Below, one piece after another: positions 1 through 64,000 of a DNA stretch of 64,000 nucleotides (its first letter is position 1; each line of letters begins with the position of its first letter). The position numbers were made by a program, and so were the translations under genes. Location of the stretch: positions 1 to 64,000 of the forward strand of contig JACQWY010000008.1 in NCBI GenBank assembly GCA_016209015.1, in the 5' to 3' direction. The notes beneath the pieces were generated by a model that saw nothing but the letters and a program-made list of their open reading frames with translations, made no database searches and was not told the DNA's origin. The stretch is from Gammaproteobacteria bacterium. Its GTDB lineage: Bacteria; Pseudomonadota; Gammaproteobacteria; Ga0077536.

Positions 1-1458
1 ATCGATGCCGTCCTTCATGATGCCTTCGACCGGCAAGCCCTTGATGAACGACTGGACGACGATGCGATGCGTCCAGCCGGTGAGGCGGCCGCGCGCATCG
101 AGCGCCGCGGCGAGCGAGTGCACGCTCATCGGACGGTAGCGCCCGCCGCGCAGATCGTCCTCGCGCGTCCATTGCAGCTTGAGCGGTGCCGGCGTCTTCA
201 GCGCCTTGGCGATCGTCACGGCTTCCACGATGTAGTCGCTGTCGGGCACGCCGCGCCGGCCGAAGCTGCCGCCCGCGAACAGCGTATGGATCCCGACGCG
301 TGCCGGCTCGAGCCCCGTGAGCTTCGCCACCGCGCCCTGATCGAGCGTCTGCGCCTGCGAGCCGGCCCAGATTTCCGCGCCATCGGCATGCAATTCGACG
401 ACGGCGTTCAGCGGCTCCATCGGCGCGTGCGCGAGATAGGGGAACTCGAACTCCGCGCGCAGCACTTTCGCCGCACGATCGAGTGCCGCCTCGCCGACGC
501 CCTCGCGGCGCGCGACGATGCCCGGCGTCTCGGCCAGGCGCTTGAACGCCGCGAAGAGCTCCGGCGTGCCGCGCATTTCCGCGCCGTGCTCGTCCCATTC
601 CGCCGTGACGCGCTTGCGGCCCTCGAGCGCGGACCACATCGACTTCGCGACGATCGCGATGCCGCGCGGGACCGCGAAGCACTCGACGACGCCCGGCTGC
701 GCGAGCGCCGCGCCCGCCTCGAAGGACTTCAGGCTCGCGCCGAAGCGCGGCGGTCGCAGCAGGACGGCAGTGAGCATGCCGGGCCGGACGAAATCGAGCG
801 TGTAGAGCGCGCGCCCCGAAGTCTTCTCGGGCGTATCGATGCGCGGCAGGTGCGCGCCGATGAGCTTGAACGCGGCCGGGTCCTTCAGCGCAGGCGTCTG
901 CGGCGGCGCGATCCGGCCCGCCGCCGGGGCGAGCTCGCCGAACGTCGCGCGTTTGCCCGAGGCATGACGCACGATGCCCTCGGCGACGGTGATTTCGGCG
1001 GCCGGCACGTTCCAGCGCTCGGCGGCGGCGGCGACGAGCATGGCGCGCGCCGCGGCACCGGCCGCGCGGAGCTGCTGCCAGGAGTTCGCGATCGACGTCG
1101 AGCCGCCCGTGCCCTGCACCTTGCCGAAGAAGAGATTGTTGTAGCGCCCGGCGTCCGCCGGGGCGAACTCCCAGCGCATCTGCGGCCAGGCCGCGTCGAG
1201 CTCTTCCGCGACGATCGTCGTCAGCCCCGTCGTCACGCCCTGGCCCTTGTCGAGATGCTTGATGACGACCGTCACCGTGTCGTCGCTGCCGATGCGCACG
1301 AACGCGTCGAACGTCGTCGTGCGCGCGCGCTTGCGGCGGGGCGGCTTCAGCGCCGCCTCGCTCTCGCCGCAGCCGAGCACGAAGCCGAACGCGCCGAGCG
1401 CGGTGACTTTGACGAAGCGGCGGCGGCCGCCGTCGGCGGGGGCGTCGCGCGCGCTCAT
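1..1458 (-). CDS. iorB: Molybdopterin-binding large subunit of isoquinoline 1-oxidoreductase-type hydroxylase, partial (3' end outside window)
   Basis: Reading the minus strand from an ATG at 1458 gives an uninterrupted frame of 486 codons to the window edge. It starts [18 protein letters not shown], with an RRRF twin-arginine-like motif and a hydrophobic stretch ending in Cys, so export or membrane association is possible. It contains the substrate and cofactor-domain signatures of the xanthine oxidase family ([33 protein letters not shown]). Family members have about 700-780 residues, so roughly two thirds is visible. The start overlaps the stop of the 2Fe-2S subunit gene (ATGA), which shows translational coupling. 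The family hydroxylates N-heterocycles or aldehydes. The true substrate cannot be told from sequence. Confidence 0.88.
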
Positions 1459-1922
1459 GCGGCAGTCCCCGCGAGGCGCGCGGCGGCGGCGTGGATCGCG
1501 GCGCGGATGCGTTGATAGGTCGCGCAGCGACAGAGGTTGCCGTGCATGGCTTCGTCGATGTCCGCGTCGGCAGGCTCCGGCTTCGCGGCGAGCAGCGCCG
1601 CCGCCGACATGATCTGGCCGGACTGACAATAGCCGCACTGCACGACGTCGAGCTCGGCCCACGCGTTGCGCACGGCCTTGCCGGCCGGCGAGGCGAGACC
1701 TTCGATCGTCGTGACGTTCGTGCCGGCGGCCGCCGACAGCGGCGTGACACAGGCGCGCACCGGCCTGCCGTCGAGGTGTACGGTGCACGCCCCGCATTGC
1801 GCGACGCCGCAGCCGAACTTCGTGCCCGTGAGCGCCGCGACCTCGCGCAGCCACCAGAGCAGCGGCATCACGGGGTCGTCGGCGGCATGGACCGGCGTGC
1901 CATTCAAGGTGAATTCGATCAT
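1455..1922 (-). CDS. iorA: 2Fe-2S subunit of isoquinoline 1-oxidoreductase-type molybdenum hydroxylase
   Basis: A protein of 155 residues, the usual length for the small subunit of two-component xanthine-oxidase-family hydroxylases. The plant-type [2Fe-2S] motif ([15 protein letters not shown]) lies around residues 38-52. The C-terminal cluster motif (CGYCQSGQ ... NLCRC) lies around 96-132. It passes electrons from the molybdenum site of the IorB-like partner to an acceptor, probably a membrane cytochrome because there is no FAD subunit. A GAGGG ribosome-binding site precedes the ATG, and the stop overlaps the next start. First gene of the two-gene operon. Confidence 0.93.
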
Positions 1923-2083
1923 GGGCTCATCCCTCGGAGTGCGCGGTCAGTATATCGCCGGGGGATCGGGGCGGGCGCGTTCGGGCAGCGCCGCGGCTCG
2001 CGAAGACGCGGGCGATGCCCCTCCCGGGTCGGCAAATCCGAGGCGATTCCGCGCCATCTCCGCCGGCAAGTCACGGCAGCTCC

Positions 2084-2104
2084 GAACTCGTTCAGAGCCT
2101 GCTT
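2084..2104. repeat. Short hairpin repeat, copy at the 3' end of the LysR gene
   Basis: GAACTCGTTCAGAGCCTGCTT matches 3211-3231 at 20 of 21 positions. The core GAAC-TC-GTTC is a palindrome. This copy overlaps the TAA stop of the LysR gene, so that gene is bracketed by direct repeats. It belongs to the hairpin family described at 3082-3231. Confidence 0.7.
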
Positions 2105-3020
2105 ACGCGTCCCACGGATCCGCCTCCGGATCGTCGCCGAAGGCTTTCAGCAGATAGTCGACGAACAGACGGACGCGCACCGGGACATGCTTGCGCGTCG
2201 GATAGATCGCATAGATGCCGAGAGACATGGAACGATACTCCGGCAGGATCTCGACGAGCGTTCCGGCTTTCAGATCCTCGCCCACGATGAAGCTCGGCTG
2301 CAGCACGAGCCCCGCGCCGGCGAGCGCGGCGTGACGGATCGTGTCGCCGTTGTCGGCGTGCATCACGCAGTGGATACCGACGCGGTGCTCGGCGCGATCC
2401 TGTCTGCCGTGGAACACCCATTCGTCGCGAGTGTTGAGGTGCGTATAGCCGAGGCAGGTGTGATCGCGCAGCTCCTCCGGCGCCCGCGGCTCGCCGCGGC
2501 GCGCGAGGTAGGCGGGCGCCGCGCAGCAGATCATGCGCGTGCGGGCGAGCTGCTTCGCGATGAGCGTCGAATCGGCGATGCGCGCGATGCGGATCCCGAG
2601 GTCGTAGCCCTGGTCGAGCAGATCGACGAGGCGGTCGTTCAGCGACACGGCGAGCTCGAGCTCGGGGTAGCGGGCGAGGAACTCCGCCCACAGCGGCCCG
2701 AGCTGATGGATTCCGAAGCTCACGGGGACGTTCAGCCGCAGCGTGCCGCGGGGCTTGACCGTGTTCTCGGTGGCGAGCGCCTCGGCTTCCTGCAGGTCTT
2801 CGAGGATCTGTTTGCAGCGCGTGTAGTAGATCTGTCCGCTCTCGGTCAATGCGAGGCGGCGCGAAGAGCGGTGCATGAGGCGCGTCGCGAGGCGGGACTC
2901 GAGATCCGCGAGGCCGCGGGAGGCCACGGCGGGCGAGAGACCGAGCTCGGCGGCGGCGCGCGAGAGGTTGCCGCATTCGACCGTCCGCACGAACATTTCG
3001 ATCGACCTGAGCCTGTCCAT
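2103..3020 (-). CDS. LysR-family transcriptional regulator
   Basis: 305 residues from the ATG at 3020 (MDRLRSIEMFVRTVECGNL). An earlier ATG at 3062 would add 14 residues, but the AGAGA before 3020 and the family's usual N-terminus favour the shorter form. The winged HTH occupies about residues 1-60 (AAELGLSPAVASRGLADLE). A periplasmic-binding-fold co-inducer domain follows to about 295. It lies downstream of, and in the same direction as nothing obvious; the iorAB pair ends at the other side of a 180-bp gap, so it may regulate that pair. The target is unknown. Direct repeats flank the gene. Confidence 0.9.
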   Translation of the reverse strand: MDRLRSIEMFVRTVECGNLSRAAAELGLSPAVASRGLADLESRLATRLMHRSSRRLALTESGQIYYTRCKQILEDLQEAEALATENTVKPRGTLRLNVPVSFGIHQLGPLWAEFLARYPELELAVSLNDRLVDLLDQGYDLGIRIARIADSTLIAKQLARTRMICCAAPAYLARRGEPRAPEELRDHTCLGYTHLNTRDEWVFHGRQDRAEHRVGIHCVMHADNGDTIRHAALAGAGLVLQPSFIVGEDLKAGTLVEILPEYRSMSLGIYAIYPTRKHVPVRVRLFVDYLLKAFGDDPEADPWDA

Positions 3021-3322
3021 GCCGTCTCTGCTTGCGGAATCTGCAAAGTTGGATTGCAGCACGCCCGGTTATTTTGCGGAAGCTCTGAATGAGTCCATCC
3101 TGGACTTTTCAGAGCCCGGTCGGCAAGAAGCGTGGTTCTTGCCGACCTTACGTGAACAATGGCTTACGCCACTGTTCACGGCGGCACGTCCCTGTGCCGC
3201 AGCAAGCCCTGAACTCGTTCAGAGCTTGCTTGAGTCAAACGATGGGGTAGAGTCGCCGCGTCGGTTCGAAAGACCCGGCCGCGCCTATCCGAAATCAAGA
3301 CAACAGAAGCGAGGAGCAGCTC
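3021..3322. other. Intergenic region, mostly hairpin repeat
   Basis: Gap between the divergent LysR gene and the CDGSH gene. It is dominated by the five-hairpin element (3082-3231). About 90 bp remain upstream of the CDGSH start, including GAGGAGC at 3311-3317 as its ribosome-binding site. I see no other gene and no convincing promoter. Confidence 0.6.
3082..3231. repeat. Mosaic of five adjacent hairpins (copy 1)
   Basis: Five inverted repeats follow one another directly. GCTCTGA 3082-3088 pairs with 3109-3115, with AGTCCA/TGGACT inside. GGTCGGCAAGAA 3118-3129 pairs perfectly with 3136-3147 around a 6-nt loop. CGTGAACA 3151-3158 pairs with 3173-3180, with TGGC/GCCA inside. GCGGCAC 3181-3187 pairs with 3194-3200. 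AGCAAGC 3201-3207 pairs with 3224-3230 around CTGAAC-TC-GTTCAG. The first 103 bp recur, somewhat degraded, at 8576-8679. The arrangement resembles REP/BIME mosaics. No transposase is nearby. Confidence 0.85.
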
Positions 3323-3562
3323 ATGAGCAGTCCGAAGTGTGCGCAGAAAGCCCCGTATCCCATCGAAGTCGAAGCCGGCAAGTCCTACTGGTGGTGCGCC
3401 TGCGGCGAGAGCAAGAAGCAGCCGTTCTGCGACGGCTCCCACAAGGGCACGGCGTTCGTCCCCACCGAGTACAAGGCCGAGAAGACCGGCCAGGTGTGGT
3501 TCTGCGGCTGCAAGGCCGCCGTCTCGGCACCGCTTTGCGACGGTACCCACAAGACGCTTTGA
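3323..3562 (+). CDS. CDGSH iron-sulfur domain protein (two motifs)
   Basis: 79 residues with two CDGSH zinc-finger-like motifs, each binding a labile [2Fe-2S] cluster through Cys3-His1. The first is CACGESKKQPFCDGSH at about residues 28-43. The second is CGCKAAVSAPLCDGTH at about 61-76. The second carries Thr for Ser. Small bacterial CDGSH proteins are thought to store or pass electrons or clusters in the cytoplasm; the exact role is unknown. It is a single gene with a GAGGAG ribosome-binding site and no clear partner. Confidence 0.93.
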   Translation: MSSPKCAQKAPYPIEVEAGKSYWWCACGESKKQPFCDGSHKGTAFVPTEYKAEKTGQVWFCGCKAAVSAPLCDGTHKTL

Positions 3563-3811
3563 GCGCAGGTCTGATGCGCGGCGGAGGGGTCTGATGCGGG
3601 TGGCGGAGGGGTCTGACGCGGGTGGGTAACTCGCGCAGCGAGTTATCCACGCGGGTCATACCCCGACTTCCGCACCGCAAACCGGAGCCACCGACAGAGC
3701 CACCGACAGAGCGCAAACCGGAGCGACCGATAGAGCGCGAACCGGAGCCACTTCAAAGCCGATTCGAACGCAGACGGGAAGCGACCGATGCGCGTCCTGC
3801 GTCGGCACCTC
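3563..3811. other. Convergent intergenic region with tandem repeats and a hairpin
   Basis: It lies between the 3' ends of the CDGSH gene and the AraC gene. At 3571-3621 three degenerate units begin GGTCTGATGCG (about 20-22 bp each). At 3624-3652 GGGTAACTCGC pairs with GCGAGTTATCC, a plausible bidirectional terminator. At about 3672-3752 a short tandem repeat built on ACCGGAGCCACCGACAGAGC occurs. No open frame here looks like a gene. Confidence 0.6.
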
Positions 3812-4834
3812 CTAGCGCAGACGCCGGACCTCGCCGGTGCCGCCTTTCAAGGTCACCGACGGCAGCTCGCCGAACAATTTCCGATAATCCGCCGCGCAGC
3901 TCGAGAGATGCCAGAAGCCCCAGCGTGCGGCGACGTCGCTGACCGAGTCCTCGCCCGTGCGGGCGCGGCGGAGATCGCGGCGCATCCCGTTCAGCCGGAT
4001 GACCCGCAGATACTGATTCGGGCTCACGCCCAGCACTTCCTGGAAACAGTATTGCAGCGTGCGGCGGCTGACTTTCAGCGTCCGGCAGAGCTCGACGACC
4101 GTCACCGGGTCCGCCGGACGGGACAGCACGAACTCCCGCGCCCGGCGCACGAGCTCGCGGCGGACGACCGTCGTGAACGTCGCGAGTGGTGTGGAATCCG
4201 CGGCGGCGAGCGCCTCGAGGAGGCGATCGAGGAGTGCGTCACCGAGCACGCGGCGGGCATGGGGGCTCATCAGCCCGCTGTCGTCCTCGTCCAGACGGTG
4301 GAAGATTTCGCGGCAGTAGCCCTGCATTTTCGCCATCGTCGCGGGCGGCAGCGCGAGCAGGTGTCTGGCCTGGAGCCGCTGCTCGACGTCATGACCCTCG
4401 AGCTCGGCGGCGGCGCGCGCGAACGCGCGCTGCGGGAAGGCGAGGCCGACGATGTCGAGGCCGGGCGGCGCGACGAGATCGAATTCGTCGCCGCTGCCCA
4501 TCGTGAACAGCGCGTCACACGCCATGGTCTGTCCCCACACGCGGGCCTGTCCCTGCTGGGCGAGCGGGATCCCGAAAATGCGCGAGCCGGGCCAGGCGCT
4601 CCCGGCTTCGTGCAGCGCTTCGCTCGTGCGCTCGCGGAAGATCTGCAGCTCGCCGAGCCAGAGTTGATCGAGGCGGCCGCTGAAGCGACCGCGCGAGATC
4701 TGGTAGTAGGTCTGATCCCAGTAGTTCAGGTTCTGCGCGTGCTCGTCGGCGTCGCCGCTCAGCGTCGTGGCGAGCACACGCGCTGGTCCAGGGGCTCCGG
4801 CGACGGCGGAGCGCGAATGCGGCATCGAATTCAT
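3812..4834 (-). CDS. AraC-family transcriptional regulator
   Basis: 340 residues. A long N-terminal sensing half is followed by a C-terminal double HTH around residues 230-325 (LCRTLKVSRRTLQYCF, then GVSPNQYLRVIRLNGMRR). That HTH type resembles EutR-like and dehydrogenase-operon AraC regulators. It is divergent from the amine dehydrogenase cluster across a 361-bp gap, so it is the natural candidate for that cluster's regulator. That role is inferred from position only. The ATG at 4834 gives MNSMPHSRSA; the Met three residues later is an equally possible start. Confidence 0.88.
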   Translation of the reverse strand: MNSMPHSRSAVAGAPGPARVLATTLSGDADEHAQNLNYWDQTYYQISRGRFSGRLDQLWLGELQIFRERTSEALHEAGSAWPGSRIFGIPLAQQGQARVWGQTMACDALFTMGSGDEFDLVAPPGLDIVGLAFPQRAFARAAAELEGHDVEQRLQARHLLALPPATMAKMQGYCREIFHRLDEDDSGLMSPHARRVLGDALLDRLLEALAAADSTPLATFTTVVRRELVRRAREFVLSRPADPVTVVELCRTLKVSRRTLQYCFQEVLGVSPNQYLRVIRLNGMRRDLRRARTGEDSVSDVAARWGFWHLSSCAADYRKLFGELPSVTLKGGTGEVRRLR

Positions 4835-5195
4835 GCGGCTGGGCCGGCGCAGATGAGAATGTCTTGCAAATTACACCGATCCCCCGGGACCGTAAACTCG
4901 GGGCGTCTATGCATATTGCCAAATCCTGCTAGCGGTAAGCGGCGCGTCCGGCTAGCCTATCGCCATCAAGATTGGGTCCGTTCGGCAGTGCCGGGCGGGC
5001 GGGGGCCGGAACGCGCGATGGGGGCGCGGCCCGGTTGAGCCATGCGCATAGCAGGCTGGCGGCGCGCTCGCGCACGGCTGGTCCGCGTGACGGGGAGGGG
5101 ATGATGCCGCATACGTTCGCGTACGTGGCGTTCCGCAACCCGATCGCGGGCAGGACGTGAGGGCGCCCGACCGGCCCGATGAGGGGTAAGAAGCC
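4835..5195. promoter_or_regulatory. Divergent control region between araC-type regulator and aau cluster
   Basis: A 361-bp gap with no gene. The least GC-rich stretch (4860-4925) includes CTTGCAAATTACACC and TGCATATTGCC and probably holds promoter elements. GCTAGC occurs twice near 4928-4957, a possible AraC-type half-site pair. The aauB start is preceded by GAGGGGTAAGAAG. No single promoter can be assigned firmly. Confidence 0.4.
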
Positions 5196-6347
5196 ATGCG
5201 ATCGATTGTTGCTTTCGGTGCCGCCGTTTCCATGCTGCTCGCCTGTGCGGCGCCGCTGTCCGCAGCGGACCTGCCGCCCGAGAAGGTGACGGTCGCGAAG
5301 CTGCCGCCGCCGAATCCTTACCGCCTCTTCGTGTCCGATCTCGCGATCGACCATATCCTCGACGGCAAGATGATGGTCGTCGACGGCGAGAGCCTGAAAT
5401 ACCAGGGCACGGTCAGCACGGGTGCGTTCGCGCTCACCCGCCTCTCGCCGGATCGCAAGGACATCTTCATCGCGACGACGTTCTATTCGCGGCTCACGCA
5501 CGGCAAGCGCAGCGACATGCTCATGGTCTACGACGCGCAGACGCTGTTGCCGAAGCAGGAATACGAGCTGCCGGCGAAGAAGGCGCAGGCGCTCGCCTAC
5601 AAGGGCACGATCGGCGTCACGCCGGACGGCCGCTTCGTGATCGTCCAGAACGCGACGCCGGCGAGCTCGATCTCCATCGTCGATCGCAAGGCCGGCAAGT
5701 TCGTGACGGAAGTGCCGACGCCGGGCTGCTGGATCGTGCTGCCGGCGCAGTCCGTCAACAACCGCTTCACGACGATCTGCGGCGACGGCACGCTGCTCAC
5801 GATAACCCTCGACGATGCCGGCAAGGTCAAGGACCAGAAGCGCAGCCCGGCGATGTTCGACGCCGACAAGGACCCCGTCTTCGTCTCGGCCGACAACGAC
5901 GGCGACCGCTACTACTTCGTGTCGTTCAACGGCAACGTCTACAGCGCCGACCTCGGCGGCGAGGTCGCGAAGTTCGACCCGTCCTGGCCCGCTGTCGACG
6001 AGGCGGACAAGAAGGAGAGCTGGCGTCCGGGCGGCTACCAGCCGCTCGCCTACCACAAGGAGAGCGGCAAGCTCTACCTCGCCATGCATCCGAACGGCAA
6101 GGAAGGCAGCCACAAGAATCCGGCGCAGGAAATCTGGGTGTTCGACGTGGCCTCGAAGAAGCGCGTGGAGCGCGTGCCCGCCGACAACGCGATCGCGATC
6201 ACGGTGAGCCGCGGTGCCGCGCCGAAGCTGTTCTCGGTCGAGCCGTTCAAGCGGACGATCACGGCTTATGACGCCGGCGAGCATCTGACGAAGAAGAACA
6301 GCGCCGAAGGATTCGGCGAGGAACCGATGCTCCTCGAGACGTATTGA
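5196..6347 (+). CDS. aauB: Aromatic amine dehydrogenase heavy (beta-propeller) chain
   Basis: 383 residues with a cleavable signal peptide (hydrophobic 4-20, cleavage near residue 23). Mature parts such as PPPNPYRLFVSDLAIDHI, VTPDGRFVIVQNATPASS and PTPGCWIVLP match the heavy chain of methylamine/aromatic amine dehydrogenases, a periplasmic seven-bladed propeller that clamps the quinone-bearing light chain. The enzyme oxidises primary amines to aldehyde and ammonia. The following genes E, D and A are in the aauBEDA/mauBEDA order. Aromatic amine rather than methylamine specificity is inferred from the cluster layout, including the cytochrome gene at the end. Confidence 0.88.
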   Translation: MRSIVAFGAAVSMLLACAAPLSAADLPPEKVTVAKLPPPNPYRLFVSDLAIDHILDGKMMVVDGESLKYQGTVSTGAFALTRLSPDRKDIFIATTFYSRLTHGKRSDMLMVYDAQTLLPKQEYELPAKKAQALAYKGTIGVTPDGRFVIVQNATPASSISIVDRKAGKFVTEVPTPGCWIVLPAQSVNNRFTTICGDGTLLTITLDDAGKVKDQKRSPAMFDADKDPVFVSADNDGDRYYFVSFNGNVYSADLGGEVAKFDPSWPAVDEADKKESWRPGGYQPLAYHKESGKLYLAMHPNGKEGSHKNPAQEIWVFDVASKKRVERVPADNAIAITVSRGAAPKLFSVEPFKRTITAYDAGEHLTKKNSAEGFGEEPMLLETY

Positions 6348-6904
6348 TGTCCGTACTCCTCGCGACAGTCTCCGACCCGCTGGTCCTCGGCACGCTCGCG
6401 CTCGCGCTCGCCGGGATCCTCGGCAGCGCCGCGGCGCCGAAGTGGCGGGATCGCGAGGCTTTCGGCTACGCGCTCGAAAACTACGAGCTGCTGCCCGCCG
6501 CGCTCATCCCGGCTGCGGCGCTCGCCATTCCGTGCGCCGAGACCTTCACAGCGCTCGGGCTCCTCGCGCCGGCGACGCGGCCGTACGCGGCGGGGGCGGC
6601 GGCCGCGCTGTTCCTGGTGTTCTCGCTCGGTATCGCCGTCAATCTCGCGCGCGGCCGCGACGCCATCGACTGCGGTTGCGGCGGGGCAGGCGGCGACCAG
6701 CCGATCTCGTGGTGGCTCGTCGCGCGCAATCTCGTGCTCGTCGCGCTCGCGCTCGTGCTCGTCCGGGAACCGGCGGCGCGCGCCTTCGTCTGGCTCGATT
6801 ACATTTCGCTCGTGGGCGGCACTGCCGCCTGCGTCGGCTGCTACGCGCTCGCCAACCAGCTGCTCGCGAATGCACCGCGGCTCGAGCGCCTGAGGAATCA
6901 CTGA
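6347..6904 (+). CDS. aauE: Methylamine/aromatic amine utilisation membrane protein MauE/AauE
   Basis: 185 residues from the ATG at 6347, which overlaps the aauB stop (TGATG). A TTG one codon earlier is less likely. It has four or five hydrophobic segments and a Cys pair in AIDCGCGGAG around residues 105-114, as in MauE, a DoxX-like membrane protein. In methylotrophs MauE with MauD is needed for export or disulfide formation of the light chain, which has six disulfides. It ends in a TGATG overlap with aauD. Confidence 0.85.
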   Translation: MSVLLATVSDPLVLGTLALALAGILGSAAAPKWRDREAFGYALENYELLPAALIPAAALAIPCAETFTALGLLAPATRPYAAGAAAALFLVFSLGIAVNLARGRDAIDCGCGGAGGDQPISWWLVARNLVLVALALVLVREPAARAFVWLDYISLVGGTAACVGCYALANQLLANAPRLERLRNH

Positions 6905-7500
6905 TGACCGAGGCGTTGCTCGTCGCCGTCGTGGTGTTGTGGATCGTCGTGCTGGTGCTGCTCGCGGCGGTGTTCGCCATGAGCCGCCAGATCGGAATTC
7001 TCTATGAACGCGTCGCGCCGGTCGGCGCGCTGATCATCGACAGCGGTCCGAAGGTCGGCGAGGCTTCGCCGCAATTCGAGCTCGCCGCGCTCGACGGGTC
7101 GAAAGTGCCGGTCGGCCAGCCGGCGACGGCGAACACGCTCCTCTTCTTCGTCTCGCCGACCTGTCCGGTCTGCAAGAAGCTGCTGCCGATCCTGCGCGCG
7201 ATCGCGCGCGAGCAGAAGGAGAAGCTCCGCATCGTGCTCGCGAGCGACGGCGAGCGGCCGGCGCACGAGAAGTTCTACAGGGACGCGAAGCTCGCGCCCT
7301 TCCCCTACGTGCTCTCGCTCGACCTCGGGCTCGCGTTCAAGGTCGGCAGGCTGCCGTATGCGGTGCTCATCGACGCCGCGGGCAAGGTGAGCGCGAAGGG
7401 TCTGGTGAATTCGCGCGAGCAGGTCGAGAGCCTGTTCAACGCGCAGGAGCTCGGTGTCGCCTCGGCGCAGGAATTCCTGCAGTCGGCGCAGAACGCGTGA
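6904..7500 (+). CDS. aauD: Thioredoxin-like disulfide protein MauD/AauD
   Basis: 198 residues. One N-terminal membrane anchor (about 4-26) is followed by a periplasmic TlpA/thioredoxin fold with the redox pair Cys87-Pro-Val-Cys90 after FFVSPT. It ends with a cis-Pro region (GRLPYAVLIDAAG). MauD proteins are required for light-chain maturation, presumably as a disulfide isomerase, since the light chain encoded next has many cysteines. Start chosen at the ATG overlapping the aauE stop. Confidence 0.9.
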   Translation: MTEALLVAVVVLWIVVLVLLAAVFAMSRQIGILYERVAPVGALIIDSGPKVGEASPQFELAALDGSKVPVGQPATANTLLFFVSPTCPVCKKLLPILRAIAREQKEKLRIVLASDGERPAHEKFYRDAKLAPFPYVLSLDLGLAFKVGRLPYAVLIDAAGKVSAKGLVNSREQVESLFNAQELGVASAQEFLQSAQNA

Positions 7501-7561
7501 TGACAGTGGGGCCGGAAGGCGGCGTCGGGGCCGCGGCCGGGACGAGTAACGGGAGGACGAA

Positions 7562-8092
7562 ATGAAGTGGTTTGACGATTTCTTTGAACGCCGGACGCGC
7601 GAGGTCGCGCGCTTCACGTCGCGCCGCAACGCGCTCATCCGTCTCGGCAAGATCGTGGTCGGTGCGGGGCTCGTGTTCCCGGTGCTGCCCTTCGATCGCT
7701 CGCCGGCGAACGCGCACGCCTTCGAAGCCTCGAAGGATCCGAAGGACGACACCTCCTGCGAATACTGGCGCTACTGCGCGCTCGACGGCTTCCTGTGCAC
7801 GTGCTGCGGCGGCTCCGTCTCGTCCTGCCCGCCGGGCGCCGAGGTCTCGAGCGTGACCTGGGTCGGCACCTGCCAGAATCCGGACGACGGCAAGGCCTAT
7901 CTCGTCAGCTACAACGACTGCTGCGGCGTGACCGCCTGCGGCCGCTGCCTGTGCAACTACAACCAGGGCGAGCGCCCGGCCTACCGCATGGGCGTGCACA
8001 ACGACATCAACTGGTGCATGGGCAACAAGGTCAACGCCTATCACTGCACGGTGTCGGTGATCCTCGGCGTGACCGAGAAGGCGGCCGGCTGA
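7562..8092 (+). CDS. aauA: Aromatic amine dehydrogenase light chain, tryptophan tryptophylquinone (TTQ) subunit
   Basis: 176 residues. The long N-terminus has a twin-arginine-type motif (TSRRNALIRLG, 19-29) before a hydrophobic run, as in MauA. The mature part is Cys-rich. Trp100 (SSVTWVGTC) and Trp151 (NDINWCMG) are 51 residues apart. That is the spacing of the TTQ-forming tryptophans in both methylamine (57/108) and aromatic amine (109/160) dehydrogenase. Asp119 and Asp75 sit at the offsets of the catalytic Asp (128 in AADH) and the maturation Asp (84 in AADH). All residues needed for TTQ are therefore present. It follows aauD after 61 bp with an AGGAC ribosome-binding site. Confidence 0.93.
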   Translation: MKWFDDFFERRTREVARFTSRRNALIRLGKIVVGAGLVFPVLPFDRSPANAHAFEASKDPKDDTSCEYWRYCALDGFLCTCCGGSVSSCPPGAEVSSVTWVGTCQNPDDGKAYLVSYNDCCGVTACGRCLCNYNQGERPAYRMGVHNDINWCMGNKVNAYHCTVSVILGVTEKAAG

Positions 8093-8127
8093 GCAGCCGG
8101 GCGCCGAGGCACACGGGGGCATCCGTC

Positions 8128-8571
8128 ATGAAGAGAACTCGCCAGCTCGCGGCCACGGCCGCGCTCGCGCTCGGACTCACTGCCGCGCCCACGGCACCGG
8201 CGCTCGACGACTATCAGACCTATCTCCTGCATTGCTCAGGCTGTCACACGCCCGCGGGCATCGGCAGCGCGCGCAACGACATCCCGAGCCTGCATCGCGT
8301 GCCGGGCCTGCTCTCGCGCCTCCCGGAAGGACGTGCTTTCCTCGCACAGGTCCCGGGCATCGCGTATTCCGCGCTCTCGAACGCCGAGATCGCACGCGTG
8401 CTCAACTGGATGATCAAGACCTACAGTGCGGACACGATGCCTGCGAACTTCACGCCCTACACAGAAGCGGAAGTCGCGGAACTGCGCGGCAAGCACATCG
8501 TCGACATCATGGCGCTGCGCTCCGCGGTCGTGCAGCGCGCCGCCGCCCAGGGCATCGAGATCAAGTATTGA
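8128..8571 (+). CDS. Monohaem c-type cytochrome of the amine dehydrogenase cluster
   Basis: 147 residues with a signal peptide (1-25) and one haem c site, Cys36-Ser-Gly-Cys39-His40. No second CxxCH is present. It directly follows aauA, as a small periplasmic cytochrome gene (orf2) does in the Alcaligenes faecalis aau cluster. It is therefore a likely electron acceptor for the dehydrogenase or its TTQ-maturation partner. There is no azurin, amicyanin or MauG gene in the window. Start chosen at the ATG before the signal peptide. The stop is five bases before the second copy of the hairpin repeat. Confidence 0.85.
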   Translation: MKRTRQLAATAALALGLTAAPTAPALDDYQTYLLHCSGCHTPAGIGSARNDIPSLHRVPGLLSRLPEGRAFLAQVPGIAYSALSNAEIARVLNWMIKTYSADTMPANFTPYTEAEVAELRGKHIVDIMALRSAVVQRAAAQGIEIKY

Positions 8572-8575
8572 GGAC

Positions 8576-8679
8576 GCGCTGAATGAGTCCATCCGGGACT
8601 TTTCGGGGCACGGTCGGCAACCCGCGCGTGGTTCTTGCCGACTCACGTGAACCATGGCTTGTGCCATCGTTGACGGCGC
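8576..8679. repeat. Mosaic hairpin repeat (copy 2)
   Basis: About 103 bp align with 3082-3184 with only scattered differences. Stems AGTCC/GGACT, GTCGGCAA/TTGCCGAC and ATGGC/GCCAT are kept; the outer stems are partly lost. It starts just after the cytochrome stop codon and lies before DUF1329, where it could act as a terminator or processing site between the aau cluster and the next module. Confidence 0.8.
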
Positions 8680-8755
8680 TGGCGGCGGGGGCCGCGGCAC
8701 GACGGAATTTCAAACTATCGGGACCGGCCAGTGCAGCCGGCGGGAGAAGTCTTCC

Positions 8756-10138
8756 ATGATTATCGAATGGCGAAAACTCGGATGGTCGGCGACGGCGGGC
8801 GCGCTCGCGTGCGTGCTGGGTCAGCCGATCGCGTTCGCGGCGGTGACTGAGCAGGAGGCCGCGAAGCTCGGCACCGAGCTCACACCCGTCGGTGCCGAGA
8901 AGAAGGCGAATGCGGACGGCAGCATTCCGGAATGGACCGGCGGCAACATGACAGCGCCCGCCGGTTGGGCCCCCGGCCAGTCGCGTCCCGACCCGTACGC
9001 GGCCGAGAAGCCGCTGTATTCGATCGACGCTTCGAACGTCGAGCAGTACAAGGACAAGCTCTCCGCCGGTCAGATCGCGCTGATCAACGGGCTGAAGGGC
9101 TATCGCATGGACGTCTATCCGACGCATCGCGATTGCGGCTATCCGGACGTCGTCTACGAGCGCACGAAAGCGAATGCGACGATGTCGAAGATGGCCGCGA
9201 ACGGCTACGACATCGCGGAAGCGACGCCTTCGGGCATCCCGTTCCCGATCCCGCAATCGGGCGCGGAAGCGATCTGGAACCACAAGCTGCACTGGGTGGA
9301 TTCGGGCCGCACCGAGACCTACGCGACGATTTTCTCGCAGCCGGGTGGCGGCAGCTTCGTGCCGCTCGTCCAGAACCAGTGGACCTACACGCCGTTCGGC
9401 GATCCGAAGGCCAAGAGCCTCGCGGATTCGGGCGGCATCGAATACAAGCTGCTGAACGAAGTCGTCTCGCCCGCCGCGCGCGTCGGTGAGCTCATCCTCA
9501 TCCATTACTACCTCGCGAAGACGAACGACGCCTGGCTCTATTTCCCGGGCCAGCGCCGCGTGCGCCGCTCGCCGACGTTCGCGTACGACAATCCGGTGCC
9601 GGGCTACGAGAATCTGCTGATGGTCGATCAGTACCCGATGTACTCGGGCGCGACCGATCGTTACGACTTCAAGCTCGTCGGCAAGCAGGAGCTCTACATC
9701 CCGTACAACACCTATGCGTTCAACGACACGTCGAAAAAGTTCAAGGACATTTTCGGGCCCGACTATCCGAAGCGCGAGCTCATCCGCTACGAGCTGCACC
9801 GGGTGTGGAAGATCGAGGGCACGGTGAAGCCGGGCATGCGGCATCTGTTCCCGACGCGCACGTTCTATCTCGACGAGGACACCTGGATGATGGTGGTCGA
9901 GGACCTCTACGACGCGCAGGGCAAGGTCTGGCGTGCCATGGAGTCCTATCCGTACTCGGCCTGGGAGCTGCCGGCCTGCGTCTACCAGGGCTACACGAGC
10001 TACGACCTGAACGTCGGCCGCTACATGGCGGACAATATGCCGCAGGAAGGCAAGGTCGACTGGCTCGCGGGACGCGCGGGCAAGATCGATCCGAAGAAGT
10101 TCGATGCGAACGAAATGCGCCGCGAAGGCGATCGTTGA
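8756..10138 (+). CDS. DUF1329 outer-membrane/periplasmic protein
   Basis: 460 residues from the ATG at 8756, which is preceded by GGGAGAAG. An N-terminal signal peptide ends near AFA-AV (about residue 28). Typical family features are EAAKLGTELTPVGAEKKAN, IPEWTGG, GYRMDVYPTHRDCGYPD and PGQRRVRRSPTFAYDNP. The fold is predicted to be LolA/LolB-like and lipid-binding. DUF1329 genes nearly always accompany DUF1302, an RND/MMPL transporter and a YCF48 protein, as here. The joint job is probably movement of a hydrophobic compound across the envelope, but the substrate is unknown. No aau link beyond adjacency. Confidence 0.92.
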   Translation: MIIEWRKLGWSATAGALACVLGQPIAFAAVTEQEAAKLGTELTPVGAEKKANADGSIPEWTGGNMTAPAGWAPGQSRPDPYAAEKPLYSIDASNVEQYKDKLSAGQIALINGLKGYRMDVYPTHRDCGYPDVVYERTKANATMSKMAANGYDIAEATPSGIPFPIPQSGAEAIWNHKLHWVDSGRTETYATIFSQPGGGSFVPLVQNQWTYTPFGDPKAKSLADSGGIEYKLLNEVVSPAARVGELILIHYYLAKTNDAWLYFPGQRRVRRSPTFAYDNPVPGYENLLMVDQYPMYSGATDRYDFKLVGKQELYIPYNTYAFNDTSKKFKDIFGPDYPKRELIRYELHRVWKIEGTVKPGMRHLFPTRTFYLDEDTWMMVVEDLYDAQGKVWRAMESYPYSAWELPACVYQGYTSYDLNVGRYMADNMPQEGKVDWLAGRAGKIDPKKFDANEMRREGDR

Positions 10139-10162
10139 TCGGCCATGTCGGGGGATAAAGCA

Positions 10163-12067
10163 ATGATCAAGAAATACACAACGTTCCGCCGCCTGACGAC
10201 GGCGGCCGCCACTGCCGCAGCGCTCGCGCTGAGCTTCGACGCCGCGGCGTACCGCTGGGAGCCGATACCCGGCGTGCAAATGAACGTCGACACCACGCTC
10301 GCTTTCGGCGTGCAGGTGCGCGTCCAGGATCGCGACCGCAAGAACATCGGCAACGACAACGGCGGCGACGTGCCGATAGGCGGACAGATCGGCGAGTTCA
10401 TCCACGGTCCGGGGGGCGAATTCTCCGCCGATCCGGACTTCAACTTCCTGAACGCGGACAACGGCGATCTGAACTACGATGCGGGCCAGCTCACCTCGGC
10501 CGCGTTGAAGGGCACGCACGAGCTCGGCTTCAAGACGGACGGCGGCTGGTCGGCGCTCGCGCGCTTCACCTGGCTGCACGACGTCGCGGTCGGCGAGACG
10601 AACCGCACGGGCCTCTCCGACCGCGCGAAGGAAATCGCGGAGACGAATTTCACGCCGCTGGATCTGTGGGTGGCGAAGAACTTCGATCTCTTCGGCCGGC
10701 CGGCGCGCGTCAAGGTCGGCAACCAGGTGGTCTCCTGGGGCGAGGACATCTTCATCATCGGCGGCATCAACTCCGTGAACGCGCTCGATCTCAGGCGCTT
10801 CCACACGCCGGGTACGCAGTTGAAAGAAGTGTTCCGTCCGGCGCCGATGATCTATTTCAACACCGGCGTCACCGACACCCTGAACTTCGAAGCCTATTAC
10901 CAGTTCATGTGGAACGGCTTCCGCTTCGACCCGGTCGGCACGTTCTTCTCCGGCGCCGACGTCGTTGGCCGCGGCCAGCAGCCGGCGTTCGCACCGACGA
11001 GTTACGGTCTGTGCGGCGCGCCCTGCGGCGACGGCGTCGGTCGCAATCGCGTCGGCACGCCCGCGATGCCGGGCGCGAACGTCGTGCCCATCGTGCGTCC
11101 CGATCGCGAGGCGAAGGACGAAGGCCAGTTCGGCGCCGCGCTGCGCTGGCATCCGGAATTCATCGACGCCGAGTTCGCGTTCTACTACATCCGCTATCAC
11201 GACAAGCTGCCGTTCACGTCCTTCGTGTTCGACACGAAGTACTTCGCGAACAACGTGCTCGGTCTCGGCTACTTCAACGAGTACGGCGAGGACAAGGATC
11301 TGTTCGGCATTTCCGGCAACACGAAAGTCGGCCCCGTCGCCGTCGGCGGCGAGTTGTCGTACCGGCCGAGCGATTCCGTCGCGATCGACCCCTCGGTGCC
11401 CGTCACTCGCGACATGACCGACAACATCCCATTCCCCTACACCGGTCTGACCGCGGGCTCCAAGGCCCTCAGCTACGCCGCGCTCGACGGCTTCTCGTGC
11501 GCCGTGTTCGGGACGCAGATCACCCCCGGCAAGAACGGCTCGAAAGCCTTCAACCAGTCGACGTGCTCCACCTACGCCAAAGGCTACGTCGAGGAGGAGA
11601 AATACCAGGCGCACCTCACGGGCTTCTACTTCATCGAGGTCAACAGCATCTTCGGCAAGATGATGCAGGCCGTCGGCGCCGCGGAAGGTTACGTGCTCGC
11701 GGAAATGGCGGCGACCTACTACCCGAACCTCGATCCGCACCACGTTCCGTACATGATTTTCCCGAGTTATGGCATTCCGGACGACATCTCGGCGGGTTAC
11801 GTGTGGGAACTGGGTCTGACGTATCCGCATCTCTTCTGGGATCTGAACGTCACGCCGCAGATCGACTTCACGCACGACTTCTGGGGTACGACGCCGAACG
11901 CTTTGCCCTTCGTCGAGGACCGCAAGTCCGTGTTCGTCGGCATCAATTTCGACATGAACAGCGTCTGGCGCGGCCAGCTCGGCTACAGCAACTTCTTCGG
12001 CGGCGGCGTGACGAACATTCTGACCGATCGCGACTTCTTCTCCGCCAGCGTCTCCTATGCCTTCTGA
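10163..12067 (+). CDS. DUF1302 outer-membrane beta-barrel protein
   Basis: 634 residues from the ATG at 10163, chosen because GGGGGAT lies at the right distance. An ATG at 10145 would add six residues. A signal peptide (about 1-28) precedes RWEPIPGVQMNVDTTLAFGVQVRV. Alternating beta-strand sequence runs to a C-terminal SVSYAF, with the terminal Phe expected for BAM-inserted barrels. DUF1302 proteins are the outer-membrane partner in the DUF1329/RND/YCF48 module. It lies 24 bp after DUF1329 and is certainly cotranscribed. A strong hairpin follows its stop. Confidence 0.92.
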   Translation: MIKKYTTFRRLTTAAATAAALALSFDAAAYRWEPIPGVQMNVDTTLAFGVQVRVQDRDRKNIGNDNGGDVPIGGQIGEFIHGPGGEFSADPDFNFLNADNGDLNYDAGQLTSAALKGTHELGFKTDGGWSALARFTWLHDVAVGETNRTGLSDRAKEIAETNFTPLDLWVAKNFDLFGRPARVKVGNQVVSWGEDIFIIGGINSVNALDLRRFHTPGTQLKEVFRPAPMIYFNTGVTDTLNFEAYYQFMWNGFRFDPVGTFFSGADVVGRGQQPAFAPTSYGLCGAPCGDGVGRNRVGTPAMPGANVVPIVRPDREAKDEGQFGAALRWHPEFIDAEFAFYYIRYHDKLPFTSFVFDTKYFANNVLGLGYFNEYGEDKDLFGISGNTKVGPVAVGGELSYRPSDSVAIDPSVPVTRDMTDNIPFPYTGLTAGSKALSYAALDGFSCAVFGTQITPGKNGSKAFNQSTCSTYAKGYVEEEKYQAHLTGFYFIEVNSIFGKMMQAVGAAEGYVLAEMAATYYPNLDPHHVPYMIFPSYGIPDDISAGYVWELGLTYPHLFWDLNVTPQIDFTHDFWGTTPNALPFVEDRKSVFVGINFDMNSVWRGQLGYSNFFGGGVTNILTDRDFFSASVSYAF

Positions 12068-12072
12068 GTCCG

Positions 12073-12107
12073 GCGCGCGGGGCGGTGTGATCCGCCGCCC
12101 CGCGCGC
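12073..12107. terminator. Strong GC hairpin between DUF1302 and RND transporter genes
   Basis: GCGCGCGGGGCGG (12073-12085) pairs perfectly with 12095-12107 around 9 nt, and GTCCGG/CCGGAC extends it outward. No T-run follows on either strand. It may be a partial terminator or an RNA-stability element that lowers expression of the transporter relative to the barrel. Confidence 0.6.
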
Positions 12108-12141
12108 TGATTCCGGACCCGGGAGGGATCCTCCGCACATC

Positions 12142-14502
12142 ATGATTGCCCGCTTCGTCCTCTGGCTCGACGAGCTGATCTTCTCGGCGCGCGCCATCGT
12201 GCTCGGCGTGCTCGCGCTGCTCACGCTGACCATGGCCTGGTTCGCCTCGCAGCTCCACATGGATGCGGGCTTCGACAAGCAGCTCCCGATCGGCCACGAG
12301 TACACCGACACGTTCTTCAAGTATCGCGACATGCTGTTCGGCGCGAACCGGCTGATCGTCGTCGTGCACAGCAAGAAAGGCGACATCTGGAGCGTGCCGT
12401 TCCTGCGCAAGTTGAACGAGGTCACGCACGCGGTGATGTACACGCCGGGCGTCGACCGCAATACGGTCTCGTCGCTGTGGACGCCGAACACGCGCGTGCT
12501 GCTCATCACCGAGGAGGGCTTCCAGGCCCGCGACGTGATCGGCGGCGACGTCGTGCCCGAGAATCTCGATGCGAACAAGGTCGTGCAGATCCGCGAGAAC
12601 GTCGTGCTCGGCGGCTACGTCGGCAGCCTCGTCGCGAACGACTACTCGGGCGCGATGGTGGTCGCCGACTTCCTCGACTACAACCCGCGCACGAAGGAGA
12701 AGACCGACTACATCGAGGTCGGCAAGCGCATCGAGAAGGAGATCCGCACCAGGTTCGAGGACGCGGACACCGAGATCCAGATCATCGGCTTCGCGAAGCA
12801 GATCAGCGATATCGCGGAAGGTGCGAAGACGGTCGTGCGCTTCTTCTTCGTCGCCTTCCTGCTGACCGCGCTCGCGGTCTACTGGTACTGCCGCTCGCTG
12901 GCATTCACGTTCGCGGCGCTCGTCTGCTCGCTCGTCTCGCTCGTCTGGCAGTTCGGCACGCTCCGGCTCCTCGGCTACGGTCTCGACCCGCTCGCGATCC
13001 TCGTGCCATTCCTCGTCTTCGCGATCGGCGTCTCGCACGGCGTGCAGCAGGTCAACTACATTTCGCAAGGCATCTGCAACGGCGAGTCGACGTTCGCCGC
13101 GGCGCGCGGCAGTTTCACGGGGCTGCTCATCCCCGGCACGATGGCGCTCGTCACGGCGTTCGTCGGTTTCGCGACGCTGTATCTGATTCCGATCCCGATG
13201 ATCCGCGAGCTGTCGATCACCGCCTCGATCGGCGTCGCCTACAAGATCGTCACGAACCTCGTCATGCTGCCGATCGTCTGCTCGTTCTTCCGTTTCGACC
13301 AGCGCTACGTCGCCCGCATCACGCATCTGCGCGAGGTGCGCGAGGGCTGGATGGAACGCCTCGATCCGGCCGCCGAGCGGCATTGGGCGGTCGCGATAGT
13401 GATCGTCGCGGCCGTGCTCTTCGGCTTCGCCTGGAACGAGAGCAAGAGCCGGCACATCGGCTATCTCAAGCCCGGCGCGCCGGAGCTGCGCGAGACCTCG
13501 CGCTACAACCGGGATGCGGTCGCGATCGCCGCGAAGTTCAGCCTCGGCCTCGACGTGCTGACGATCGTCAACGAGATCCCGAAGGAAGGCTGCTACGATT
13601 TCAAGCGCATGAGCTACATCGACGATCTCACCTGGTACATGCAGAACGTGCCGGGCGTGATCAGCGTCGCCTCGCTCACCGAGCTCGTGAAGGTCGGCTC
13701 CTCCGGCTTCAACGAGGGCAACCCGAAGTGGGCCGCGCTGCCGCGCGACGCGCGATCGATGGCGAGCTTCATCGGCCTCGCCGGCGAGGGCTCGAACCTC
13801 TACGACCCGCTGTGCACGGTGCTGCCGATCAACGTCTACCTCGCGGATCACAAGGCAACGACGATCAAGGAGGTCGTGAACGCCGCGAAGGACTACCGCA
13901 GCGCTTATCCGAACGACACCGTGAAGGTGCGCCTCGCGAGCGGCAACGCCGGCGTGCAGGCGGCGACGAACGAGGTGCTGGAGCGCACCGAGCTGCCGAT
14001 GATGCTCTACGTCTATGCGACGATCATCGCGCTCGTCTTCTTCACGTATCGCGACTGGCGCGCGACGGTCGCCTGCTGTGTGCCGCTGACGCTCGCGACC
14101 TTCCTCGGCTACTGGTTCATGAAGGAGCTCGACATCGGGCTGACGGTCGCGACACTGCCGGTGATGGTGCTCGCGGTCGGCATCGGCGTCGACTACGCGT
14201 TCTACATCTACAACCGCCTGCAGATCTATCTCGCCGAAGGCTATCCGACCGTCGCGGCTTTCCAGCGCGCGCTGCGCGAGACGGGCAACGCGACGATTTT
14301 CACGGCGCTCACGCTCTCGATCGGCGTCGCGACCTGGGCGGCCTCCGAGCTCAAGTTCCAGGCCGACATGGGGCTGCTGCTCGCATTCATGTTCATGATC
14401 AACATGATCATGGCGATCACGCTGCTGCCCGCGCTCGCGATCGTCATCGATACCGTCATTCCGCGCCGCCGCCCCGTGCGTCGGCCGTTCATGGTGCATT
14501 GA
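12142..14502 (+). CDS. RND/MMPL-family transporter
   Basis: 786 residues with two halves, each made of one N-terminal helix, a large periplasmic loop and five clustered helices (first cluster about residues 230-400, second about 620-770). This is the 12-helix layout of the MMPL/HpnN/Patched-like RND branch. Motifs include FAIGVSHGVQQVNY and VLAVGIGVDYAFYIYNRL, where the latter Asp is probably in the proton path. It has fewer residues than drug-efflux RND pumps (about 1,030) and no membrane-fusion partner nearby. It most likely moves lipid-like molecules with its DUF1302/DUF1329/YCF48 neighbours. Confidence 0.92.
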   Translation: MIARFVLWLDELIFSARAIVLGVLALLTLTMAWFASQLHMDAGFDKQLPIGHEYTDTFFKYRDMLFGANRLIVVVHSKKGDIWSVPFLRKLNEVTHAVMYTPGVDRNTVSSLWTPNTRVLLITEEGFQARDVIGGDVVPENLDANKVVQIRENVVLGGYVGSLVANDYSGAMVVADFLDYNPRTKEKTDYIEVGKRIEKEIRTRFEDADTEIQIIGFAKQISDIAEGAKTVVRFFFVAFLLTALAVYWYCRSLAFTFAALVCSLVSLVWQFGTLRLLGYGLDPLAILVPFLVFAIGVSHGVQQVNYISQGICNGESTFAAARGSFTGLLIPGTMALVTAFVGFATLYLIPIPMIRELSITASIGVAYKIVTNLVMLPIVCSFFRFDQRYVARITHLREVREGWMERLDPAAERHWAVAIVIVAAVLFGFAWNESKSRHIGYLKPGAPELRETSRYNRDAVAIAAKFSLGLDVLTIVNEIPKEGCYDFKRMSYIDDLTWYMQNVPGVISVASLTELVKVGSSGFNEGNPKWAALPRDARSMASFIGLAGEGSNLYDPLCTVLPINVYLADHKATTIKEVVNAAKDYRSAYPNDTVKVRLASGNAGVQAATNEVLERTELPMMLYVYATIIALVFFTYRDWRATVACCVPLTLATFLGYWFMKELDIGLTVATLPVMVLAVGIGVDYAFYIYNRLQIYLAEGYPTVAAFQRALRETGNATIFTALTLSIGVATWAASELKFQADMGLLLAFMFMINMIMAITLLPALAIVIDTVIPRRRPVRRPFMVH

Positions 14503-14503
14503 G

Positions 14504-15463
14504 ATGCGCGTCCGCCACTTGCTCCCGTATCTCTTCGCCGCCGTCTTCGTCGCGCCCGGCGTACGTGCCGAGACCCCGCAGGACGACGGCGCGGCACGTC
14601 ACATGCCGCTCGCCGCGCAGGGCATGCTGCTGGACGCCGTGGCGGCGGGGCCGCGCCTCGTCGCGGTCGGCGAGCACGGCAACGTCGTGCTCTCCGACGA
14701 TCAGGGCAAGAGCTGGCGGCAGGCGAAGTCCGTTCCCACGCGCACGACGCTCACCGCCGTCGCGTTCGTCGACGGGCAGCACGGCTTCATGGTCGGTCAC
14801 GGCGGCCAGATCCTCGCGAGCGAGGACGGCGGCGAGCGCTGGAAGGTCGTGGCCGGCAAGCTCGAGGGCCGCGACAGCCTGTTCGCGATCCGGTTCAGGG
14901 ACGCGAAGCAGGGTTATGCGGTGGGGCCCTACGGCTATGCGCTCGCGACGGGCGACGGCGGCGCGAGCTGGAGCCCGCTCACGATCGCCGAGGGCGAGGA
15001 CGGCGAGAAGCACTTGAACGCGGTGTTCGGCGATGGCGGCGGACGCATCTACCTCGCGGCCGAAGGCGGCACGGTATTCACGTCGGACGATCAGGGGCAG
15101 AGCTGGCAGGCGCAGAAGACCCCTTATCAGGGCTCGCTGTGGGGCGGGCTCGCGCGCCGCGACGGCAGCATCGTCGTGTGGGGCATGGCCGGGCACGCGC
15201 TCGTCTCGAAAGATCGCGGTGCGAGCTGGACCGAGCTCACGACGAACACCACGCAGTCGCTCACCGCTGGCGTCGAGCTCGGCGACGGCACGCTCGTGTT
15301 CGTCGGTCTCTCCGGCGCGGTGAGCCACGGTACACCGGACACCGGCTTCGAGAGCTTCATACGCGAGAACCGCATGAGCGCGACCGCGGTGCTGCCGCTC
15401 GAGGGCGGTCTCCTTCTCTTCGGTCAGGACGGCGCGACACGCATCGACTGGCCGCCGCGCTGA
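14504..15463 (+). CDS. YCF48/BNR-repeat periplasmic protein
   Basis: 319 residues with a signal peptide (about 1-23). Repeated GxSW-type beta-propeller motifs (DDQGKSWRQ, EDGGERWKV, GDGGASWSP, DDQGQSWQA, KDRGASWTE) place it in the YCF48/HCF136 family of BNR propellers. Its start lies one base after the RND stop, so it is translationally coupled. Such proteins are the fourth fixed member of the DUF1329/DUF1302/RND module. They may serve as a periplasmic assembly factor or adaptor. Its precise role is unknown. Confidence 0.9.
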   Translation: MRVRHLLPYLFAAVFVAPGVRAETPQDDGAARHMPLAAQGMLLDAVAAGPRLVAVGEHGNVVLSDDQGKSWRQAKSVPTRTTLTAVAFVDGQHGFMVGHGGQILASEDGGERWKVVAGKLEGRDSLFAIRFRDAKQGYAVGPYGYALATGDGGASWSPLTIAEGEDGEKHLNAVFGDGGGRIYLAAEGGTVFTSDDQGQSWQAQKTPYQGSLWGGLARRDGSIVVWGMAGHALVSKDRGASWTELTTNTTQSLTAGVELGDGTLVFVGLSGAVSHGTPDTGFESFIRENRMSATAVLPLEGGLLLFGQDGATRIDWPPR

Positions 15464-15506
15464 ACGCGGGCCGCGTCGCCGCGCGGCGATCGCATAGAAT
15501 GCGCCG

Positions 15507-15773
15507 ATGAAAAATCTCCTGCTCCTCCTCGCCGTGCTCTGCGCGGGCTGTGCCGACGGGATCGATCGCCTCCACCGCATGCGCGACGATTCCAGTCCTT
15601 CCGTCCAGCTCGCGAAGTACGGTCAGACCTGTCAGAGCATCGGTCACGTACCGGGCACGCCGGGCTACCGCCGCTGCGTCGTCCAGCTCGGCAACGGCAC
15701 GCCCGGGGCTGCGTCGGGACCCGCCGCGACGACTGACGAACCGATAATCGAAGAGACCGTGCGCGAGCGCTGA
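15507..15773 (+). CDS. Small putative lipoprotein
   Basis: 88 residues with a signal peptide and lipobox LCAGC, so Cys15 is the expected lipidation site. The mature part has two further Cys (in QTCQSIGHVPGTPGYRRCVVQLG) about 23 residues apart and an acidic tail. I do not recognise a named family. TAGAAT lies at 15495-15500, only a few bases before the ATG, and would make a very short leader if used as a -10 element. No operon partner is clear. Confidence 0.75.
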   Translation: MKNLLLLLAVLCAGCADGIDRLHRMRDDSSPSVQLAKYGQTCQSIGHVPGTPGYRRCVVQLGNGTPGAASGPAATTDEPIIEETVRER

Positions 15774-15955
15774 GGCCGGCGCGCACAGCATTCCTCCGCT
15801 AAACGCAGGCTGACCGGGCGGCTCGCGCGCGTCGATCCTGCGCGCCGCTTCACGCTTCACGATACGGACCGCGCGGGCCATGAACGGGCATACCCTGCGC
15901 CGGTCAAAATGCTCACGAGGGCGCATCGCGCCCGTTCCCAGCGAGGACTCCGAAC

Positions 15956-17824
15956 ATGCCGAGGATGGCGGGATTCAGCATCGTGCTGTGTGCTCTGCTG
16001 TCGGTCGCGCGCGCGGAGGACGTCGATCCGCCGTCCTTCGTCGGGCGGCTCAGCGTGATCGAGGGCACGAGCTCTCTCTATGCGCCGGGCGAAGCGACGT
16101 GGTCGGCGGCGACGATCAACTATCCCGTGACGAGCGGACTGTGGCTCTGGAATCCCGCGAACGCGCGCAGCGAAGTGCAGCTCGGCGCGAATGCCGTGCG
16201 GCTCGGTCAGGCTTCCGAGCTCGGCGTCGTCGCGCTGGACGAAAGCGAAGTTCGCCTGCATCTCGCGACCGGTGAGCTCAGCGTGCGTCTCGGCGCCGTG
16301 CCCGAGGGCGGCTTTCGCGTCGAGACGCCCGGCGGCACGGCGACGCTGCGCGAACCGGGCTGGTATCACCTCGAGGCCGGACCGCCGCAGGGCGGCATGC
16401 CGGGGCGGAGCGGAGCGCTCGCAGTCCTCGCCGGCAGCGCTGAATTCGGCGGACCGTTCGCCACGGTCGCGCTCGCGCCGGGACAGCGCGCGGACAGCGA
16501 CGGCAGCGGCGAGGCGCCGGAGATCTCCGCCGCCGTGCCGACGGATCTCGATGCCTGGGAGCCGCGCGACGAGCGCGGTACGGCGATGGCGGAGACGCTG
16601 CGCTACGTCTCGCCCGACATGACCGGCTATCAGGATCTCGAGACGCAGGGCCATTGGGAGACGATGCCGGATTACGGCCCCGTGTGGTATCCGACCGTCG
16701 CCATCGCGGACTGGGCGCCTTACCGCTACGGTCGCTGGCGCTACGTCGCGCCCTGGGGCTGGACCTGGATCGACGACGCGCCGGGGGGCTTCGCGCCGTT
16801 CCACTACGGCCGCTGGGTGCGCATCGGTCTGCGCTGGGCGTGGACGCCCGGTGCCTTCGAGCGCCGTCCGGTCTATGCGCCCGCGCTGGTCTCGTTCTTC
16901 GACACCGACGACACCGACGGACCGTCCATCGGCTGGGTGCCGCTCGGCCCGCGCGAGCGCTTCAGGCCGTTCTATCGCGCGAGCGAGCGTTACCGCGAAC
17001 GCTTCGCGCGCGGCGAGCACGACGAGCAGCGGCGGGACGAGCGCCGGCACGACGACGAGCGCGGTGCCGGTGCGGCGCTCGGGCTCGCGAACGCCCACGC
17101 GGCGACTGCCGTGCCGCGCACGATCTTCTCGCGCGGACTCAGTGTGCAGGCGGCGCGGCGGGCGCCGGCGCCGGAGCGGATCCGGGACGCGGGCAATCCG
17201 CGGGTCGTCGAGGAACTGCGTCCGAGCGGTGAATTGCGAGGCGCTCGCCAGCGCTTCGGCATGCCGCCGGTCGTCACGCCCGGCGAGCCGTCGGGCGTCG
17301 AGACGCGGCGGCCGCGGGAGCACGCGTCTCGCCGCGAGCAGCCCGGTGATTCCCGGTGGCCGCAAGGCGTGGGGCCGCAGTCCGCGCCACCGCATGCGAC
17401 ACCGCCGGCCGTGCAAGCCACGCCGCCTGCGGTCCAGGCCACACCACCGGCGGTCCGCGCGACGCCGCCCGCCGTGCAGGCCACGCCACCCGCCGTGCAG
17501 GCGACGCCGCCGGCCCTGCAGACGAGGCCTCCTTCCGCGGCCGTGCCCGAGCGCAACCGCCGCCACGAGCGGCCGGCGCGGGGCGAACGTGACCCCATGC
17601 CTCCGCGTCGCGAGCGCGAGGCGGTGGAACGGCCGCGCGTATTCACGCATCCGAATGCCGCGGTGCCGGAGCGCGCACCGGCCCCGGTGCAGCCTGCAGC
17701 GCCCGCGCCCGCGGCGCCGTCCGCTGTCGCGCCGCCCGGGCGGCAGCCGCAGCCTGCAGAGCATCGCGGCGGCGGCCGCGGGCGCGACGATGCCCGCGAC
17801 AAGCGGGCGGGTGACGGCAGGTGA
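15956..17824 (+). CDS. FecR-like/DUF6600 secreted proline-rich protein
   Basis: 622 residues with a signal peptide (about 1-21). Residues 25-180 resemble a FecR domain (GRLSVIEGTSSLYAPG ... NARSEVQLGANAVRLG). Residues about 215-330 are aromatic-rich with W-Y-P/G-R-W repeats (YGRWRYVAPWGWTWI, GRWVRIGLRWAWTPGAF), typical of DUF6600. The second half is low-complexity, rich in Pro, Arg and Glu, and holds six near-perfect ATPPAV(Q/R) hexapeptides near 480-525. It is probably a periplasmic or surface protein of unknown function. No ECF sigma or TonB receptor is adjacent, so a classical FecR role is unlikely. Confidence 0.8.
   Translation: MPRMAGFSIVLCALLSVARAEDVDPPSFVGRLSVIEGTSSLYAPGEATWSAATINYPVTSGLWLWNPANARSEVQLGANAVRLGQASELGVVALDESEVRLHLATGELSVRLGAVPEGGFRVETPGGTATLREPGWYHLEAGPPQGGMPGRSGALAVLAGSAEFGGPFATVALAPGQRADSDGSGEAPEISAAVPTDLDAWEPRDERGTAMAETLRYVSPDMTGYQDLETQGHWETMPDYGPVWYPTVAIADWAPYRYGRWRYVAPWGWTWIDDAPGGFAPFHYGRWVRIGLRWAWTPGAFERRPVYAPALVSFFDTDDTDGPSIGWVPLGPRERFRPFYRASERYRERFARGEHDEQRRDERRHDDERGAGAALGLANAHAATAVPRTIFSRGLSVQAARRAPAPERIRDAGNPRVVEELRPSGELRGARQRFGMPPVVTPGEPSGVETRRPREHASRREQPGDSRWPQGVGPQSAPPHATPPAVQATPPAVQATPPAVRATPPAVQATPPAVQATPPALQTRPPSAAVPERNRRHERPARGERDPMPPRREREAVERPRVFTHPNAAVPERAPAPVQPAAPAPAAPSAVAPPGRQPQPAEHRGGGRGRDDARDKRAGDGR
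17398..17523 (+). repeat. In-frame hexapeptide repeat tract (ATPPAVQ-type)
   Basis: About seven 18-bp units coding ACG/CCA-rich ATPPAV(Q/R) within the FecR/DUF6600-like gene. The units vary at third positions, so the tract is old rather than a recent slippage product. Confidence 0.8.
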
Positions 17825-17966
17825 GCGGGGCGCGTGACGCGCAAATTTCCGCGTCGGTGTGCGGGTCTTCGCCCACCTCGCCGCGACGCCGATCCCGACG
17901 CGCACGGCAATCCGATCGCCGGGGCGCAGCAAGCTGTGAGCGCGTGTGAAACGCACCCGCGATCGC

Positions 17967-17997
17967 TTGACCGCCGCCAGCGCCAATCAACTACAAT
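17967..17997 (+). promoter_or_regulatory. Candidate promoter for the oxidoreductase operon
   Basis: TTGACC (17967-17972) and TACAAT (17992-17997) are separated by 19 bp, a little long for a sigma-70 promoter. They would start transcription about 65 bp before the GTG at 18071. The spacing makes this tentative. Confidence 0.4.
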
Positions 17998-18070
17998 ACC
18001 GCCGGCCCGATGCGCCACCGTATGCGCGCAATTTCCCCGCACGGCACGGCCAGCGTCAGAAGGAGACGAG

Positions 18071-19894
18071 GTGAAGCCCACAGACATCCGCCATCCCGAG
18101 TATTTCCACAAAGTCGTCGATTGCCAATGGGCCTGCCCGGCCCACACCCCGGTCCCCGAATACATCCGTCTGATCGCCGCCGGCCGCTACAGCGACGCCT
18201 ACATGATCAACTGGGTGTCGAACGTCTTCCCGGGCGTGCTCGGCCGCACCTGCGATCGTCCGTGCGAGCCGGCCTGCCGGCGCACGCGTGTCGAGGAGAA
18301 CAACGGCGAGCAGCCCGAACCCGTCGCGATCTGCCGCCTGAAGCGCGTCGCGGCGGACTTCAAGGACGACGTCAAGGATCGCATGCCGCTGCCGGCGACG
18401 CAGAAGAACGGCAAACGCGTCGCGCTCGTCGGTGCCGGCCCGGCCTCGCTGACCGTGGCGCGCGACCTCGCGCCGCTCGGCTACGACGTCACGATCTTCG
18501 ACGGCGACAAGCTCGCCGGCGGCATGATCCGCACGCAGATCCCGAAATTCCGTCTGCCCGAATCCGTCATCGACGAAGAGGTCGGCTACGTCCTCGACCT
18601 GGGCGTGAACTTCAGGAGCGGGACGCGCATCGACAGCCTCAACGCACTGCTCGCGGAACCCTACGACGCGATCTTCGTCGGCACCGGTGCGCCGCGCGGC
18701 CGCGATCTCGAGATCCCGGGACGCCGCGAGGCCGCGGCGAACATCCACATCGGCATCGACTGGCTGTCGAGCGTGTCCTTCGGTCACATCGATCGCATCG
18801 GCAAGCGCGTCATCGTGCTCGGCGGCGGCAACACCGCGATGGACTGCTGCCGCTCCTCGAAGCGTCTCGGCGGCGAGGACGTGAAGGTCATCGTGCGCTC
18901 CGGCTACGAGGAGATGAAAGCCTCGCCCTGGGAGAAGGAGGATGCGATCCACGAGGGGATCCCGATCATCAACTACCGCGTGCCGAAAGAATTCGTGCAC
19001 GAGAACGGCAAGCTCACGGGCATGACGTTCGAGGTCGTGCGCGCCGTATACGACGCGAAGGGCCGGCGCGATCTCGTGGCGACCGGCGAGCCGGACGAGT
19101 TCTATCCCTGCGACGACGTGCTCGTCGCGGTCGGCCAGGAGAACGCCTTCCCGTGGATCGAGCGCGACGCCGGTGTCCAGTTCGACAAGTGGGGCCTGCC
19201 GCTGCTCGACAAGGTGACGCTGCAGTCCACGCTGCCGCGGGTGTTCTTCGGCGGCGACGCGGCCTTCGGCCCGAAGAACATCATCTGGGCGGTCGCGCAC
19301 GGCCACGCCGCGGCGGTCTCGATCGACGCGTTCTGCCAGGGTCGCGATCTGCAGGAGCGCCCGGCGCCGCACGTGACGCTCGTCTCGCAGAAGATGGGCA
19401 TCCACGAATGGAGCTTCGACAACGAGATCTCCATCGAGAATCGCCATCGCGTGCCGCTCAAAGAGGCCTCGCTCGCGCTCAAGAACATCAAGGTCGAGGT
19501 CGAGCTCGGCTTCGACGCGAAGCTCGCGATCGCCGAGGCGAAGCGCTGCCTGAACTGCGACGCCCAGACCGTGTTCGCGCCGAAGCTCTGCATCGAATGC
19601 GATGCCTGCGCGGACATCTGCCCGATGGACTGCATCACGTTCACCGACAACGGCGAGGAGCCGGATCTGCGCCAGCGTCTGAAGGCCCCGGCCGAGAACC
19701 TCGGGCAGGACCTCTACGTCTCGGACCTCTTGAAGACCGGCCGCATCATGGCCAAGGACGAGAACGTCTGCCTGCACTGCGGCCTGTGCGCCGAGCGCTG
19801 TCCGACGGGCGCCTGGGACATGCAGAAGTTCTTCTACCGCGAAGCGCACGCCAATTCCGGCTGCGTCGAGGTACCGTCGCGAAAAATCGCTTGA
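18071..19894 (+). CDS. FAD/FeS NAD(P)H oxidoreductase subunit (GltD-like with C-terminal ferredoxin domain)
   Basis: 607 residues from a GTG at 18071 with AAGGAGACGAG just upstream. The N-terminal Cys motifs (CQWACPAHTP, then CDRPCEPACRR) form the FeS domain seen in glutamate synthase small subunits. FAD and NAD(P)H Rossmann motifs follow (ALVGAGPASL near 118-127, VIVLGGGNTAMDCC near 246-259). The C-terminus has two 4Fe-4S motifs (CIECDACADICP, CLHCGLCAERCP). It links NAD(P)H to ferredoxin-type clusters. Beside the two 2-oxoacid oxidoreductase genes it resembles the third subunit of Azoarcus-type 2-oxoglutarate:NADP+ oxidoreductase. That is inferred from order. Confidence 0.85.
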   Translation: MKPTDIRHPEYFHKVVDCQWACPAHTPVPEYIRLIAAGRYSDAYMINWVSNVFPGVLGRTCDRPCEPACRRTRVEENNGEQPEPVAICRLKRVAADFKDDVKDRMPLPATQKNGKRVALVGAGPASLTVARDLAPLGYDVTIFDGDKLAGGMIRTQIPKFRLPESVIDEEVGYVLDLGVNFRSGTRIDSLNALLAEPYDAIFVGTGAPRGRDLEIPGRREAAANIHIGIDWLSSVSFGHIDRIGKRVIVLGGGNTAMDCCRSSKRLGGEDVKVIVRSGYEEMKASPWEKEDAIHEGIPIINYRVPKEFVHENGKLTGMTFEVVRAVYDAKGRRDLVATGEPDEFYPCDDVLVAVGQENAFPWIERDAGVQFDKWGLPLLDKVTLQSTLPRVFFGGDAAFGPKNIIWAVAHGHAAAVSIDAFCQGRDLQERPAPHVTLVSQKMGIHEWSFDNEISIENRHRVPLKEASLALKNIKVEVELGFDAKLAIAEAKRCLNCDAQTVFAPKLCIECDACADICPMDCITFTDNGEEPDLRQRLKAPAENLGQDLYVSDLLKTGRIMAKDENVCLHCGLCAERCPTGAWDMQKFFYREAHANSGCVEVPSRKIA

Positions 19895-20004
19895 GGTGAT
19901 CCGTGCGACCGGCCAGGGCGGGATGCCCGTCGCCGGCCGTCGAGGGTCACCGCCGGACCGGAGCCGCCGGCCGGAACGTCAGGGTGCGCAAACGGGAAGG
20001 GAAC

Positions 20005-21855
20005 ATGAAGCTCATAGAAGCGTGCAATGATTTCGTCGTGAAGTTCGCGAACGTGAACGGTTCGGGATCGGCGAGCGCGAACGAACTGTTCGCCCGATCC
20101 ATCCTGCGTATGGGCGTGCCCGTGGCGCCGCGCAACATCTTCCCCTCGAACATCCAGGGCCTGCCGACCTGGTACGAGGTCCGGGTCCACGAGAAGGGCT
20201 ATCAGGGCCGCCGCGGCGGCGTCGATCTCATGGTCGCGATGAATCCGCAGACCTGGGATCAGGACGTGCGCGAAATCGAGCCCGGCGGCTATCTCTTCTA
20301 CGACTCCACGCGCCCCATCCCGAAGCCGAAGCTGCGCGAGGACATCCGCCTCATCGGCATGCCGCTCACCGAGATCTGCAACGCGACGTACACCGACGCC
20401 CGGCAGCGCCAACTGTTCAAGAACATCATCTACGTCGGTGCGCTCGCCGCGCTGATGGAAATCGACCCGGAAGAGATCGAGCGGCTGTTCTCCGAGCAGT
20501 ATCGCGGGAAGGAAGCGCTGCTGCAGTCGAACGTGAAGGCGCTGCGCCTCGGCTACGACTATGCGAACGAGCATCTCGACGGCCCGATCGGTCTGAAGGT
20601 CGAGCGCGCGGACGCGGTCGGCGACAAGATCTTCATCGACGGCAACAGCGCGGCCGCGCTCGGCGCGGTCTACGGCGGCGCGACGGTCTGCGCCTGGTAT
20701 CCGATCACGCCGTCGTCCTCGGTCGCCGAGGGCTTCATCAAGTACTGCCAGAAGTACCGTGCCGACAAGGAGAGCGGACGCAACAACTACGCGATCGTGC
20801 AGGCCGAGGACGAGCTCGCCTCGATCGGAATGGCGATCGGCGCGGGCTGGAACGGCGCGCGCGCGTTCACCGCGACGTCCGGCCCCGGCATCTCGCTGAT
20901 GCAGGAGTTCATCGGTCTCGCCTACTTCGCGGAGATTCCGGTCGTGCTCGTCGACGTGCAGCGCGGCGGGCCCTCGACCGGCATGCCGACGCGCACCCAG
21001 CAATCCGATCTCTATGCCTGCGCCTACGCCTCGCACGGCGACACGAAGCACGTGCTGCTGTTCCCGAAGGATCCGGCGGAGTGCTTCGATCACACCGCCC
21101 AGGCCTTCGATCTCGCCGAGCGTCTGCAGACGCCGGTGTTCGTGATGACCGATCTCGACATCGGCATGAACACGCGGCTCTGCGAGCCGCTGAAGTGGGA
21201 CGACGCGCATCGCTACGATCGCGGCAAGGTGATGAGCTTCGAGGATCTCGAGGCGGGCAAGGAGTTCGGCCGTTACAACGACATCGACGGCGACGGCATC
21301 GCGTATCGCACCTATCCCGGCACGCACCCGAGCCGCGGTGCGTATTTCACGCGCGGCACGACGAAGGACCGCTTCGCGCGCTACAGCGAGGCCGGCCCGG
21401 ATTACGTCGAAAACATGGAGCGGCTGCTCCGCAAGTTCGAGACTGCGAAGGGACTCGCGCCGGCACCGATCGCCTATAGCGGCGAGAAGCCGTCCGAGCT
21501 CGGCGCGATCTTCTACGGCTCGACGACCCCGGCGATGGAAGAGGCGATCGACGTGCTCGCCGAGCGCGGGATCCAGCTCGACGCGCTGCGCGTGCAGGCC
21601 TTCCCGTTCCATGACGACGTCGCGAACTTCATCGCCCGCCACCGCGCGGTGTTCGTCGTCGAGCAGAACCGCGACGGCCAGCTCCGCAGCATGATCGTGA
21701 ACGAAATCGGCGTCGATCCGGCGCGCCTGCAGGCGGTGCTGCACTACGACGGCACGCCGATCACCGCGCGCTTCATCGTCGATCAGATCGCCCAGTACGC
21801 GGCGGTGCGCTCGCTCGCCTCCGGCAAGAAGGCGGCGGCCACCAAGGGCGCGTAG
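20005..21855 (+). CDS. 2-oxoacid:ferredoxin oxidoreductase, fused gamma-alpha subunit (KorA-like)
   Basis: 616 residues from the ATG at 20005 (GGGAAGGG ribosome-binding site). The N-terminal gamma domain (NVNGSGSASANELFARSILRMG) is followed by the alpha pyrimidine domain (WYPITPSSSVAEGF, ATSGPGISLMQEFIGL) and a C-terminal transketolase-like domain. The size fits fused-subunit 2-oxoglutarate or indolepyruvate-type enzymes. With the beta subunit next door it decarboxylates a 2-oxoacid to acyl-CoA and passes electrons to ferredoxin. Conserved PITPSS motifs fit 2-oxoglutarate, but the substrate is not certain. Confidence 0.88.
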   Translation: MKLIEACNDFVVKFANVNGSGSASANELFARSILRMGVPVAPRNIFPSNIQGLPTWYEVRVHEKGYQGRRGGVDLMVAMNPQTWDQDVREIEPGGYLFYDSTRPIPKPKLREDIRLIGMPLTEICNATYTDARQRQLFKNIIYVGALAALMEIDPEEIERLFSEQYRGKEALLQSNVKALRLGYDYANEHLDGPIGLKVERADAVGDKIFIDGNSAAALGAVYGGATVCAWYPITPSSSVAEGFIKYCQKYRADKESGRNNYAIVQAEDELASIGMAIGAGWNGARAFTATSGPGISLMQEFIGLAYFAEIPVVLVDVQRGGPSTGMPTRTQQSDLYACAYASHGDTKHVLLFPKDPAECFDHTAQAFDLAERLQTPVFVMTDLDIGMNTRLCEPLKWDDAHRYDRGKVMSFEDLEAGKEFGRYNDIDGDGIAYRTYPGTHPSRGAYFTRGTTKDRFARYSEAGPDYVENMERLLRKFETAKGLAPAPIAYSGEKPSELGAIFYGSTTPAMEEAIDVLAERGIQLDALRVQAFPFHDDVANFIARHRAVFVVEQNRDGQLRSMIVNEIGVDPARLQAVLHYDGTPITARFIVDQIAQYAAVRSLASGKKAAATKGA

Positions 21856-21868
21856 CAGGAGATTCAAC

Positions 21869-22924
21869 ATGACTTATCTCGCGAAGCCGAAGCTTCACCA
21901 CCCGGACCTGCAGGCGAACTCGCGCGGCTACACGCGGCGCGACTACGAAGGCAAGATCTCGACGCTGTGCGCGGGCTGCGGCCACGATTCGATCAGCGCC
22001 GCGGTCGTGCAGGCCTGCTTCGAGCTCGAAATCGAGCCGGCGCGCGTCGCGAAGCTCTCCGGCATCGGCTGCAGCTCGAAGACGACGGATTATTTCCTCG
22101 GCAACTCGCACGGCTTCAACAGCGTGCACGGCCGCATGCCCTCGGTGCTCACGGGCGCGAACCTCGCGAACCGCGAGCTCATCTACCTCGGCGTCTCCGG
22201 CGACGGCGACTCGGCGTCGATCGGCCTCGGCCAGTTCGCGCACTGCATGCGCCGCGGCGTGAACATGGTCTACCTCGTCGAGAACAACGGCGTGTACGGT
22301 CTGACGAAAGGCCAGTTCTCCGCGACCGCGGACAAGGGCTCGAAGTCGAAGCGCGGCGTGGTCAACAACGACGAGCCGGTCGACATGATAGGGCTCGCGC
22401 TCATGCTCGGCGCGAGCTTCGTCGGCCGCAGCTTCTCCGGCGACAAGCAGCAGCTCGTGCCGCTCATCAAGGCGGCGATCGAACACCCGGGCCCGGCGTT
22501 CATCGACGTCATCTCGCCCTGTGTCGCGTTCAACAACCACGCCGGCTCGACGCGCAGCTACGACTACGTCCGCGAGCACAACGAGGCGGTGAACCGGCTC
22601 GACTTCATCAGCGCGCGCAGCGAGATCACGGTCGGATACGCGCCCGGCGAAGTCGCGGAAATCGTCCAGCACGACGGCTCGCGGCTGCGTCTGCGCAAGA
22701 TCGCGGCGGACTACGATCCGACGAATCACTCGGCGGTGATGAATCATCTCCAGGAACGCACCGAGGCCGGCGAGATCGTCACGGGCCTGCTCTACGTGAA
22801 CCCGAATCCGTCCGATCTCCACCAGTACCTGAACACGACCGATCGCCCGCTCAATACGCTCGGCGAAGCGGAGCTGTGCCCGGGCTCGGCCGCGCTCGAG
22901 AAGTTCAACGCGGGACTGCGGTGA
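21869..22924 (+). CDS. 2-oxoacid:ferredoxin oxidoreductase beta subunit (KorB-like, TPP-binding)
   Basis: 351 residues. CAGCGHDSIS at about 31-40 and IGCSSKTTDYF give FeS and TPP-binding signatures. The TPP motif is GDGDSASIGLGQFAH followed by ENNGVYGLTKGQ. Lacking its own two-cluster ferredoxin domain, it must pass electrons to an external ferredoxin or to the FeS oxidoreductase encoded upstream. It starts 13 bp after korA with a CAGGAG ribosome-binding site. Last gene of the three-gene operon, which is followed by a REP-type hairpin. Confidence 0.9.
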   Translation: MTYLAKPKLHHPDLQANSRGYTRRDYEGKISTLCAGCGHDSISAAVVQACFELEIEPARVAKLSGIGCSSKTTDYFLGNSHGFNSVHGRMPSVLTGANLANRELIYLGVSGDGDSASIGLGQFAHCMRRGVNMVYLVENNGVYGLTKGQFSATADKGSKSKRGVVNNDEPVDMIGLALMLGASFVGRSFSGDKQQLVPLIKAAIEHPGPAFIDVISPCVAFNNHAGSTRSYDYVREHNEAVNRLDFISARSEITVGYAPGEVAEIVQHDGSRLRLRKIAADYDPTNHSAVMNHLQERTEAGEIVTGLLYVNPNPSDLHQYLNTTDRPLNTLGEAELCPGSAALEKFNAGLR

Positions 22925-22953
22925 GGGACGGGCGGAGCTGCTGCTCGTAGGTC

Positions 22954-23072
22954 TTCGTAGGTCCGTTAGCGCCAGCGTAATCGGACGTTCATCCCGACGT
23001 GGCGATGCGCCGTCGAAACGGTGTGCGGCGCCGAGCGTCCGATTACGCCTGCGGCTAATACGGACCTACGAA
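22954..23072. repeat. GTAG-type REP doublet (REPIN-like)
   Basis: Left arm 22954-22987 (TTCGTAGGTCCGTTAGC...) and right arm 23036-23072 are near-complete inverted copies that bracket about 48 bp. Each arm also folds alone (CCGTTAGC ... GCGTAATCGG). The GTAG start and inverted pairing are those of REP elements mobilised by RAYT tyrosine transposases. No RAYT gene is in the window. It lies downstream of korB and may also end that transcript. Confidence 0.8.
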
Positions 23073-23179
23073 TTCCCTCGCCCGCCCCTGGATCGCCACC
23101 CGCCTCCTTCGTTAACTTAGGCGCTCAGCCAGGGAGAGCGCCGCCATAGTGAATCGTCCCACCGCGCCGGAGCCGCCTC

Positions 23180-25894
23180 GTGTTTGAGCAGAACGCTGCG
23201 CTCGACGCGCAGTTCCCGATCGTCCGTACGAAGCTCGAGCCGCCGCAGTATCGCAGCCAGCTCCTGGTGCGCGATCTGCCGCTGAAGCATCTCGCGGATG
23301 CGGAGGAATGCGCGCTCGCCGTCGTCGTCGCGCCCGCCGGCTTCGGCAAGACGACGCTGCTCATGCAGTGGCGCCGGCGCCTCGTCGCCGCCGGTCGCAG
23401 CGTCGCCTGGCTCTCGCTCGAGGAATCCGACGGCCGCGAGAGCCGCTTCTTCGCCGCGCTCGTCGCCGCGCTCTGCCATGCGGGCTGCGAGCTCGGCCGC
23501 GATGCGCTCGTCGTCTACGAGCAGCAGAATCGCGAGGACTCGGGCGAGCGTTTCGTGCTCGATCTCATCAACGAGATCTGCGAGCTCGAGCAGCCGCTGC
23601 ACCTCGTGCTCGACGATTTCCATCTGCTCACCGGCTCGCCCGTCCCGGCGCTCGTGCAGGTGCTGATCGCACGGGCTCCGGCGCAGCTCCACGTCGTCAT
23701 CGCCTCGCGCGCGATGCCGGGCTTTCCGCTCGCGACGCTGAGCCTGCGCGATCGCGTGGCGCAGTTCGGTGCCGACGATCTGCGCTTCAACTTCGACGAG
23801 ACGCGGAGTTTTCTCGCCGAGCGCGTGACCGTGGCGCTCGAAGCCGCGACGCTGCGCACGCTCTACGAGCTGACCGAAGGCTGGGCCGGCGGGCTGCAGC
23901 TCGTCGCGATCGCGCTGAACCGCGCACGCGAGCCGGAGACCTATGTCCAGGCGCTCCGTGAGGGCGGGCGCGACATCGGCGATTTCCTCGCCGCGGAAGT
24001 GCTGACGCGGCTGCCCGCGGATCTGAAGTCCTTCCTCATCAGGACTTCGCTGCTGCCGCGCTTCTGCGCGAGCCTCTCGAGCTACGTGTGCGGCGTGCAG
24101 GAGGCGGAGCGTCTGCTGCGGCAGGCCGAAACCGAGAATCTCTTCCTCATTCCGCTCGATGCCGCGGGCGAGTGGTTCCGCTATCACCATCTGTTCCAGG
24201 CGTATCTGCGCCGCTGCGCGACGGATTTGCCGGCGGGCGAGGTCGCCGAAGTCCACCGCCGCGCTGCGGACTGGTTCGGCGCACGCGGGCTGCTCGTCGA
24301 CGCCGTGGAGCATGCGCTGGCGAGCGGCGAGGCGGGTCACGCGCTGGATCTCGTCGAGCGTTGCGCGATGCAGCTCGTGGAGGTCGGTAATCTCGCGACG
24401 CTCATGGACTGGCTCGATCGGCTGCCGGCGGGGGAGGTCGCGCGGCGCTGGGAGCTCAAGCTCGCGCAGTGCTGGGCGCTCCTGCTGAGCGCACGGCTCG
24501 CGCTCGCGCAGCCGATCCTCGACGAACTGCTCGCCGAACTCGACGACGCCGACGAGGACCGCCGCTTCAAGTGCGCGACGCTCGTCGCGGGCTTCTCCGT
24601 CTATCGCGACGACAGCCGCGGCGCGCTCGCGCTCGCGGAGTACTTCCCGCCGCGCAGCGATCGCTATCACGTCGCGGCGGCCTGCAACATCGTGAGCTTC
24701 GGCCATCTTTTCGAAACGAGCCTCGAAGAGACGCGCAACGCCCAGACCTGGGCGCAGCGCTGGGAGGAGAGCGCGAGCGGGCTGTTCGCGCCGGTCTACG
24801 GGCAGTGCTTCGTCGGCTACGGCTACTTCCTCGAGGGGCGCAGCGAGCTCGCGCGCGAAGTGCTGTCGAAGGCGCTCGCCCGCGCCGAGCAGAGCGCGGG
24901 GCCGCGCGCCGCGCCGGCCTGCGTCGCGGCGAGCCTCGCCTCGGAGCTGCTCTACGAGCGCAACGAGCTGGCATTGCTGCTCGAGCTCACCGGCCATCGC
25001 CTGGAGATCATCCGCGAGCTCGTGATGCCCCACGGCATCATCGCGGCGACGCGCTGCTATGCGCGCGCGCGGCTGCTCGCGGGCGAGACCTGGGCCGCGG
25101 AGGAGGCGCTGCAACGCCTGCGCGGCCACGGCGAGGCGCGCGGCTGCCTGCGCATGACCGTCGCCGCGGCCGCCGAGCGCGTACGCCAGTCGCTCATCGC
25201 GGGCCGCGCGGCGGACGCGCACCATGCGCTCGCCGAGCTCGAAGCGGGATTTCCCGCCGACCCGGACGTGCCGAGCTCGGGCACCGGCCGCGCGGCGCGG
25301 CGCGAAGTGCTGGAGTGCCGCGCCCGTTACGAGCTCGCCGCGGGTGATCCGCGCGCCGCCCGCGCGGCGTTCGGGGAGCTCGGCGCCGCCGTGCTCGCGC
25401 TCGGCTGGCGGACGCATGCGATCGTCTACGAGCTGCTCGCGGCGCTCGCGGACTGGCGCCTCGACGCCGGCAGCGAGGCGCTCGTGACCGTGCGCCGTCT
25501 GCTGCCCGCGGCGCGCGGTTGCGGTCTGTTGCGCTCGCTCGTCGACGCCGGTGCGCCGTTCTTCGCGATGCTCGACGCGCTCGAGGCCGAGGGCGGGCTC
25601 GCTGCCGATCTCCGCGGCTACCTCGGCGCGCTGCGCGGCGCCGCCGGCCTCGGTGCCCCGGCCCCGGCCGGCCTCCCGCCCGGCATGGCCGAGCACTTGA
25701 GCGAGCGCGAGCACGAGATCCTGCGGCTGCTGCACGAAGGGCTGCCGAACAAGGTGATCGCGACGACGCTGCTCATTTCGCTCGACACCGTGAAGTGGCA
25801 CTTGAAGAACCTCTATCGCAAGCTCGAGGTACCGGATCGGTATCACGCCGTGAGGAAGGCGCGCGCGCTCGGGCTCGTCGGCCACGCCACTTGA
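23180..25894 (+). CDS. LuxR-family ATP-dependent regulator (MalT/LAL type)
   Basis: 904 residues from a GTG at 23180. An N-terminal STAND ATPase domain has the Walker A APAGFGKTT at about 51-59 and a Walker B-like LVLDDFH near 146-152. A TPR/MalT-like helical middle follows. A C-terminal LuxR HTH occupies about residues 835-895 (LSEREHEILRLLHEG ... NKVIATTLLISLDTVKWHL). This layout is that of MalT, AcoK and AlkS regulators, which bind ATP and an effector. It is in the same direction as, and 179 bp before, the carboxylase operon. That makes it the likely activator of that operon, by position only. Confidence 0.92.
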   Translation: MFEQNAALDAQFPIVRTKLEPPQYRSQLLVRDLPLKHLADAEECALAVVVAPAGFGKTTLLMQWRRRLVAAGRSVAWLSLEESDGRESRFFAALVAALCHAGCELGRDALVVYEQQNREDSGERFVLDLINEICELEQPLHLVLDDFHLLTGSPVPALVQVLIARAPAQLHVVIASRAMPGFPLATLSLRDRVAQFGADDLRFNFDETRSFLAERVTVALEAATLRTLYELTEGWAGGLQLVAIALNRAREPETYVQALREGGRDIGDFLAAEVLTRLPADLKSFLIRTSLLPRFCASLSSYVCGVQEAERLLRQAETENLFLIPLDAAGEWFRYHHLFQAYLRRCATDLPAGEVAEVHRRAADWFGARGLLVDAVEHALASGEAGHALDLVERCAMQLVEVGNLATLMDWLDRLPAGEVARRWELKLAQCWALLLSARLALAQPILDELLAELDDADEDRRFKCATLVAGFSVYRDDSRGALALAEYFPPRSDRYHVAAACNIVSFGHLFETSLEETRNAQTWAQRWEESASGLFAPVYGQCFVGYGYFLEGRSELAREVLSKALARAEQSAGPRAAPACVAASLASELLYERNELALLLELTGHRLEIIRELVMPHGIIAATRCYARARLLAGETWAAEEALQRLRGHGEARGCLRMTVAAAAERVRQSLIAGRAADAHHALAELEAGFPADPDVPSSGTGRAARREVLECRARYELAAGDPRAARAAFGELGAAVLALGWRTHAIVYELLAALADWRLDAGSEALVTVRRLLPAARGCGLLRSLVDAGAPFFAMLDALEAEGGLAADLRGYLGALRGAAGLGAPAPAGLPPGMAEHLSEREHEILRLLHEGLPNKVIATTLLISLDTVKWHLKNLYRKLEVPDRYHAVRKARALGLVGHAT

Positions 25895-25898
25895 GGCA

Positions 25899-25920
25899 GC
25901 TCTGACGAAATTCAGCGCTT
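25899..25920. repeat. Short hairpin repeat relative
   Basis: GCTCTGACGAAATTCAGCGCTT resembles the reverse complement of 3209-3226 (GCTCTGAACGAGTTCAG) and lies immediately after the LuxR stop, as other copies lie at gene ends. Resemblance is moderate. Confidence 0.45.
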
Positions 25921-25927
25921 CCTCGAG

Positions 25928-25953
25928 GCCGCGACGCGATGCTGCGTCGCGGC
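25928..25953. terminator. Hairpin downstream of the LAL regulator
   Basis: GCCGCGACGC (25928-25937) pairs perfectly with 25944-25953 around a 6-nt loop. It may separate the regulator transcript from the carboxylase operon. No T-tract follows. Confidence 0.5.
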
Positions 25954-26073
25954 ATGACGAGCCTACCCGCCTGGTGGGGGCGTTCCGTCCGCCCGCCGTT
26001 GCTAACATCGCCGTCCGACGCAACGAATGCACAACCGGGCCGTGCCTGATCCGCGGGGCCCGCAGGGGGGCCG

Positions 26074-27999
26074 ATGGGCAAGCTGATCAACATCGACAAC
26101 GGCGGAACGCTGACTGATTTCTGCGTGCTGGACGGCGATCGTCTGCGCTACACGAAATCGCTCACCACACCGCACGACCTCTCGAACTGCTTCTTCGAGG
26201 GTCTGACGCGCATCGCGGAACAGTGTTTCGGCGAGCCCGACGTCGCACGCCTCCTGCAGGACACCGACTACATCCGTTATTCGACGACGCAGGGCACGAA
26301 CGCACTCGTCGAGCGCAAGGGGCCGCGGCTCGGCGTGATCATCGGAGCCGACGACGATCTCGATGCGCTGCTGCGCGACGCTGCCGCGCGTGCGGTGTTC
26401 GCGGCGCTCGTCGGGGATCGCGTGGGGCGCGTCGACGGCGCGGCGGAGGGCGATGCGCTCGACGGCGCAGTGACGGCGACCGTGAGCAAGCTCACGGCGG
26501 CCGGCGCGAACCGCCTCGTCGTGAGCCTCGCGGGGGCGGAGCACGAAGCGGCCGAGCGCGCGATCGAGCGCGTCGTGCTGCGGCGTTATCCGAGCCAGCT
26601 CCTCGGCGCGGTGCCGGTGACGTTCGCGGCCGAGATGACGCACGACGCCGATCCCGCGCGCCGCCTGTTCACGGCGGTCTTCAACACCTTTCTGCATCCC
26701 GCGATGGAGCGCTTCCTGTACAGCGCCGATCATCGTCTCAAGCGTCATCGCACGCGCAATCCGCTGCTCATCTTCCGCAACGACGGCGGCTCGGCGCGCG
26801 TCGCGAAGACGATCGCCCTGAAGACCTATTCGAGCGGTCCGCGCGGCGGCATGGAAGGCGCGATCGCGCTCGCCGCGCACTACGGGCTCTCCGACGTCGT
26901 GAGCTGCGACATCGGCGGCACGACGACGGACGTCGGCTGGGTCGTCGACGGCCGCGCACCGCAGACGACGCGCGGGCTCGTCGAGGACGTCGCGATCTCC
27001 TTCCCGCTCTGTCAGCTCCACAGCGAAGGCGTCGGCGGCAGCTCGATCGTGCGCGCCGTCGACGGCAAGGTCATCGTCGGACCGGAGTCCGTCGGCGCCG
27101 TGCCCGGACCGGCCTGTTTCGGCCGTGGCGGCGCGTCCGCCACGATGACGGACGCCGCGCTCCTCGGCGGCATCATCGCGCCGGACACCTACTTCGGCGG
27201 CGAGCTCCGCCTCGACGTCGAGCGCGCGGCGAAAGCGGTGCTCGACAACGTCGCGGGCCCGCTCGGCACGACGCCCGAAGCGGCGCTCGAAGCGATCGAG
27301 GCGGCGTGGGTCGCGAAAGTCGTCGCCGGCATCCATCGCGTCGGCACACCGCGGCCGGACACGACGCTGCTCGCCTTCGGCGGTGCGGGCGCGTTCGTCG
27401 CGACGCGGATCGCCGAGGCGCTCGGTCTGCACGATGTGCTGATCCCCGGCCTGTCGGCAGTCTTCAGCGCGTTCGGCATCGGCTTCTCGGATCTTTCGCA
27501 GCACTACCAGGCGAACCTCGCGCGGCGCGACGCGGCCGCGCTCGAGGCGGCCTGGAACGGCCTCCTCGGCCGTGCGCGTCGCGACATGTTCGCGGAAGGC
27601 ACGACGCTCGAGGAATGCACCGTCTCCGGCGCGATCGTCATGCTCGGCGGCGGCACGGAGACGGAGACCGTCTGGCAGCCCGGCGCGACGCTGCCGGCGG
27701 CGCTCGGCGGCGCGGAGGAGGCGACGCTGCGCCTGAAGGTCGTGAAGACGATCCGGCGCATCCCGCTGCCCGCACTCACCACGCCGACGCCCGGCGTCGC
27801 CGCGACGCGCGGCACGCGCGAGGTGCTGCTGAAAGGCTTGCGCACGGACGTCCCGCTCTACCGCCTCGAGGACCTCGAGCCGGGCGCCTGCGGCGAGGGC
27901 CCGGCGATCGTCGAGGAGAGCTATTTCACCGGCCGCATCGACGCGGGCTGGCGCTTCACCCTGACCGGCAACCGCGATCTGCGGCTCACCCGCGAGTAG
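26074..27999 (+). CDS. Hydantoinase/oxoprolinase A-type ATPase subunit of an acetone/acetophenone carboxylase-like complex (first copy)
   Basis: 641 residues (about 69 kDa), the size of the 70-kDa subunit of acetophenone carboxylase. N-terminal ATP-binding motifs (NIDNGGTLTDFCVLDG, STTQGTNALVERKGPR) and SCDIGGTTTDVGWV near residue 280 belong to the ASKHA HyuA fold. In the family this subunit phosphorylates substrate or bicarbonate with ATP. The second aa of DIGGTFTD is Asn-Gly here (IDNGGTLTD), a divergence from the second HyuA copy. The start has an AGGGGGG ribosome-binding site. First gene of a four-gene operon; the substrate is unknown. Confidence 0.85.
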   Translation: MGKLINIDNGGTLTDFCVLDGDRLRYTKSLTTPHDLSNCFFEGLTRIAEQCFGEPDVARLLQDTDYIRYSTTQGTNALVERKGPRLGVIIGADDDLDALLRDAAARAVFAALVGDRVGRVDGAAEGDALDGAVTATVSKLTAAGANRLVVSLAGAEHEAAERAIERVVLRRYPSQLLGAVPVTFAAEMTHDADPARRLFTAVFNTFLHPAMERFLYSADHRLKRHRTRNPLLIFRNDGGSARVAKTIALKTYSSGPRGGMEGAIALAAHYGLSDVVSCDIGGTTTDVGWVVDGRAPQTTRGLVEDVAISFPLCQLHSEGVGGSSIVRAVDGKVIVGPESVGAVPGPACFGRGGASATMTDAALLGGIIAPDTYFGGELRLDVERAAKAVLDNVAGPLGTTPEAALEAIEAAWVAKVVAGIHRVGTPRPDTTLLAFGGAGAFVATRIAEALGLHDVLIPGLSAVFSAFGIGFSDLSQHYQANLARRDAAALEAAWNGLLGRARRDMFAEGTTLEECTVSGAIVMLGGGTETETVWQPGATLPAALGGAEEATLRLKVVKTIRRIPLPALTTPTPGVAATRGTREVLLKGLRTDVPLYRLEDLEPGACGEGPAIVEESYFTGRIDAGWRFTLTGNRDLRLTRE

Positions 28000-28010
28000 A
28001 GGAACACGCG

Positions 28011-28430
28011 ATGAAGATCTGCATCACCGAATATCTGCGCATCGATCTCGACGCCGAACGCTGGGAATGCCGCCGCTGCGACCGCGATCTCGGTGCCGCG
28101 CGCGACAATTACAAACGCGGCCTGCTCGTCCACGACCGCGATCCCCGCGAGATCCATCAGCCGCTGATCGATCCGACGAAGTACAGCTACACGTTCGCGC
28201 CCGATCCGGCCTACACGGCGCTGCTGGAGTACTACTGCCCGGGCTGCGGCACGCTCGTCGAGACCGAGTACACCGTGCCCGGCCACCCGCCGGTGCGCGA
28301 CATCGAGCTCGACATCGATTCGCTGAAGGAGAAGGCGGCACAGTGGGCCGCCGAGCACGGCGGCACGCTGCCCGAGCCGGAATCGCTGCACCGTCCGGCG
28401 CACGCGCGTCACCAACACAAGCATTCGTGA
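28011..28430 (+). CDS. Small zinc-binding gamma-like subunit of the carboxylase
   Basis: 139 residues (about 15 kDa), matching the 15-kDa subunit of acetophenone carboxylase. Two zinc-ribbon pairs are visible: WECRRCDRDLG at about 18-28 and YYCPGCGTLVETEY at about 75-88. The C-terminus is His-rich. Acetone carboxylase gamma subunits share this fold. It lies 11 bp after the first HyuA gene and 13 bp before the second, so subunit stoichiometry is set by one transcript. Confidence 0.85.
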   Translation: MKICITEYLRIDLDAERWECRRCDRDLGAARDNYKRGLLVHDRDPREIHQPLIDPTKYSYTFAPDPAYTALLEYYCPGCGTLVETEYTVPGHPPVRDIELDIDSLKEKAAQWAAEHGGTLPEPESLHRPAHARHQHKHS

Positions 28431-28443
28431 GGTCGAGACGGCG

Positions 28444-30573
28444 ATGAAACGCGTATCCGTAGACATCGGCGGCACCTTCACCGACTGCTTCGTCTCCTGG
28501 GGCGAGTGCTACGTGCAGGCGAAGGCGCTGACCACGCACCACAATCTCGCCGCGGGCTTCAACGAGGCGCTCGAGCTCGCGACCTCGGAGCTCGGCATCA
28601 CGAAGTTCGATCTGCTCTCGCAGGTCGACTCCGTGCGCTATTCGACGACGCTCGGCACGAACGCGCTGATCGAGCGCAAGGGCCCGCGCATCGGGCTCCT
28701 CGTGACGGACGGCTTCGGCAGCTCCGTGCCGCTGTCGCGCGGCCGCGGCCACGGCGACGGTCTGCCCTACGAGCGCCAGCACGACGTGCCGCGCGCAGTC
28801 CGCCCGGAGCCCATCGTACCGATCCCGCTCATCCGCAACGTGCGCGAGCGCGTGAGCTACAACGGTGAAGTGTTGCTGCGTCTCGACGAGGACGATCTGC
28901 GCGGCAAGCTGCGCGACCTCGTCGACCAGGGTGCCGAGACGCTCGTCGTCCAGCTCGCGAACAGCGTCGTGAACCCGGCGCACGAGCTGCGGGTGCGCGA
29001 AATCTTTCTCGAGGAATACCCGGGCTACTACCTCGGCGCCGTGCCGATGCTGCTCTCGCACCAGGTTGCCGGCCGCAAGGGCGAGTACACGCGCGCGATG
29101 TCGACAATCATCGACGGCTTCCTGCACAACGCGATGTATCACGGCCTCGGCGGGCTGGAACTGTCGCTCCGCGAGAACGGCTACGCGAAGCCGATGCTCA
29201 TCAATCACAACTCGGGCGGCATGGCGCAATTGAATTCGACCGACGCCCTGCAGACCGTGCACTCCGGCCCCGTCGCCGGCATCGCGGCTTCCGAGCATCT
29301 CGCGCGCGAGACCGGGCTCGGCAACGTGATCGCGACGGACATGGGCGGCACGAGCTTCGACATCGGCATCGTCACCGCCGACGGCGAGAAGCACTACGAC
29401 TTCAATCCGGTCATCGATCGCTGGCTCGTCAGCATTCCGATGGTCCACCTCGTCACGCTCGGCGCGGGCGGCGGCTCGATCGCCTCCTACGATCCGCTGC
29501 TGAAGCGCGTGAAGATCGGGCCCGAGAGCGCGGGCTCCGATCCGGGGCCGGCCTGCTACAACCGCGGCGGCCGTCAGCCGACGGTGACGGACGCCGACCT
29601 CGCGCTCGGCTACCTCGACCCGAACAACTACGCGAAGGGCCGCATCAAGCTCAACGCGCGGCGCGCCGAGCGCGCGCTGCTCGAGGCGCTCGGCGGCGCG
29701 CTCGGCGCGGACGTGATCGCGATTTCGAAAGTCGTGAAGGAGACGGTCGATCACAACATGGCAAACGGCATCGCGACCGAGCTCCGTTCGCGCGGCTACA
29801 TCCCCGACGAGTTCACGATGCTGGCTTACGGCGGCAACGGTCCGCTGCACTGCTGCGGCATCGCGAGCGCGCTCGGCATCGGCCGCGTGCTCGCCCCGCC
29901 GTTCTCGTCGGTGTTCTCCGCGCTCGGCGCCGGCAACGTGAACCAGCTCCACATCCACGAGAAGTCGACCTACACCGTGCTCTTCCACACGGCGCTGAAG
30001 AAGGTGCTCACCGACTACACGCAGTTGAACGCGACGATCGACGAGCTGAAGCAGCGCGGCCGCGACGACTTGACGCGTCAGGGCATGCCGCCGGAAGCCA
30101 TCAAGTACCGCCTCGAGTTCGACATGCGCTACGGCAACCAGCGTGCCGAGACCGCGGTCGCCTACGACATCGAGCGCTTCGCGAGCGTGCACGATGCGCT
30201 CGGACTCATCGAAGCCTTCCACCGCCGCTACGGTGAGCGGTTCGGCGAGGGCTCGCAGGCGACGGAAGCCGGCGTGCGCATCAACACCGTGCGCGTCTCG
30301 TCCTACATCGACATCGACAAAGTGCATTTCGGCGCGATCATGCCGCTCGCCGGGCGCCTGCCGGCGAAGCCCGTCGGCACGCGGCCCTGCCATTTCGTCG
30401 GCGGCGCCGGCGCGGTCGGGACCGCGCTCTACGACGACTCCGCGCTCGTCCCGGGGACGTCGATCGACGGACCCGCCGTCATCACGACGTTTGCGACCAC
30501 CTATCTCGTCGAGCCGGGCTGGAACTTCCACGCATCGAACCACGGCGCCGCCTGGTTCACCCGCAAGGCCTGA
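28444..30573 (+). CDS. Hydantoinase A-type ATPase subunit of the carboxylase (second copy)
   Basis: 709 residues (about 76 kDa), close to the 75-kDa acetophenone carboxylase subunit. The canonical N-terminal motif SVDIGGTFTDCFV, STTLGTNALIERKGP and TDMGGTSFDIGIV are all present. In Aromatoleum-type acetophenone carboxylase two different HyuA subunits act on different substrates, one of them the ketone and one bicarbonate, and this pair repeats that plan. The end is 19 bp from the HyuB gene. Confidence 0.87.
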   Translation: MKRVSVDIGGTFTDCFVSWGECYVQAKALTTHHNLAAGFNEALELATSELGITKFDLLSQVDSVRYSTTLGTNALIERKGPRIGLLVTDGFGSSVPLSRGRGHGDGLPYERQHDVPRAVRPEPIVPIPLIRNVRERVSYNGEVLLRLDEDDLRGKLRDLVDQGAETLVVQLANSVVNPAHELRVREIFLEEYPGYYLGAVPMLLSHQVAGRKGEYTRAMSTIIDGFLHNAMYHGLGGLELSLRENGYAKPMLINHNSGGMAQLNSTDALQTVHSGPVAGIAASEHLARETGLGNVIATDMGGTSFDIGIVTADGEKHYDFNPVIDRWLVSIPMVHLVTLGAGGGSIASYDPLLKRVKIGPESAGSDPGPACYNRGGRQPTVTDADLALGYLDPNNYAKGRIKLNARRAERALLEALGGALGADVIAISKVVKETVDHNMANGIATELRSRGYIPDEFTMLAYGGNGPLHCCGIASALGIGRVLAPPFSSVFSALGAGNVNQLHIHEKSTYTVLFHTALKKVLTDYTQLNATIDELKQRGRDDLTRQGMPPEAIKYRLEFDMRYGNQRAETAVAYDIERFASVHDALGLIEAFHRRYGERFGEGSQATEAGVRINTVRVSSYIDIDKVHFGAIMPLAGRLPAKPVGTRPCHFVGGAGAVGTALYDDSALVPGTSIDGPAVITTFATTYLVEPGWNFHASNHGAAWFTRKA

Positions 30574-30592
30574 GCGCCTCCGGAGAAACACC

Positions 30593-32878
30593 ATGAACGT
30601 CGAAAGCAAACTCGATACCGGGGGCGCGACGCTGTCCGCCCAAGAGCAGCAACTGCTGAACGAATTTCTCGCCGAGAACCAGCTCTTCTACGGGCCGGAT
30701 CCGGAGATCATGCGCAACCATTCGCTCTCGGCGCGCAGCCCCGGGGAGGAGCGGGCGCTGACCATGGGACTCGACCCGAACCGCATGAACCTCGTCCGCG
30801 GCCGCATCGGCTCGGCGCTCGAGGAAGCGTTCACGATGGTGGAACAGACCGGCGTCGCGCCGGGCGCGAAGTGGGGCGACCTCGTCTCCGCGGTGTTCAC
30901 GGCGAGCGGCGACATGTCGCAGATCGGTCCGCACGGCATCGCGGTGTTCGCCTCGGTCTGCCATTACCCCGTGCGCTTCGTGCGCAAGTACTGGCTGAAC
31001 GATCCGTCCGTCGGCGTGCGCGACGGCGACGCTTTCATCCACAACGATTCACGCTTCGGCAACATTCACAACACCGATCAGAGCATGATCATGCCGCTCT
31101 ACCACGAGGGCGAGATCGTGTGCTGGATGGCGGCGACGATCCACGAGGGCGAGTGCGGCGCGATAGAACCGGGCGGCATGCCGTCGATCGCGGAATCGAA
31201 GTTCGACGAAGGCTTGAAGATGTGTCCCTTCAAGTGCGCCGAGAATTTCCAGTTGAAGCGCGATCTCGTGAACTTCCTCCAGAACTCGGTGCGCGATCCG
31301 AAGCTCCAGCTCTTCGACATGAAGGTCAAGCTGCACGCGGTGATCCGGCTGCGCGAGCGGCTGCTCGCGGTGATCGAGGAATTCGGCAAGGAATACCTCA
31401 TCGCGACGCTGCGCCAGACGCTCGAGGACACGGAAGCCGAGGTCCGTCGCCGCATCGGCGAGATGCCGGACGGCACGGTGCGCATCAACACGTTCATCGA
31501 CAACGATCTGCGCGAGCACATCCTCGGCAAGTGGCCGCTCGAGGTCACCGTCGAGGGTGAACGCATGATCTTCGACTTCCGCGGTGCCTGCCCGGAGCTC
31601 AGGAACCGGTCCATCAACGCGAACCTCGCCTCGCTCAAGACCTGCCTGATGTCGAACCTCGCGATCTACGTGTGGCCGGACCTGCCGCCGAACCAGGCCG
31701 TGTTCAGCCCGGTCGAGGTGCTGACGAACCGCAATTCGCTGGTCGATCCCTCCGACGAGGCGCCGGTCGCGATGAGCCTCATCCCGCTGTTCCGCGCGCT
31801 CGGTGCGCCGGCGCAGGTGATGGCGAAATTCCTCTATTGTCTGCCGAAGCGCTACACGGCGATCAACGCGCCGCACTACAACCAGCCGGCGACGTTCGTC
31901 TATGGCGGGCTCACGCAGCATCTCGAGGTGACCGGCAATTTCTGCGCGGACATCAACGGCAACGGGGCGGGCGGGCGCGAGGACAACGACGGCGAGCACG
32001 CGATGTCGCCGGTGTTCGGCGCATTCGCGGACACCGGCGAGTTCGAACTCGCGGAAGAGGAGCTGCCGTTCGTGCGTCTCGTCGCGCAGCAGTTGACGAA
32101 GGATCGCATCGGCTTCGGCAAGCACCGCGGTGGTCTCGGCTACGAGCAGATAGTCACGGTCAAGGGCTCGAACATGTTCGGCTTCATGACCGGCCAGTGC
32201 GGCGCGAAGCATCCTTCTGCCTACGGCCTCTTCGGCGGCTACGGCTGCCCGGCTTATCCGCTCGCGAAGATCAAGGACGTGAACATCTTCGAGGTGATGG
32301 ACAGCAATCCCGAGCTCGTGAAGTTCTCGATGATCGATCTGATGAACGAGCAGGCGATCCCCGGCGCGCGTTACGTGATGCAGGACGCGGGCATGAATTT
32401 CGAGCTCGCCGGCGAAGGCGAGGTCTACATGATCTGCCAGGGTGCGGGTGGCGGGTACGGCGACGTGCTCGAGCGCCTGCCCGAGGACGTCATGCGGGAC
32501 GTCGAGGAAGCACTGCTCTCGCCGCGTCTCGCCCGCGAAATCTACTTCGTGACCTTCGACGAGCAGACGCTGGTCGTGGATGCGCCGGCGACGACGGCGG
32601 CCCGGGCGGCGGAGCGCGCGGCGCGGAAGGCGCGCGGCATTCCGTTCGATGCGTTCTGCGCAGCCTGGGTGAAGCCCGAACCCGATCCGGCCTTGCCCTA
32701 CCTCGGGGCCTGGGGTCCGAACGACGGGCCCGTCATCGCGAACCCGCCGGGCGGCGTACGCGTCGTGATGGCGCCGGATGCGGTGGACGGCGTGATGCTG
32801 TCGAACCCGAAGGACCGCCGCATCGCCGAGCTCGAAGCCGAGGTCGCGGCATTGAAGGCGAAGCTCGCCGCTGCCTGA
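30593..32878 (+). CDS. Hydantoinase B-type carboxylating subunit
   Basis: 761 residues (about 84 kDa), similar to the 87-kDa HyuB-like subunit of acetophenone carboxylase, from the ATG at 30593 (CGGAGAAAC upstream). Motifs include GDMSQIGPHGIAVFASVCHY, NDPSVGVRDGDAFIHNDSRF and HNTDQSMIMPLYHEG, the metal and substrate region of HyuB. The C-terminus ends with a short coiled coil (RRIAELEAEVAALKAKL). The four genes match ApcABCD-like subunits. The fifth one (ApcE-like, about 34 kDa) is absent here. Confidence 0.88.
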   Translation: MNVESKLDTGGATLSAQEQQLLNEFLAENQLFYGPDPEIMRNHSLSARSPGEERALTMGLDPNRMNLVRGRIGSALEEAFTMVEQTGVAPGAKWGDLVSAVFTASGDMSQIGPHGIAVFASVCHYPVRFVRKYWLNDPSVGVRDGDAFIHNDSRFGNIHNTDQSMIMPLYHEGEIVCWMAATIHEGECGAIEPGGMPSIAESKFDEGLKMCPFKCAENFQLKRDLVNFLQNSVRDPKLQLFDMKVKLHAVIRLRERLLAVIEEFGKEYLIATLRQTLEDTEAEVRRRIGEMPDGTVRINTFIDNDLREHILGKWPLEVTVEGERMIFDFRGACPELRNRSINANLASLKTCLMSNLAIYVWPDLPPNQAVFSPVEVLTNRNSLVDPSDEAPVAMSLIPLFRALGAPAQVMAKFLYCLPKRYTAINAPHYNQPATFVYGGLTQHLEVTGNFCADINGNGAGGREDNDGEHAMSPVFGAFADTGEFELAEEELPFVRLVAQQLTKDRIGFGKHRGGLGYEQIVTVKGSNMFGFMTGQCGAKHPSAYGLFGGYGCPAYPLAKIKDVNIFEVMDSNPELVKFSMIDLMNEQAIPGARYVMQDAGMNFELAGEGEVYMICQGAGGGYGDVLERLPEDVMRDVEEALLSPRLAREIYFVTFDEQTLVVDAPATTAARAAERAARKARGIPFDAFCAAWVKPEPDPALPYLGAWGPNDGPVIANPPGGVRVVMAPDAVDGVMLSNPKDRRIAELEAEVAALKAKLAAA

Positions 32879-32882
32879 GGTC

Positions 32883-32900
32883 GCGGGCCTCCCGGCCCGC
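32883..32900. terminator. Bidirectional terminator-like hairpin between convergent genes
   Basis: GCGGGCC (32883-32889) and GGCCCGC (32894-32900) form a perfect 7-bp stem with a TCCC loop. It lies in the 30-bp gap between the HyuB gene on the plus strand and the response regulator gene on the minus strand. Confidence 0.6.
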
Positions 32901-32908
32901 CGGGGCGC

Positions 32909-33853
32909 TCAGCTCCCGGCGGCCTCCCGCCGCTTGCGACACACCACCGTGTTGCCCGGCGCGTGGTATTCGACGCTGTCGAAGCACAGCAGGCGCGCGA
33001 TCGCGATGCCGCGACCGTGATTGTCGAGAGCGCGGGCGGGATCCATGACGAGAAAGGGCCGCCAGTCGAACCCGCGGCCTTCGTCGCTGACGGTGAGCAC
33101 GAGCTCCTGCGGCGTGCGTTCCAGCCTGAGCGTGGCACGGCGCTCGCGGTAGCGCGGATCCGCGAGCCGGCGCCTGATCTCGAGCTCCCAGGTCCCGGCC
33201 TCGTTCAGCAGCGTCTTCTCCGCGTAACCGATTTCCAGATTGCCGTGCTCCACGGCATTCAGCATGAACTCGCGGATCCCGCTCAGCACGTCGGTCGGCC
33301 GCGGATAGAGCGCGGCGACGTAGGATGCGATGTGCAGTACGTCCTCGAGCGTGCTGAATGCGAAGCTGCAGCTCGCGAGCCGGTTCAGCGCGGCGTTCGC
33401 CTGCTCGAGCTCGGCATTCAGTGCGACGACGTTCGCGCTGTTGTCGAGCGCATGGCGGACGACGGTGCGCAAGGCGCGCTGGTCGAAGGGTTTCGGCAGG
33501 TAGAAGAACACGCCGGCCTCGATGCCGTCGGCGATCTCGGACGGCGAGGACGCGGACGTTTCCATGATCACCGGCAGACGGCGCAGCCGCTCGTCTTCGC
33601 GCAGGCGCTGCATCACGGCGAGCCCGTCGAGACGCGGCATGAGCCGGTCGAGCAGCAGCATGTCGGCCTTACCGCCCGCGAGCAGATAGTCGAGACCGCG
33701 TTCGGGATCGTCGAAGCAGGTCAGCTCGTAGTGATCACCGCTCAGGAATTCCTCGATCACCAGGAGCGTCGTCGGATCGTCGTCGATCGCGACGATGTGG
33801 AAAGACTGGGTGCGCGCCGCTTCCGCGATCGCCAGCCGTTCGGCCGGGCACAT
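32909..33853 (-). CDS. Response regulator with serine-kinase-like HATPase domain
   Basis: 314 residues from the ATG at 33853, which overlaps the stop of the HD-GYP gene. The N-terminal receiver has the acidic pocket DDD at 24-26 and phospho-acceptor Asp69 in LLLDRLMPRLDG. The C-terminal half is a RsbW-like HATPase (FMLNAVEHGNLEIGY; VSDEGRGFDW; DNHGRGIAIARLL), the type of anti-sigma serine kinase. The likely job is phosphorylation-controlled partner switching. Third gene of the -strand signalling operon. The STAS gene at 42686 could be its partner, but it is 9 kb away. Confidence 0.88.
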   Translation of the reverse strand: MCPAERLAIAEAARTQSFHIVAIDDDPTTLLVIEEFLSGDHYELTCFDDPERGLDYLLAGGKADMLLLDRLMPRLDGLAVMQRLREDERLRRLPVIMETSASSPSEIADGIEAGVFFYLPKPFDQRALRTVVRHALDNSANVVALNAELEQANAALNRLASCSFAFSTLEDVLHIASYVAALYPRPTDVLSGIREFMLNAVEHGNLEIGYAEKTLLNEAGTWELEIRRRLADPRYRERRATLRLERTPQELVLTVSDEGRGFDWRPFLVMDPARALDNHGRGIAIARLLCFDSVEYHAPGNTVVCRKRREAAGS

Positions 33854-35004
33854 CAGCGTGCCTCCGCGAGGTGGTCGTCGCGGAATTCGCCGGCGATCTC
33901 GCGGAACGAGTTCCGCTCGCGCAGCAGGGCATCGACGACTTCCGGATCGAAGTGCTCGCCGCGTTCGGCGGCGATCATCGCGATCGCGTCGTCGTGGCTG
34001 AACGCCGGCTTGTAGACGCGCTTCGAAATCAGCGCGTCGTAGACGTCGGCGACGGCCATGAGTCTCGCGGACGTCGGGATGGCCTCGCCGGCGAGGCCTT
34101 GCGGGTAGCCGCTGCCGTTCCAGCGTTCGTGGTGCCCGTAGGCGATCTCGGCGGCGTAGCGCAGATAGCCGGTCTCGGAATTCGTGAATTCGGCGCCGGC
34201 GGCGACGATGGCGGAATACCCGCGCTCGCAATGCGTCTTCATCACTTCGAACTCCTGCGGGGTCAGCTTGCCGGGTTTGAGCAGGATGGCATCCGGAATC
34301 GCCACTTTGCCGACGTCGTGCAACGGCGCCGACTTGAACAGCAGCGCGATCGCGTCATCGGTCAGCGTTGCGCCGAAACGCGGATGGGAGCGGAGCGCCA
34401 CGGCGAGCGTCTTCACGTAGTGCTGGGTGCGGCGGATGTGATTGCCCGTCTCGTCGTCCCGCGCTTCGGCGAGCGCGCAGAACGCACTGATCGTCGCGCT
34501 CTGGGCCGCAATCACCTGCTGCTTGCGCCGGACGAGCTCCTCGTGCTGCCAGACGAGCTCCTGGGTACGTGCCGCGACGAGTTGTTCGAGATCCTCGGCG
34601 CGCTGCTTGAGCAGTCGCGAGGCGCGGTGGGAGTGCACGGCGTTGCGCACTCGCGTCAGCACGACCGGCGGCGAGAACGGCTTGTGAATGAAATCGTGGG
34701 CGCCGAGCGCGAGCCCTTTCTCCTCTTCCGCCGAGGTCCTGAGTCCGCTCAGGAAGATGATCGGGATGTCGTAGGTCGATGCATCCGCTTTCAGGCGACG
34801 GCAGACTTCGAAGCCGTCGAGGCCGGCCATCATGATGTCGAGCAGCACGACGTCGCACGCGCCGCCGCGCGCCAGGTAGTCGAGCGCCTGCTGGCCGTTG
34901 CCGAAGGTATGCATGTTGAAGTGGACCCCGAGCAGGTCCTCGAGGATGAGGAGGATGTCGGCTTTGTCGTCGACCGCGACGACATGAGCAGCGTGGTGCA
35001 TCAT
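33853..35004 (-). CDS. Response regulator with HD-GYP cyclic-di-GMP phosphodiesterase domain
   Basis: 383 residues from the ATG at 35004. Receiver domain (1-120) with phospho-acceptor Asp56 (LLDIMMAGLDG), then a coiled coil (LLKQRAEDLEQLVAARTQ), then an HD-GYP domain. The metal-site motifs are intact: HDVGKVAIPD, HHERWNGSGYP and the region ADVYDAL. It should degrade cyclic-di-GMP when phosphorylated, most likely by the hybrid kinase encoded just upstream. Both ends overlap neighbours by ATGA, so the three proteins are made together. Confidence 0.93.
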   Translation of the reverse strand: MMHHAAHVVAVDDKADILLILEDLLGVHFNMHTFGNGQQALDYLARGGACDVVLLDIMMAGLDGFEVCRRLKADASTYDIPIIFLSGLRTSAEEEKGLALGAHDFIHKPFSPPVVLTRVRNAVHSHRASRLLKQRAEDLEQLVAARTQELVWQHEELVRRKQQVIAAQSATISAFCALAEARDDETGNHIRRTQHYVKTLAVALRSHPRFGATLTDDAIALLFKSAPLHDVGKVAIPDAILLKPGKLTPQEFEVMKTHCERGYSAIVAAGAEFTNSETGYLRYAAEIAYGHHERWNGSGYPQGLAGEAIPTSARLMAVADVYDALISKRVYKPAFSHDDAIAMIAAERGEHFDPEVVDALLRERNSFREIAGEFRDDHLAEAR

Positions 35005-38000
35005 CAGTACTCCGTGACCACCGGTTCGCGACCGGCACGCTCCGTTCGTTTTCCGAGCTCCTGCATGAGGCAATCGACCGTGACGGCGAGCTCTGCGGCG
35101 AGCGCGAAAGCGTCCGGCCGCGCGTTCTTCGCCGCGGCTTCCGTGCGCGTGGCGAGCTCCATCACCGCCGTCGCGCTCAGGTTGCCGCTCATGCCTTTCA
35201 CGCCGTGAGCCGCACGCGCGACACCGGCGGTGTCGGCCATCCCTGCCGCTTCGCGCAGCTCGGCGCTCGTGCCGGCGTAAGTCGCGACGACCGTCGCGAC
35301 CAGCTTGTCGATGAACGCTTCGCGCCCGCCGTAACGCTGCATCACGGCCGCCCAGTCCACCAGCGGCTCCCGCGCACCCCCGTGCGTCCGGGCCGGCACA
35401 TGACGGAGGATAGCGCCGATCAGCGTGTCGACGTCGATCGGTTTCGGGATGTGTTCCACCATCCCGGCGGCGAAGCAGCGATCGCGTTCTTCCGGCAATG
35501 CATAGGCGGTCAGGCCCAGCACGGGCAGGCCGGGTGCCGCGGAGCGGATGCGGCGCGCCGTTTCGTAGCCGTCCATCTCCGGCATCTGGATGTCGGTGAT
35601 GACGACGTCGAACGCTTCGAAGCCGCGTTCGCGCAGCGCCTCGAGCGCTTCGCGGCCGTTCTCCACGCAGTGTACGCGTGCGCCTTCGCTCTCCAGCAAC
35701 TCGGTGAGCACGAGCCGGTTGTCGGCATTGTCCTCGGCGGCGAGTATGGAATAGTCCGCCAGACGGCGGTCTTCGCCCGCCAGCCATTCGCGGGGATGGG
35801 GCAGCGGTGCGATTGCGGCGCGCGCGAGATGGCGCGGCCGGAACGGCTTCTCGAGCAGGAGCAGGCGATCGCGCAAATCGCGCGGCAGATTCTCCGTCCC
35901 GGGTGCGAACAAGGACAGCACACGCTGGCCGCGGCCGAGCGCGGCGCGGACGGTACGGATCCACTGCTCGTCGGCGAGCGCTTCGCCGGCGATGCACAGC
36001 ACACCGAGCGCCGGCAATTCGTCGGGTGCGCCGAGTGCCGCCCCGGCGATGCCGAAAGCGGCGAGCTGCGAGACCATGCCGAGCGCCTCGCCCGCTTCGA
36101 AGCCCACGAGCACGATCGGACCGGGCACCTGCGGCGGTGACGGAGGACCGGCTTCACGCAGCGGCAGTCGGATCTCGAAGCGGCTGCCGTGACCGGGTGT
36201 GCTGTCGACACGGATCTCCCCGCCCATACGATCCATGAGCTGCTTGCTGATTGCGAGTCCGAGACCCGCGCCGCCGTAACTGCGCGCGGTCGTCGTGCCG
36301 GACTCCTGCTCGAAGGGCAGGAAGATGCGCGGCATCTCGCTCGGCTGGATGCCGATGCCAGTGTCGCTGACGGCGAACACGAGCGTGCCGCCGTCCTGTC
36401 CGGCGGCGAGCTCCACGCGGCCGCCGGCGGGGGTGAACTTGATGGCATTCATGAGCAGGTTGACGAGCACCTGAGCGAGGCGCGCGCCGTCCCCGCGGAA
36501 GCAGGACGGCAGATCCGGCGCCTCGCTGATGACGAGCGCGACGCCCGTCGCGTAAGCGCGTTCCGCGACGAGGTCCACCGCGCGATCGATCAGCTCCCCT
36601 GCCACGATCGGTTCGTCGGCGAGCTCGAGCTTGTTCGCCTCGATCTTGCTGAAGTCGAGAATGTCGTCGATGACGCCGAGCAGGTGGTGGCCGGCGTCGA
36701 CGATGCGCTTGAACGTCTCCTGTGATTTGCGCCCCGAGCTGCGTCGCAGGCCGAGCTGGGCGAGGCCGAGCACCGCATTCAGCGGCGTGCGGATCTCGTG
36801 GCTCATCTTCGCGAGGAATTCACTGCGCAACTGGGCGAGCCGCGTGGCTTCGGCGAGCGCGGATTCGCGGGCCGCGGCGGCCGCCCGCTGCGCCGTGATG
36901 TCGTGGCACGTGACGACGATGCCGGCCACCTGCTGGTCGCGCCAGAACGGGAGGCTGTGGCATTCGAGCACGCGCGGCGCGCCGTCCGCGGTGCGGCAGC
37001 TCACGTCGAACTTCCGCTCCTCGCCGGCCAGCGTGCGCGCGAAACTCGGCGCCATTTGCGCCTGCAGCTCGCCGCTCGCAATCTCCGTCAGCGCACAGCC
37101 CTCGAGCTCGCTGCTGCCGCGTCCGAAGATCGCGGCGCAGGCCGGATTCGCGACCAGGAAGCGCTGCTCGCGGTCGAGGAAGGCGAGCATGTCGCGCGAG
37201 ACTTCGAAAATCTGGCCGTAGCGGCGCAACTGGAGCTCGGCCTGACGGCGCGTCGTGATGTCGTGGATGGTGGCGATGACGTGGCGCTCACCCCCGAGCT
37301 CCACCATGCCGAGGCTGATCTCGACCGGGAACTCCGTGCCGTCCCGATGCAGGGCCCAGATACCGTTCTGGTAGACCACGGCGCGCGTGGCGGGCGCGCG
37401 CCGATAGCCTTGCGTGCGGGCGTGATGCTGCTGGCGGTAGCGCTCGGGGATCAAGGGCTCGACGGACATCCCGACGAGCTCGCTGAGGGGATAGCCGAAG
37501 AGCTCTTCGGCGCGGCTGTTCGCACGCACGATCCGGTCGTCCGGGTCCACGACGAGCATCGCGTCGGGATGGGTGTCGAAGATCAGGTTCGCGCGCGTCT
37601 CGCTCTCGTGCAGCGCCTGTTCGCCGTGCTTGCGTGCCGTGATGTCGTGGAAGAACCCGTGCCATATCACGCTGCCGTCCGGTTCACGGTGCGGGATCGA
37701 ATAGCCGTCGACCCAGCGCTCGCCCTTCTCGGGATTGACGACCCGGTACTCCGCGTGCCACGGCTCGAGCGTGCGCGCCGATTCCGCGATCGAGGTCTGG
37801 ACGCGCGCGATGTCCTCGGGGTGGATGAGGCTGTAGATCGCGGAACAGTCCGCGGCGAGCTCTTCGGGCCGCAAGCCGTAGATGTCGTGGATGTTCGGTG
37901 ACGCGTAGGGCAGGCAGCTCGAACCGTCCGGCCGCACGCGGTAGGCGTAGATTGTCGCGGGCGTGGAGGCCGCGACCTTCACGAGATAGTCCTGGGTATT

Positions 38001-38993
38001 GAGGCGCTCGGCGATGGCCGCTTCGAGCGACTTGCGGGACGTGATGTCGTGCAGGTAGCCCATATAGCGATCGCCGCCGAGCGGCACGGCGCGCACGCTC
38101 ACCCAACGTCGGAGACCGTTGCGATCGCGCATGCGGTATTCCGAATCGAGGCGCCGGCCGGCGCGCAGATCCTCGAACTCCGCGTAGCACCGCGCGAGGT
38201 CTTCGGGATCCGCGAGATCGCGGTGCCCCATGCCGGCGAGTAGCTGCTCGCGGCTGTAGCCCGCGAGCTCCTCGGCGGCGCGGTTCACTTCGAGATAGCG
38301 GCCCGTGCCGTCGACGACGAACACGGCGAACGGCGAGTGCTCCATGTAGCTGCGCAGATTCGCCTCGCTCTCTTCGAGCGCGTTCTCGACGCGTTTGCGG
38401 CGCGTGATGTCGCGCAGCGTGCCATACCACACGATACCCTGGGCATCGTCCCGAGGCGTGCCATAGATCTCCACCCAGATCTCGCCGAGGTCGGGATGGT
38501 CGAAGCGGACCTCGGCGCGCCATGGCGCGCCATCGCGCGCGGCGAGCGCGATGCCGCGATCGAATTCCGGCCGATCCGCGGCATGGATCCGCGCGACGAG
38601 TGCCGTAAAGTCGCGGCTGAGCGCGCCCGCGCGGATGCCGAGGACATCTACGAGCGCGGGACTCACGTACAGCCATTCGGGGGTGGCGCCGGTACGCAGG
38701 CGGCAGGCAAAAATGGCGACAGGCGCGTGGCGAATAGCCTGGACCTGGCGGCGCTCGCGCATGATGCGGCCGCTGATCACGCCATAGACGAATCCGAGCG
38801 AGGCGAGGCCGAACAGCGCGTCCTTCCAGATCCGGTGAGCGCCGGGCACGCCCGTGTCCGGCCAGAACGTGCAGGCGGCCAGCCAAAACAGGGTCACGAC
38901 CGCGTAGGCCGCGACCACGCCGGCCGGACGTGCGAGCGCGCGGCGCAGTTTCACCGCGTGCAGATCCGGAGAGTACCGTCCCCGCGGTGGCAT
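35004..38993 (-). CDS. PAS-rich hybrid histidine kinase with receiver and HPt domains
   Basis: 1,329 residues. Two N-terminal membrane helices (about 24-43 and 57-76), then at least five PAS/PAC repeats (to about 710), then HisKA with His732 in KMSHEIRTPLN, and HATPase (DTGIGIQPSEM, GGAGLGLAISKQLMDRMGG). A receiver-like segment without an acceptor Asp (PGPIVLVGFEAGEALG) precedes a true receiver with Asp1134 (ITDIQMPEMDG) and an HPt domain with His1263 (AAHGVKGMSG). It is a full phosphorelay in one protein. The HD-GYP and HATPase regulators downstream are the probable outputs. Confidence 0.93.
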   Translation of the reverse strand: MPPRGRYSPDLHAVKLRRALARPAGVVAAYAVVTLFWLAACTFWPDTGVPGAHRIWKDALFGLASLGFVYGVISGRIMRERRQVQAIRHAPVAIFACRLRTGATPEWLYVSPALVDVLGIRAGALSRDFTALVARIHAADRPEFDRGIALAARDGAPWRAEVRFDHPDLGEIWVEIYGTPRDDAQGIVWYGTLRDITRRKRVENALEESEANLRSYMEHSPFAVFVVDGTGRYLEVNRAAEELAGYSREQLLAGMGHRDLADPEDLARCYAEFEDLRAGRRLDSEYRMRDRNGLRRWVSVRAVPLGGDRYMGYLHDITSRKSLEAAIAERLNTQDYLVKVAASTPATIYAYRVRPDGSSCLPYASPNIHDIYGLRPEELAADCSAIYSLIHPEDIARVQTSIAESARTLEPWHAEYRVVNPEKGERWVDGYSIPHREPDGSVIWHGFFHDITARKHGEQALHESETRANLIFDTHPDAMLVVDPDDRIVRANSRAEELFGYPLSELVGMSVEPLIPERYRQQHHARTQGYRRAPATRAVVYQNGIWALHRDGTEFPVEISLGMVELGGERHVIATIHDITTRRQAELQLRRYGQIFEVSRDMLAFLDREQRFLVANPACAAIFGRGSSELEGCALTEIASGELQAQMAPSFARTLAGEERKFDVSCRTADGAPRVLECHSLPFWRDQQVAGIVVTCHDITAQRAAAAARESALAEATRLAQLRSEFLAKMSHEIRTPLNAVLGLAQLGLRRSSGRKSQETFKRIVDAGHHLLGVIDDILDFSKIEANKLELADEPIVAGELIDRAVDLVAERAYATGVALVISEAPDLPSCFRGDGARLAQVLVNLLMNAIKFTPAGGRVELAAGQDGGTLVFAVSDTGIGIQPSEMPRIFLPFEQESGTTTARSYGGAGLGLAISKQLMDRMGGEIRVDSTPGHGSRFEIRLPLREAGPPSPPQVPGPIVLVGFEAGEALGMVSQLAAFGIAGAALGAPDELPALGVLCIAGEALADEQWIRTVRAALGRGQRVLSLFAPGTENLPRDLRDRLLLLEKPFRPRHLARAAIAPLPHPREWLAGEDRRLADYSILAAEDNADNRLVLTELLESEGARVHCVENGREALEALRERGFEAFDVVITDIQMPEMDGYETARRIRSAAPGLPVLGLTAYALPEERDRCFAAGMVEHIPKPIDVDTLIGAILRHVPARTHGGAREPLVDWAAVMQRYGGREAFIDKLVATVVATYAGTSAELREAAGMADTAGVARAAHGVKGMSGNLSATAVMELATRTEAAAKNARPDAFALAAELAVTVDCLMQELGKRTERAGREPVVTEY

Positions 38994-39336
38994 CCGGGGG
39001 CGGCGACTGGCGTTGCATCGTCCATGAGGGGCGTGCCGGGCATAGTCGCAAACTCCATTTCATTGAAGGTGAAGACCGCTGGCGGATCATCGGGCTTCGA
39101 TCGCCGATGCCGGACCTTCATTGGCTTGGGTTCGCCACACGAAGGGGTGCGGCACGGGAATCGGGGCGGCGTGCGCTCCTGGAGCCCCGACCTCCGCGAT
39201 CTATAGCGGCAGCAGCGCGGCGGACTTTCCGGCCCTCCGTCCGACGATTGCGCGCGGCACATTGCGGTAGACTGGCCGGCGAGACCCGGGTCCCGGTCTC
39301 GCGTCCCCGTTCCACGAGCAACCGGAAGCTATCCCG
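38994..39336. promoter_or_regulatory. Divergent control region between two kinase genes
   Basis: 343 bp between the hybrid kinase (-) and the HWE kinase (+), with no gene. Close to the HWE kinase, GCGAGACC (39279-39286) pairs with GGTCTCGC (39295-39302), a hairpin in its leader. TTGCGG and TAGACT near 39263-39273 are too close to be a promoter. I can assign nothing else. Confidence 0.35.
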
Positions 39337-40401
39337 ATGACCGAGGTCACCGACGCGGGCGACCCGCGTGACGCCGACGCCTTCCGCGAGCAGCTTCGCC
39401 TCGCGATGCTGAGCTCGGCGGATGTGTTCTGGTGTGTCGATCTCGACGACGAGCGCCGCAACTGGATGTCGCCGGGCGGCTGGGCCTTGCTGGGACTTCC
39501 GCCCGGGCCGCGCGTGCCGACGCTGGACGAGGCACTCGCCCGGGTACATCCGGAGGATCGCGAGGCGGTGGATCGCGGACTCCGGGCGCAGTTCGACACC
39601 GGCGTGCCCCTCGATGTGACGTTCCGCCTAGTACGCGGCGACGCCGGCAGCGTATGGCTGCGGGCGCGGGCCCGTCTCGCGCCCGCAGCCGCAGGCACCC
39701 GCGGCACGTTGGCCGGCACGGTGCGGGACGTGAGCGACGAATACGCCCGCCAGATCAAGCTCGAGAGCGCGGTGGTCGAAGGTCGCATGCTGCTGCGGGA
39801 GCTGAATCACCGCGCCAACAACACCCTGCAGCTCATCATCAGCATGCTCAAGATGCAGGCGCGTGCCGTGCCGGATGCCAACATTCGCGAGGCGCTCGAC
39901 GCGCTCGCGATCCGCATCAAGGCCATCGGCCTCGTGAACAACCACCTCAGCCCGATGGCGGGCGCGGCGAACATCGCGCTCGAGTCCTACCTCGGCGAGC
40001 TCGTCGGCCAGTGGCGTCTCGGGCTTGCCGGCCCGGGAGATACGGTGCACGGCGCGATCGATCTGCCGGGGGTGACGATCGGCATCGACGACGCGGTGTG
40101 TCTGGGCCTCATCATGAACGAGCTCGTCACGAATGCATTCAAGCACGCGCGGCGTCCGGATCGCGGGCTGACGCTGCTCATCACGGGGCAATGCGACGGC
40201 GGCCGCCTGTCGTTCGAGGTCGAGGACGATGGGGAGAACGGACCGGGCGGCGCCGGCACGCCGTCACCGGCGCCGACCTCCGGCACCTCGCTCATGACGC
40301 TGATGTCTAAACAGATCGGTGCCCAGGTCGTCCGCCACCCGGTCGCGAGCGGCACCCGCGTCGAGATAGTACTGCCGCTGCGCAGTGACGCCGGCGCGTG
40401 A
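39337..40401 (+). CDS. PAS-containing HWE/HisKA_2 histidine kinase
   Basis: 354 residues with no membrane segment. A PAS domain (about 15-130; MLSSADVFWCVDLDD) is followed by a phospho-acceptor motif with His158 (LLRELNHRANNTLQLI) and an ATPase domain (CLGLIMNELVTNAFKHA, then FEVEDDGENGPG). The H-box ELNHRxxNTLQ is that of HWE/HisKA_2 kinases, the class of EutW. It converges on an ANTAR gene with 18 bp between stops. HisKA_2-ANTAR pairs control transcription antitermination in ethanolamine systems. Here the pairing is inferred only from adjacency. Confidence 0.9.
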   Translation: MTEVTDAGDPRDADAFREQLRLAMLSSADVFWCVDLDDERRNWMSPGGWALLGLPPGPRVPTLDEALARVHPEDREAVDRGLRAQFDTGVPLDVTFRLVRGDAGSVWLRARARLAPAAAGTRGTLAGTVRDVSDEYARQIKLESAVVEGRMLLRELNHRANNTLQLIISMLKMQARAVPDANIREALDALAIRIKAIGLVNNHLSPMAGAANIALESYLGELVGQWRLGLAGPGDTVHGAIDLPGVTIGIDDAVCLGLIMNELVTNAFKHARRPDRGLTLLITGQCDGGRLSFEVEDDGENGPGGAGTPSPAPTSGTSLMTLMSKQIGAQVVRHPVASGTRVEIVLPLRSDAGA

Positions 40402-40419
40402 GCACGCGCCGCTGCGAAA

Positions 40420-40644
40420 TCAATCGCTGGTACGTTTGTCCGCCAGCCGGCGCAGCGCGCTCAGGAGCTCGAACGCGGCGCGGCGGCCCAGGATCCGGTT
40501 CGCGGCTTCAGCGAGCGTGATGCGGTTGTTGCGGGCGGAGTAGCGGACGAGCCGGTGCGCTTCGTCGGCGTCGAGGCCGAAGCGTTGCACGAGGATGCCG
40601 CAGGCAGTGCTGGTGAGGCGCTTCGAATCGTTCGCGGTGGTCAC
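40420..40644 (-). CDS. Receiver-less ANTAR-domain protein (start uncertain; possible frameshift)
   Basis: 74 residues from a GTG at 40644. Pattern STACGILVQRFGLDADEAHRL then ARNNRITLAEAANRILG is the three-helix ANTAR RNA-binding domain. The same frame stays open upstream to 40719 and codes ATENRRLIERLERV, the coiled coil that normally precedes ANTAR, but it has no standard start there. Another frame starting at 40778 (MKNAAESAGNAFDERSPAGE) would continue into it after a one-base shift near 40719, giving a protein of about 115 residues. No receiver domain is found. Partner: the convergent HWE kinase. Confidence 0.7.
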   Translation of the reverse strand: MTTANDSKRLTSTACGILVQRFGLDADEAHRLVRYSARNNRITLAEAANRILGRRAAFELLSALRRLADKRTSD

Positions 40645-40778
40645 CCGCTCGAGGCGCTCGATGAGCCGACGGTTCTCGGTCGCCCGCTCGCCGTGGTCCT
40701 CGCGACCGTCTCCGGCAATTCACCGGCCGGCGATCTCTCATCGAAAGCGTTGCCGGCCGATTCCGCAGCATTCTTCAT

Positions 40779-41089
40779 CGCTCGTCCGGGAGTCCGCAGG
40801 CGCGCAGAGAGCCCGACATCCATCTAAAGGAGCCTCCGGCGGGTGCCGATAGAGAAACCGTGCCATGCGGGACGGACGGTGGCACTGCAAGACGCGCGCG
40901 AGAGCCCTGCAACGCGAGTCTCGCCAGGCCGCCCGGTGTTTCGCGGTCGTAAACGAGTGCCCTGCGAGGAGCCTGCGCGAGCGCGCCGAAGGCAGCAGGA
41001 ATCGAATGTCGACGGCGTCTGGCCGCGGTCCCGGATCCGGGCGTCGCTGGCGTCGGCAGAACTGACCCGAACCCAGCGTAAAGGCCGCC
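40779..41089. promoter_or_regulatory. Leader region of the chemosensory operon
   Basis: 311 bp, no gene that I accept. It should contain the promoters of the MCP gene (+) and the ANTAR gene (-). GTGCCA/TGGCAC form a 6-bp inverted repeat near 40859-40884, and CCCGGATCCGGG occurs near 41028-41039. These hairpins are candidates for ANTAR-bound RNA, but no loop consensus was established. Confidence 0.35.
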
Positions 41090-42283
41090 ATGAACACGAA
41101 CACCAGACCCTTCCAGAATTCCGTCATCGCCGCCCAGACGGCGTCGTTCGTCCTCGCTGCTGCGCTGATGTTCGCGCTCGGCGGCTTCGGGTTGGCGAGC
41201 TTCGGCGCGGCTGCCCTCTTCGCCGTCTGCAGCTTCGGATGCGGTGTGTGGCTCGGGGCGCGGGGCGGGGCGTGCGCCCGCGAGGCGAGTGCCGCGGCCG
41301 CCGAGGCCGCCCAGACCGCCACCACGGCGGAACATGCGCACTACGCCCAGGCCATCGACGAGCTGCGCGCGCACGTGCTCCCGGTGTGGTCCCGTCAGAT
41401 AGCCTCCGTCCGCGAGCAGGTCGAGGGGGCGATCGTGTCGCTGAGCGCGCGCTTCGCAGGCATCGTGGAGAAGCTCGATGCCGCCACCGCGACGTCCTGG
41501 CGCGCCACCGGTGCGACGGGGGCAGGTCACGGCAGCGCGATGGCCACGGTCGTCGGCGAGGCCGAGCAGCGCCTCAATACCGTCACCCAGGCGCTGACCA
41601 CGGCGCTCGAGGACAAGCACCGCGCGCTCGCCGAGAGCCAGAAGCTCGTGCGTTTCACCGACGAGTTGAAGCAGATGGCGGCGGACGTCGCGAGCATCGC
41701 CGACCAGACGAATCTGCTCGCGCTCAACGCGGCGATCGAAGCGGCACGTGCCGGCGACGCAGGGCGCGGCTTTGCCGTGGTCGCCGACGAGGTGCGCAAG
41801 CTCTCCAAGATGTCCGGCGCGACCGGCAACAACATCAGTGCGAAGGTCGAAGTCATCAATGCCGCGATCACGGAGTCCTCGCGGATCATGCAGGAGTCGG
41901 CGGACAACGACTCGAAGTCCACACAACTCAGCGAAGCCCGGATCGGCGACGTGATCGAACGCTTCAAGGAAGCGATGACCAGCCTCACTGAATCCTCCGA
42001 AGCGCTGCGTCACGAAACCGAGGCAATCAAAGGCGAAGTCGCCGATGCCCTCGTGCACCTGCAGTTCCAGGACCGCGTCGGCCAGCAGATGGGGCACGTC
42101 ATCGACAGCCTCACCGGCGTCGGCGACGGCCTGCAGTCCGCACTCGACAGCGGCAAGCCCCTCGAGGTGCAGCGCATGCTCGCGGATCTCGAACGTTCCT
42201 ACACGATGGACGACGAGCGCCACAATCACGGCTCGACAAGCCACGCGAAGGCCGCGCAAGGCTCCGACATCACGTTTTTCTGA
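41090..42283 (+). CDS. Short methyl-accepting chemotaxis protein
   Basis: 397 residues. Two closely spaced membrane helices (about 18-38 and 39-58) with almost no periplasmic part, then a cytoplasmic coiled coil. The signalling tip [20 protein letters not shown] followed by [15 protein letters not shown] is conserved. There is no HAMP domain and no C-terminal CheR-binding pentapeptide. It probably senses an internal or membrane signal, and is the only receptor of this operon. The tail carries a possible dimer-contact segment [16 protein letters not shown], as in CheZ-/MCP-like proteins. Confidence 0.88.
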
Positions 42284-42293
42284 GGAGTAATAC

Positions 42294-42662
42294 ATGGCCA
42301 AGACCATCATGGTGGTGGACGACTCCGCGTCGTTGCGACAAATCGTCTCCATCGCGTTGAAAGGCGCCGGCTACGACGTCATCGAGGGCAGCGACGGCAA
42401 GGACGCGCTCGGCAAGCTCGACGGCAAGAAGATCCATCTGATCATCAGCGACGTGAACATGCCGAACATGGATGGCATCACCTTCGTCAAGGAGGTGAAG
42501 AAGCATCCCCAGTACAAGTTCACGCCGATCATCATGCTGACGACGGAGAGCCAGGAGCAGAAGAAAGCGGAGGGTCAGGCGGCCGGCGCGAAGGCCTGGG
42601 TCGTGAAGCCTTTCAAACCCGACCAGATGCTGCAGGCCGTCTCCAAGCTCGTCCTGCCCTGA
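42294..42662 (+). CDS. cheY: CheY-type response regulator
   Basis: 122 residues forming a single receiver domain. Acidic pocket Asp9/Asp10, phospho-acceptor Asp53 (LIISDVNMPNMDG), Thr and Lys at TTESQEQKK and VVKPF. It lies 10 bp after the MCP gene with a GAGGAG ribosome-binding site. In other chemosensory systems this position gives the output regulator of CheA. No motor gene is nearby, so the target is open. Confidence 0.93.
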   Translation: MAKTIMVVDDSASLRQIVSIALKGAGYDVIEGSDGKDALGKLDGKKIHLIISDVNMPNMDGITFVKEVKKHPQYKFTPIIMLTTESQEQKKAEGQAAGAKAWVVKPFKPDQMLQAVSKLVLP

Positions 42663-42685
42663 ATACGACCCCGCGGGGGAACACA

Positions 42686-43021
42686 GTGGAAATCAGCAAA
42701 CGACGCGATTCCGACGGAATCCATCTCACGGTGACGGGGGAGCTGTCCATCTACAGCGTACACGATCTGAAGCAGGAACTGCTCGGCGCGCTGCAGGAGG
42801 CTCCGGAAGTCGAGGTCCATCTCGGCGGCGTCACCGAACTCGACACGGCCGGTCTGCAGGTGCTCTATCTCGCGAAGCGGGAAGCGGTCGCCCACGGCGG
42901 AACGCTCAGGCTCGTCGAGCACAGCGACGCGACGCGCGAGGTCCTGGACCTCCTGCATCTCAGTCCCTATTTCGGCGACCCGGTGCTCATTCCCGGCGTT
43001 GCCGAGGAGGCCGCACGATGA
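42686..43021 (+). CDS. STAS-domain protein (anti-sigma antagonist-like)
   Basis: 111 residues from a GTG at 42686 with GGGGGAA upstream. STAS fold with TELDTAGLQVLYLAK. The usual phospho-acceptor Ser (DSSG) is replaced by Thr54 (DTAG). STAS proteins of this kind sit inside several chemosensory operons and probably adapt kinase output. Its stop overlaps the CheA start (ATGA). A serine-kinase-like partner is encoded at 32909-33853, and a link between the two would be worth testing. Confidence 0.87.
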   Translation: MEISKRRDSDGIHLTVTGELSIYSVHDLKQELLGALQEAPEVEVHLGGVTELDTAGLQVLYLAKREAVAHGGTLRLVEHSDATREVLDLLHLSPYFGDPVLIPGVAEEAAR

Positions 43022-45255
43022 ATCTCGACCCCGCACTACAAACCTTCTTCGCCGAGAGCGCGGATCTGCTCGATCGCATGGAAGAGGCGCTGTTGCGTCT
43101 CGAAGAGGAGGCCGGTAACGCCGAGCTCGTCAATGACGTGTTCCGGGCGGCGCACACGATCAAGGGTACGGCCGGCATCTTCGGATTCGACGAGATCGTG
43201 CACTTCACCCACCAGCTCGAGAGCCTGCTCGATCGCATCCGCGACGGCGAGGTCGCCGTGACCGCGGAGCGCGTCGCGCTGCTGCTCGCCTGTGGGGATC
43301 ACGTCCGGGCGATCATCGAACCGGTCGCGAATGGCGCCGGCCTCTCGCCGGAGCTCCGTACGGTCGGGGAAGCGCTCTACGCCCGCCTGGGCGTCGAGCT
43401 CGGGCGCGGCGAGGCGCGTGAAACCGTGACTCCTGCCGCCGTGCCGGTCGCCGGCGCGATGCCGGCGGCAAGCGTCGCGGGCGAAGCGGTCGCGATGGCG
43501 GAGCACTGGCATCTGTCGCTGCGCTTCGGTCCCGAAGTCCTGCGCAACGGCATGGACCCGCTCGCGTTCCTGCGCTATCTGACGACGCTGGGCGACATCC
43601 TCCACGTCGAAGTCGTGGCGGACGCGCTGCCCGAGCCGGCGCGCATGGATCCCGAAGCCTGCTACTTCGGCTACGAAGTGGCGTTCCGGAGTACGGCCGC
43701 CAAAGCGGAGATCGAGAACGTCTTCGAGTTCGTGCGCGACGATCTCCAGTTGCGCATGGTGCCGCCCGGCAGCAAGATTTCCGAGTACGTGAAGCTCATC
43801 CAGGAGCTGCCCGGCGAGCCGATGCAGATCGGCGAAATGCTCGTCCGCTGCGGCGCATTGACGGCGCAGGAGCTCGCACAGGGGCTCGCGCGACAGGCGG
43901 ACGTGGATGCCGAGCAGCAGGCCGCGCCCGAGCAGCACGTCCGGCCGATCGGCGAAATCCTGGTGAAGCAGGGCGCTGTGGAATCGACGGTGGTCAGCGC
44001 GGCACTCGAGAAGCAGCAGACCGTCCGCGACACGAAAGCCCAGGAAGGGCGCTTCATTCGCGTCGAGGCCGAGAAGATCGACCAGCTCATCAACCTCGTC
44101 GGCGAGCTCGTGATCGCCGGCGCCGGCACCCAGCTCCTCGCCATGCAGGCCCACGACGCCGCGATCACGGAATCGGCGGCGAACCTGCTGCGCCTCGTGG
44201 AGAGCGTGCGCAACACCGCGCTCGGCCTGCGCATGGTGCCGATAGGCGCGACGTTCCAACGCTTCCAGCGCGTCGTACGCGACGTGAGCCGCGAGCTCGG
44301 CAAGGACATCGAGCTCGTCATCAACGGCGCGGACACCGAGCTCGACAAATCGGTGGTCGAGAAGATCGGCGATCCGCTGATGCATCTCGTGCGCAATGCC
44401 ATGGACCACGGCATCGAGAAGCCCGAAGTCCGCGTCGCGAACGGCAAGCCGGCGCGCGCGCAGGTCATGCTCGATGCCTACCACGATTCCGGCAGCATCG
44501 TCATCGAAGTCTCCGATGACGGCGCCGGGCTGAACCGCGAACGCATCCTCGCCCGCGCGATGGAGCGCGGTCTGGTCGCCGAAGCGCACGCGCTCTCCGA
44601 GAAGGAGATCTACAACCTGATATTCGCGGCGGGTTTCTCGACCGCCGAGGCGGTCTCGAACCTCTCCGGTCGCGGCGTCGGTATGGACGTCGTACGCCGG
44701 AACATCGAAGCCCTGCGCGGCACCGTCGAGTTGAAGTCCGAGCCCGGCAACGGCACGCTCGTGCGCATCCGTCTGCCGCTCACGCTCGCCATCATCGACG
44801 GCTTTCTCATCGGCGTCGGCGCGGCGCGTTATGTCATCCCCGTCGACATGGTCGTCGAATGCGTGGAGCTCACGGCGGAAAACGCCCGGTCGGCGCGCAG
44901 CCGCGGCTACACGGACCTGCGCGGCACGGCCCTGCCCTGCGTGTGGCTGCGCGACGTACTCGACATCGGCGGTGCCCGCGCCCGTCGCGAGAACATCGTC
45001 GTCGTCCAGTTCGGCGAGGGCAAGGCCGGCCTCGTCGTCGACGACCTCCTCGGCGAATCCCAGACCGTGATCAAACCGCTCGGCCATCTGTTCGGCCATC
45101 TCGAGGGCATCAGTGGCTCGACGATACTCGGAAGCGGCGAGGTGGCGCTGATCGTCGACGTGGTCGCGCTCATCAAGCGGATCATGGCCCGTACCGAGCT
45201 CGAACAGATGCGATATGCCCCGCCGCCGGCGCTCAGCCAGCCGACGCTCAACTAA
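43018..45255 (+). CDS. cheA: Chemotaxis histidine kinase CheA with duplicated middle module
   Basis: 745 residues. P1 HPt with His46 (RAAHTIKGTAG), a CheY-binding-like P2 region (about 155-265), dimerisation and ATPase domains (HLVRNAMDHGIE, VSDDGAGLNRE, GRGVGMDVVRRN) and a C-terminal CheW-like P5 domain. Between P2 and the kinase are two similar segments, IGEMLVRCGALTAQELAQGL at 271-290 and IGEILVKQGAVESTVVSAAL at 311-330. These resemble the repeats of MshEN/type II secretion ATPase N-domains. Central kinase of the operon. Confidence 0.93.
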   Translation: MNLDPALQTFFAESADLLDRMEEALLRLEEEAGNAELVNDVFRAAHTIKGTAGIFGFDEIVHFTHQLESLLDRIRDGEVAVTAERVALLLACGDHVRAIIEPVANGAGLSPELRTVGEALYARLGVELGRGEARETVTPAAVPVAGAMPAASVAGEAVAMAEHWHLSLRFGPEVLRNGMDPLAFLRYLTTLGDILHVEVVADALPEPARMDPEACYFGYEVAFRSTAAKAEIENVFEFVRDDLQLRMVPPGSKISEYVKLIQELPGEPMQIGEMLVRCGALTAQELAQGLARQADVDAEQQAAPEQHVRPIGEILVKQGAVESTVVSAALEKQQTVRDTKAQEGRFIRVEAEKIDQLINLVGELVIAGAGTQLLAMQAHDAAITESAANLLRLVESVRNTALGLRMVPIGATFQRFQRVVRDVSRELGKDIELVINGADTELDKSVVEKIGDPLMHLVRNAMDHGIEKPEVRVANGKPARAQVMLDAYHDSGSIVIEVSDDGAGLNRERILARAMERGLVAEAHALSEKEIYNLIFAAGFSTAEAVSNLSGRGVGMDVVRRNIEALRGTVELKSEPGNGTLVRIRLPLTLAIIDGFLIGVGAARYVIPVDMVVECVELTAENARSARSRGYTDLRGTALPCVWLRDVLDIGGARARRENIVVVQFGEGKAGLVVDDLLGESQTVIKPLGHLFGHLEGISGSTILGSGEVALIVDVVALIKRIMARTELEQMRYAPPPALSQPTLN

Positions 45256-45271
45256 GGAGCACGACCCGATC

Positions 45272-45841
45272 ATGAAGAACATCGCCAAGATCGACAGCGA
45301 GATGGAGCTCGACGAGGCGTCAGGACGGGAGCAGGAGCAATACCTCACTTTCCGACTCGGTGAGGAGACGTTCGCCATGGGGATCCTGAGCGTCAAGGAG
45401 ATCCTCGAATACCGCGGCGTAACGACGGTGCCGATGATGCCGGAATGCGTGCGCGGCGTGATCAACCTGCGCGGCCGCGTCGTGCCGGTCATCGATCTCT
45501 CGCTCCGGTTCGGGCGCGACACCACGCTGCCGGGGCGCCGTACCTGCATCGTCATCGCGGAAATCGACGGCGAAGGTGGCGCGCAGGACGTCGGCGTCAT
45601 CGTCGATGCCGTGAATCAGGTGATCGAGATCCCGCGCGGCGACATCGAGCCGGCGCCATCCTTCGGCGCGAAGCTGCGCGGCGACTTCCTCGCCGGCATG
45701 GGTAAGCTCGATGGACAGTTCGTCGCGATCCTCAACATCGGGAACGTGTTGTCGGTGGACGAGATCAGTGCGCTCGCCGGCGCCGGCGGCCTCGCGACGC
45801 GCCTGCCCGCGGGCGAAGTCGCGGCGTCACCAGGCACTTGA
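45272..45841 (+). CDS. cheW: Chemotaxis coupling protein CheW
   Basis: 189 residues from the ATG at 45272; AAGGAG lies 12 bases upstream, which is rather far. SH3-like CheW fold with EEQYLTF-type start (EQEQYLTFRLGEETFAMG), VRGVINLRGRVVPVIDLS and GKLDGQFVAILNI. It links the MCP to CheA. It has about 20 extra residues at both ends compared with E. coli CheW (167). Confidence 0.93.
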   Translation: MKNIAKIDSEMELDEASGREQEQYLTFRLGEETFAMGILSVKEILEYRGVTTVPMMPECVRGVINLRGRVVPVIDLSLRFGRDTTLPGRRTCIVIAEIDGEGGAQDVGVIVDAVNQVIEIPRGDIEPAPSFGAKLRGDFLAGMGKLDGQFVAILNIGNVLSVDEISALAGAGGLATRLPAGEVAASPGT

Positions 45842-45909
45842 TGATTACAGACCATGCGTGCCCTGCGCGGAACCGGTGCCGCCGCGCACGCTCATGAAAG
45901 GGCCTTCCC

Positions 45910-46755
45910 GTGATTGAGAACCGTCCGAACCCGGTGCGGACGCCGATGCAGGAACTCGCGATCGACGATCGCGAGTTCAAGCAGTTCCGCGACCTGCTGT
46001 ACCAGACGGCCGGAATCGCGCTGGCCGATCACAAGAAGGCGCTCGTCGCCGGTCGATTGCGCAAGCGGCTCGAGCACTATGGCCTGTCGAGCTACAAGCA
46101 GTATTTCGATCTCATCACGACGAATCCGCCCGATGGCGAGCGTCAGGTCGCGATCGATCTGTTGACGACGAACGAGACCTACTTCTACCGCGAGCCGAAA
46201 CACTTCGAGTTCCTGGCCAATACCATCCTGCCCGCCCGCGAGCGTGGCGTGCCGTACCGCATCTGGAGCGCGGCGAGTTCTTCCGGCGAGGAACCCTATA
46301 CGCTAGCCATGGTGTGCGCCGAGGCGATGGGGGTGAGCGGCAACTGGGAGATCGTCGCCTCGGACATCAGCACACGCGTGCTCGCGAAGGCCCAGGAGGC
46401 GCTCTATCCGATGGAGCGTGCGCAACACATCCCGCAGGCGCAGTTGTCGAGCTACTGTCTGCGCGGCGTCGGTGCCGCCTCGGGCATGTTCAAGATCGAC
46501 AAGCCGCTGCGGGACAAGATCAAGTTCATGATCGTCAACCTGAACCAGGCGCTGCCGGACCTCGGGCGCTTCGACGTGATCTTCCTGCGCAACGTGCTGT
46601 TCTATTTCGATCGCGAAACGAAGTGCGCGGTCGTGGATCGGGTGGCTCGCGCGCTCAAGCCGCACGGCTATCTGTTCATCAGTCATTCGGAGTCGCTGCA
46701 AGGCATCTCCGAGGCGTTCACCGCAGTCCGGCCGGCGGCCTATCGCAAGAATTGA
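45910..46755 (+). CDS. cheR: Chemotaxis methyltransferase CheR
   Basis: 281 residues from a GTG at 45910. N-terminal helical domain (DDREFKQFRDLLYQTAGI), then SAM-binding domain with YRIWSAASSSGEEPYTLAM (motif I) and VIFLRNVLFYFD. It methylates receptor Glu residues. Lack of the pentapeptide on the neighbouring MCP means it docks directly on the receptor. The upstream gap is 68 bp. Confidence 0.93.
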   Translation: MIENRPNPVRTPMQELAIDDREFKQFRDLLYQTAGIALADHKKALVAGRLRKRLEHYGLSSYKQYFDLITTNPPDGERQVAIDLLTTNETYFYREPKHFEFLANTILPARERGVPYRIWSAASSSGEEPYTLAMVCAEAMGVSGNWEIVASDISTRVLAKAQEALYPMERAQHIPQAQLSSYCLRGVGAASGMFKIDKPLRDKIKFMIVNLNQALPDLGRFDVIFLRNVLFYFDRETKCAVVDRVARALKPHGYLFISHSESLQGISEAFTAVRPAAYRKN

Positions 46756-46785
46756 CGAGCCTGAGGCGGACGGAAAGAGGCATGA

Positions 46786-47298
46786 ATGCGGGCCCCGGAT
46801 GACTACATCGAAATATTTCTGCAGCCGGGCGAGTTTTTTTTCGGAGACGAGGCGACGCGTATCCGCACGGTGCTCGGCTCATGCGTCGCGATCACGATCT
46901 GGCACCCGGCGAAGCGCTGGGGCGGCATGGTGCACTACCTCGTGCCGAGTCGCGGTCAGCGCGCAATCGACACCCTCGATGCACGCTATGGGGACGAGGC
47001 CATGCTGATGCTGTTGAAAGAGGTGGTCGCGATCGATACCGATCCGAACGAGTACCAGATCAAGGTGTTCGGCGGCGGCAACATGTTTCCGCACCTCAAT
47101 CACGAGGCCGCGATGCAGATCGGCCGCCGCAACATCGAGCAGGCGAAGGACATGCTGCGGACGCTCGGGCTCGATGTGGCAGCGGAGCATACGGGAGGGG
47201 CGGGGCATCGCACCGTCATTCTCGACAACTGGAGCGGGGACGTATGGATGAAATATTCGCGCGTGCCCGATGATCGGACGCAGGGAGACACGAAATGA
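46786..47298 (+). CDS. cheD: Chemoreceptor glutamine deamidase CheD
   Basis: 170 residues. Catalytic Cys33 ([12 protein letters not shown]) and His50 ([10 protein letters not shown]) are both present, with GGGNMFPHL behind. CheD deamidates receptor Gln residues and may bind CheY-P. A nearby ATG at 46782 is in another frame. AAAGAGG precedes the chosen start. Its stop overlaps the CheB start (ATGA). Confidence 0.92.
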
Positions 47299-48392
47299 AA
47301 TCGATCAAGGTGATGATCGTCGACGACTCCGCCGTCGTGAGGCAGGTCGTGACCGGGATCCTGGAGAAGGACCCGGAGATCGAGGTCATCGGCGCCGCAG
47401 CCGATCCGATTTTCGCGCTCGAGAAGATGAAGGCGAACTGGCCGGACGTCGTGGTCTCGGACGTCGAGATGCCGCGCATGGACGGCATATCCTTCGTGCG
47501 CAAGATCATGACCGAGCGTCCGACGCCGGTAGTGGTCTGCTCCTCGCTGACGGAAAAGGGCGCCGAGGTCACGATGGAAGTGCTCGCCGCCGGTGCGATC
47601 AGCATCGTCACGAAGCCGAAGCTCGGCGTGAAGCAGTTCCTCGAGGACTCGGCTCACAGTCTCGTCGATGCCGTGAAAGCCGCCTCGACGGCGCGCGTCG
47701 GCAAGATCAAACCGCGCGCCGCGCAGCCGCTGCCGGCGAAGAGCGGCGAGAAGCTGTCCGCCGATGCGGTGATCTCGGCGCCGCACGGCGAGGCGATGGC
47801 GACGACGACGGAGCGCATCGTCGCGATCGGCACCTCGACCGGCGGCACACAGGCGCTGGAAGTCGTACTGACCGCGCTGCCGCGCGTCTCGCCCGGCATC
47901 GTCATCGTCCAGCACATGCCGGAGAAGTTCACGGCGGCGTTCGCGGCGCGGCTCGACACGCTCTGCGAAATCGAGGTCCGCGAGGCCCGGACGAACGACC
48001 GCGTAATCCCCGGACGCGCGCTCGTCGCTCCCGGCGGCCGTCACATGATGCTCAAGCGCAGCGGCGCCCAGTATTACGTCGAGGTCGTGGACGGGCCGCT
48101 CGTGAACAGGCACAAGCCCTCGGTGGACGTCCTGTTCCGCTCTGTCGCGAAATACGCCGGCCGCAACGCGCTCGGCGTGATCATGACGGGCATGGGCGAC
48201 GATGGCGCCTCGGGTCTGAAGGAAATGCGGGACCAGGGCGCGCGCACGCTCGGTCAGGACGAGACGACGTGCGTCGTCTATGGCATGCCCGCGGTGGCCA
48301 GGCAGCGCGGCGCCGTCGAACGCGAAGTGCCGCTCACCACCATCGCGAACGAAATCCTCGCTTTCGGCGGCGATCGGCGCTCGGTCGCCTGA
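47295..48392 (+). CDS. cheB: Chemotaxis methylesterase CheB
   Basis: 365 residues. N-terminal receiver with Asp56 ([12 protein letters not shown]), a linker of about 50 residues, and the C-terminal esterase with catalytic Ser in [12 protein letters not shown], His in [10 protein letters not shown] and Asp in MGDDGASGL. It removes methyl groups from receptors. Last gene of the chemosensory operon. A hairpin follows at 48409. Confidence 0.94.
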
Positions 48393-48408
48393 TCGTCCCG
48401 CTCCCTCC

Positions 48409-48429
48409 CGGCCCGGAGCCTCCGGGCCG
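48409..48429. terminator. Hairpin after cheB
   Basis: CGGCCCGGA (48409-48417) pairs perfectly with TCCGGGCCG (48421-48429) around a 3-nt loop, 17 bp after the cheB stop. No T-run. It is placed to end the chemosensory transcript. Confidence 0.6.
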
Positions 48430-48617
48430 CCCCGTTCCCGGCCCGAATACCCCGCGGCGCGAACGGGCATAAGGTCAGGCGCTCGGGATCTTTGGCGCCG
48501 GTTCCTCCCTCCCTTAGGATGCGCCTCGGTCCCGCGCCGGGCGGCCCGCGCGGCCGTGCCGTGCGGCTGCTCCCCACAGCGGGGGCGAACCTGAGTAAAC
48601 TATGCGGGAATCAGACC

Positions 48618-49568
48618 ATGGGCAGCATGAAGGAACTCCGCGACATCCAGGCCTCCGCGCACACCCACGCGCATCTCGATGACCTCGAGGCCGAGTCGAT
48701 CTACATCATTCGCGAAGTGGTCGCGGAATGCCGCCGTCCGGCGCTGTTGTTCTCCGGCGGCAAGGACTCGGTGGTGCTCTTGCACCTCGCGCGCAAGGCC
48801 TTCCGCCTCGGCGACCGCCCCAGCGAGCTGCCGTTCCCGCTCGTCCACATCGACACCGGCCACAATTTTCCCGAAGTGATCGCGTTCCGCGACACGACCG
48901 TCGCCGCCACCGGCGCGCGTCTCGTCGTCGGCCATGTCGAGGATTCGATCCGTCGCGGCACGGTGCGCCTGCGCCGGGACGACGATTCGCGCAATGCCGC
49001 GCAGGCCGTGACGCTGCTCGAGACCATCGCCGAGCACGAGTTCGACGCGATGCTCGGCGGTGCGCGCCGCGACGAGGAGAAGGCCCGCGCCAAGGAGCGC
49101 ATCTTCTCCGTGCGCGACGAGTTCGGGCAGTGGGATCCGAAAGCGCAGCGTCCGGAGCTCTGGACGCTCTACAACACGCGGCTCGCCCCGGGCGAGCACC
49201 TGCGCGTGTTCCCGATTTCGAACTGGACCGAGCTCGACATCTGGCAGTACATCGCACGCGAGCGCCTGGTCCTGCCGTCGATCTACTACGCTCACGAGCG
49301 CGAGATCGTGCGCCGCCGTCGGCTGCTCGTGCCCGTCACGCCGCTCACGCCGGTGCGCGATGGCGAGAAGAGCGAAATCGTCTCGGTGCGGTTCCGGACC
49401 GTCGGCGACATCAGTTGCACCTGCCCCGTCGCGAGCACCGCCGCGACCGCGCACGAAATCATCGAGGAGACCGCGGTCACCGAGATCACCGAGCGCGGCG
49501 CGACGCGCATGGACGACCAGACGAGCGAGTCGGCGATGGAACGCCGCAAGAAGGAGGGCTACTTCTGA
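48618..49568 (+). CDS. cysD: Sulfate adenylyltransferase subunit 2 (ATP sulfurylase catalytic subunit)
   Basis: 316 residues from the ATG at 48618; the Met three codons later is another option. PP-loop SGGKDSVVLLH near residues 46-56, DTGHNFPE, and GGARRDEEKARAKERIFS are standard. It makes APS from sulfate and ATP with the GTPase partner CysN in assimilatory sulfate use. It starts 225 bp after cheB and is unrelated to the chemosensory genes. Stop overlaps the cysN start (TGATG). Confidence 0.95.
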   Translation: MGSMKELRDIQASAHTHAHLDDLEAESIYIIREVVAECRRPALLFSGGKDSVVLLHLARKAFRLGDRPSELPFPLVHIDTGHNFPEVIAFRDTTVAATGARLVVGHVEDSIRRGTVRLRRDDDSRNAAQAVTLLETIAEHEFDAMLGGARRDEEKARAKERIFSVRDEFGQWDPKAQRPELWTLYNTRLAPGEHLRVFPISNWTELDIWQYIARERLVLPSIYYAHEREIVRRRRLLVPVTPLTPVRDGEKSEIVSVRFRTVGDISCTCPVASTAATAHEIIEETAVTEITERGATRMDDQTSESAMERRKKEGYF

Positions 49569-50869
49569 TGAACGAATCCGTGCGCCACGGCGTGCTCCGC
49601 TTCATCACCGCGGGCAGCGTCGACGACGGCAAGAGCACGCTCATCGGCCGCCTGCTGTACGACAGCAAGGCCGTCCTCAGCGATCAGCTCCAGGCGATCG
49701 CGAACGCGAAACACAAACGCACCGGCGGCGAGGACATCGATTTCTCGCTCCTGACCGACGGCCTCGAGGCCGAGCGTGAGCAGGGCATCACGATCGACGT
49801 GGCCTACCGCTATTTCTCGACGGCGCGGCGCAAGTTCATCATCGCCGATACCCCGGGGCACGAGCAGTACACGCGCAATATGGTGACCGGCGCCTCGACC
49901 GCGCATGCGGCCGTGGTCCTCGTCGACGCGACGCGCCTCGATTTCTCAGCGGGCGTGCCCGAGCTCCTGCCGCAGACGAAGCGCCACTCCGCGATCCTCG
50001 CGCTGCTCGGCATCCGGCACGTCATCGTCGCGGTCAACAAGATGGATCTCATCGGCTACGAGGAGGCGGCATTCGCGGCGATCCGCACGGCCTACACCGG
50101 TCTCGCCGGGCGCCTCGGCCTCGCCGACGTGCGCTACGTGCCGGTCTCGGCCCTGCGCGGCGACAACATCGTCGCGGCGAGTGCCGCGACGCCGTGGTAC
50201 GGGGGGCCGTCACTGCTCGAAGTGCTCGAGGATTTGCCGATTGGCGAGGCTGTCGCTTCGGCGCCGGAGGCTCTGCGCTTCCCGGTGCAGCTCGTCGTGC
50301 GTCAGGATACCGCTTCGGCGGACGACTTCCGCGGCTACATGGGACGCGTGGAAGCGGGCACGGTGGGCGCCGGCCAGGCGATACGCATCGAACCGGGTGC
50401 GCGTACCGCAACTGTCGCGCAAGTGATCACGCCCGCCGGCGTGTCGGGATCCGCGACGGCGGGCCAGGTCGTCACGCTGCGTCTCGATGAGGACGTGGAC
50501 GTCTCGCGCGGCGACACGTTCGTCGCGGCCGCCGATCCGATCGTGCCCGCGCGCAAGCTGCGTGCCGAGCTGTGCTGGCTCGCGCCGGAAGCGCTGAACC
50601 CGGCGCGCAAGTACACTTTGAAGCACACCACCGCGAGCGTCTTCGCGAAAGTGACCGCCGTCGAGCGGGTGCTCGACGTGCACACGCTCTCCCACGACAG
50701 CGGACGCCAGACGCTCGCGACGAACGACATCGGCAGCGTGGAGCTCACGCTCCAGAAGCCGATCGTCTGCGATCCCTATGCCGCGAACAGTGCGACGGGC
50801 GCGTTCATTCTCGTCGACGATGCGACGCATCTCACGGTGGCGGCGGGGATGATCAGGGCGGCCGCGTAG
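49568..50869 (+). CDS. cysN: Sulfate adenylyltransferase subunit 1 (GTPase)
   Basis: 433 residues from the ATG at 49568. GTPase motifs are intact: GSVDDGKST (P-loop), EREQGITIDVAY (G2), DTPGHEQY (G3) and NKMDL (G4). The three-domain length without a C-terminal APS kinase means it is CysN, not the CysNC/NodQ fusion. A cysC or cysH gene is not in the window. GTP hydrolysis drives APS synthesis by CysD. Confidence 0.95.
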   Translation: MNESVRHGVLRFITAGSVDDGKSTLIGRLLYDSKAVLSDQLQAIANAKHKRTGGEDIDFSLLTDGLEAEREQGITIDVAYRYFSTARRKFIIADTPGHEQYTRNMVTGASTAHAAVVLVDATRLDFSAGVPELLPQTKRHSAILALLGIRHVIVAVNKMDLIGYEEAAFAAIRTAYTGLAGRLGLADVRYVPVSALRGDNIVAASAATPWYGGPSLLEVLEDLPIGEAVASAPEALRFPVQLVVRQDTASADDFRGYMGRVEAGTVGAGQAIRIEPGARTATVAQVITPAGVSGSATAGQVVTLRLDEDVDVSRGDTFVAAADPIVPARKLRAELCWLAPEALNPARKYTLKHTTASVFAKVTAVERVLDVHTLSHDSGRQTLATNDIGSVELTLQKPIVCDPYAANSATGAFILVDDATHLTVAAGMIRAAA

Positions 50870-51075
50870 CCGCACCGGTTCTGCCTCGGATCTCTGATGA
50901 CGAGGGCTCGGCTATAGAATGCGCCGACGAAGGAGGCGCATCGATCGCGTCATCGGCGGCAGCGTGAGGAATACTTCGTTCGGCGCTCCGGCAGGCGGGC
51001 GCCGACCGCGCGGGCAACTCGCTACGCGCGAGCTACCCACACGTGTCGGATCCCAATGCCGGATCCCGGTCGGCC
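50870..51075. other. Convergent intergenic region
   Basis: 206 bp between the ends of cysN (+) and the flavin monooxygenase gene (-). TATAGAAT at 50912-50919 looks like a -10 box and is followed by AAGGAGG at 50931-50937, but I see no gene behind it. A hairpin at 51012-51040 is described separately. Confidence 0.45.
51012..51040. terminator. Hairpin related to that at 3624-3652
   Basis: GGGCAACTCGC pairs with GCGAGCTACCC at 9 of 11 positions. The sequence also matches 3624-3652 (GGGTAACTCGC ... GCGAGTTATCC), with CCAC following in both. Both copies lie between convergent genes, so a bidirectional terminator is plausible. Confidence 0.6.
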
Positions 51076-52299
51076 TCAGGCGCGGGCCCGGGTGCGCGGC
51101 GCGGCGGCGCCGATCTTGTCGGTGAAGTTCGGCCACACCTTCTCGGTGAGCAGCTCGAGGCTGCGCAAGCAGGCTTTCTGCGGCATGTGGTTGTAGATGA
51201 ACATCCAGAAGTAGTCGACCGGAAGCTGCTTCAGCAGGGCCTCGAGCTTGCGGTTGACCGTGTCCGGGCTGCCGAAGATGACGAGACCGCGCTCGGCCAG
51301 CGTCTCGAACGTCGCCGGCAGATCGAACGGACCTTCGCCCGGACCGGCCACGGCGCCGTTGAAGCCGAACGGCACGAAGAAGTTGTTCCAGATGAAAGAG
51401 CCGGCCTCGCGCGCGATGGCCTCGGCCTCGGCATCGGTGTCGGCGACGACGATCTCGCGGCTCATCGCCATGCCCTCGCCAAACTTCAGATTCCGGCCCG
51501 CTGCGGCGGCCGCTTCCTGGCCGGCGATGAAGTGAGACTTCACGATTTCCGGATGCGTCATGATCGTCACCGGGATGATGCCGCGCTCCATGCCCCACTT
51601 GATCGAGCGCTCGGACGTCGCGAACGGCATGAAGAGCTCGGGAATGCTCTTGTTGAACGTCGGCGGCGCGATGCCGATCTCGACGATGTCGTTGTTCTCG
51701 TTCAGACCCTGGCCGTAACTGCGCGCGACCTCGTGCGCCGCCCACTTGATCGGCTTGCCCGGGATCTGCCAGTGCTTGCCCTTGAAGCTGAACGTATCCT
51801 TCGTCCAGGCGTTCATGATGATCTCGAAGTGTTCCTCGAACAGCGAACGCTTGAGCTCCTCGTATTCGGCGCCTTCGCCCGGCTCGGCGAGACCGACCTG
51901 TTGACCGAGCACGTTCACCCAGCGCGGCTGATAGCCGCGGGCGAAGCCGGCGAACACGCGACCCTGCAGCATCTGCGAGACCATTGCGATGTTCTCGGCG
52001 AGGTTGATCGGGTTCTGCGAGGGCAGCACGTTGCCGAGCTGGCCGAACTTCATGCGCTTCGTCTGCAGACCGAAGTAGAGATCGAGAATCACGGGATTCG
52101 TCGAGACCTCTTCGCCTTCGATGTGGAAATGATGCTCGGTGAAGCCGGCACCGTAGTAGCCGGTGTCGTCCATGTACTGCATCTGCTCGGTGAGGTTCTT
52201 CAGCATCTGCTGATAGAGGTCCGTCCGCTTGCCGGCCATGCCCTTGAGAATTTCTTCCTTGGTACCGACCGAAGGAAGATAAAACGCACCTACTTGCAT
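51076..52299 (-). CDS. Luciferase-like (LLM) flavin-dependent monooxygenase
   Basis: 407 residues from the ATG at 52299, chosen for its AGGAG; an ATG at 52362 lacks one. TIM-barrel LLM fold with DDTGYYGAGFTEHHF near 40-54, FGQLGNVLPSQNPINLAE and GRVFAGFARGYQPRW. Such enzymes use reduced flavin to oxygenate alkanes, ketones or sulfur compounds and need a flavin reductase, which is not encoded nearby. It is probably controlled with the Nudix gene by the sigma-54 activator on the other strand. The substrate is unknown. Confidence 0.9.
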   Translation of the reverse strand: MQVGAFYLPSVGTKEEILKGMAGKRTDLYQQMLKNLTEQMQYMDDTGYYGAGFTEHHFHIEGEEVSTNPVILDLYFGLQTKRMKFGQLGNVLPSQNPINLAENIAMVSQMLQGRVFAGFARGYQPRWVNVLGQQVGLAEPGEGAEYEELKRSLFEEHFEIIMNAWTKDTFSFKGKHWQIPGKPIKWAAHEVARSYGQGLNENNDIVEIGIAPPTFNKSIPELFMPFATSERSIKWGMERGIIPVTIMTHPEIVKSHFIAGQEAAAAAGRNLKFGEGMAMSREIVVADTDAEAEAIAREAGSFIWNNFFVPFGFNGAVAGPGEGPFDLPATFETLAERGLVIFGSPDTVNRKLEALLKQLPVDYFWMFIYNHMPQKACLRSLELLTEKVWPNFTDKIGAAAPRTRARA

Positions 52300-52431
52300 A
52301 TTAGTGACTCCTGAGTTTGTCTTGCGGACGTGGCGGCTCGGCCGGTCGGTCCTGTTTTGCACACCTGTCGCGCCGTCGGAGCCGCGTGCTCCGGCCGGCG
52401 GGAGAACAGTCGTCCCTCGACGGGATCCTTG

Positions 52432-53031
52432 TTATGGCGCCGCGATGTCGAGCATCGCGGTCGCGAGCAGCACCGAAGCGAGCGTGCCCGTCTGCATGGG
52501 CGCGCCGGATTGCACGAGGCTCATCAACTCCTGACGGTCCACGAGCCGCACCCGGAGATGCTCGAAGCGCTCGAGGTCCGGCTCCGCGACGCGCACGCAG
52601 CCCTTCGCCAGGAAGGTATGGATGCGGTTCGTCTGGCCGCTCGGGTTCGGATAATGCGCGCCCAGCGAGACGAACTCCTGCGCGTCGTAACCCGTTTCCT
52701 CGCGGAGCTCGCGCCGGGCCGTGTCGAGCGGCCGCGGATCGCCTGCGGACAGCGCGCCGCCCGGGCATTCCAGCAGCCAGCGATCGACGCCGTGCCGGTA
52801 TTGTTCCACGAGCACGAGCTTGCCCTCGGGCGTGACCGGCACGACGCTCACGACGTCCGGCATCTCGAGGACGTAGAGATTAGCACTGACGAGTGGGGCG
52901 CGCGTCAGGTAGCACTCGTCGCGCCTGAGCCGGAAATAGCCGTTGCTGTAGATCTCTTCGGTGGCGCGGATTTCCCAGTACGGCAGCTCCGGATGGTGTC
53001 GTTGCTGCAGGGGTAGAGCCGGATGCGACAT
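52432..53031 (-). CDS. Nudix hydrolase (ADP-ribose pyrophosphatase-like)
   Basis: 199 residues from the ATG at 53031, preceded by GAGGAGCGAGG. The Nudix box reads CPGGALSAGDPRPLDTA then RRELREETGY. Compared with GX5EX7REUXEEXGU it has Asp for the first Glu and one extra residue, while the REL-EE-G core is intact. It probably cleaves a nucleoside diphosphate linked compound such as ADP-ribose. It lies 132 bp upstream of the monooxygenase gene in the same direction. A sigma-54 promoter lies about 100 bp upstream. Confidence 0.9.
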   Translation of the reverse strand: MSHPALPLQQRHHPELPYWEIRATEEIYSNGYFRLRRDECYLTRAPLVSANLYVLEMPDVVSVVPVTPEGKLVLVEQYRHGVDRWLLECPGGALSAGDPRPLDTARRELREETGYDAQEFVSLGAHYPNPSGQTNRIHTFLAKGCVRVAEPDLERFEHLRVRLVDRQELMSLVQSGAPMQTGTLASVLLATAMLDIAAP

Positions 53032-53139
53032 GGGCCTCGCTCCTCGCTTGTCGGCCCGCGTGTCGGTGCACGGGGCTCGCTGGTTGAACCTCCCCGCCGG
53101 CCGGACGGCGTAGCGCCCGGCGGTGGTGAGCGCCAGAGG

Positions 53140-53155
53140 AGCAACTTCGGTGCCA
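53140..53155 (-). promoter_or_regulatory. Sigma-54 (-24/-12) promoter for Nudix/LLM genes
   Basis: On the minus strand TGGCAC-CGAAG-TTGCT matches the consensus TGGCAC-N5-TTGCW exactly, with GG and GC ten bases apart. Transcription should start near 53129, about 98 bp before the Nudix start codon. Confidence 0.85.
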
Positions 53156-53208
53156 ATGTGCGGACGCAATAAATTCGTTTGCCTGAACGGGCGATCAGTG
53201 ACCTGCAG

Positions 53209-53324
53209 GCTGCTGCACAGCAGCATCACACGGCCGATGTCGCAAATTGAAACAAGCTTGTCGCAGCGTCTGAGGAATGCTTGTGTTTCGCGACGCAGCC
53301 GCGCGAAAATTCGACTGTCGCGAC
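53209..53324. promoter_or_regulatory. Candidate upstream activator sites
   Basis: GCTGCTG-CA-CAGCAGC is a perfect palindrome at 53209-53224. TGTCGCA occurs at 53238-53244 and again at 53259-53265, exactly 21 bp (two helix turns) apart, and TGTCGCG at 53316-53322. Their location 80-190 bp upstream of the sigma-54 start point fits enhancer sites for the activator. Confidence 0.55.
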
Positions 53325-53428
53325 GGTAATTGCGCGCGACCCAGCCAGCGCCGCCGCGGAGCACCGCCGGTGCCCGAATCGCCCGGCCCCCTCTCAGGTG
53401 CAGCCTGCGCGAGCAGTCGAGGTCCCCG

Positions 53429-55438
53429 ATGGACATCAGAAGTTTAGGACGCACATTGCTGGAGTCGGAGAAGATCTACCGCCGCCAGGTCGAGCGCGCG
53501 TGGTCGTCGATGCTCGATACCGGCGAGGTGGCCGACGGCCGCGTGCGGGACGTCATTCGCCAGTCCTGGATGCGTTGCCTGCACCATGGCGTCGCGCCCG
53601 TCGCGGGTCGTCCGCCGCTCGTCGGCAATGGCGCGCGGCTCGAGACGCTGCGCCAGGCGAACGAAGAGTTGCTGCTCGCCTCGCAGAACACCTGGCAGTT
53701 GCTCGCGGACGTCCTCGCCGATACGAACAGCGTGATGATCGTCTCCGATCCGCAGGGCGCGATCCTCGACATCTGCGGCACGCCGAAGCTCATCGAGAAG
53801 GCCGAACGCAGTTGCATCAAGACGGGCCATGACTGGAGCGAGCTCGGCGCCGGCACGAACGCCGTCGGCACCGCGATCGCACTCAAACGACCAGCCGAGG
53901 TCCACAGCGTCGAGCACTTCTGCGCGATAGCGCAGCTCTGGAGCTGCTCGGCGGCGCCCATTCGCGACATGCTCGACGGCGATCTGCTCGGCGTGATCGA
54001 TGTGACCACCGTCGCCGAGACGTTCAATTCGCAGAGCCTCGCGCTCGTCGTCACCGCGGCGAATCAGATCGAACAGACGATGCAGTCGCGCGAGCTCGGG
54101 CGTTGCGTGCAACTCCTTCACTGGTATCACGGCAGCGCGAACCGCTGGAGCCGGGAAGCGCTGATCCTGCTCGATCGCAAGGGCCGCGTGGTCACCGCGA
54201 ACGACCATGCGCGCGTGCTCTTCGAGAATTCCGGCGCGGCCCACGTGCTCGAGCGCGGCCGGGTGCTGTTGCCGGCGGGGGCGCGCTTCTCGCCGGAATC
54301 CTGTGCGCGTCACATGCCGCCGCAGGTGCGCCTCATCGCGGTCGAAGCCTATGGTCAGCAGCCCGGCTGGGAAGGCGGACTCCTGATCGTCGAGCCGGTG
54401 CGCCGCATCTCCGTCGGGACCTTCGAGCGACAGCGCCCGCAGCTCCGTGAGGCGACGCTCGAGACACGCGCGCCGTTCGGTGAGATCGTGGGCGCGAATC
54501 CGCAGATCGTCGAGTTGAAGAATCGCGCGCTCCGCATGGCGCGCGCCAGCGCGCCGGTGCTGATCCTCGGCGAGACGGGCTGCGGCAAGGAGCTCTTCGC
54601 CCGCGCGATCCATCAGGCGTCCGCGGTCCGCGACGGGCCGTTCGTCGCGGTGAACTGCGGCACGCTCACGCGCGAGCTCGCGGCGAGCGAGCTGTTCGGC
54701 TACGAGCCCGGGGCGTTCACGGGCGCCTCGGCCAAGGGCCGCGCCGGCAAGTTCGAGGAAGCGCACGGCGGCACGCTCTTCCTCGACGAAATCGGCGAGC
54801 TTCCGCTCGACATCCAGGTCGGTCTGCTGCGCGTCCTGCAGGACAACGTCGTGGTGCGCCTCGGCTCTAACCGCGAGCGCCAGATCAAGGTCCGCATCAT
54901 CGCCGCGACGAATCGTCCGCTCGAAGACGACGTGCGGGCGAGCCGCTTCCGCAACGATCTCTACTACCGACTCAAGGTGCTCGCGCTGAAGCTGCCGCCG
55001 CTGCGCGAACGCCTCGGGGATCTCGAAGCGCTCATCGCCGGCTTCCTCGGCGAGCTCGAGGCCGCTTACGGGCTCGGCGCGCGCGGCGTCGATCCAACGT
55101 TGCTCGAGCGGCTGCGCGCCTATGCGTGGCCCGGCAACGTGCGCGAACTGCGAGCGACGATCGAGTCGATGTATGTGTTGAGCGATGGCGAAGTGCTCGG
55201 CATCGCCGATCTGCCCGAAGGCTTCGCCGCGCCCGCATCCGGGCCCGCCCTGCCCGAGCCGAAGCCGCTGGCGCCGCAGCCCGCGGCCGACGCGACGCTG
55301 AGCGGGCTCGAGCGCGAGGCGATCGTCGCCGCGCTCGCCGCGCACGGCGGCAACCTGTCGAAAGCCGCGCGTCGCCTCGGCATCTCCCGCTCCACGCTCT
55401 ACCGTCGCCTGAAGCACTACGCGCTCGACCGCGCGTGA
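53429..55438 (+). CDS. Sigma-54-dependent activator (AcoR-type, GAF-AAA-Fis)
   Basis: 669 residues from the ATG at 53429. An N-terminal GAF region (about 80-230; SWMRCLHHGV, ELGAGTNAVGTAIA) as in AcoR/MimR regulators that sense small ketones, diols or similar. AAA+ domain with Walker A GETGCGKE near 377, the sigma-54 contact loop GAFTGA near 427 and FLDEIGELP. A C-terminal Fis-type HTH (about 628-665; GGNLSKAARRLGISRSTLYR). It is divergent from the Nudix/LLM genes and should act on the -24/-12 promoter at 53140. Confidence 0.93.
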   Translation: MDIRSLGRTLLESEKIYRRQVERAWSSMLDTGEVADGRVRDVIRQSWMRCLHHGVAPVAGRPPLVGNGARLETLRQANEELLLASQNTWQLLADVLADTNSVMIVSDPQGAILDICGTPKLIEKAERSCIKTGHDWSELGAGTNAVGTAIALKRPAEVHSVEHFCAIAQLWSCSAAPIRDMLDGDLLGVIDVTTVAETFNSQSLALVVTAANQIEQTMQSRELGRCVQLLHWYHGSANRWSREALILLDRKGRVVTANDHARVLFENSGAAHVLERGRVLLPAGARFSPESCARHMPPQVRLIAVEAYGQQPGWEGGLLIVEPVRRISVGTFERQRPQLREATLETRAPFGEIVGANPQIVELKNRALRMARASAPVLILGETGCGKELFARAIHQASAVRDGPFVAVNCGTLTRELAASELFGYEPGAFTGASAKGRAGKFEEAHGGTLFLDEIGELPLDIQVGLLRVLQDNVVVRLGSNRERQIKVRIIAATNRPLEDDVRASRFRNDLYYRLKVLALKLPPLRERLGDLEALIAGFLGELEAAYGLGARGVDPTLLERLRAYAWPGNVRELRATIESMYVLSDGEVLGIADLPEGFAAPASGPALPEPKPLAPQPAADATLSGLEREAIVAALAAHGGNLSKAARRLGISRSTLYRRLKHYALDRA

Positions 55439-55462
55439 GCGTCACCCGCCACCGCGTGGGGA

Positions 55463-55501
55463 ATTGTCTGCGTTGACAATCGCTGCCTATGCAGTGATAT
55501 T
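55463..55501 (+). promoter_or_regulatory. MarR operator with overlapping promoter
   Basis: ATTGTC-TGCGTT-GACAAT is a perfect inverted repeat at 55463-55480. It contains a consensus -35 (TTGACA, 55473-55478). GATATT (55496-55501) is 17 bp further on and serves as the -10. Transcription would begin at or next to the MarR start codon (55508), so the mRNA may be leaderless. The operator position fits autorepression. Confidence 0.7.
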
Positions 55502-55507
55502 CACGGC

Positions 55508-56041
55508 ATGGCAGCAAATCCCTCCAGCTTGCGCGGCAGCACAGCCGCGCCTCGCAAGTCCAAGGCGTCCGCGACCCCTGCGGCTGCCGGCGCCGGGACC
55601 TTTTACGACGGCGACACCTACGTCGTCGACGAATCCTACAACCTGCTCCTGCGCCGCCTGCACGCCTCCGTGCTCCGGCACATCGAGGCGCGCATGCAGC
55701 CTCTCGATCTGACCGCGATGCAATGGGGACCGCTGATGCTGCTCGCGGCCGGCAAGGGCAATACCGCGGCCGCGCTGTCGCGGCTCTCGGAGATCGACAC
55801 CGGCGCGATGACGCGCATGCTCGATCGGCTGGAGTCGAAAGGCCTCATCGCCCGCCAGCGCAGCAAGGAGGACCGGCGCATCGTCTATCTAGAGCTCACG
55901 GAGGAGGGCCGCAAGGCCGCCGCCGCCGTGCCGCACGTCATCTCGGAAGTCCTGAACCTGCATCTGCAGGGCTTCACGAGCGAAGAGTTCACGCTACTCA
56001 TGGGCTTCCTCCGGCGCATGCTCGCGAACGGTTCGGCCTGA
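55508..56041 (+). CDS. MarR-family regulator of the efflux operon
   Basis: 177 residues. The N-terminal 30 residues are Ala/Pro/Ser-rich and probably disordered. The winged-helix MarR domain follows (RLHASVLRHIEARMQPLDLT, EIDTGAMTRMLDRLESKGLI, RSKEDRRIVYLELTEEGR). It is the first gene of a marR-OEP-emrA-emrB operon. No ribosome-binding site precedes the ATG, which fits the leaderless promoter found upstream. Confidence 0.92.
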   Translation: MAANPSSLRGSTAAPRKSKASATPAAAGAGTFYDGDTYVVDESYNLLLRRLHASVLRHIEARMQPLDLTAMQWGPLMLLAAGKGNTAAALSRLSEIDTGAMTRMLDRLESKGLIARQRSKEDRRIVYLELTEEGRKAAAAVPHVISEVLNLHLQGFTSEEFTLLMGFLRRMLANGSA

Positions 56042-56064
56042 TCGCGGATCGCAGGCGCGGAACC

Positions 56065-57540
56065 ATGTCGAAATACCTGCCGAGGCAGTTACCGCCTGGT
56101 CATCTATTTCCCTGCGCGGCGTGGGTGTTCGCGCGCCGTGCGCTCGCCGTCTGCACCGCCGGCCTCGCGCTCGCCGGCTGCGTGAGCCCGGCCGGCATCG
56201 GGCACCAGGGCAAGGCGCTCGAGCCTGCCGCGATCGTGCCGCAGGCGGAATATGCGATCTGGCCCGGGGACGCGTGGTGGCAGGAGTACCGCGAGCCGCG
56301 CCTCGCGGCGCTGATTGCCGAGGCGCTCGCCGCGAACCCGGGCCTCGCCGCCGCGCAGGCCCGCATCGCGAAAGCGGGCGCGCTCGTCGCGGGGGCGAAA
56401 TCCCGCCTCGCGCCGCAGGTGTCCGCCGGCTTCTCCAGCAGTTTCCAGCGCTATCCGATCAACGGCATCTTCCCGCCGCCGCTCGGCGGCAGTGACGATT
56501 CCGAGAATCGCCTCGCCGTCGACGCGACATGGGAGCTCGATTTCTTCGGCCGCAATCGTGCCGCGCTGGCCGCTGCGAACGCCGGGGCCGCGGCGAGCGC
56601 GGCCGAGGCCCAGGCCGCGCGCCTCGCCGTTGCGGCCGCCGTCGCCAGGAATTATTTCGAAATCGCCCGCCTGCTCGCCCAGCGCGAGATCGCGGTCGCG
56701 ACACGCGACCAGCGCGTGCGCATCGCGAAGCTCGTCGCGGCGCGCGTCGAGGAGGGGCTCGACTCGAACGTCGAGCTGCGCCAGGCCGAGGGCGCGATCC
56801 CGCAGATCGAGGGCGAGATCGCGCGCCTCGACGAAGCGGTGGGGCTCACGCGCGCCGCGCTCGCGACGCTCGTCGGCGGTCGCGCGGAAGCGACGCGCGA
56901 TCTCGCGCCCGCGCTCGCCGCCGCGCCGACGCCGCAATTGCCCGGCGCCATCCCGTCCGATCTCCTCGCGCATCGCGCGGACGTCACTGCGGCACGCTGG
57001 CGTGTCGAGGCGGCATCGCACGACATCGCTTCGACGCGCGCCGAGTTCTACCCGAGCGTGAACCTCACGGCGTTCGCGGGCCTCGCCTCGCTCGGCCTCG
57101 ATCGCCTGTTCGAAGCGGGCTCCGGCACGTTCGGCGTCGCCCCCGCGGTCAGGCTGCCGATCTTCGACGCGGGCCGCCTGCGCGCGAAGCTCTCGGCCGC
57201 GAACGCCGATCTCGACGGCGCGATCGCCGACTACAACCAGACGTTGCTGAGCGCGCTGCAGGAGGTCGTCTCGACGATCACCGCGATCCGCGCGCTCGAT
57301 CGTCAGATGAGCGAGCAGCGTGCCGCGCAGGCCGCGGCCGAGAGCGCCTACGAGCTTGCGCTGCAGCGCTATCAGGTCGGCCTCACGAACTATCTCACCG
57401 TGCTCACCACCGAGAGCGGGGTGCTCCAGCAGCGCCTCGCCGCCGCGGATCTCAAGGCCCGCGCGCTGGTGCTCGACGTCAACCTCAAACGCGCGCTGGG
57501 CGGCGGCTATCGGGCCGACGCCGTGGCGAGCAACCGCTGA
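56065..57540 (+). CDS. Outer-membrane efflux lipoprotein (NodT/OprM-like)
   Basis: 491 residues from the ATG at 56065. Lipobox LALAGC gives lipidated Cys at about residue 39. Two OEP repeats (about 75-270 and 285-480) contain the coiled-coil heptads typical of TolC-type channels (AVAAAVARNYFEIARL, ALQRYQVGLTNYLTVL). It forms the outer-membrane duct for the EmrAB-like pump encoded just downstream. Confidence 0.92.
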   Translation: MSKYLPRQLPPGHLFPCAAWVFARRALAVCTAGLALAGCVSPAGIGHQGKALEPAAIVPQAEYAIWPGDAWWQEYREPRLAALIAEALAANPGLAAAQARIAKAGALVAGAKSRLAPQVSAGFSSSFQRYPINGIFPPPLGGSDDSENRLAVDATWELDFFGRNRAALAAANAGAAASAAEAQAARLAVAAAVARNYFEIARLLAQREIAVATRDQRVRIAKLVAARVEEGLDSNVELRQAEGAIPQIEGEIARLDEAVGLTRAALATLVGGRAEATRDLAPALAAAPTPQLPGAIPSDLLAHRADVTAARWRVEAASHDIASTRAEFYPSVNLTAFAGLASLGLDRLFEAGSGTFGVAPAVRLPIFDAGRLRAKLSAANADLDGAIADYNQTLLSALQEVVSTITAIRALDRQMSEQRAAQAAAESAYELALQRYQVGLTNYLTVLTTESGVLQQRLAAADLKARALVLDVNLKRALGGGYRADAVASNR

Positions 57541-57550
57541 AGGATCCGCC

Positions 57551-58825
57551 ATGGCAGACTCCGCTACGACCCACGACAACGCGCCCAGGAAGAACCGCCG
57601 CCGCGTGCTGCTGCTCGCGCTGCTCACCATCACGTTCCTCGCCGCGGGCATCGTCGCGGGCGCCTACTGGTGGCTCGTCGCGCGCTTCTACGAGCATACG
57701 GACGACGCCTACGTCGCGACGAACGTCGTGCAGGTCACCCCGCTCGTCGGCGGCACGGTGATCGCCGTGCGGGTCGAGGACACGGATCGCGTCACGGTCG
57801 GTCAGCCGCTCGTCGAGCTCGATCCCGCGGATACGCAGATCGCGCTCGACCAGGCGGAAGCCGAGCTCGCGAAAACCGTGCGCGAAGTACGCACGCTGTT
57901 CGCGAACGACGCTTCGCTCGCCGCGGACCTCGGCGTGCGCCGTGCCGAGTACGAGCACCGGCGCACGGATCTCGCGAAGGCGCGCGACGACCTTGCGACA
58001 CGCCAGCGCCTCGTCGCGAGCGGCGCGGTCGGCAAGGAGGAGTTGAAGCACGCCGAGTCCGCGCTCGCCTCGGCGGAGGCCGCGGCCGCCGCCGGCAAGG
58101 CCATGATCGTCGCCGCCGAACAGCGCCTCGAGTCGAGCCGCGCGCTGACCGAGGGCACCTCGGTCGAGGCGCATCCGAACGTCGCGCGCGCCGCGGCACG
58201 CATGCGCGAAGCCTATCTCGCGCATGCGCGCACGAAGATCATGGCGCCCGTCGCCGGCTTCGTCGCAAAGCGCGCGGTGCAGGTCGGCCAGCGCCTGCAG
58301 GCCGGTGCGCCCCTGCTCTCGATCGCGCCGCTGAACGAAGCCTGGGTCGATGCGAACTTCAAGGAAGGTCAGCTCGCGCACATGCGCATCGGCCAGCCCG
58401 CGAAGCTCACGGTCGATCTCTACGGCAAGCGCACGGAGTTCCATGGCCGCGTCGCCGGCCTCGGCGCCGGCACGGGCGCGGCGTTCGCGATCCTCCCGGC
58501 GCAGAACGCGAGCGGCAACTGGATCAAGATCGTGCAGCGCGTGCCCGTGCGCATCGAGCTCGATCCGGCGGAGCTCGAGCGTTATCCGGTGCGCGTCGGC
58601 CTCTCCGCCCAGGTCGAGGTCGACATCCGCCACGAGGACGGCCCGGTGCTCGCCGCGGCGCTGCGCCGCGGTGACGAGAACCGCACGACGATCTACGACG
58701 ATGCGATGCAGGCCGCGGATGCGCGCGTGAAGACGATCATCGCCGCGAATCTCGGCGACGCGCACGCTGCGATCGCGACGCACGACAGCGTGCCTGCGCA
58801 CGCCGGCATCGCCGCGGTGAAGTGA
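57551..58825 (+). CDS. EmrA/HlyD-type membrane fusion protein
   Basis: 424 residues from the ATG at 57551. One N-terminal membrane helix (about 19-43), then a barrel-sandwich/lipoyl domain (YEHTDDAYVATNVVQVTPLVGG type, split here as EHTDDAYVATN and VGGTVIAVRVEDT) flanking a long coiled-coil hairpin, then a beta-barrel (GQLAHMRIGQPAKLTVDLYG). It bridges the MFS pump and the OEP channel. The EmrA-like VDANFKE motif is present. Confidence 0.92.
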   Translation: MADSATTHDNAPRKNRRRVLLLALLTITFLAAGIVAGAYWWLVARFYEHTDDAYVATNVVQVTPLVGGTVIAVRVEDTDRVTVGQPLVELDPADTQIALDQAEAELAKTVREVRTLFANDASLAADLGVRRAEYEHRRTDLAKARDDLATRQRLVASGAVGKEELKHAESALASAEAAAAAGKAMIVAAEQRLESSRALTEGTSVEAHPNVARAAARMREAYLAHARTKIMAPVAGFVAKRAVQVGQRLQAGAPLLSIAPLNEAWVDANFKEGQLAHMRIGQPAKLTVDLYGKRTEFHGRVAGLGAGTGAAFAILPAQNASGNWIKIVQRVPVRIELDPAELERYPVRVGLSAQVEVDIRHEDGPVLAAALRRGDENRTTIYDDAMQAADARVKTIIAANLGDAHAAIATHDSVPAHAGIAAVK

Positions 58826-60393
58826 GCGGCCCCGTGTCCGCCGCGCCCTATCGTCCGCCGCCGCCGCTCGAGGGCCTGAAGCTCGTCGTGAGCACGATCG
58901 CGCTGTCCGCGGCGACGTTCATGAACGTGCTCGACACCTCGATCGCGAACGTCTCGATCCCCGCCATCTCCGGCGATCTCGGCGTCGCGCCGAACCAGGG
59001 CACGTGGGTGATCACGTCCTTCGCGGTCGCGACCGGCATCTCGCTGCCGCTCACCGGATGGCTCACGCAGCGCTTCGGCGCCGTGAAGCTCTTCACGCTG
59101 AGCGTCATGCTGTTCGTGCTGATGTCCTGGCTGTGCGGCGTCGCGCCGAGCATCGAGCTCCTGATCGTCTTCCGCATCCTGCAGGGCGTGGTGGCCGGCC
59201 CGATGATCCCGCTCTCCCAGTCGCTGCTGCTCGCGAGCTACCGCAAGGAGGCCGCGGGCTTCGCGCTCGCCATGTGGTCGATAACGACGCTCGTCGCGCC
59301 GATCATCGGGCCGCTGCTCGGCGGCTGGATCACCGACAACATCAACTGGCAGTGGATCTTCTACATCAACGTCCCGGTCGGCATCGTCGCCGCCGGAGCG
59401 ACCTGGCTGCTGTACCGCGATCGCGAGACCCCGACCGTCCGCAGGCCCGTCGACGTCATCGGTCTCGCGCTGCTCATCGTCTGGGTCGGTTGTTTCCAGA
59501 TCGTGCTCGACAAGGGCAAGGAGCTCGACTGGTTCCAGGCCTGGGAAACCTGGGCGCTCACGATCACCGCGATCATCGCGTTCTGCTTCTTCCTGGTGTG
59601 GGAGCTGACGGACGACCATCCGATCGTCGATTTGCAGTTGCTGAGGCGCCGTAACTTCTGGGTCGCGACGCTCACGGTGGCGCTCGGCTACAGCGTGTTC
59701 TTCGGCAATCTCGTGATCCTGCCGCTGTGGCTGCAGCAGAACATGGGCTACACGGCGACGCTCGCCGGCGTCGCGACGGCGCCCGTCGGCATCCTCGCGA
59801 TCCTCATCTCGCCGTGGGTCGGCAAGAACATCGGGCACTCCGACGCGCGCCTGTTCGCGACCGTCGGCTTCGTCATATTCGCGTTCGTGATGTGGATGCG
59901 TTCCGGCTTGAACACGGATGCGGATTTCCACGCGATCCTGGTCCCGACTGTGTTGCAGGGCGCGGCCATGGCGTTCTTCTTCGTGCCGCTGATGAATCTC
60001 GCGCTGTCGGGCCTGCCGCCGGAGAAGATCCCCTCGGCGTCGGGACTGTTCAACTTTCTGCGCATCACCGCCGGCGCGTTCGGCGCTTCTGTCGCGACCA
60101 CGATGTGGGACAACCGCGCGGCCTTCCATCGCGCGTTCCTCTCGGAGAGCATCGATCACACGAACGCGTCGCTCGCGGCGTCCATGGACGTGCTGCGCGA
60201 ACAGGGCTGGTCGGGTACTGCGCGGCTCGCGGAAGTGGAGGTGATGCTGCGTCAGCAGGCTTACATGCTGGCCGCGAACGACGTGTTCTATTCGGGCGCG
60301 CTGCTGTTCATGTTTCTGTTCCTCGTCGTCTGGCTCGCCCGGCCGGCCAACGTCCGCGCGACGGCCGCCGTCGACGCGGGCGGGGCGCACTGA
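58822..60393 (+). CDS. EmrB/QacA-family (DHA2) MFS drug exporter
   Basis: 523 residues from a GTG at 58822 that overlaps the stop of the fusion-protein gene (GTGA). Fourteen membrane helices are expected. Motifs of DHA2 exporters: LDTSIANVSIPAISGDLG in helix 1 and GWLTQRFGAVKLF (motif A) after helix 2. With EmrA- and TolC-like partners it expels hydrophobic drugs or aromatic acids. It ends 12 bp from the convergent GntR gene. Confidence 0.94.
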   Translation: MSGPVSAAPYRPPPPLEGLKLVVSTIALSAATFMNVLDTSIANVSIPAISGDLGVAPNQGTWVITSFAVATGISLPLTGWLTQRFGAVKLFTLSVMLFVLMSWLCGVAPSIELLIVFRILQGVVAGPMIPLSQSLLLASYRKEAAGFALAMWSITTLVAPIIGPLLGGWITDNINWQWIFYINVPVGIVAAGATWLLYRDRETPTVRRPVDVIGLALLIVWVGCFQIVLDKGKELDWFQAWETWALTITAIIAFCFFLVWELTDDHPIVDLQLLRRRNFWVATLTVALGYSVFFGNLVILPLWLQQNMGYTATLAGVATAPVGILAILISPWVGKNIGHSDARLFATVGFVIFAFVMWMRSGLNTDADFHAILVPTVLQGAAMAFFFVPLMNLALSGLPPEKIPSASGLFNFLRITAGAFGASVATTMWDNRAAFHRAFLSESIDHTNASLAASMDVLREQGWSGTARLAEVEVMLRQQAYMLAANDVFYSGALLFMFLFLVVWLARPANVRATAAVDAGGAH

Positions 60394-60405
60394 GCACGCC
60401 GCCGC

Positions 60406-61125
60406 TCAGTCCCGCGCGTACACCTCGTCCCCCAGACGCTCGTAGGCCTGGCGCACCATGCGCAGATGGCGCTGCATCGCCGCCTCCGCGGCCTTCGCCT
60501 TGCCCTTGAGGATGTAGCGCGCGACGGTCTCGTAGTCCTGGTAGTTGCGGGCCCGCACGCGTGCCGGCAGATGATGCTCGAACTGCGCGCGGATGATGTT
60601 CGTCTCGGGGATCGGCACAAAGCGCGCGAGCTCCTGGTTGCCGCCGATCGCGACGAGCTCCTCGTAGAAGCGCAGCCGGGTCTCGAAGACCTGCGCCGTG
60701 TTGCCGCGGTCGCGCGCCGCGAAGAGTGCGTCGACCGCCGCCTGGAAGCGTGCGCCGTGATCGCCTTCCGCGATGTGCTCGGCGGCGAGGCGCGCGGCGA
60801 GACCGGTGAGATGTTCCTGGATCGCGAGGATGTCGTTCACCTTGCGCCGCGTGAGCTGGCGGATCGCCGCACCGCGATTGCGGTGCAGCTCGACCATGCC
60901 CTCGGCCGCGAGCCGCTTCAGCGCTTCGCGCACCGGGCCCCGGCTCACGCCGAGCTCGAGCGTGAGATCCGCCTCGACGAGACGCTGACCCGGCACGTAG
61001 CGCCCGCGCCGCACGCCGTTCCTGATGTAGGCCGCGACCTGGTCCGACGAGCTCAGCACCGCACTCGCCTTGCCTCGCGCCTTCGCGCGCCCGGCCGTCC
61101 GCTGTGTTTCCGGTTTCGTCATCAT
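60406..61125 (-). CDS. GntR-family regulator (FadR/FCD type)
   Basis: 239 residues. N-terminal winged HTH (QVAAYIRNGVRRGRYVPGQ, ELGVSRGPVREALKRLAAEG) and C-terminal FCD helical effector domain with the metal-binding pattern Asp/His/His (about 100-225; the last in AMQRHLRMV). It is divergent from the swivel/520-residue/ligase operon and most probably controls it. The effector is likely an organic acid or an intermediate of that pathway. Confidence 0.92.
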   Translation of the reverse strand: MMTKPETQRTAGRAKARGKASAVLSSSDQVAAYIRNGVRRGRYVPGQRLVEADLTLELGVSRGPVREALKRLAAEGMVELHRNRGAAIRQLTRRKVNDILAIQEHLTGLAARLAAEHIAEGDHGARFQAAVDALFAARDRGNTAQVFETRLRFYEELVAIGGNQELARFVPIPETNIIRAQFEHHLPARVRARNYQDYETVARYILKGKAKAAEAAMQRHLRMVRQAYERLGDEVYARD

Positions 61126-61207
61126 GCGACCCGCCGCGGGCCGGGATTCCCGTCCGCGTGTCCCGTTGTGCGCTGCATTATGGAGAGCCCTCCGGCGGTG
61201 CGGAAAG

Positions 61208-61264
61208 ATTGTAGGACAATATCGTAGTACCTAAATTGACAGTCGCATAGGGCCGCAGGATACT
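61208..61264 (+). promoter_or_regulatory. GntR operator and promoter of the swivel-protein operon
   Basis: ATTGT-AGG-ACAAT (61208-61220) is a perfect inverted repeat with a 3-nt centre, of the FadR/FCD subfamily type. Downstream TTGACA (61236-61241) and GATACT (61259-61264) are 17 bp apart, a near-consensus sigma-70 promoter, with the start expected near 61271. The site at the -60 region may serve GntR's own promoter on the other strand, or activation here. Confidence 0.65.
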
Positions 61265-61303
61265 ACGGCGCCCGCGACTCCCGGGCGGCAGAGGTGAACG
61301 GTG

Positions 61304-62047
61304 ATGGCGAGACTCCACGGCGACGTCGACAAATACGGCTCCGAAGTGCCGGCGCCGGTGACTGCGGCATTCCATGGTGCGGTGCAGGATCTGGTGCGGC
61401 GCCGTCTCGCCGAGAGCGGCCTGGGCTGGAACGACTTCGTGTTCGGCGCCGCGCAGACGACGATCACCCGCGCCGACTTCGAAGCCATCGATCGCCGCCT
61501 GCTCGATTACGGGCACCGCTACACCTGGTCCGCCGTCGTCTCGCAGCAGGAGCGGCCCGAGGCCTACAAGCCTGTCGAAGGCGTGGGCGAGGATCTCTCC
61601 ACGTTCTCGTTCCGTCATCCCGAAGCCCCGACCGCACCCGTCGACGATCAAGGCCGCGAGCTCGTCGGCTGCGGCGACAACGTCGTGAGATACGACGAAG
61701 ACCTCGTCGGCATCGCGCGCTACGTGCGCTCGAGCGCGCAGGTGCTCGAGTACCTGACGAACGGCGTACCGCCCGGCACGATCGCCGTCATCGACGATTC
61801 CGGCGGCACGCTCACCGCGCCCATCCTCGAACAGTTCGCGGGCGTGCTCTGCGCCGGCGGCACGGTGCGCTCGCATCTCGGCATTCTCACGCGCGAGTAC
61901 GGCATCCCGTGCTTCATGAACTCCAGGCTCTCCGGCATCCTCGACGGCGATCGCGTGCGCATGGAATGCACGGGCAAGGCGAAAACGGCGGACATGTACC
62001 AGAAGGGCGTCGAGCAGACGGCGCGCGTCTGGCGTCTCGCGAAGTAA
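61304..62047 (+). CDS. Free-standing PEP-utilising enzyme swivel (phosphohistidine) domain protein
   Basis: 247 residues from the ATG at 61304 (GAGGTG at the right distance; GTG one codon earlier is possible). The C-terminal half carries the mobile-domain motif: His191 in TVRSHLGILTREYGIP corresponds to the phospho-His of PEP synthase and rifampicin phosphotransferase. No ATP-grasp and no PEP-binding TIM barrel are present, so a partner must supply them. The N-terminal 110 residues have no motif I recognise. Next gene is 12 bp away. Related swivel proteins occur in phenylphosphate synthase, but full similarity cannot be judged here. Confidence 0.75.
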   Translation: MARLHGDVDKYGSEVPAPVTAAFHGAVQDLVRRRLAESGLGWNDFVFGAAQTTITRADFEAIDRRLLDYGHRYTWSAVVSQQERPEAYKPVEGVGEDLSTFSFRHPEAPTAPVDDQGRELVGCGDNVVRYDEDLVGIARYVRSSAQVLEYLTNGVPPGTIAVIDDSGGTLTAPILEQFAGVLCAGGTVRSHLGILTREYGIPCFMNSRLSGILDGDRVRMECTGKAKTADMYQKGVEQTARVWRLAK

Positions 62048-62059
62048 GGGGAACCGAGG

Positions 62060-63622
62060 ATGAGCAGGACGCCGCTGACTTACGCGCAGTTGCTGGAGAC
62101 GAACAATCTCATCCAGCAGAATACCGACGAGACCTACTGGCTCTGCATCACGCGCACGGTGCAGGAATCGAAGCTCTTCCCGGTCTCGCCGTACATGGTG
62201 CTGTCCTACTTCATGGCCTTCTACCGCTATCCGCCGCTGCTCCGAAAAATCGAGCAGCACATGAAGGCAGAGGAGATCGGCAATCGCTGCCGCAACATGG
62301 GCATCAAGATCCAGAATCCGGCGATGGGCTGGGCGCTGCCGTCGTTCTATCTGCTGGGTCGCGAATATCTCATCAACCTCGGCCTGCTGCGGGCGCAGGA
62401 TGCGGTCGAGGACATCGTCTACGTGATGGACTTCTGGAAGCGCTTCCAGCTCGCCTGGCATCGTAATGACGCGCACCTCACGAACCGCGATTTCGGCCAT
62501 CGCTCGCAAATCCTGCCGGAGCGCCGACTGCAGGTCTTCCACGCCGATCTCTACGACTGCACCGAGGGCGATGCGCTGCACACGGCCGCGCAGGCCTTCA
62601 TGGCCGCGACCTCGCAGTACGGTTTCCTGGTCTCCTGCGAGAGCCGCATCGCGCTCTGCAACCAGGGCCCGTACAGGCTCGACGACGATCGCGAGATGAT
62701 CGTCCGCGACTTCATGGATCTCGCCGAGGGCGATTATCCGTGGCTCGACGGCGTCGGCGCCGACATGCCCTACAACAACCTCACCGTGCCGATGGCCGTG
62801 AAGGGCTGCCATTTCAACATCGTGGACGATTGGGGCTCGTTCGAATCGCAGCCCGAGTTCAAGTCGCATCACATGGTCGCCGTCGGTCTCTACACCTCGG
62901 ACACGCTCTCCGAAGGCTATCTGCCGGTCGGCATGGGCAGCCGCGAGGAGCTCACGCAGACGTTCGAGACGTTGACGGTGCGCGCGAAGGAGGCGACTGC
63001 GAAGCTCTGGAAGCGCATCGCCGGCTGGTCGCGCGACCAGATGATGGACGCGGGCGCGATCACCTATTTCGCAATCGTGAAGGATCTCGCGCACGTCGCG
63101 GGCTGCTACGAAATGGAGGACTGGATGCTCGTCGACGAGCGCGCCGAGCGCTTCAGGCCGCTACTGAACGACGAGTACGCGAACCTGTCGCTGTGGGAGA
63201 TCCTCGGCCCGCTCGCGAATCCCGCGCAGCGTCTGAACGAATACCAGATGTGTCAGCACGCGGATCTGCCCGCGCGCATGCTCTCGCTCATTCCGTACTC
63301 CATTCTCGATACCGGGGACTGCACGGCGACCTCGGGCGACATGGCGCCCGGCATCACCTACCTGCCGCCGAAAGAGGATCGCTACCGCACGACGGAAGGC
63401 GTGCTGACGCTCGCGGAGTACAACCGCCGGGCGCGCGCCTTCGTCCCCGCGACCTCGGCGCCGAAGTTCGAGAACCTCTGCGAATCGTGGCTCAAACATC
63501 ATTACGACACGCCGCTCGCGGACGAACTCTATCGTCTCGAGCAGCGCGAATCGCGCACGCTGAAGGACCGCGGCGCCGGACTCCGGCGCGCGGACGTCGA
63601 ACGCCTGCGCCACGGGAAATGA
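62060..63622 (+). CDS. Unassigned 520-residue protein
   Basis: I do not recognise a family. It is 520 residues without signal peptide or membrane segment, so cytoplasmic. The composition is ordinary for a folded enzyme, rich in Trp, Tyr and Met (LMDF-type and MGWALPSFYLLGREYLINLG segments). Possible functional spots are HRNDAHLTNRDFGHRS, a Cys cluster around HADLYDCTEGDALH and VSCESRIALC, and DDWGSFESQPEFKSHH. It lies between the swivel protein and the CoA ligase in an operon with gaps of 12 and 4 bp. Roles to consider are a catalytic partner of the swivel protein or a substrate-binding subunit. Confidence 0.85.
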   Translation: MSRTPLTYAQLLETNNLIQQNTDETYWLCITRTVQESKLFPVSPYMVLSYFMAFYRYPPLLRKIEQHMKAEEIGNRCRNMGIKIQNPAMGWALPSFYLLGREYLINLGLLRAQDAVEDIVYVMDFWKRFQLAWHRNDAHLTNRDFGHRSQILPERRLQVFHADLYDCTEGDALHTAAQAFMAATSQYGFLVSCESRIALCNQGPYRLDDDREMIVRDFMDLAEGDYPWLDGVGADMPYNNLTVPMAVKGCHFNIVDDWGSFESQPEFKSHHMVAVGLYTSDTLSEGYLPVGMGSREELTQTFETLTVRAKEATAKLWKRIAGWSRDQMMDAGAITYFAIVKDLAHVAGCYEMEDWMLVDERAERFRPLLNDEYANLSLWEILGPLANPAQRLNEYQMCQHADLPARMLSLIPYSILDTGDCTATSGDMAPGITYLPPKEDRYRTTEGVLTLAEYNRRARAFVPATSAPKFENLCESWLKHHYDTPLADELYRLEQRESRTLKDRGAGLRRADVERLRHGK

Positions 63623-63626
63623 CCTC

Positions 63627-64000
63627 ATGCAAATCGGTACGCTTATCCGTCGCGCCGCACGCTACTACGCGGACACCCCCTGTCTCGTCGAAGGCACGCG
63701 CAGCATCACGTTCAGGGAGTTCGACGCCGCCACCGACCGGCTCGGCAACGCGCTGCTCGCGCGCGGCCTCGTCCCGGGCGACCGCGTCGCCGTCGCGCTC
63801 GCGAACAGCATCGAGTGCCTCGTCGCCTATTACGCGACGGCAAAAGCCGGGCTCGTGCGCGTCGGGCTCAACACGCGCGAGACGCTCGACAACCACAAGT
63901 ACAAGATCGCCGACAGCGGCAGCCGCGCGGTGATCCATGCGGGCATCGAGGGCCTCGAAGCGGAGATCCTGATCGGGCCGGAAGAGCTCACCGCCATGAT
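63627..64000 (+). CDS. AMP-forming acyl-CoA synthetase, N-terminal part (cut by the window edge)
   Basis: About 124 residues are visible from an ATG at 63627 to the window end. Sequence such as SITFREFDAATDRLGNALLA, PGDRVAVALANSIECLVAYY and KAGLVRVGLNTRET is typical of the N-terminal region of ANL ligases. AMP-binding motif lies beyond the window. Four bases from the previous stop, so translationally coupled. It would activate an acid as its CoA ester, perhaps the product of the two upstream proteins. Confidence 0.85.
   Translation, partial: MQIGTLIRRAARYYADTPCLVEGTRSITFREFDAATDRLGNALLARGLVPGDRVAVALANSIECLVAYYATAKAGLVRVGLNTRETLDNHKYKIADSGSRAVIHAGIEGLEAEILIGPEELTAM

What the first reader, a model, noticed from the sequence alone, without database searches (positions are those of the whole stretch)
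3082..3231. Five consecutive perfect hairpins form a mosaic intergenic element
Five separate inverted repeats with stems of 6 to 13 bp lie end to end, one of them a perfect 12-bp stem around six bases. The first 103 bp recur at 8576-8679. Such dense palindromes without a gene suggest a mosaic repeat of the REP/BIME kind, perhaps undescribed for this lineage.
Basis: seen in the sequence. Interest (0 to 1): 0.6.

Follow-up and report, generated by a model that had tools for sequence, protein, structure and literature searches.

The report
Five-hairpin jumping DNA of IS5 type
The hairpin cluster is one copy of a small parasitic DNA element (about 152 letters) that is present in roughly a hundred places in this genome, is very probably moved by an IS5-type transposase, and keeps the same five-hairpin fold in many distantly related bacteria even where its letters have changed.

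Summary
The hairpins are real and far beyond chance (DNA fold z = -10.75). The unit is 3078-3229, a 152-bp mobile element found at 99 places in the genome. Intact copies end in GGAAGCTCTGAAYAAGT inverted repeats; of 34 full copies with readable flanks, 25 have identical 4-bp flanks, 24 of them YTAR, the IS5 target duplication. Other carriers hold IS5-family insertion sequences with matching ends; this assembly shows no such transposase. So it is an IS5-type MITE, not a REP/BIME. The closest described element is MITEPsy1. What stands out is the interior: the same five back-to-back hairpins recur in 60 of 369 genomes of the class and in 41 genomes of other classes, with stems rewritten by compensatory changes (45 of 57 pairs). 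Top- and bottom-strand wobble mismatches are equally common, which favours upkeep as DNA rather than one-strand RNA. Copies favour gene ends, since YTAR contains a stop codon on both strands. The hairpins' role is not shown. Copies lacking one end are common in two draft genomes and absent in one complete genome, so they may be assembly artefacts.

The parts
3078..3229 (+). complete copy of the 152-bp five-hairpin IS5-type MITE
   Evidence: covariance-model match 157.6 bits, E 2.2e-44; profile alignment of copies
3074..3077 (.). left flank TTGC, probable remnant of the 4-bp target duplication
   Evidence: right flank is TTGA; 3 of 4 letters match; the duplication of this copy is not intact
3230..3233 (.). 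right flank TTGA, probable remnant of the 4-bp target duplication
3078..3094 (+). left terminal inverted repeat GGAAGCTCTGAATGAGT
   Evidence: shared by intact copies
3213..3229 (-). right terminal inverted repeat (on minus: GCAAGCTCTGAACGAGT; consensus GGAAGCTCTGAACAAGT)
3082..3115 (+). hairpin H1, contains most of the left terminal repeat paired to an internal inverted copy
   Evidence: fold; helix 1, 14 of 15 pairs with double changes across 91 sequences
3118..3147 (+). hairpin H2, 12-bp perfect stem, 6-base loop
   Evidence: fold; helix 2, 9 of 12 pairs with double changes
3151..3180 (+). hairpin H3
   Evidence: fold; helix 3, 10 of 11 pairs with double changes
3181..3200 (+). hairpin H4
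   Evidence: fold; helix 4, 6 of 8 pairs with double changes
3202..3229 (+). hairpin H5, contains the whole right terminal repeat paired to an internal inverted copy
   Evidence: fold; helix 5, 6 of 11 pairs with double changes
8573..8678 (+). second, decayed partial copy (consensus positions 2-106), starting 1 bp after the stop codon of the reading frame 8128-8571
   Evidence: nhmmer 68 bits, cmsearch E 1.8e-10, 88 of 109 columns identical, gene context by a homemade caller
2103..3062 (-). LysR-type regulator gene, divergent neighbour on the left (context, not part of the element)
   Evidence: PF03466 E 6e-43, PF00126
3323..3562 (+). CDGSH iron-sulfur protein gene, divergent neighbour on the right (context, not part of the element)
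   Evidence: PF09360 E 8.5e-18

Best explanation
[quoted passage not shown] The transposase recognises the GGAAGCTCTGAAYAAGT-type ends and inserts the element at YTAR, duplicating those 4 bp (the duplication is shown by flanks; mobilisation in trans is inferred). Because YTAR contains TAA or TAG on both strands and is scarce in GC-rich coding DNA, insertions fall between genes and often exactly on stop codons, leaving the proteins intact (shown statistically with a homemade gene caller). The five back-to-back hairpins are a constant architecture, rewritten by paired changes across many lineages (shown). Most likely they are kept at the DNA level, because top-strand and bottom-strand wobbles are equally frequent (shown) and H1 and H5 each contain a terminal repeat paired to its own local copy (shown). 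Inference: in supercoiled or single-stranded DNA the interior folds up while the ends stay duplex, which would help a short, stiff element bring its ends together or keep its ends recognisable. In this genome the transposase appears to be missing now, so the family may be stranded. My confidence is about 0.95 for the IS5-type MITE and about 0.6 for upkeep at the DNA level.
For: Copies: 107 matches at E<=1e-3, 99 places after merging. Duplication: 25 of 34 full own copies with readable flanks have identical 4-bp flanks, 24 of them YTAR; in the complete genome G155, 12 of 14 153-bp copies and 17 of 18 205-bp copies read. IS5's known duplication is YTAR (PMC10359306, passages). Partner: IS5-family transposases inside elements with matching ends and duplications in carriers: L173 in G008 (TTAG/TTAG), L171 in G046 (ATAA/ATAA), L172 in G041 (TAAG/TAAG); full-length copies in G155 (5) and G291 (12 with identical scores). 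In G291 both the IS and the MITE carry the unusual ACGCTGA/GCGCTGA ends. Architecture: 60 of 369 genomes, 47 of 272 genera of the class; 41 genomes outside the class in a phylum sample of 398. Covariation: 94.3% of cells paired against 35-46% in slid controls, 45 of 57 pairs changed on both sides, 0 of 500 shuffles as high; the sequence-only alignment also gave 17 of 38 predicted pairs with double changes. Strand symmetry: G.T 96 cells in 45 types, A.C 120 cells in 43 types. Context: 59 of 62 classified copies intergenic; 22 of 59 between convergent genes against 16 of 112 element-free gaps; 19 of 59 abut a stop codon.
Against: No PF01609 transposase is found in the own genome, so the driver is not shown there; the carriers G039 (PF01609) and G050 (NF033581) lack it too. 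The hairpins' role is not shown; paired changes could come from template-switch mutation rather than selection. Among young own copies single stem changes (25) far outnumber double ones (2), so stems are not tightly policed in the short term. The window copy has an imperfect duplication (TTGC/TTGA). 9 of 34 full own copies have non-identical flanks.
Confidence: 0.85

Rival explanations
1. REP/BIME repeat: palindromic units spread by a RAYT (Y1 tyrosine transposase) through single-stranded hairpins, without terminal inverted repeats or target duplication.
For: High copy number, extragenic, palindromic; five Y1_Tnp genes exist in the genome.
Against: 4-bp YTAR duplications and 17-bp terminal inverted repeats; no GTAG tag at the ends; no copy in the five fetched Y1_Tnp loci; a unit of 152 bp rather than 20-40 bp.
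Confidence: 0.02
2. A structured RNA element or terminator array: the hairpins are selected in transcripts (mRNA 3' ends, RNase processing, termination), and mobility is secondary.
For: Copies are enriched at gene 3' ends, and the element points the same way as the gene in 17 of 20 stop-codon contacts. Rfam gyrA RNA matches the bottom strand of L002 and L004 at 41.6 and 43 bits, E 2.5e-7 and 8.9e-8.
Against: No strand asymmetry of wobble pairs, no terminator-like site, nothing above Rfam gathering score in the window; the gyrA matches stay below the cut-off of 45 bits and occur in 2 of 21 sources. Stop-codon placement is largely explained by the YTAR target; the orientation bias vanishes over all copies within 300 bp of a stop (25 to 18).
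Confidence: 0.15
3. Hairpins without function: palindromes are perfected and rewritten by template-switch (quasi-palindrome) mutation, and the architecture is merely inherited or spread with the ends.
For: Paired changes between near-identical copies: 3 distinct double changes against 7 single stem changes in 9 distinct G155 copies; many A-T/T-A and G-C/C-G flips and strand symmetry.
Against: Number, order, spacing and stem lengths of the five hairpins stay nearly constant over dozens of genera and more than one class, which mutation bias alone would hardly maintain; young own copies show mostly unpaired single changes.
Confidence: 0.3
4. On a side observation: copies lacking exactly one terminal repeat (16 right-lost and 9 left-lost beside 34 full own copies; 10 of 21 listed G008 rows) are products of an alternative, one-ended insertion route rather than of assembly errors.
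For: The intact end is flanked by YTAR in 16 of 16 and 8 of 9 cases, and the lost side never repeats it; boundaries cluster at consensus positions 134-140 and 13-20.
Against: In complete genome G155 none of 100 listed right ends is lost (1 has an internal H5 deletion; 23 further places were not listed); own and G008 are draft assemblies and several own contigs start inside a copy, so the missing ~21 bp could be an assembly artefact.
Confidence: 0.3

Closest known systems
MITEPsy1 (Pseudomonas syringae pv. phaseolicola; PMC3189936, passages read)
   Same: Terminal repeats of the same type (GGAAGGTCTGAAAAAGCC), 4-nt duplication of CTAG or YTAA, thought to derive from an IS5-family element (ISPsy2), transposition seen experimentally, relatives suspected to be widespread
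   Different: 100 nt rather than 152; the passages read describe no five-hairpin interior; six copies in the strain; interior sequences were not compared
IS5-family insertion sequences of type NF033581 (IS5_4), in loci L171-L173 and L278-L287
   Same: Ends and 4-bp duplications match the element's in the same genomes
   Different: about 1.2 kb and encode a transposase
Correia elements of Neisseria (PMC10969869, passages; target and hairpin shape recalled)
   Same: 100-200 bp MITE in high copy between genes, transcripts with secondary structure
   Different: TA target and other terminal repeats (recalled), no row of five hairpins (recalled)
QMITE2 (Coxiella) and Chunjie (Geobacter) MITEs (PMC10969869, passages)
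   Same: MITE families with copies that lack terminal repeats or direct repeats
   Different: Other sizes; no class-wide architecture in the passages read
REP/BIME with RAYT (PMC2817692, PMC3733652, passages)
   Same: Extragenic palindromes in high copy; palindromes preserved through complementary changes
   Different: GTAG-tagged short units moved by tyrosine transposases; no target duplication of this kind
Rfam gyrA RNA RF01740 (PMC2864571, one table passage)
   Same: Two-hairpin shape and a CCARGAUGG loop resembling H2+H1 on the bottom strand of two own copies
   Different: Below gathering score, 2 of 21 sources; described from Pseudomonas

Membership tests
IS5-type MITE | Terminal inverted repeats matching those of an IS5-family element | tested here: met
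   Ends compared in G008, G041, G046, G155, G291
IS5-type MITE | 4-bp target duplication, preferably YTAR | tested here: met
   25 of 34 full own copies identical, 24 of them YTAR; the window copy itself is imperfect (TTGC/TTGA)
IS5-type MITE | Short (under ~300 bp) and without a transposase gene | tested here: met
   152-bp consensus
IS5-type MITE | Partner transposase in the same genome (usual, not required) | tested here: not met
   PF01609: 0 matches in the own draft genome; present in G008, G041, G046, G155, G291
IS5-type MITE | Moved by the IS5 transposase in an experiment | not testable with these tools
   needs a transposition assay
REP/BIME | GTAG (or CGTC) tetranucleotide at one end of a 20-40 bp palindrome | tested here: not met
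   Ends are GGAAGC...GCTTCC
REP/BIME | RAYT gene flanked by the repeat | tested here: not met
   Five Y1_Tnp loci, no copy in the fetched flanks
Rfam gyrA RNA (RF01740) | Score at or above the gathering cut-off of 45 bits | tested here: not met
   Best 43 bits; hits in 2 of 21 sources
Intrinsic terminator | GC-rich hairpin followed by a T run | tested here: not met
   0 sites in 2900-3400, both strands
MITEPsy1 family | Homologous interior sequence | not tested
   Only ends and duplication compared, from the paper's text

The most novel reading that the evidence does not exclude
A phylum-spanning superfamily of IS5-driven mini-transposons whose five consecutive hairpins are a working DNA fold: when the element is single-stranded or cruciform, the interior collapses and each terminal repeat pairs with its own local copy, presenting duplex ends to a DDE transposase. 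The fold, not the sequence, would then be the conserved part of the transposon, a DNA counterpart of a structured RNA.
Probability: 0.25. Interest if true: 0.8.

Novelty: new variant of a known kind. Interest (0 to 1): 0.6.

Why it matters
MITEs are usually seen as short-lived, lineage-bound deletion relics of an insertion sequence. Here a non-autonomous element keeps its length (about 150 bp) and an ordered set of five hairpins across dozens of genera, with stems rewritten by paired changes, and its ends seem to follow those of the partner IS from genome to genome. That makes a testable case for selection on DNA secondary structure in transposition. It also explains a hairpin-rich repeat in about one in six sampled genomes of the class for which the ten paper searches and Rfam gave no description, and its stop-codon-containing target shows how such an element can spread with little harm.

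Tried and rejected
REP/BIME with RAYT: rejected (no GTAG, no copies at the five Y1_Tnp loci, duplications present). Terminator array: no sites. Known RNA family: the window gives nothing at gathering score and nothing up to E=1 in 2950-3350; gyrA RNA matched two other own copies below the cut-off. Plasmids and phages: two distant blastn searches of PLSDB and one of the phage collection with copies from other genera gave no match; a viral-contig scan for the H4-H5 motif gave 0, and one for the terminal repeat gave 1 contig, which carries a different small element with the same ends. The G155 young-copy count was spoiled by two misaligned rows and was redone. A first overlap filter removed nothing (107 kept); the second (99) is the one used. 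Alignments A3 and A4 were fitted to the structure and lean towards it; A1, aligned by sequence alone, is the independent check. Ten paper searches gave no description of this five-hairpin element; only open-licence PMC papers are held, and of the listed papers I read passages of eight.

Full report
What is there. Five hairpins stand back to back at 3082-3229. The stretch folds far better than shuffles as DNA (z -10.75) and as RNA (z -10.41). Aligning 30 copies from the own genome showed that the unit is longer than reported: it runs from 3078 to 3229 and begins and ends with inverted GGAAGCTCTGAAYAAGT repeats. It lies between a LysR-type gene on the minus strand and a CDGSH protein gene on the plus strand. 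The copy at 8573-8678 is a decayed partial copy, 88 of 109 columns identical.

Copy number. blastn found 43 matches at E<=1e-3. The terminal-repeat pattern occurs 110 times (67 forward, 43 reverse) and its reversed control 0 times. A covariance model finds 107 matches at E<=1e-3 (150 of 1297 candidates scored); some are shadows of the palindromes, and 99 places remain after merging overlaps.

It is a transposon. Among held own copies with a profile score above 40 bits, 34 are full length with readable flanks; 25 of these have identical 4-bp flanks, TTAG 12, TTAA 7, CTAG 3, CTAA 2, TAAA 1. The other 9, the window copy among them, do not. YTAR is the duplication typical of IS5 (PMC10359306, passages). 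Copies in the complete genome G155 show the same (12 of 14 153-bp copies). A 205-bp subfamily there has an extra 52 bp between H1 and H2; 18 copies were read and 17 have matching 4-bp flanks.

Its likely driver. IS5-family transposases (NF033581, E about 1e-100) sit inside insertion sequences whose ends and duplications match the element in G008, G041 and G046. G155 has five full-length copies of the transposase gene and G291 twelve with identical scores, besides others. In G291 the insertion sequence and the small element share the deviant ACGCTGA/GCGCTGA ends. The own genome gives 0 matches to PF01609, so no driver is seen there; the assembly is a 65-contig draft.

Where copies sit. With a homemade gene caller, 59 of 62 classified own copies are intergenic and 3 overlap a called gene; one further copy had an incomplete context and 15 near a locus edge were left out. 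Arrangement: 26 tandem, 22 convergent, 11 divergent, against 68, 16 and 28 for element-free gaps. Nineteen of 59 abut a stop codon (from -12 to +1 bp); in 17 of 20 such contacts the element points the same way as the gene (binomial p 0.0026), while over all copies within 300 bp of a stop the bias is absent (25 to 18). Outside elements, YTAR occurs 151 times between genes, 21 times on stop codons and 31 times in coding sequence, so the scarcity of the target in coding DNA explains most of the placement; the excess at stop codons (19 seen, about 7 expected from 21 of 172) is moderate.

The conserved architecture. Copies in G008 (same family, other genus) and G039 (other family) are about 70-74% identical to the window copy over most of its length, yet have the same five hairpins at the same spacing with different stems. 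A model built from 18 sequences found the element at E<=1e-10 in 60 of 369 genomes of the class, 47 of 272 genera (at most 8 candidates per genome were scored there, and a few of these genomes had contributed to the model). In a phylum-wide sample 44 of 398 genomes match, 41 of them outside the class, and five copies read there keep all or most of the five hairpins and the ends. The class name rests on record titles of contigs that carry the H4-H5 motif and read Gammaproteobacteria, Pseudomonadales and Alteromonadales; several have the contig lengths of G008.

Covariation. On the 92-row alignment 94.3% of 5158 cells pair, against 35-46% when the partner is slid by 1-3 columns; 45 of 57 pairs changed on both sides; no shuffle reached the observed values. 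A 46-row alignment gave 92.8% and 36 of 57. These alignments were fitted to the structure; the sequence-only alignment gave 38 predicted pairs, 17 with double changes.

DNA or RNA. If one RNA strand were selected, G.U should be tolerated and A.C not. They are about equally frequent: 96 cells in 45 pair-types against 120 in 43, and 8 against 7 among single changes in young own copies. I read this as upkeep at the DNA level, by function or by template-switch mutation; the data do not separate these two. In G155, 9 distinct young copies show 3 distinct double changes, 7 single stem changes and 3 unpaired ones; in the own genome 2 doubles stand against 25 singles.

Copies without one end. In the own genome 16 copies lack the right and 9 the left terminal repeat, with YTAR at the intact end (16 of 16, 8 of 9) and no duplication on the other side; in G008, 10 of 21 listed rows end at consensus position 134-135. 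In complete genome G155 none of 100 listed right ends is missing (23 more were not listed). Truncated MITEs are known (QMITE2, Chunjie; PMC10969869, passages). Since both affected genomes are drafts, an assembly artefact is not excluded.

Comparison with what is known. The nearest described element is MITEPsy1: 100 nt, ends GGAAGGTCTGAAAAAGCC, insertion after CTAG or YTAA with 4-nt duplication, observed to transpose, likely from ISPsy2 of the IS5 family (PMC3189936, passages). The present family works like it and shares the type of ends, but is longer and has the five-hairpin interior; interior homology was not tested. REP/BIME membership fails on the tested features (PMC2817692, PMC3733652, passages).

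Verdict. An IS5-type MITE family, undescribed as far as the ten paper searches and Rfam show, with an unusually deep conservation of DNA secondary structure. The element's nature is well supported; the purpose of the hairpins is inference.

Noticed in passing
flanks of L019, L048, L058, L066, L085 (own genome): Several copies are inserted beside a second palindromic repeat (..GTCCGATTA / GCGTAATCGGAC..), apparently another intergenic repeat family of this genome.
   Followed up: no
L102, L141, L154, L155, L166 (G008): Copies inserted in or next to a REP-like repeat GTGGGAGCCGCTTTAGCGGCGA, resembling Pseudomonas REPs.
   Followed up: no
L170, about 1002-1145 (IMG/VR contig IMGVR_UViG_3300029915_000918): A viral contig carries a different small element with the same terminal repeat and TTAA on both sides, but another palindromic interior.
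   Followed up: no
L131, L139, L160, L163 (G008): A roughly 50-bp derivative, apparently made by internal deletion, recurs at several places with 4-bp duplications, so about 50 bp may suffice for mobility.
   Followed up: no
G050:C1:13925-14556 and 2569119-2569522; own C54:5-261, C59:6520-6795: Tandem arrays with a 124-bp period, that is the element without H5, joined through the shared GGAAGCTCTGAA.
   Followed up: partly
G155, loci L258-L274: A 205-bp subfamily with a 52-bp insert between H1 and H2 has spread in a complete genome beside the 153-bp form.
   Followed up: partly
L002:1579-1663 and L004:1579-1668, plus strand: Rfam gyrA RNA (RF01740) matches the bottom strand of H2+H1 just below its cut-off; the Pseudomonas gyrA leader might descend from such an element.
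   Followed up: partly
own contigs C12, C19, C23, C29, C50, C54, C60: Several contigs start inside or next to a copy, so the element seems to break the assembly.
   Followed up: no

Follow-up and report, generated by a model that had tools for sequence, protein, structure and literature searches.

The operon considered here starts close to the end of the window, i.e. of the whole stretch of 64 kb that was analysed, and as the window ends mid-operon, it contains only the first half of the genes. The first of them (61304..62047, plus strand) encodes a lone swivel protein of 247 residues, a predicted phospho-His carrier (P0001). It is followed on the same strand by the gene of a 520-residue protein outside known families (P0002, here termed U520; 62060..63622), and then, after the 4-bp gap that had been described earlier, by an acyl-CoA ligase gene that starts at 63627, fills the window with its 5' part to 64000 and extends on the plus strand to contig position 65096. 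The complete ligase contains the AMP-binding domain (E 7e-73). A GntR/FCD transcriptional regulator gene (60406..61125, minus strand; Pfam GntR 1.2e-17, FCD 1.1e-12) is oriented divergently. Beyond the window edge, the open reading frames and families of contig positions 60000-79000 (contig C1, locus L099) reveal a 200-residue winged-helix-like protein (HTH200, 65096-65698) that is annotated as MarR-like in public records, a truncated pyruvate phosphate dikinase (PPDK) with an ATP-grasp domain and its own swivel (65707-67461), a biotin carrier (BCCP, 67505-67999), a biotin carboxylase (BC, 68007-69377), an HMGL/PYC-type carboxyltransferase (CT, 69385-70845), a thiolase (70852-72039) and an SDR (72316-73101). 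Adjoining the SDR gene, a SurE phosphatase gene is divergently encoded on the minus strand (73138-73926). The set thus comprises a candidate kinase, BCCP, BC, CT, a phosphatase, a CoA ligase and a beta-ketoacyl-CoA cleavage enzyme, and in this respect it is complete in comparison with the Hpe/Acv/Xcc-type phosphorylation-carboxylation pathway.

Between the regulator and the swivel gene lies the inverted repeat ATTGT-AGG-ACAAT (ATTGTAGGACAAT, 61208..61220), a putative FCD operator and the sole such palindrome within the 64-kb window. The earlier note had combined the divergent FCD gene and this site into one regulatory unit, and the comparison with related loci agrees with that: the nearest relatives have a divergent FCD homologue at the equivalent place, and in the divergent-FCD relatives checked (L003-L008, L080-L082, L086, L102) the palindrome ATTGTAGAACAAT occurs once per locus, 74-100 bp upstream of the swivel gene. 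In L083, L084 and L104, neither the ATTGT-N3-ACAAT palindrome nor an FCD match was found. The repeat is therefore the probable FCD operator, and the operon would be under control of the FCD regulator via this site.

The lone swivel protein matches the Pfam family PEP-utilizers above the cut-off (E 3.7e-6), with a swivel domain at about residues 119-246 that is preceded by a helical N-terminal part. Its AlphaFold2 model matches the swivels of RPH, PPDK, pyruvate kinase and enzyme I, with Z-scores of 12 and deviations of 2.1-2.2 Å over some 106 residues against the PDB swivels, and the domain is homologous to the PpsA swivel (hhalign E 3e-9). The predicted phospho-acceptor His191 within SHLGILTREYGIPC (codon 61874..61876, plus strand) is invariant in all 48 sequences of an alignment of relatives, and the phospho-His motif that had been recognized from the window thereby stands. 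No PEP/pyruvate-binding TIM barrel was detected by Pfam in P0001 or P0002. The additional claim that an ATP-grasp domain is missing is correct for the swivel protein itself, but not for the operon: as the truncated PPDK is encoded at contig position 65707-67461, this absence was an artefact of the window edge.

For U520, neither Pfam nor NCBIfam (including PRK08296) gave a match, nor did searches of the PDB by sequence and by profile, and the earlier statement that this protein matches no family thus remains valid. The structure model is of high confidence (pLDDT 91, pTM 0.92), and no significant fold match was obtained in the PDB with Foldseek and VIA-align or in BFVD, whereby VIA-align examines only the candidates of Foldseek, so that a known fold is still possible for U520. 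RPH was not among the Foldseek and VIA-align matches either, which still leaves room for a fold shared with the rifampin-binding domain of RPH. Structure prediction and profile searches together have thus not identified U520 as a known enzyme. A relationship to substrate domains of the PpsA/HpeH type was rejected on the sequence level (hhalign against two PpsA-type proteins, probability 0.1%), and a comparison with the swivel protein gave no homology. The protein carries many invariant Arg, Asp and Tyr residues. We propose that U520 is the substrate-binding subunit with the phosphoacceptor site, and as a relation to the substrate domains of PpsA/HpeH or RPH is not detectable, this role rests on genome context.

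The truncated PPDK is the candidate phosphoryl donor. It matches the NCBIfam model PRK05878 for truncated PPDKs with 724 bits (cut-off 456) and consists of PPDK_N and PEP-utilizers domains only, with no C-terminal PEP/pyruvate-binding TIM barrel. The histidine of its swivel is invariant (31/31), and the residues of the ATP site are kept. The donor is thus of the PPDK type and bears its own swivel, whereas the reference PpsB is of the PEP-synthase type. Truncated PPDKs occur in many bacteria. One of them, VadK (Rv1127c), has been reported to autophosphorylate its histidine, to be needed for the virulence of M. tuberculosis, and to act as a histidine kinase with a regulatory role and with enzymes of the methylcitrate cycle as binding partners (PMC13400623).

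That these proteins belong together is indicated by their distribution. The earlier note had made its proposal dependent on a conserved gene order, and the order swivel-U520-(ligase)-HTH200-PPDK-BCCP-BC-CT-thiolase is indeed kept in gamma- and alphaproteobacteria, while Actinomycetota and Bacillota (actinobacteria, Bacillus) have the same genes in a partly rearranged order. Among 40 related genomes, which stem mainly from one bacterial family, U520 and HTH200 are present in the identical 20, all of which also have strong swivel matches, so that the co-occurrence of the swivel and the 520-residue protein has been checked and found. A truncated PPDK is encoded in 17 of these 20 genomes and in none of the 20 others (Fisher p = 2.6e-8, again mainly one family; within-family p = 0.001). 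In three U520 genomes, a complete gene of the truncated PPDK is missing; for two of them a contig edge or an incomplete genome is a possible reason, but not for genome G010. In further genomes from three phyla that were reached through the loci, U520 and a truncated-type PPDK were found together in 15 of 15, mostly close to each other. In Rhodococcus opacus, a single protein combines a swivel (16-113), a U520-like region (206-559) and an HTH200-like region (603-790), and next to its gene lie those of a truncated PPDK and of a protein from the tyrosine phosphatase family. This fusion indicates that swivel, U520 and HTH200 are parts of one enzyme; swivel-U520 fusions also occur in R. oxybenzonivorans and R. 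pyridinivorans. At two loci (L141, L142), the genes of a truncated PPDK and HTH200 have another neighbour, whose product consists of a swivel and a substrate region of the RPH/PEP-synthase-like kind, and U520 therefore appears to occupy the position of the substrate domain. As no carboxylase was found in the stretch seen at the swivel/U520/HTH200 loci L106, L107, L135 and L143, phosphorylation and carboxylation seem to be separable. Hydantoinase-type carboxylase genes lie near some second-paralogue loci (L029, L033, L034, L036, L077), which may be coincidental.

The carboxyltransferase is homologous over about 400 residues to solved structures (E 1e-46 to 4e-61), namely to the carboxyltransferases of pyruvate carboxylase, oxaloacetate decarboxylase and the transcarboxylase 5S subunit, but it has lost the carbamyl-lysine and the second metal-binding histidine, which are replaced by Y175 and N207. 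The Tyr and the Asn are each found in 40 of 43 carboxyltransferases; the carbamyl-lysine and the HxH motif are retained at L139, where the kinase is present, and at L140, where the kinase is not within the stretch seen. Because of this loss, carboxylation activity is not assured. A biotin-dependent acetone carboxylase as in Gram-positive bacteria was considered at first for the biotin enzyme, but was dropped for want of substrate evidence. Of the 51 loci that span 15 kb or more, 34 encode a SurE, PTP-like or HAD phosphatase near the genes, and in the other 17 no clustered phosphatase was seen.

With a probability of roughly 0.7, we consider the operon to encode a multi-subunit small-molecule dikinase that is coupled to a biotin-dependent carboxylase and serves catabolism. 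The truncated PPDK would use ATP, and probably also phosphate as PPDK does, to phosphorylate its own swivel histidine, from which the phosphoryl group would reach a small substrate in U520, either directly or via His191 of the lone swivel, with HTH200 being a structural partner of the enzyme and not a regulator. A methyl ketone would be the most likely substrate, with the phosphate placed on a hydroxyl group or on the enol oxygen. As the conserved set also includes a biotin carboxylase of three subunits, a thiolase and a phosphatase, the likely course is phosphorylation and carboxylation, then removal of the phosphate, CoA ligation and finally thiolysis: the BC/BCCP/CT complex would carboxylate the phosphorylated substrate, SurE (at other loci the PTP-like or HAD phosphatase) would remove the phosphate, the ligase would activate the product with CoA, and the thiolase would generate acetyl-CoA and a shortened acyl-CoA. 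The split phosphotransfer system of the earlier note is thus well supported by gene order, co-occurrence, the R. opacus fusion and the truncated PPDK of the operon. Its suggestion that a substrate is activated before CoA thioesterification is incomplete and had missed the carboxylation, as carboxylase, thiolase and phosphatase belong to the same set.

A literature search for published systems of PPDK, biotin carboxylase and ketone gave the Hpe papers as the sole relevant ones. The closest systems are HpeHI/HpeCBA/HpeD/HpeE/F of Rhodococcus rhodochrous GD02, AcvABCDEF of Sphingobium SYK-6 and XccBCA of Aromatoleum EbN1, which follow a like order of steps, from a histidine-swivel dikinase to a three-subunit biotin carboxylase, a phosphatase, a CoA ligase and a beta-ketoacyl-CoA cleavage (PMC9618137); in case of HpeHI, HpeCBA, HpeD, HpeE and HpeF, the kinase, carboxylase and phosphatase steps have been shown biochemically (PMC9618137, PMC12167813). 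Most likely, the operon pathway has the same function as the acetovanillone pathway of the Hpe/Acv type and is differently built: its kinase consists of a PPDK-type donor with its own swivel, a lone swivel, U520 and HTH200, its phosphatase is SurE or PTP-like instead of HAD, a thiolase takes the place of the CouO-type hydrolase, and its carboxyltransferase, although 37% identical to that of a Hpe-like Rhizobium cluster, carries Tyr and Asn at the sites at which the carbamyl-lysine and HxH are retained in the Hpe-like enzymes. With phenylphosphate synthase PpsAB, CreHI and RPH, the kinase shares the principle of an ATP-grasp donor, a moving phospho-His swivel and a separate substrate domain (PMC12167813). 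However, U520 is not detectably related to their substrate domains, the swivel is N-terminal to U520 in the fusions but C-terminal there, and the donor is of the PPDK type with a swivel rather than a PEP-synthase-type ATP-grasp protein without one. The enzyme is therefore most likely an undescribed multi-protein small-molecule dikinase of new architecture.

How else could such a gene set function? VadK shares with the operon PPDK the ATP-grasp and swivel domains and the absence of the pyruvate barrel, and its reported binding of methylcitrate-cycle enzymes, together with the MarR-like annotation of HTH200, would suit a regulatory phosphorelay, in which the PPDK acts on proteins and phosphate on the swivel and U520 regulates carboxylase or thiolase instead of going on to a metabolite. 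We regard this as unlikely, since phosphatases of three families are encoded in the same clusters, HTH200 occurs as part of a fused, enzyme-like polypeptide, U520 is large and rich in invariant Arg, Asp and Tyr, and the swivel-plus-substrate-domain proteins beside the same donor resemble RPH-type small-molecule dikinases. VadK has been described as a stand-alone regulatory kinase (PMC13400623), whereas the operon PPDK sits with HTH200, a swivel and a substrate-domain candidate. Mere sharing of an operon by a gluconeogenic enzyme similar to PPDK, a carboxylase with an anaplerotic role and a CoA ligase for fatty acids is conceivable in so far as each family, taken singly, has housekeeping members, but such a coincidence is highly improbable for a set that recurs in three phyla with fusions and matched co-occurrence, and that comprises a PPDK without pyruvate barrel and a CT without the metal site of pyruvate carboxylase.

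A more specific version of the dikinase-carboxylase reading, which overlaps with it, is a PTS-like arrangement in which one PPDK serves several swivel carriers by His-to-His transfer, each carrier having its own U520 and substrate. This would account for the 11 related genomes, including the present one, that have two U520/swivel modules and one truncated PPDK, and for the several genomes in which PPDK and carboxylase are in one operon and swivel, U520 and HTH200 in another; the own histidines of PPDK and lone swivel and the structural match to enzyme I would fit as well. On the other hand, the lone swivel could receive its phosphate straight from the ATP-grasp domain, as has been proposed for HpeI and HpeH, and we know of no precedent for histidine transfer between two swivels, so that we consider the shared donor possible but doubtful. 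Equally tentative is the extension that such swivel/U520/HTH200 modules with their common donor phosphorylate ketone or alcohol catabolites, possibly to enol phosphates as PPDK makes from pyruvate, that the CT without metal site carboxylates the activated substrate, and that VadK of Mycobacterium is a relic or relative of this relay.

The proposed dikinase-carboxylase assembly gives a testable role to the nameless U520 family, to the 200-residue family annotated as MarR, and to truncated PPDKs, whose function is debated. If it is correct, small-molecule dikinases extend beyond the PpsAB/HpeHI/RPH design, a pyruvate-carboxylase-type carboxyltransferase with a lost metal site would be presented, and phosphate-assisted carboxylation of ketones would have a second route that was assembled separately.

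The swivel protein P0001 (247 aa, 61304-62047) has Pfam PEP-utilizers as its sole Pfam match, its AF2 model superposes on the swivel of rifampin phosphotransferase (RPH), pyruvate phosphate dikinase (PPDK), pyruvate kinase and PTS enzyme I, and its predicted phospho-His191 does not vary in an alignment of 48 homologues. The next gene (P0002, 62060-63622) encodes U520, a 520-aa protein for which no match was found in Pfam, NCBIfam or the PDB. Its structure model is confident (pLDDT 91.3, pTM 0.92; shallow alignment, Neff about 2.5), and a search with the model yielded no significant PDB structure match. The CoA ligase gene begins 4 bp past U520, and this gene row is thus present as the earlier note had claimed, as is the divergent GntR/FCD gene with its perfect ATTGT-AGG-ACAAT repeat; the repeat recurs at the same position, one per locus, in the divergent-FCD relatives checked. 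The row of MarR regulator, outer-membrane factor, HlyD/EmrA-like and EmrB-like MFS genes at 55508-60393 appears, judged from its sequence, to be an ordinary tripartite efflux operon.

The same note had described the swivel protein as lacking an ATP-grasp, which holds for the protein but not for the operon. The contig is 115 kb long and the window ends after its first 64 kb; the apparent lack arose because the window edge cut the operon. Co-directional and tightly spaced beyond this edge are the rest of the ligase, HTH200 (a 200-aa winged-helix-like protein without significant match in the family search), a truncated PPDK, a biotin carrier, a biotin carboxylase, a carboxyltransferase resembling pyruvate carboxylase subunit B, a thiolase and an SDR, with a SurE-family phosphatase gene facing them at the downstream end. 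The truncated PPDK scores 724 bits on NCBIfam PRK05878 (cut-off 456), and residue alignment to solved PPDKs reveals an ATP-grasp and its own swivel, without the pyruvate barrel.

U520 and HTH200 have an identical distribution across 40 related genomes, both being present in one set of 20; the strong swivel matches fall in these 20 too, while three genomes outside this set have weak, generic matches. The truncated PPDK is found in 17 of the 20 (one copy, in G014, being split across two contigs) and is absent from the 20 genomes without U520, where over-threshold matches are full-length frames of 894-967 aa; the Fisher test gives 2.6e-8 overall and 0.001 within the family, values that are optimistic as the genomes are related. 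All 15 further genomes from three phyla, found via the loci, carry both U520 and a truncated-type PPDK. Among the 77 loci from one scan of GTDB genomes, with relatives' genes called by ORF clustering and not by curated annotation, complete gamma- and alphaproteobacterial stretches have the order swivel, U520, ligase, HTH200, PPDK, biotin carrier, biotin carboxylase, carboxyltransferase, thiolase; sphingomonads, actinobacteria and one Bacillus have the same gene set, partly rearranged.

Several public records annotate HTH200 as MarR, but it is more likely part of an enzyme, because in Rhodococcus opacus an HTH200-like domain is fused with swivel and U520-like domains: WP_043827458.1 ("PEP-utilizing enzyme", 793 aa, Rhodococcus opacus plasmids) comprises a swivel (16-113), a U520-like region (206-559) and an HTH200-like region (603-790), and genes for a truncated PPDK and for a Y_phosphatase3 protein lie next to it. 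Besides the full operon, R. oxybenzonivorans and R. pyridinivorans have extra swivel-U520 pairs or fusions. In actinobacteria without U520, HTH200 directly adjoins PPDK-type genes, including ones like VadK (Rv1127c), the truncated PPDK of Mycobacterium. A different partner accompanies the truncated PPDK and HTH200 in Rhodococcus sp. ZPP and M. branderi, namely a protein whose substrate region is RPH/PEP-synthase-like and whose swivel is C-terminal. On the simplest reading, truncated PPDK and HTH200 would be the constant part and swivel plus substrate domain the variable part, with U520 as a substrate domain unrelated to the RPH/PEP-synthase-like one. An HTH200-like gene stands directly beside Mycobacteriales VadK-like truncated PPDKs at L138 6964-9162 and on G162:C1, G153:C7 and G131:C16; U520 was not found in those genomes, Pseudonocardia excepted.

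What could such an enzyme phosphorylate? The gene set follows the same logic as the Hpe pathway, which starts with phosphorylation of hydroxyphenylethanones by a dikinase; its biotin enzyme carboxylates the ketone solely when it is phosphorylated, a phosphatase then dephosphorylates the product, and the last steps are proposed to involve a CoA ligase and a hydrolase (PMC9618137, PMC12167813). An Hpe-type cluster on a Rhizobium plasmid allowed direct comparison. Of the 51 long loci, 34 have a nearby phosphatase, which belongs to one of three families, and in this genome and several relatives a SurE gene, one of two or three copies, shares the contig of the truncated PPDK. Because of this Hpe-like logic, the nearby phosphatases, and the CoA ligase and thiolase encoded within the operon, we propose that the pathway acts on a methyl ketone, which would be phosphorylated, carboxylated, dephosphorylated, ligated to CoA and finally cleaved by thiolysis. 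Whereas Hpe-type substrates are aromatic, there is no sign of an aromatic substrate here. In phenylphosphate synthase, the donor PpsB is of PEP-synthase type, whereas the present donor is of PPDK type with its own swivel; the swivel of PpsA is related to that of P0001, but no relation between U520 and the PpsA-type substrate domain was detectable.

The carboxyltransferase differs as well. In 40 of 43 aligned sequences Tyr replaces the carbamyl-lysine and Asn the second metal His, whereas both Hpe/Acv-like enzymes examined retain these two residues; we take the aligned columns to be metal ligands, as in transcarboxylase 5S and pyruvate carboxylase. Loss of a ketone-polarising metal would fit a substrate that is activated otherwise, e.g. 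as enol phosphate, but could alternatively reflect an altered carboxyltransferase activity.

Related modules occur in several other settings. This genome has a second swivel-U520-HTH200-SDR module, split over two contig ends (L101, contig C62, 1-2994; L127, contig C52, 1-450), whose counterpart in relatives stands after a Y_phosphatase3 gene. Close to second-type modules at L033, L034, L036, L077 and L029, inspection by eye shows genes that resemble those for the A and B subunits of hydantoinase/acetophenone-carboxylase. Roseiarcus (L136 6938-12116) has a second swivel/U520-like/HTH200-like set, and the PPDK-like frame after it, of 899 aa, is not a truncated one. A distant third module, with 25% identity to U520 (L106 7991-9403, L107 5788-11396, L105), contains a DUF7064/7065 protein, a HAD phosphatase, a 138-aa swivel, U520-like and HTH200-like proteins and a Rieske oxygenase, and no carboxylase was present in this stretch. 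Methylibium petroleiphilum PM1, a degrader of fuel oxygenates, carries on plasmid RPME01 (L135 8890-11779) a U520-like protein (MPE_RS22095), a lone swivel (MPE_RS23080) and an HTH200-like "MarR" (MPE_RS22110), preceded by a protein similar to the L107 DUF7064/7065 protein. Immediately downstream of them comes a cluster for a cobalamin-dependent mutase (B12-binding protein, AMP-binding protein, MeaB, methylmalonyl-CoA mutase family).

Among the related genomes, twelve carry two U520 modules; 11 of these have one truncated PPDK, the remaining one having none; in several genomes PPDK and carboxylase form one operon and swivel-U520-HTH200 another. PTS enzyme I is one donor for several acceptor modules, and by analogy it is plausible that one truncated PPDK may likewise serve as the donor for several acceptor modules.
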